From: Parcubacteria group bacterium
GTDB lineage: Bacteria > Patescibacteriota > Minisyncoccia > UBA6257 > JAAZHW01
Length of the DNA stretch: 15,189 nt
Direction: 5' to 3'
Assembly: GCA_012510515.1 (NCBI GenBank)
Contig: JAAZHW010000037.1
Location: 1 to 15,189, forward strand
The notes under the pieces are model-generated. The model was given only the letters and a program-made list of their open reading frames with translations. It made no database searches and was not told the origin of the DNA. The translations under genes and the position numbers were made by a program. Each line of letters starts with the position of its first letter. Position 1 is the stretch's first letter. Positions 1 through 15,189 of the stretch are shown here, in pieces.

Positions 1-140
1 AAACAGCAGTGATAGTTGCACAATGCTAAAAGCCGAGGGATCCTTCACTACGTTCAGGATGACACTAAAAAAACAGCAGCAATAGTTGCACAATATTGAA
101 AGTTATGGGATCCTTCGCGGGCTGAAGGCCCTCAGGATGA
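1..140. repeat. Two tandem copies of a palindromic repeat (spacer plus hairpin)
   Basis: There are two diverged direct copies, at 1-63 and 71-140. Each begins with AAACAGCAG, runs through a spacer containing ATAGTTGCACAAT, and ends in a hairpin whose arms are GGGATCCTTC and a CAGGATGA segment. The first hairpin centre is short (ACTACGTT); the second has a longer centre. The same spacer and hairpin arms recur at 3859-4118 and 13321-13530, so this is an interspersed family. The first copy may continue to the left of the window. No protein is encoded here. GC content is clearly higher than in the neighbouring genes. Confidence 0.85.
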
Positions 141-174
141 TACGAGCCACACGAGTTAAGTGTTGTCTATTATT

Positions 175-203
175 TTGATTTTTAAATTTTTATTGTGTAT
201 ACT
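175..203 (+). promoter_or_regulatory. Sigma70-type promoter, predicted leaderless
   Basis: The -35 element is TTGATT (175-180), followed by a 17-nt spacer and the -10 element TATACT (198-203). A start site 6-7 nt downstream of the -10 falls on the ATG at 210, so the transcript would have essentially no 5' leader. This also argues against the in-frame GTG at 195, which lies upstream of the -10 element. Confidence 0.6.
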
Positions 204-209
204 TATTAT

Positions 210-1712
210 ATGCATAAAAAAACAAGACGAGTAATTTTTTATGTAGCTGTTTTTGTTTTTATAATCATTAGCTCATTGATAGTAGCTTATTCGTGGGGTT
301 ATCGTTTTGATAAAGAAAAAAGGGAATTAGTGTTAACTGGTGGATTATATCTTAAAACAAATGTTTCCAAACCTCAAATTTATCTTGATGGTGAATTTTT
401 AGAAAATGCTACCCCCGGATTGCTTAATAGTGGCATTTTTTTGTCTAATTTATTACCGGATATCCATCAAATAGAGGTTAAAAAGAATAATTATTTTTCT
501 TGGCAAAAAAATGTTGAAGTTAAATCGCAAATGGTGACAACATTTTTCTCTGTTGTTCTTTTGCCTCAAAATCCATTGATAACGGATATTTATAAAATAG
601 CAACCATCACAACAGAAACAACAACTCCTAAAATAATAACTGAGGACGTTGTTGATTTTTTGCCATTGAATAATAATAAAGAAATTATCGTTCAAATAAA
701 AGAATCAGCCACAACAACAAATGCTATTTTAAAAATTCATAATTATTTAAATAAAAATACCAATTCTTCTTCTAATTCCGATGTGGAAATTTATCGTCAA
801 AAATTAGCCAAAAAAGAAAATCTTAATTTAATTCCTAATTTAAAAATCAATGATTCTGATGGAAACGAAATTATTTTTGATTTAACTAAAAATAAAATTA
901 AAACTTATTATCTTTGGCAAAGAATTAATCCTGAAAACTTAATTAATTTATCCAGCGAAATAGCCGATACTTTTAAATTGAAAAATCCTATTCAAAAAAT
1001 AGTTTTTTATCCCAATATTGAAAATAAGTATATTGTTTTAAGCGGAAAAGATTTATATTTTATCGATTTTGATAAGAATGAGGCGATAAAAAAAGTTACT
1101 AATGTTTTGGATTTTTTTATTAGAGATTATTCTCTTTTTTGGTTAGATTATAACGGTTCGGTTTTTGGTTATAATTTAATTCTTGATAATTCTACCCCAT
1201 TAGGAATCATTGAGTTGAAAAAAGATATTGCTATTAAAAAAGCGGATATTTCTCATAGCAATCAGATTGCTCTTTTATTTGATGATAATGTTTTATATTT
1301 ATTTAAAGCCGGGGAAGATATAGAAAAAAAAGAAAATGTTTTTAATTTTTCCTTTTCGCCAGATAATAGAAAATTAGCTTATATTAATGATAAAAATGAA
1401 TTGCGAGTGGAATTTTTAACCGATATTAATAGCGGTGATGTTTTAAGAAAAAAAGGTGACAATATTTTAATTACTAAAACAAAAAATAGTAATGAAAAAA
1501 TAGGATGGTATAGTGATAGCGAGCATTTAATTATTCAAAGTGGTTCAAAAATTTATTTTGCCGAAATTGATGATAGAGATAAAATTAATATTTTTGAAGA
1601 AAATTTTGATTTTGATAATTTTTTATTGACGAGCAATAAAAACGGTACTATTTGGGGAATTTCGTCAAAACTTATTCAAAAAATAGATTTGCTTTATGAA
1701 AATATAATTTAG
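210..1712 (+). CDS. Membrane-anchored PEGA-domain protein with propeller-like C-terminal region
   Basis: The protein is about 500 residues. A basic N-terminus (MHKKTRR) precedes one hydrophobic helix at about residues 8-27, which predicts a single-pass anchor with the bulk outside the membrane. A PEGA-like domain follows at about residues 40-105: 'GGLYLKTNVSKPQIYLDGEF' then 'LLPDIHQIEVKKNNYFSWQK', with the usual 'x-V-x-LDG' turn and the 'I-V-K-Y-W' ending. The remaining ~390 residues are rich in short beta-like blocks such as 'KYIVLSGKDLYFIDFD' and 'FSFSPDNRKLAYINDKNELR', which resemble beta-propeller blades. PEGA domains are found in surface-layer and envelope proteins. It lies 6 nt upstream of a PilB-like ATPase gene, so the two are probably co-transcribed, and a role at the envelope or pilus base is an inference. 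I chose ATG 210 over GTG 195 because of the promoter position. The exact function is unknown. Confidence 0.8.
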   Translation: MHKKTRRVIFYVAVFVFIIISSLIVAYSWGYRFDKEKRELVLTGGLYLKTNVSKPQIYLDGEFLENATPGLLNSGIFLSNLLPDIHQIEVKKNNYFSWQKNVEVKSQMVTTFFSVVLLPQNPLITDIYKIATITTETTTPKIITEDVVDFLPLNNNKEIIVQIKESATTTNAILKIHNYLNKNTNSSSNSDVEIYRQKLAKKENLNLIPNLKINDSDGNEIIFDLTKNKIKTYYLWQRINPENLINLSSEIADTFKLKNPIQKIVFYPNIENKYIVLSGKDLYFIDFDKNEAIKKVTNVLDFFIRDYSLFWLDYNGSVFGYNLILDNSTPLGIIELKKDIAIKKADISHSNQIALLFDDNVLYLFKAGEDIEKKENVFNFSFSPDNRKLAYINDKNELRVEFLTDINSGDVLRKKGDNILITKTKNSNEKIGWYSDSEHLIIQSGSKIYFAEIDDRDKINIFEENFDFDNFLLTSNKNGTIWGISSKLIQKIDLLYENII

Positions 1713-1718
1713 AAAAAT

Positions 1719-3398
1719 ATGGAAAACGATGATAAAGAAAAAAAATTAGAAGAAATATTATCTACTGTTAAAGAATCAGCTGAAGAAAGAGAAGCTAAAA
1801 GATTAGCGGAAAATTTGAATTTAGAATATATTGATTTGACTAGATTTGCGCCGCAAACTCAGCCATTATCTTTAATTAGTGAAGAAGAATCGCGAAGAGC
1901 TTTGTGTGTGCCATTTAATTCACAACAAAGAGAAGTTTTTTTAGCTTGTAAAAATCCGGCTTTAGAAGCGACTCAGCAAATTATTAATAATTTAAAAAAT
2001 CAAGGTTATAAGGTGCAAATTTTTATTGTTTCTCTTAATTCTTTGGAAAATTTATGGAAGGGGTATCAGTTTATCACTGGTCGAAAAAAAAATATTACAG
2101 GTGGATTAGAGATTAATAAGGAACAATTAGCTCAATTATTTCAAGAAATTAAAAATATTGCTATTTTGAAAGAAAAAATAAAAAGCTTTGAGAGTCCTTA
2201 TATTTCTCAAATTTTTGAAATTATTTTAGCCGGCGCTTTAAAAATGGATGCTTCTGATATTCACATTGAACCAGAAGAAATGGCCGTAAGATTGCGTTAT
2301 CGATTAGATGGCGTTCTTCAAGACATATCTGATATTTCAGAGCATTATTATCGTTCTATTCTTTCTCGAATTAAATTATTAGGAGGAATGAAAATAAATA
2401 TTCACACTTCGCCTCAAGATGGTCGTTTTACCATTAAAACAGATGAAGCGGATATTGAAGTGCGTGTTTCTATTATTCCGAGCGCTTACGGGGAAACAAT
2501 CGTTATGCGTTTATTAGATCCGCGAAAAATTAAATTGGATTTAAAAGATTTAGGATTTAGAGAAGATGATTTAGCCGTTATTGAAGAACAAATTGCTCGT
2601 CCTAATGGTTTGATTTTAAATACCGGTCCCACTGGTTCTGGTAAGACAACTACTTTATACGCTTTTTTACAGAAAATTTATAATCCCGAAATTAAAATTA
2701 TTACTATTGAGGACCCAATAGAATATCATTTAGAAGGAATTACTCAAACTCAAGTAAATTTAACTAGAGATTATACTTTTGCTAGTGGTTTACGCTCTAT
2801 TCTACGACAAGACCCCGATGTTATTTTAATTGGAGAAATTCGAGACAATGAAACAGCAGAAATTGCAATGAACGCGGCTTTAACTGGACATATTGTTTTT
2901 TCTACTCTTCATACTAATGACGCTTGTGGAGCTATTCCGCGGTTGCTGGATATGAAAGTTCAATCAGCGATTTTGGCGCCTGCTTTAAATTTAATTATTG
3001 CTCAACGATTATTAAGAAAATTATGTGTTCATTGTAAAGAAGAGGTTGAGGCGACGCCAGAACAATCCGAAAAAATAAAATCAATGATGGCTAAAATGCC
3101 CGAGAGAGTAAAAAAACCAAATTTAGGCAATAAAATAACTTTTTATAAATCAAAAGGTTGTAATGAATGTAATGGCACGGGTTATAAAGGGCGAGTGGCA
3201 GTAGCGGAATTATTAGTAGTTGATAGAGATATTCAAGATTTGATTTCTCGTGATGATAAAATTCCGAACGCTAATGAAATTAAAGATTTGGCTTTAAAAA
3301 AAGGAATGACAACAATGGAAGACGATGCTGTTTTGAAAATTTTAACTGGCATTACGAGTTTGTCTGAAGCCGAAAACGTAATTGGAAAAATATTTTAA
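1719..3398 (+). CDS. pilB: Type IV pilus assembly / type II secretion ATPase (PilB/GspE family)
   Basis: This 559-residue protein has the length usual for GspE/PilB hexameric ATPases, which power pilin polymerisation at the cytoplasmic face of the inner membrane. The N-terminal ~150 residues fit a short MshEN-type domain. The ATPase core includes 'ASDIHIEP' and an Asp/His-box region. The Walker A motif GPTGSGKTTT is at about residues 303-312, with Lys309. The Walker B region DPDVILIGEIRD is at about 365-376, with Glu373, and is followed by the His-box 'GHIVFSTLHTNDA'. Two Cys pairs, C436-x2-C439 and C481-x2-C484, form the zinc-binding insert typical of PilB/GspE. All catalytic motifs are intact, so the enzyme should be active. 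No other pilus genes (pilC, pilM, pilin) are visible here. The gene symbol is a family-level choice; GspE would be equally defensible. No Shine-Dalgarno sequence precedes the ATG. Confidence 0.93.
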   Translation: MENDDKEKKLEEILSTVKESAEEREAKRLAENLNLEYIDLTRFAPQTQPLSLISEEESRRALCVPFNSQQREVFLACKNPALEATQQIINNLKNQGYKVQIFIVSLNSLENLWKGYQFITGRKKNITGGLEINKEQLAQLFQEIKNIAILKEKIKSFESPYISQIFEIILAGALKMDASDIHIEPEEMAVRLRYRLDGVLQDISDISEHYYRSILSRIKLLGGMKINIHTSPQDGRFTIKTDEADIEVRVSIIPSAYGETIVMRLLDPRKIKLDLKDLGFREDDLAVIEEQIARPNGLILNTGPTGSGKTTTLYAFLQKIYNPEIKIITIEDPIEYHLEGITQTQVNLTRDYTFASGLRSILRQDPDVILIGEIRDNETAEIAMNAALTGHIVFSTLHTNDACGAIPRLLDMKVQSAILAPALNLIIAQRLLRKLCVHCKEEVEATPEQSEKIKSMMAKMPERVKKPNLGNKITFYKSKGCNECNGTGYKGRVAVAELLVVDRDIQDLISRDDKIPNANEIKDLALKKGMTTMEDDAVLKILTGITSLSEAENVIGKIF

Positions 3399-3407
3399 TT
3401 AATTTAG

Positions 3408-3416
3408 TTATCCACA
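3408..3416 (+). promoter_or_regulatory. Single DnaA-box match
   Basis: TTATCCACA is an exact match to the E. coli strong DnaA box, 10 nt before the -35 of the first promoter. I see no second good box nearby, so this does not look like an origin. It could be a DnaA regulatory site or a chance match. Confidence 0.35.
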
Positions 3417-3425
3417 GTTAATAAT

Positions 3426-3454
3426 TTGACAAAAGTTATTATTATTTATATAAT
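3426..3454 (+). promoter_or_regulatory. Consensus sigma70-type promoter (upstream of ncRNA)
   Basis: TTGACA (3426-3431), a 17-nt spacer and TATAAT (3449-3454) match the sigma70 consensus perfectly. Transcription would start near 3461 and run rightward into the ncRNA region. There is no coding sequence downstream before 4323, so it probably adds a longer precursor or alternative start for the ncRNA. Confidence 0.75.
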
Positions 3455-3515
3455 CAGATGTTAATTTTTCTTTCAAAAATTAGTAAAATTTAATTGCAAT
3501 AAGGTTGTTAATTAA

Positions 3516-3557
3516 AATAGTTAAACTATTGACATATATATTATTCTATGTTATAAT
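3516..3557 (+). promoter_or_regulatory. Consensus promoter of the ncRNA with overlapping inverted repeat
   Basis: TTGACA (3529-3534), a 17-nt spacer and TATAAT (3552-3557) give a second perfect sigma70-type promoter about 103 nt after the first. Its expected start site is near 3564. A perfect 7-bp inverted repeat, AATAGTT-A-AACTATT (3516-3530), runs into the -35 element and could be an operator. Whether any regulator binds there is unknown. Confidence 0.75.
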
Positions 3558-3563
3558 AACCTT

Positions 3564-3790
3564 GTTCTTAAAAAAAGGAAATTGTGTAAATGGCCTTTTC
3601 AACCTGGGGGCAATTGGCGTTATTTTTTAACCCAATTAATAGCCTATAGGGAATTTTTTTAAGGGTAACTTGGTGGAAACTGGGTTATTTTGTCCGCTTG
3701 TTATTGTGGACTAGCCTTAGAAAATTCTTGAGCTCGCATTTTGTTTGCGAGATTTAATTGCCTCCGGGTTGAAGGGGCTATTTTTATTTT
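3564..3790 (+). ncRNA. Unrecognised structured small RNA with 25-bp closing helix
   Basis: No protein-coding signal is present, but pairing is strong. Positions 3591-3615 pair with 3756-3780 for 25 consecutive base pairs (20 Watson-Crick, 5 G-U), extended by three A-U pairs into the following T-run. Inside are a helix of about 13 bp with one bulge (3651-3664 with 3715-3727), a 6-bp hairpin GTCCGC/GTGGAC (3692-3711), a 6-bp hairpin CTCGCA/TGCGAG (3733-3751), and a possible 7-bp pseudoknot TAACCCA (3628-3634) with TGGGTTA (3681-3687). A consensus promoter lies just upstream, and TTTTTATTTT (3781-3790) follows the closing helix, consistent with intrinsic termination. Long closing helix, size and strong promoter recall 6S RNA, but I cannot align it to 6S. 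I see no tmRNA T-arm or CCA end, no RNase P 'GAGGAAAGTCC' core and no SRP 'GTCCGGAAGG' loop. The family is therefore unassigned. Confidence 0.75.
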
Positions 3791-3813
3791 AAAAGAATGA
3801 TTGATAAAATTGT

Positions 3814-3846
3814 GTGGCGGCGAAAGCCTTTGGCTTTCGCCGCCAC
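3814..3846. repeat. Perfect 15-bp hairpin with GGCGGCGAA arm
   Basis: GTGGCGGCGAAAGCC (3814-3828) pairs perfectly with 3832-3846 around a 3-nt loop. It is far more GC-rich than its surroundings and shares the GGCGGCGAA arm with the hairpin at 4212-4245. It lies 24 nt past the ncRNA's T-run. It could be a backup terminator, but the following CGTTTGTTT is a poor U-tract. Confidence 0.8.
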
Positions 3847-3858
3847 CGTTTGTTTAAT

Positions 3859-3975
3859 GTCATCCTGAGGGTTTCAACCCCTGCCTGCCGGCAGGCAGGC
3901 GAAGGATCCCATGTCTTTCAGCAATAATCAGCAATCATTACTGTGGATGGGATTCTTCGCTACGCTCAGAATGAC
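3859..3975. repeat. Composite palindromic repeat, copy B1
   Basis: One hairpin has arms GTCATCCTGAG (from 3859) and GAAGGATCCC (3901-3910), with an internal perfect 20-bp palindrome at 3880-3899 made of CCTG/CCGG blocks. A conserved spacer of about 38 nt follows. A second hairpin, in opposite orientation, has arms GGGATTCTTC (3949-3958) and AGAATGAC (3968-3975). Read on the - strand, the spacer (CACAGTAATGATTGCTGATT...) matches the spacer of the copy at 13365-13461. Confidence 0.85.
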
Positions 3976-3990
3976 AGCTGTTTTTTTAGC

Positions 3991-4118
3991 GTCATCCTGA
4001 ACGCAGTCCCGCCTACGGCGGGTAAAGAAGAATCCCACGGCTTTCAAGAAATATACAACTATCACTGCTGTGCGTGGGATTCCTGCCTATCGGTAAGCGG
4101 GGCTTCACTCAGGATGAC
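3991..4118. repeat. Composite palindromic repeat, copy B2
   Basis: This copy runs from GTCATCCTGA (3991) through CCCGCCTACGGCGGG and AAGAATCCCACG, then a spacer, then GTGGGATTCC, ending at AGGATGAC (4111-4118). On the - strand its spacer reads CAGCAGTGATAGTTG..., matching the spacer at 1-63. The core CCCGCCTACGGCGGG is also present in the copy at 13474-13530. Open frames across this region are products of the repeat and not genes. Confidence 0.85.
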
Positions 4119-4211
4119 ATCGGTGAGAGATTATATTTAAAATCAGACTAATAAATACTTATTTTAAAAATTTTTTATTTATTAAAACAATCTATTAAAA
4201 ATGATAGTTAG
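4119..4211. other. Non-coding AT-rich linker
   Basis: This stretch joins repeat B2 to the next hairpin. It begins with ATCGGTGAG, which also follows the copy ending at 13461 in the form ATCGGTAAG. The rest is A/T-only low-complexity DNA with weak inverted AATAAA/TTTATT segments. No gene is visible. Confidence 0.6.
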
Positions 4212-4275
4212 GCGGCGGCGAAGTTTTAAAAAACTTCGCCGCCGCTTCTATTCGTTTTTCGTTTTTCGTTTTTTT
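4212..4275 (+). terminator. GC-rich 16-bp hairpin followed by CGTTTTT tandem repeat
   Basis: A perfect 16-bp stem begins GCGGCGGCGAAG (4212-4227 with 4230-4245) around AA. After TTCTATT come three tandem CGTTTTT units (4253-4275), giving an interrupted T-rich tract. The arrangement could act as a terminator for upstream rightward transcription just before alaS. The tract starts 7 nt after the stem, which is further than in classical intrinsic terminators, so function is uncertain. The hairpin itself is unambiguous. Confidence 0.55.
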
Positions 4276-4287
4276 AAATTAAAAAAT

Positions 4288-4316
4288 TTGAAATTTTAAG
4301 ATTTGTATTTAATATT
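4288..4316 (+). promoter_or_regulatory. Possible leaderless promoter of alaS
   Basis: TTGAAA (4288-4293) is followed by a 16-17 nt spacer and TAATAT / AATATT (4310-4316). The predicted start site coincides with the alaS ATG at 4323, as for the gene at 210. The -10 match is weak in such AT-rich DNA. Confidence 0.35.
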
Positions 4317-4322
4317 TATTAT

Positions 4323-6098
4323 ATGACAGCTAATGAATTAAGAGAAAAATTTTTAAAATTTTTTGAAGAACGAGAGCATAAAATTTTACCATCTTCATCT
4401 TTAATTCCCGAAAATGATCCAACGGTACTTTTTACAACAGCCGGAATGCACTCTCTAATTCCTTTTTTATTAGGAGAAAAACATCCAGCCGGTTCTCGTT
4501 TGTGTAAAATTCAAGAATGTTTAAGAACAGATGATATTGAAAAAGTTGGAGATATTGCGCATTTAACCTTTTTTGAAATGTTGGGCAACTGGTCATTGGG
4601 TGATTATTTTAAAAAAGAAGCAATAGAATGGAGTTACGAATTTTTAACAGCCAAAGATTGGTTAAATTTAGATAAAGATAAATTAGCGATAACGTGTTTT
4701 GGAAATGATAAGCAATTTTCGCGCGATGAAGAATCAGCTCAAATTTGGGAAAATTTAGGGATTGCTAAAAATCGCATCGCTTTTTTAGGAAAAAAAGATA
4801 ATTGGTGGGGTCCCATTAATGATGCTGGTCCTTGTGGTCCGGATACAGAAATATTTTATTGGGTAGGCGAAAGCAAAGCGCCAGAAGTTTTTGATCCGCA
4901 AAATAATAATTGGGTAGAAATTTGGAATAATGTTTTTATGACTTATAACAAAACCAAAGAAGGAAATTTTGAATTACTTCAACAAAAAAATGTTGATACG
5001 GGAATGGGATTAGAACGGACATTAGCGGTGATTAATCATCTGCCATCGGTTTTTGAAACAGAACTTTTTTTGCCGTTGATAAAACAATTAGAATTAATTA
5101 GTAAAAAGAAATACGAAAATTATCCAAGAGAATTTCGAATTATTGCCGACCATTTAAAAGCAGCTATTTTTCTTTTGTCAGAAAAATTAGAGCCTTCTAA
5201 TGTTGAACGAGGTTATGTTTTAAGAAGATTGATTAGAAGAGCAGTGCGTTTCGGACGTTTGTTAGAGATTAAAGAAATTTTTTCTTTTAAAATGCTGGCG
5301 CCCGTAATAGAAATTTATGGCAATGTTTATCCTTTAATTAAAGAAAATAAAGATTTTATTGAGGAACAATTAGTTAAAGAAGAAGAAAAATTTAGTAAAA
5401 CTTTATTAAAAGGAATGAATATTTTAGAAAAAATAGTTGAAAATCAAAAATCTTTTTCTGGCAAACAAGCTTTTGATTTATATCAAAGCTATGGTTTTCC
5501 TTTAGAATTAATTAAAGAAATAATAAAAGAAAAAGACATCAGGTTTGATGAAAAAGAATTTGAAGAAGAATTTAAAAAACATCAAGAATTATCGCGAACA
5601 GCTTCATCGGGAATGTTTAAGGGGGGATTAACAACTCATTCCGAAAAAGCAATAAAATATCACACCGCCACACATCTTTTGCATCGGGCATTAAGAGATG
5701 TTTTGGGTGAAGAAGTTGAGCAGAGAGGTAGTAATATTAATGAAGAACGTTTGCGATTTGATTATTCCTGTTCTAAAAAACCGACAGCTGAACAATTAAA
5801 AAAAATAGAAGAAATTGTTAATGAAAAAATTCAAGAAAATTTGTCAGTAATTAAAAAAGAGATGAGTTTAAAAGAAGCCAAAGAATTAGGAGCAATTGGA
5901 CTTTTTGAAGATAAATATGGAGAAAGGGTGAGTGTTTATTTTATCGGCGGAGAAGAAAATAATTTGAAGACGGCTTATTCTAAAGAAATTTGTGGTGGGC
6001 CTCATGTAATTAATACTAATGTTTTGGGTTATTTTAAAATTATAAAAGAAGAAGCAGTTTCTTCGGGGGTAAGAAGAATCAAGGCTATTTTAGAATAA
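4323..6098 (+). CDS. alaS: Alanyl-tRNA synthetase, minimal form
   Basis: This class II enzyme charges tRNA-Ala with alanine. It has 591 residues, against roughly 875 in E. coli. The catalytic domain is clear from 'LIPENDPTVLFTTAGM', 'HLTFFEMLGNWSLGDYFK', 'DAGPCGPDTEIFYW', 'NVDTGMGLERTLAVI' and 'RIIADHLKAAIFLL...RGYVLRRLIRRAVRFGR', with tRNA-recognition helices up to about residue 430. The editing domain is present: HTATHLLH at residues 447-454 (the HxxxH site) and CGGPH near the end in place of the usual CGGTH. Compared with E. coli, the segment before the editing site is shorter by about 110 residues, which corresponds to the beta-barrel subdomain carrying 'FYAESGGQVGD'. The protein ends at 'GVRRIKAILE', so the C-Ala domain is absent. 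Both losses look like clean domain deletions because the reading frame is intact and the conserved blocks on either side remain. No Shine-Dalgarno sequence is seen. Confidence 0.96.
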   Translation: MTANELREKFLKFFEEREHKILPSSSLIPENDPTVLFTTAGMHSLIPFLLGEKHPAGSRLCKIQECLRTDDIEKVGDIAHLTFFEMLGNWSLGDYFKKEAIEWSYEFLTAKDWLNLDKDKLAITCFGNDKQFSRDEESAQIWENLGIAKNRIAFLGKKDNWWGPINDAGPCGPDTEIFYWVGESKAPEVFDPQNNNWVEIWNNVFMTYNKTKEGNFELLQQKNVDTGMGLERTLAVINHLPSVFETELFLPLIKQLELISKKKYENYPREFRIIADHLKAAIFLLSEKLEPSNVERGYVLRRLIRRAVRFGRLLEIKEIFSFKMLAPVIEIYGNVYPLIKENKDFIEEQLVKEEEKFSKTLLKGMNILEKIVENQKSFSGKQAFDLYQSYGFPLELIKEIIKEKDIRFDEKEFEEEFKKHQELSRTASSGMFKGGLTTHSEKAIKYHTATHLLHRALRDVLGEEVEQRGSNINEERLRFDYSCSKKPTAEQLKKIEEIVNEKIQENLSVIKKEMSLKEAKELGAIGLFEDKYGERVSVYFIGGEENNLKTAYSKEICGGPHVINTNVLGYFKIIKEEAVSSGVRRIKAILE

Positions 6099-6110
6099 AA
6101 TAAAAAGGAG

Positions 6111-6135
6111 TATAATATATTTATAATATATTATA
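6111..6135. repeat. AT-only perfect inverted repeat between alaS and the next gene
   Basis: TATAATATAT (6111-6120) and ATATATTATA (6126-6135) form a perfect 10-bp inverted repeat with a 5-nt loop. AAAAAGGAG lies immediately upstream (6102-6110), too far from the ATG at 6144 unless the hairpin folds and brings it closer. The TATAAT within it could also serve as a -10 element, but no -35 is visible. Confidence 0.5.
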
Positions 6136-6143
6136 GAAGCCAA

Positions 6144-7388
6144 ATGAATTTATTCAGCATTTTTAATAAAAATTGGAATTCGGTATTTTGTTTTTTTGGT
6201 AGTTTAAACGAGATTGATGCAATTTTTGCTTCAGTAAATTTTGATTTTAGAAAAATAAAAATAGATAAATATTGGCAATGGTTTAATTATACCGAAGAAG
6301 GATTTGGTGAAGAAGATTTTGTAGAAAAATTAACGGAATTGATTAAAAAAGTTTCAAAAAAAAGTTTATTAATAATTTGTTTAGAAGAACCATTTGCTAA
6401 ATCAACCAAAACAAGACTCTCGGTTATTAGAGAAAACCCTTTGATTCCTATTGATAATGATGATTTAGAAAATATTATTTTAAATTTAGTTTGGCGATTA
6501 TATGATAAAGAGCGGATGTATGTTGCTCAACAATTAAAAATTCCGGAGTGGGACGTGGTATTGGTTGAAGCAAAAATTAGTGAACCAAAAATTGATGATA
6601 AAAAAATTTTAAACCCCATTGGTTTTAGAGGAAAAACAATGTCTTTTTGTTTAGAAAATACCTATTTATATTATTTGTTTTGGGAAACAATAAAGAACAT
6701 TTTAGAATCGGGAAAAGGAGAATTATTGGTTTGCGCTGAAAAAAATTTGCTTTTTGATAAAAATTTTTCTTTAATAAACAAAGGAGAAAAAATATTATTA
6801 GTGAATATTGGTTTGTATTCAACGGGTGTTGGAATTATGGGAAATTATTTAAATTCTTTTAAGCATTTTAATTGGGGGAAAATAAATTTAGAAAAAGTAA
6901 TTAGTAAAAAACTTTCTGTTTCTGACAAGATTGCCAAAGATTTAATAAGAGATTATCAAGAAAATAAATTAAGTAAAAACGCCTTTGATTGGTTTAAAAA
7001 ATTATTAGAAAAAGAATTAAAATTATTAGTGGAAGGAATAATTTTAGTTTTAAAAGACGTGCCTCAAAAAGAAAATATTGAAACTATTTATTTAAGTGGT
7101 GAATTGCAAGAATTTCCTTTTCTTTTAGAGTTGTTAGAGAAACAAAAATGGTTACAATTAACTTATGGTAATAAAATAAATATTAAATTTTATCCTACTT
7201 CAGAATTAATAAAAGATTTAAATATAGAAATAATAAATTATAATAAAAATAAGATATCCAATACGGCAATTATTAATTTAAATTCCGCTTTTCTTATTAA
7301 TGAAAACAAGTATGAAGAAATGAATAAAATTTTAAAACGTCGAATAAAGTGGTTAAATAAAAATTTATTAAAACAAATTAATAAATAA
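6144..7388 (+). CDS. Divergent FtsA/PilM-like actin-fold protein (tentative)
   Basis: The protein has 414 residues, no signal peptide and no clear membrane segment. Its order of motifs resembles the FtsA/PilM branch of the actin-like ATPases. 'ILLVNIGLYSTGVGIMGN' (about residues 217-234) sits where family members have a 'DIGGGTT' phosphate-binding motif. It is followed by 'FNWGKINLEKVISKKLSVSDKIAKDLI', like the 'GG..hT..IA..L.is...AE..K' block, and then 'IETIYLSGELQEFPFLLELLE' (from about 313), like the 'I.L.GG...lpgl...l' adenosine motif. The usual acidic and glycine residues of the phosphate loop are poorly conserved, so ATP binding may be lost. Its neighbour, 10 nt downstream, is a membrane protein with a baseplate-J-like region, suggesting the two work together at the envelope. 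The fold assignment rests on motif pattern only. Confidence 0.55.
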   Translation: MNLFSIFNKNWNSVFCFFGSLNEIDAIFASVNFDFRKIKIDKYWQWFNYTEEGFGEEDFVEKLTELIKKVSKKSLLIICLEEPFAKSTKTRLSVIRENPLIPIDNDDLENIILNLVWRLYDKERMYVAQQLKIPEWDVVLVEAKISEPKIDDKKILNPIGFRGKTMSFCLENTYLYYLFWETIKNILESGKGELLVCAEKNLLFDKNFSLINKGEKILLVNIGLYSTGVGIMGNYLNSFKHFNWGKINLEKVISKKLSVSDKIAKDLIRDYQENKLSKNAFDWFKKLLEKELKLLVEGIILVLKDVPQKENIETIYLSGELQEFPFLLELLEKQKWLQLTYGNKINIKFYPTSELIKDLNIEIINYNKNKISNTAIINLNSAFLINENKYEEMNKILKRRIKWLNKNLLKQINK

Positions 7389-7398
7389 AATAAATAAA

Positions 7399-9219
7399 AT
7401 GAAAGCAGAAAATATTTACATTGATATTAATGATTCGGTATCTGATGTTGTGGAAAAAATAATAAATTCCTCAAACGACAACATCATTTTGATTATTCCG
7501 GAAAATGCCAAAATTAGTGAATCGATTTTAAATTTTCGCTTAATAAAACGAGAAGCTACTTCGGCAAACAAAACTCTTTATATTAATAGTGATATTGAAG
7601 AAGTTTTGTTGATGGCTAAAGATTTAGATATTAAAACTGTAAAGTTAGCAAATTTAAGTCGGCCGAAAATGAATGATAAAGTTTTTTTAGGCGATATTAG
7701 ACCACCTCAAAAAAGAAACAATCTAATTAAGAAAACAACTAAAGATAATTTTAAAAAATCAGTTGAATTTGTTAAAGAAAATAAAGAAGAAAATGAAATT
7801 AATTTTGAGGAAGAAAAAAATAAAGTAGAAAAAAATAGAGAGAGAGCAGACAAAGAAAAGCCGATGTCAAAAGAAAAAAAAGAAGAGATAAAAAATTTTA
7901 ATAAAACCTCTGATAAAAAATTTTTTACGGATTATTTTAAACAAGAGCAATTTAATGAAATAGAAATTTCCGAAAGAGAAATGAAACGAATAAAGCCAGA
8001 AAGGAAAAAAATTCATTTTAGTAAATTAGGACGAATTATTTTATGGGGAATAGGAATTGTTTTTGTTTTTGCTTTTATTTTTATTTACTTTTTAGCTAAC
8101 GCTAAAGTTAGTATTATTTCTAATAAATATAATTGGGAAAAAGAATTGCCAGTAATTGCTAATACCAATATTGAAAAAATTGATGAAAATAGTTTTAAAG
8201 ATCCTTTGACAAAAAAAATGTTGCCAATTGATGAAAACAATTTAGTTATTCCTTTAGAATACTTTGAATTGAGCCGTAATATTAGTCAAACCTTTAAAAC
8301 AACAGAAGTTAAAAATATAGAATCAAAAGCAAAAGGAGTAATAAGAATTTATAATGCCTATAATTCCAGTTCACAAACATTAGTCGCCACCACTCGATTT
8401 ATGAGTCCAGATGGAAAAATTTTTCGTTTAATTGATAAAGTGGTTGTTCCCGGCGCAAAAATAGAAAATGGCAAAATCATTCCTTCTTATATTGATGCTG
8501 AAGTTGTTGCCGATAAGCCCGGAGAGAGTTATAATATTGGTCCAACGAAGTTTACTATTCCGGGGTTTCAAGGAACGCCTCGTTATGAAACATTTTATGG
8601 TGAATCACTTAAGCCAATGACTGGTGGTTATATTGGTGAAACAAAAATAGTAGGTCAATCAGATGTTAATAAAGCTAAACAAAAAATTTTAGATATCGCT
8701 TTTGTTTCTTTAAATGAAGAATTAAAATCTAAAATTCCTCCAACAGCAGTTGTTTTAGATGATGCCAAGCAATTAATTTTGGTAGAATCTACTACTACTC
8801 CTAAAATTGGTGAAAAAGCAGATGAATTTGAATTAAGCGCTAAAGTTGTTTTAAAAAGCTTAGTGTTTGACGAAAATGATATAAAAAAATTATTTGAAAT
8901 TTTGGCTCGTCAAGAAAATTCTCAATTAAATGATAAAGAATTATTTAAATATAGTTTTAATTATGGCGCGCCACGAGTTGATTTTAGTGATAAAAAATTA
9001 TTGTCTTTTCCCGTGTTAGCGAAATTAACTTTTCGAGATAAAGTCAATGAAGCAGAATTTAAAAATCAATTAAGTGGTAAAAGTACTAAAGAATTAGAAG
9101 ATTTCTTTAGACAATATAAAACAATAGAAAAAGTTGATATTTTTATTTGGCCGAGTTTTTTGAAGTTTATGCCTTTAAACAACGATCGCATTCAAGTAAT
9201 GGTTGATGAAAATTTATAG
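7399..9219 (+). CDS. Single-pass membrane protein, baseplate J/gp47-like (Patescibacteria type)
   Basis: The protein has 606 residues in four parts. Residues 1 to about 105 form an alpha/beta domain ('IYIDINDSVSDVVEKIINSS', 'NIILIIPENAKISESILNFR', 'KTLYINSDIEEVLLMAKDL') of a kind I recognise from CPR proteins annotated as baseplate J family. Residues about 105-205 are a Lys/Glu-rich, probably disordered linker. One hydrophobic helix spans about 213-233 (IILWGIGIVFVFAFIFIYFL). The C-terminal ~370 residues are beta-rich and include 'AEVVADKPGESYNIGPTKFT' at about 367-386, the element resembling baseplate J proteins. With no signal peptide, the N-terminal domain is probably cytoplasmic and the C-terminal part outside. 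No phage structural genes are nearby, so this is probably a cellular envelope protein and not a prophage remnant. The function is not known to me. Confidence 0.72.
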   Translation: MKAENIYIDINDSVSDVVEKIINSSNDNIILIIPENAKISESILNFRLIKREATSANKTLYINSDIEEVLLMAKDLDIKTVKLANLSRPKMNDKVFLGDIRPPQKRNNLIKKTTKDNFKKSVEFVKENKEENEINFEEEKNKVEKNRERADKEKPMSKEKKEEIKNFNKTSDKKFFTDYFKQEQFNEIEISEREMKRIKPERKKIHFSKLGRIILWGIGIVFVFAFIFIYFLANAKVSIISNKYNWEKELPVIANTNIEKIDENSFKDPLTKKMLPIDENNLVIPLEYFELSRNISQTFKTTEVKNIESKAKGVIRIYNAYNSSSQTLVATTRFMSPDGKIFRLIDKVVVPGAKIENGKIIPSYIDAEVVADKPGESYNIGPTKFTIPGFQGTPRYETFYGESLKPMTGGYIGETKIVGQSDVNKAKQKILDIAFVSLNEELKSKIPPTAVVLDDAKQLILVESTTTPKIGEKADEFELSAKVVLKSLVFDENDIKKLFEILARQENSQLNDKELFKYSFNYGAPRVDFSDKKLLSFPVLAKLTFRDKVNEAEFKNQLSGKSTKELEDFFRQYKTIEKVDIFIWPSFLKFMPLNNDRIQVMVDENL

Positions 9220-9221
9220 AG

Positions 9222-9249
9222 TTGACTATTAAAAAAAACTTTTTATAAT
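9222..9249 (+). promoter_or_regulatory. Promoter of the infA-ribosomal protein operon
   Basis: TTGACT (9222-9227), a 16-nt spacer and TATAAT (9244-9249) form a strong sigma70-type promoter starting 3 nt after the previous stop codon. The expected start site near 9256 leaves a leader of about 30 nt before infA. Confidence 0.75.
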
Positions 9250-9286
9250 CAAATTATATTTAAAAATTAATATAGTTAAATTTTTT

Positions 9287-9496
9287 ATGAAAAATAATCA
9301 ATACGAAGGTGTTATTTCTGAAGCCTTGCCGAGTGCTATTTTTAGAGTAAAGCTGGATGATGGTCGAGAAGTTTTAGCGCATTTATCGGGAAAATTGCGA
9401 TTAAATCATATTCGTATTTTAGTAGGAGATAGAGTTGTGGTTGAATTAAGCCCTTACGACGATAAAAGAGGTCGTATTGTTTACAGAAAACTTTAA
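9287..9496 (+). CDS. infA: Translation initiation factor IF-1
   Basis: This 69-residue OB-fold protein has the standard length for IF-1, which binds the ribosomal A site on the 30S subunit during initiation. Diagnostic blocks are '[20 protein letters not shown]', '[20 protein letters not shown]' and the C-terminal '[18 protein letters not shown]', which closely follow the E. coli protein. It is the first gene of the operon, as often found immediately before rpmJ. The ATG has no Shine-Dalgarno sequence. Confidence 0.97.
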
Positions 9497-9506
9497 AATT
9501 TAAATT

Positions 9507-9623
9507 ATGAAAGTACATTCATCAGTAAAAAAAATATGTCGAGATTGCAAAATCGTAAGGCGGGAAAACCGCGTTTTTGTTATTTGCAAGAAAAATCCTA
9601 AACATAAACAAAGACAAGGATAA
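9507..9623 (+). CDS. rpmJ: 50S ribosomal protein L36 (bL36), zinc-binding form
   Basis: This 38-residue protein reads [20 protein letters not shown] and continues to KQRQG. Cys11, Cys14, Cys27 and His33 make the CxxC...CxxxxxH zinc-binding set of the C+ form of bL36, which sits at the base of the L7/L12 stalk region of the 50S subunit. Length and sequence are typical. It lies 10 nt after infA and 4 nt before rpsM. Its 3' end carries AAGGA (9616-9620), which serves as a well-placed Shine-Dalgarno site for rpsM. Confidence 0.96.
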
Positions 9624-9627
9624 AAAT

Positions 9628-10014
9628 ATGGCTAGAATTCATAATATTAATATACCCGACGATAAACAAATTTGGATAGGATTAACTTCTCTGTTTGGAA
9701 TTGGTCGCTTCTCAGCTTTAAAAATTTTAGAAAAAGCGAAAATTAATCCAAACAAAAAAACAAAAGATTTAACGGTAACAGAAATTAGCGCTATTCAAAA
9801 AATAATAGAAGACAATTATAAAATAGAGGGTGATTTAAAAAGAGAAATTCAAGCTAATGTCCGTCGCCTAAAAGATATTAACTGTTATAGAGGAATTAGA
9901 CATTCTAAAAAATTGCCTGTTCGTGGTCAAAAAACAAAAACTAATTCTCGAACAGTGCGAGGTAATGTTAGAAAAACAGTTGGTAGTGGTAAGCGTAAGT
10001 TGGAATTAAAATAA
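9628..10014 (+). CDS. rpsM: 30S ribosomal protein S13 (uS13)
   Basis: This 128-residue protein of the 30S head contacts the P-site tRNA and the 50S subunit. It begins MARIHNINIPDDKQIWIGLT, contains the helix-hairpin-helix-like 'SLFGIGRFSALKILEKAKI', and ends with the conserved 'RGIRHSKKLPVRGQKTKTNS' and 'RTVRG' region. The frame is open upstream to an earlier start at 9577 inside rpmJ. I chose 9628 because it matches the family N-terminus and has AAGGA 7 nt upstream, the only good Shine-Dalgarno site in the window. Confidence 0.97.
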   Translation: MARIHNINIPDDKQIWIGLTSLFGIGRFSALKILEKAKINPNKKTKDLTVTEISAIQKIIEDNYKIEGDLKREIQANVRRLKDINCYRGIRHSKKLPVRGQKTKTNSRTVRGNVRKTVGSGKRKLELK

Positions 10015-10028
10015 TTTATTAAAATAAT

Positions 10029-10487
10029 ATGGGAAAGAAAAAAATTGTTAATCAAAAAGAAGAAGATATTTTAAAAGAGAAAGATGAGCTTGATTCGGCT
10101 TTGAAAAAAAACGAGTCAAAAGAAATAACCAAAAAGGGAATTTATCCTTTTGGGAAAATTTATATTTATTCTTCTTATAATAATACAAAAATTACTGTAA
10201 CCGATCATTTGGGAAATGTTTTAGTATGGTCTTCTGCAGGACATCTTCAGTTTAAAGGACCCAAAAAAGCTACTTCTTTTGCCGCTGCTAAAGTAGCTGA
10301 GTCTATTGCTCAAAAAATTAAAAAATTACATATTCCAGAATTTAAAGTTTATATAAAAGGTTTAGGGGCTGGTCGTGAATCGGCTTTGCGAAGTTTTATT
10401 GCTCAAGACTTTAACATTGTTAGCATTAAAGACGTAACTCCAGTTCCTCATGGTGGTTGTCGACCGCCAAAAGTAAGGCGAGTTTAA
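10029..10487 (+). CDS. rpsK: 30S ribosomal protein S11 (uS11) with N-terminal extension
   Basis: This 30S platform protein has 152 residues, against about 129 in E. coli. The core starts near residue 37 ('GIYPFGKIYIYSSYNNTKIT') and includes 'GHLQFKGPKKATSFAAAKVA' and the C-terminal 'DVTPVPHGGCRPPKVRRV', nearly identical to the family ending GCRPPKRRRV. The first ~36 residues are a Lys/Glu-rich, low-complexity extension with no assigned role. It lies 14 nt after rpsM and 9 nt before rpsD. Confidence 0.97.
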   Translation: MGKKKIVNQKEEDILKEKDELDSALKKNESKEITKKGIYPFGKIYIYSSYNNTKITVTDHLGNVLVWSSAGHLQFKGPKKATSFAAAKVAESIAQKIKKLHIPEFKVYIKGLGAGRESALRSFIAQDFNIVSIKDVTPVPHGGCRPPKVRRV

Positions 10488-10496
10488 TTTTATATT

Positions 10497-11123
10497 ATGG
10501 TTAAATTAGATTCAAAATGTAAAAAATGTCGTCGAGCAGGAGAAAAGCTTTTTTTGAAAGGCGAGCGTTGTTATGGAATAAAATGCGCTTTATTAAGAAA
10601 ACCTTATGCCCCTGGAATGCATAAAAAAAGAAAAACAAAAAATACTTCCGAATATGGCCGTCAATTAGAAGAAGTAAGAAAAGTAAAAGTAACTTATGGT
10701 GTTAATGAAGCTCAGATGAAAAAATATTTTAATGAATCAGCAAAAAGTAAAGCCTCAACAAGTGATGAATTTTTTAAAAAATTAGAATTAAGATTAGATA
10801 ATATTATTTTTCGATTAGGATTTGCTTCTTCCCGAAGAGAGGCTCGTCAGATGGTGAGTCATGGACACATTTTGGTTAACGGAAAAAAAATTGATGTCCC
10901 TGCTTACAAACTTAAAAAAGGTGATATTATTACTATTCGTTCTCAAAGTTTAGAAAAATCAGCTTTTAAAGATTTGTCTAAAAAATTAAAAAAGGTTCAA
11001 TTACCGGATTATTTAACTTTAAATCCGGAAAAATTAGAAGCTAAAGTTATTGGTGAGCCAAGTTTGGCTAAAGAATTACCGCCATTTGACTTTAGACAAA
11101 TAGTCGAATTTTATTCACGATAA
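10497..11123 (+). CDS. rpsD: 30S ribosomal protein S4 (uS4), zinc-binding form
   Basis: This 208-residue protein has normal length. It is a primary 16S-binding protein that nucleates 30S assembly and in many bacteria represses the alpha operon. Near the N-terminus, C8-x2-C11 and Cys residues in 'GERCYGIKC' form the zinc site of the C+ form. The S4 RNA-binding domain is at about residues 98-160 ('LELRLDNIIFRLGFASSRRE', 'ARQMVSHGHILVNGKKIDVP'). The C-terminus 'FDFRQIVEFYSR' is typical. Whether it autoregulates here cannot be seen from the sequence. Confidence 0.97.
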   Translation: MVKLDSKCKKCRRAGEKLFLKGERCYGIKCALLRKPYAPGMHKKRKTKNTSEYGRQLEEVRKVKVTYGVNEAQMKKYFNESAKSKASTSDEFFKKLELRLDNIIFRLGFASSRREARQMVSHGHILVNGKKIDVPAYKLKKGDIITIRSQSLEKSAFKDLSKKLKKVQLPDYLTLNPEKLEAKVIGEPSLAKELPPFDFRQIVEFYSR

Positions 11124-11138
11124 AAAATATATAAAAAT

Positions 11139-11957
11139 ATGACAGGTTTTATTTTTCCTACCAAACCAAAAATTATTAAAGAAACTGAAACAGAGGGTAT
11201 TTTTGAAATTGAAAATTTATATACTGGTTATGGATTAACTATTGGTAATGCAATAAGAAGAACCATTTTATCTTCTTTAAAAGGAGCGGCTATTACTACT
11301 GCAAAAATAAAAGATGTTTCTCATGAATTTTCGGTTATTGAAGGCGTTAAAGAAGATGTTATTCAAATTATTTTAAATTTGAAAAAAATAAGAATAAAAA
11401 CATTTTCCGAAGGTCCTCATAATTTAATTTTGCGCAAAAAAGGCGAAGGAGAGGTAACGGCTAAAGATATTGAAAAAAATTCTAATGTTGAAATTGTTAC
11501 TCCTGATGTTCATATTGCTACTTTAACAGATAAAAAAGCTGAATTAGAAATGGTTTTAACCGTAGAGGAAGGAATTGGTTATATGCCAGCAGAATTGCGT
11601 CAAAAAGAAAAATTGCCAATTGGTACAATTAGCTTAGATGCTATCTTTACTCCTATCAAAAAGGTAAATTATGAAGTAGAAAATATGCGAGTAGGTGAAA
11701 GAACTGATTATAATCGTTTGAGAATTTATATAGAAACAGATGGAACTATTTTACCACGCATGGCTTTTAAGCAAGCAATAGAAATTTTGCAAGAACATTT
11801 TAAAATAATTGGCAATATTAATTTTGAAGAAAATAAATTAGAAAATCAAAAAGAATTGAAAATAGAATCAAAAGAAGAAACGAAAGCGAAAAAAAATGAA
11901 GAAAAAAAATCAATAAAAGTAGAAAAGAAAACAACAAAAAATAAAAAATCGAAATAA
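11139..11957 (+). CDS. rpoA: RNA polymerase alpha subunit lacking the C-terminal domain
   Basis: The alpha subunit dimer scaffolds RNA polymerase assembly. The N-terminal domain is complete: 'LYTGYGLTIGNAIRRTILSS', 'EFSVIEGVKEDVIQIILNLK', 'EEGIGYMPAE', and 'RVGERTDYNRLRIYIETDGT' followed by 'AIEILQEHF' (residues 1 to about 235). After that, the family's helix-hairpin-helix C-terminal domain, which contacts UP elements and activators, is missing. In its place are about 35 Lys/Glu-rich residues ending KKTTKNKKSK. Total length is 272 residues, against about 329 in E. coli. The frame ends cleanly and rplQ follows after 7 nt, so this is not an obvious frameshift. It suggests transcription depends mainly on core promoter elements, which fits the near-consensus promoters found here. 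Confidence 0.95.
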   Translation: MTGFIFPTKPKIIKETETEGIFEIENLYTGYGLTIGNAIRRTILSSLKGAAITTAKIKDVSHEFSVIEGVKEDVIQIILNLKKIRIKTFSEGPHNLILRKKGEGEVTAKDIEKNSNVEIVTPDVHIATLTDKKAELEMVLTVEEGIGYMPAELRQKEKLPIGTISLDAIFTPIKKVNYEVENMRVGERTDYNRLRIYIETDGTILPRMAFKQAIEILQEHFKIIGNINFEENKLENQKELKIESKEETKAKKNEEKKSIKVEKKTTKNKKSK

Positions 11958-11964
11958 TAAAAAT

Positions 11965-12324
11965 ATGAGGCATTTAAACAAAGGAAGAAAATTTGGAAGA
12001 ACCAAAGGCGACCGCAATCTCTTTTTTAAGAGTTTAATTGATAATTTAATTATTAATAAAAAAATTGAGACAACTGAAGCAAGAGCCAAAGAAATAAAAA
12101 TAAAAACAGAAAAATTAACAACTTTAGCTAAAAAACAAAACCTTGCTTCTTATAAATTATTAATAAGTAGAATTGGAGAAGAAGCTGCCAAAGAATTGTA
12201 TTACAATATCGCGCCTCAATTAAAAAATCGAAAAGGAGGATATTTAAGAATTATTAAAAGTCCTCGTCGTCGAAAACGCGATGGCGCACCTTTAGCTGTC
12301 GTAGAATTTGTTTTTGATAATTAA
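11965..12324 (+). CDS. rplQ: 50S ribosomal protein L17 (bL17)
   Basis: This 119-residue protein lies near the peptide exit tunnel. Recognisable blocks are the N-terminal 'MRHLNKGRKFGRTKGDRNLF', 'IETTEARAKEIKIKTEKLTT' and the C-terminal 'GGYLRIIKSPRRRKRDGAPL' followed by 'AVVEFV'. It directly follows rpoA, the standard end of the bacterial alpha operon, and rplM starts 5 nt later. Confidence 0.97.
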   Translation: MRHLNKGRKFGRTKGDRNLFFKSLIDNLIINKKIETTEARAKEIKIKTEKLTTLAKKQNLASYKLLISRIGEEAAKELYYNIAPQLKNRKGGYLRIIKSPRRRKRDGAPLAVVEFVFDN

Positions 12325-12329
12325 AATTT

Positions 12330-12674
12330 ATGAAAGAATATAAAATTGACGCTACCAATCAATCAATGGGAAGATTAGCTAGTAAAATTGCTTTAATTTT
12401 ACAAGGCAAGGATGATCCTCAATATGCGCCCAATAAAGTGGCTGATGTTAAGGTTATTGTTGAAAATGCTTCTAAAATGAAATTTACTGGTAAAAAATAT
12501 AATCAAAAACTTTACCGTCACCATACTGGTTACATTGGTCATCTTAAAGAAAAAACTTTACAACAAGTTTTTGAAAAAGATCCCACAGAAATTTTAAAAA
12601 AAGCCGTAATGGGAATGCTTCCTAAAAATAGTTTAAGGTCAAAAAGAATAAAAAATTTAAAGATTTATGCCTAG
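12330..12674 (+). CDS. rplM: 50S ribosomal protein L13 (uL13), shortened
   Basis: This early-assembly 50S protein has 114 residues, against 142 in E. coli. The core is intact: 'IDATNQSMGRLASKIALILQ', 'YRHHTGYIGHLKE', 'ILKKAVMGMLPKNSLRSKRI' and 'KNLKIYA'. It starts about 13 residues later than E. coli L13 and stops directly at the 'KVYAG' point, losing the last ~20 residues. Its end overlaps the start of rpsI by 8 nt, indicating translational coupling, as in the usual rplM-rpsI operon. Confidence 0.96.
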   Translation: MKEYKIDATNQSMGRLASKIALILQGKDDPQYAPNKVADVKVIVENASKMKFTGKKYNQKLYRHHTGYIGHLKEKTLQQVFEKDPTEILKKAVMGMLPKNSLRSKRIKNLKIYA

Positions 12675-13212
12675 AAAAAAAGTTTTAACATCAGAAGAAA
12701 AAGAAAAAAAAGAAAATATAAAAGAAGAAAAAGAAAATATAAATACGGAAAATAATGATGAAATTAATGAAACTAACGAAAAAGAAATTGATAAAATGAT
12801 TGCCAAAGATGAAAAAAAGAAAGAAACCGTTTATTATGAAGGGGTAGGGTCTCGAAAAACAGCAGTGGCGAGAGTTCGTTTATATACTAAAAATAAAGAA
12901 ATTTTAATTAATGGAAAAGATTATAAAAATTATTTTTCTTCTAAAAAAATGCAATCAATTATAGAAGCCCCTTTTGAAAAAATGAAATGTTTGGGAAAAT
13001 TTGGATTAACGGCAAATGTTAAAGGAGGAGGATTATCAGCTCAAGCAGAAGCAGTAAGATTAGGAATTAGCAGAGCTTTAGTAGTTTTTAATTCGGATTT
13101 TAAAAAACGTTTGCGTCGAGCTGGATATTTAACTCGTGATCCGCGAATGGTGGAAAGAAAAAAATATGGATTAAAGAAAGCTCGAAAATCACCTCAGTGG
13201 GCAAAAAGATAA
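12667..13212 (+). CDS. rpsI: 30S ribosomal protein S9 (uS9) with long N-terminal extension
   Basis: This 30S head protein's C-terminal tail reaches the P-site tRNA. The core begins near residue 54 ('YYEGVGSRKTAVARVRLYTK') and includes 'VKGGGLSAQAEAVRLGISRA', 'LRRAGYLTRDPRMVERKKYG' and the ending 'KKARKSPQWAKR', with the conserved terminal Lys-Arg. The first ~53 residues are a Lys/Glu/Asn-rich extension, giving 181 residues against about 130 in E. coli. The start at 12667 overlaps rplM by 8 nt. A later Met within the extension (near residue 43, 'MIAKDEKKKETV') could also be the start, so the extension length is less certain than the core. Confidence 0.94.
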   Translation: MPRKKVLTSEEKEKKENIKEEKENINTENNDEINETNEKEIDKMIAKDEKKKETVYYEGVGSRKTAVARVRLYTKNKEILINGKDYKNYFSSKKMQSIIEAPFEKMKCLGKFGLTANVKGGGLSAQAEAVRLGISRALVVFNSDFKKRLRRAGYLTRDPRMVERKKYGLKKARKSPQWAKR

Positions 13213-13240
13213 AATTGATTATTTAAATATTAAAAATGAA

Positions 13241-13280
13241 AAAAGCGGAAAAATTCTTTTAGAATTTTTCCGCTTTTCTT
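13241..13280 (+). terminator. Intrinsic terminator of the ribosomal protein operon
   Basis: A perfect 17-bp stem, AAAAGCGGAAAAATTCT (13241-13257) with 13261-13277, has a TTT loop and ends in TTTTCTT. It lies 28 nt after the rpsI stop. It is nearly symmetrical (A-run before, T-run after), so it could work in both directions. Confidence 0.9.
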
Positions 13281-13320
13281 AAAAATTTTTAAAATTTTTT
13301 AAAAAAATACGTCCTCTCGC

Positions 13321-13353
13321 GTCATTCTGAGCGAGAAGAATTCCACGCACAGC
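13321..13353. repeat. Palindromic repeat fragment, copy C1
   Basis: GTCATTCTGAGCGAGAAGAA followed by TTCCACGCACAGCA is the outer hairpin of the repeat family plus the first bases of its spacer, then truncated. It stands directly before copy C2 in the same orientation. Confidence 0.75.
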
Positions 13354-13364
13354 AAACTCCTGCG

Positions 13365-13461
13365 GTCATTCTGAGCGTCAGCGAAGAATCCCACGCACAG
13401 TAGTGATTGCTGATTGTTTCTGAAATCCATGGGATCCTTCGGGCTTTGCCCTCAGGATGAC
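13365..13461. repeat. Composite palindromic repeat, copy C2
   Basis: This is a complete unit. The first hairpin has GTCATTCTGAGCG and GCGAAGAATCCCACG arms. The spacer is CACAGTAGTGATTGCTGATT and onward. The second hairpin has GGGATCCTTCGGG and CCCTCAGGATGAC arms. It is the clearest full-length example in the window, and its spacer matches the - strand of copy B1. Confidence 0.85.
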
Positions 13462-13473
13462 ATCGGTAAGGGC

Positions 13474-13530
13474 GTCATTCTGAGTGAAACCCCGCCTACG
13501 GCGGGTAAAGAAGAATCCCACGCACAGCAG
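13474..13530. repeat. Palindromic repeat fragment, copy C3
   Basis: GTCATTCTGAGTG, then the core CCCCGCCTACGGCGGG, then AAGAATCCCACGCACAGCAG. This is the outer hairpin plus the first bases of the spacer, truncated at TAATAAAA. The core is shared with copy B2. Confidence 0.8.
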
Positions 13531-13603
13531 TAATAAAAAATTAATTCTAGTATAGAAATATTAGAAATTTTTTCAAAAATTTTTTGTCGTTTTTCGAGTA
13601 TTC

Positions 13604-13631
13604 TTGACAGTCCAAAATTTTTAAATAAAAT
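13604..13631 (+). promoter_or_regulatory. rRNA operon promoter
   Basis: TTGACA (13604-13609), a 16-nt spacer and TAAAAT (13626-13631) form a strong sigma70-type promoter about 145 nt upstream of the 16S gene. The expected start site is near 13638. GTCGTTTTTCGAGT lies just upstream (13586-13599), and a near copy occurs in the leader at 13731-13745. Confidence 0.7.
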
Positions 13632-13674
13632 AATAGTACTTTAAAAGAAATAGTCATCTTTAAAGTTTTATTAA

Positions 13675-13687
13675 AGTTCTTTGATAA
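13675..13687 (+). promoter_or_regulatory. boxA-like antitermination site in the rRNA leader
   Basis: AGTTCTTTGATAA closely resembles the rRNA boxA of Bacillus-type leaders (TGTTCTTTGAAAA), the loading site for NusB-S10 antitermination complexes. It lies in the expected place, between the promoter and the 16S gene. A short inverted repeat, CTCAA (13766-13770) with TTGAG (13779-13783), spans the 5' end of 16S. Confidence 0.6.
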
Positions 13688-13775
13688 TTTAATAATTATA
13701 AAAAAATAAAATATTTTTTCATTGTTTCGTGTCGTTTTTTTGAGTTTATTTTATTATTAAAAATTCTCAATTTTT

Positions 13776-15189
<1,414 letters not shown>

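Follow-up and report, generated by a model that had tools for sequence, protein, structure and literature searches.

The window, by which we mean the whole 15,189-nucleotide stretch of Parcubacteria DNA analysed here, contains between a pilB-like ATPase gene upstream (positions 1719-3398, + strand, PF00437) and the alanyl-tRNA synthetase gene alaS downstream (4323-6098, + strand, PF01411) a region of the + strand that is predicted to encode a structured RNA. The perfect sigma70-type promoter that a first-pass annotation of this DNA had placed ahead of the RNA is present at 3529-3557 on the + strand (TTGACA-17-TATAAT, 12/12, with a TG before the -10 element, i.e., an extended -10), and a second perfect sigma70-like promoter lies about 100 bp upstream of it (3426-3454, + strand). 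Judging from the position of the -10 element, the transcript probably has a 5' leader (3564-3588, + strand) that begins at the predicted start site and runs up to the closing helix P1, followed by the structured body (3589-3782, + strand), which is defined by the fold and by matches to two covariance models, R1 and R2 (3587-3785), both built with the window sequence. The T-run reported after the RNA corresponds to a T-rich stretch 3' of P1 (3781-3790, + strand), a possible terminator. Between the RNA and alaS, there are also two strong, terminator-like, GC-rich perfect hairpins with related arms (3814-3846 and 4210-4247). The alanyl-tRNA synthetase itself is a protein of only 591 amino acids with the catalytic and SAD domains and no other Pfam match at E 0.001 and, therefore, without a DHHA1 domain. 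Three further genes (195-1712, 6144-7388 and 7399-9219) encode proteins of 505, 414 and 606 amino acids, respectively, without any Pfam match.

The uninterrupted 25-bp closing helix noticed earlier is real and in fact longer. Positions 3591-3615 are complementary to 3756-3780 at 25/25 positions, including five G-U pairs, and three A-U pairs extend the outer end, giving a P1 of 27 bp (5' strand 3589-3615, 3' strand 3756-3782, all on the + strand as are the elements below) with 3588-3783 as one further A-U pair. Inward of P1, the fold continues with P2 (5' strand 3649-3664, 3' strand 3715-3729), which accounts for the inner helix of ~13 bp in the first-pass annotation, and hairpins are present as well, with the capped hairpin P3 (3665-3688), which carries a GGAA (GNRA) cap and tandem U-G/G-U pairs, and the 3'-side hairpin P4 (3733-3751). 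Two elements decorate this core. P1a is a 5'-side hairpin region (3616-3644) with GGC/GCC pairing and an alternative TTGG/CCAA hairpin, and at its position a hairpin recurs in several other families and orders; P3b (3691-3712) is an extra hairpin of the window's family, which has four members and of which one, the genome G003, lacks it. The RNA of the + strand has a folding energy of -89 kcal/mol (z = -8.65), which was reached by 0/200 shuffles; the corresponding values for the minus strand are -54.1 kcal/mol and z = -4.90. No ORF of at least 50 amino acids in the window's ORF list overlaps the RNA. We also considered a small protein encoded by a 19-codon ATG frame starting at 3590; by eye, the ATG is kept in G002 and lost in G001 and G003, and because the start codon is lost in these two genomes and P1 covaries, we rejected this frame.

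A BLASTN search of 101 relatives gave convincing copies only in G001, G002 and G003, which together with the window make up the window's family; a short BLAST match in G093 (family f9) was discarded upon inspection of its surroundings, which hold no convincing copy. The covariance model R1, built from the four sequences of the window's family, matched 30/244 genomes of the order at E <= 0.1 and reached other families, although L071, L073 and L074, among its weakest matches, are chance hairpins and L075 is a fragment beside a real copy. The second model, R2, was built from the 24 rows of alignment A5, with L056 and L067 left out, and at E <= 0.01 it matched 191/244 genomes of the order, or 150/189 when only those of good quality are counted. 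In 167 of the 191 genomes the match is single, and where there is a second one, it is in some cases the same near-palindromic site read on the other strand. A third model, R3, built from the 36 canonical rows of alignment A8, adds four genomes that R2 had missed (G045, G062, G084 and G195), raising the count to at least 195/244 and lowering the number of order genomes without a match from 53 to 49; in family f9, R2 gave no match, and neither did R3 in the four members listed. Searched beyond the order, R3 matched 198/383 genomes of the class, including a few weak matches that are false and about 35 with E above 1e-6, and 19/379 genomes of the phylum, five of these outside the class; the E-values of all three models are rough due to a short calibration. 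Four weak R3 matches were inspected: ruvB and pilB flank the RNA in G254 (5.6e-9) and G278 (0.002), while the matches in G453 (L168, E 1e-4; a chance hairpin) and G014 (L171) proved false. At E <= 0.01, the RNA of the window itself is missed by R3; the link from the window to the class runs via R1, R2 and synteny. There is one copy in the window's genome and two real copies each in G069 (L172 and L173) and G032, where the extra copy (L175:2501-2636, - strand) keeps the full fold and has no evident promoter in the 60 nt examined. By comparison of genomes, these matches show a new structured RNA family of Parcubacteria that is present in most genomes of the order, usually once, and that, as seen by a model trained on this one order, is carried by roughly every second class genome sampled.

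A lack of homologs with compensatory changes had been put forward as the observation that would speak against a functional RNA; the outcome of this test favours the RNA. Among the four sequences of the window's family, 12/69 pairs changed on both sides, a number that exceeds every one of 500 shuffles. For the wider analysis, we used A8, which comprises 36 canonical members and leaves out the family of the window itself, families f12, f19, f26 and f4 (which bear P1a or are divergent), locus L092, the near-duplicates L065-L067, and L107; alignments A4, A6, A7 and A9 contribute to no count. In these 36 rows, 42/55 base pairs have both-side changes, the cells with both-side changes number 332 vs 112.9 +/- 10.2 in shuffles, and the covariation score is 0.504 compared to 0.214 after shuffling and at most 0.198 when partners were slid by 1-3 columns. 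Outside P4, which aligned less well (65.8% of cells paired), there are 251 G-U cells vs 53 A-C cells, and this large excess fixes the RNA strand as the + strand of the window. The proposal that selection acts on RNA structure is, therefore, well founded. The same is not true of the pseudoknot suggested in the first-pass annotation: the window's RNA could form 61 helices of at least 6 bp across the nested fold, and among the 12 of these richest in unpaired bases, none is fully kept by all four family members; moreover, the top 19 column pairs by APC-corrected mutual information in the 36 relatives all fall within nested helices.

The canonical members follow the order P1, P2, asymmetric internal loop, P3, P4 and, often, P5 on the 3' side, and the family spans about 120-200 nt. 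Canonical P1 has about 24 bp and a top of CUGUGGGC/GCCCACAG, with CUGUGGGC in the order and variants such as CUGGGGG or CUGCAGG elsewhere. The internal loop between P2 and P3 has UAG plus at least 2 nt on its 5' side in 28/36 members and UC on its 3' side in 34/36. In P3, the tandem U-G/G-U pairs are kept in 26 and 31 of 36, and the cap is UNCG in 25/36 aligned relatives, in place of the GGAA of the window. The 5' linker between P1 and P2 measures 1-8 nt in the 36 canonical members, and elsewhere, the window included, the hairpin P1a fills the 5' side of the P1-P2 junction.

The promoter accompanies the RNA. G001, G002 and G003 have a TTGACA/T-17-TATAAT promoter on the RNA's own strand, and in a sample of 76 loci chosen from the matches (71 of the class and five outside it) a promoter of at least 10/12 lies within 100 nt upstream on the RNA's own strand at 60 loci, the window included. 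For comparison, shuffles of the same loci lead to an expectation of 1.85, the downstream flanks gave 0 and the antisense strand gave 6. Outside the class, 3/5 loci reach 10/12. As for the 3' end, where an intrinsic terminator would consist of a short GC-rich hairpin and a T run, P1 plus a T-rich tail is present, but a T run near the 3' end was found at 55/76 loci vs 42.5 expected, i.e., its enrichment is weak. The first-pass annotation had also called the RNA abundant, and the promoter alone suggests that it may be.

With respect to its neighbours, we analysed 43 loci of the order, 15 loci of the class outside the order taken from the better matches, 20 lower-scoring class matches (the last 19 among the matches listed, with E 8e-11 to 2e-9, and G453 at 1e-4), all five matches outside the class, and seven further places. 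In the usual arrangement, ruvB and pilB flank the RNA, and both are encoded on the other strand. Based on BLASTP clusters, 40 of the 43 order loci have a pilB-type neighbour and 30 a ruvB-type neighbour; in the 15 class loci, the counts are 15/15 for pilB and 13/15 for ruvB, and among the 20 lower-scoring matches 18 are flanked by ruvB and pilB, a further one has pilB alone and the last is the chance hairpin L168. In G001, G002 and G003, the RNA and pilB are likewise on opposite strands, and ruvB comes next (matched by PF05496 in G002 and G003). Because these three genomes have both the own-strand promoter and the strand opposite to pilB, the transcribed strand is fixed and the window copy, which is co-directional with pilB and then alaS, is the flipped one; two other loci of the order, L052 and L072, are also flipped relative to pilB. 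The dispersed repeat GTCATCCTGA occurs in five copies in the window (3859-4118, 54-63 and 13452-13461; 0.01 expected), three of them close to the RNA, and in ten copies in the 3.2-kb G001 locus around its RNA, and these repeats may have helped to flip the window locus. Outside the class the setting is different, with a VanW-like gene directly on the convergent side in four of the five loci and a 145-aa ORF separating it from the RNA in the fifth (L131); upstream of the RNA, the two of these loci that were given to Pfam have a ClpP gene. Four of these five RNAs (L129-L132) share GCACGACAAG after the P1 top, which was not noticed in the class members read. The extra copy in G032 (L175) has no ruvB or pilB within 2.5 kb, and the other G032 copy lies between both. 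The VanW loci, the flipped window copy and L175 argue that the RNA is not tied to one neighbour gene. Consistently, a conserved co-directional downstream gene, as a riboswitch or cis leader would have, was not found, the first downstream ORF of at least 70 amino acids being on the opposite strand in 36/43 order loci.

We also searched for the RNA more widely with a narrow motif pattern. In a collection with one genome per species (84,980 species), it matched 12 records, which are assigned to Candidatus Harrisonbacteria (1), Candidatus Wolfebacteria (2), Parcubacteria (2), Patescibacteria (1), "bacterium" (5) and Spirochaetia (1); the titles of the records holding relatives bear out the earlier assignment to the CPR. 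Because the pattern is narrow, finding 9/85 of our own loci, it says little about the reach of the RNA beyond the phylum. In four of the 12 records, the RNA is identical over the 140 nt compared to that of genomes already searched, among them G040 of the order, a record titled Harrisonbacteria. The RNA on the Spirochaetia contig is exactly that of L062 from G236, a genome of the window's order, and we therefore take this record for a misnamed bin. A viral origin was rejected because a motif pattern that finds 25/85 of our own loci, hence a modest test, had 0 matches in viral contigs.

Together, neighbours and strands disfavour a leader, a riboswitch or an antisense element, and, as far as can be judged from genome comparison, the locus is very probably a free-standing gene for a trans-acting structured RNA. 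In our working model, the sigma70 promoter of this gene would drive strong, constitutive transcription, and the transcript would end at or just beyond the P1 helix. The RNA would be stable and act in trans as the RNA of a ribonucleoprotein, in which a protein or large machine would recognise the segments conserved in sequence (the P1 top, the UAG.../UC internal loop between P2 and P3, and P3 including the tandem wobble pairs), and the lower part of P1 would serve as scaffold together with the P4 and P5 tips. Since nearly all genomes of the order have the RNA and no single neighbour gene goes with it throughout, we tentatively favour a core gene-expression machine as its partner, a proposal that covers RNA polymerase and the ribosome together and to which we give somewhat less than an even chance. 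Moreover, the RNA is common to genomes of the class and to phylum members outside it that have different neighbour genes, and for this reason we suggest an old origin; with comparable reserve, we propose that it could be an undescribed CPR housekeeping ribonucleoprotein RNA that acts on polymerase or ribosome in cells without SRP or detectable 6S RNA.

Two special cases of this proposal name the partner. That the RNA associates with the ribosome or with translation, e.g., as a factor decoy or as a structural partner of the reduced CPR ribosome, is possible if on the whole unlikely. Tandem wobble pairs and a UNCG cap, both present in P3, are a style common in rRNA-protein sites, and near-universality in the order as well as the missing SRP M domain in 378/379 phylum genomes would agree with such a role. 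Against it, the RNA has no match to rRNA families at the gathering score. A 5.8S match at L088 is on the wrong strand, has an E of 0.15 and is chance-level.

The second special case, a CPR counterpart of 6S RNA, was raised in the first-pass annotation, and we regard it as rather doubtful. If it applied, the rod of P1, P2 and P3 might mimic an open promoter and bind the RNA polymerase holoenzyme, itself a doubtful assumption, and release might follow from short RNA synthesis at the P1 top, for which we would give no better odds. The size of about 120-200 nt, the long closing stem with a conserved GC-rich top beside an A/U-rich helix, the strong promoter and the near-universal presence in the order are all in line with this idea, and the role may be vacant in these bacteria since RF00013 (6S) matched 0/41 relatives. 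Because RF00013 found just 5/14 controls, four of the 14 being archaea, this absence is weak evidence. 6S RNA is defined by an open central bubble, in which the 5' side is single-stranded between the closing and apical stems. Such a bubble is absent from the 36 canonical members, with their 5' linker of 1-8 nt, and from others, which bear P1a at this place. In addition, even an E cut-off of 10 brought up no 6S match from Rfam in 20 short loci. Thus, membership in the 6S family is not supported, and what survives of the earlier suggestion is that the function might be 6S-like.

Returning to the free-standing RNA gene, its deep synteny with ruvB and pilB leaves room for a cis role within the class, for instance as an RNA antisense to the 3' end of pilB, as a terminator for both directions or as a promoter-proximal regulator that is shared. 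Position and strand at ruvB-pilB are conserved across the class, and the RNA often ends right next to the stop codon of pilB. Nevertheless, we consider a cis element of pilB or ruvB to be very improbable: the window copy, L052 and L072 are flipped, the five matches outside the class lie by VanW-like genes, the extra G032 copy has neither gene within 2.5 kb, and a terminator would need nothing nearly as elaborate as this structure. Finally, that there is no RNA gene and P1, a long inverted repeat with GTCATCCTGA repeats nearby in the window and in G001, is a DNA palindrome or mobile inverted repeat is scarcely credible given the ratio of G-U to A-C cells (251 vs 53), the single copy in the window's genome and the single match in 167/191 order genomes, the own-strand promoter and compensatory changes in separate helices.

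At the gathering score, Rfam scans of the window and 40 loci matched only the window's 16S rRNA. With permissive settings, low-scoring matches to unrelated families turned up here and there in the window region and in 20 short loci, and we take these for chance. No description of such an RNA was found among the matches listed for open-access literature on CPR and Parcubacteria RNAs, in the accessible portions of these sources (PMC8321541, PMC11109978, PMC8632094 and PMC10768705 included). With no Rfam match and no literature description found, we regard the RNA as a new family, in agreement with the new class that the first-pass annotation had considered. Its distribution and conserved place point to a basic job in the cell. 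To our knowledge, very few stable RNAs are near-universal across a large bacterial group, and a mostly single-copy, strongly promoted and conserved RNA would lengthen the short list of housekeeping RNAs, here in a bacterial group that ranks among the richest in species and the least cultured, and with an RNA that is missing from Rfam. It would also show that the reduced CPR genomes, from which SRP has been lost, have their own core RNA, either retained or acquired. Sequence, model, strand and promoter provide a concrete handle for pull-down and transcript tests.

Among the known stable RNAs, tmRNA (RF00023) and RNase P RNA (RF00010) are universal, and the new RNA scores below the thresholds of both models. 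In the window's genome, tmRNA and RNase P RNA are both encoded elsewhere, the former at C18 and the latter at C36 (200.3 bits); in the window, ARAGORN found no tmRNA, i.e., no tRNA-like ends with a tag reading frame, and there is no RNase P RNA match. The bacterial small SRP RNA is a stable housekeeping RNA that forms a rod with a capped hairpin, and the new RNA (compared with RF00169) has this architecture in common with it. We considered an SRP RNA identity because an SRP RNA was missing: RF00169 matched 0/9 genomes compared to 13/14 controls. However, Rfam scans of the RNA loci gave no match to SRP families, and PF02978, the SRP M domain (SRP_SPB), was found in 0/41 relatives and 14/14 controls, and in 1/379 phylum genomes (G852 only), the window's genome being without it. 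Thus, unlike for an SRP RNA, there is no encoded Ffh M domain for binding, and with the M domain missing from 378/379 phylum genomes this identity was dropped; that SRP subunits are absent from many CPR bacteria has been published (PMC8080830).

Comparative genomics has also uncovered conserved structured RNAs with long closing stems, such as raiA, OLE, ROOL and GOLLD. The new RNA shares the long closing stem with these and other orphan large RNAs, but differs from them in that the window and 40 loci had no match to raiA, OLE, ROOL or GOLLD at the gathering score and none appeared in the permissive scans. The likeness to 6S RNA (RF00013) comprises the length range, the rod with a long closing stem, and a housekeeping-like gene with a sigma70 promoter. 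In contrast to 6S RNA, the new RNA has no covariance-model match, carries hairpins at the junction instead of an open central bubble, has a P3 hairpin conserved in sequence and is syntenic with ruvB and pilB. Should it prove to be a polymerase decoy, it would then belong to the 6S kind.
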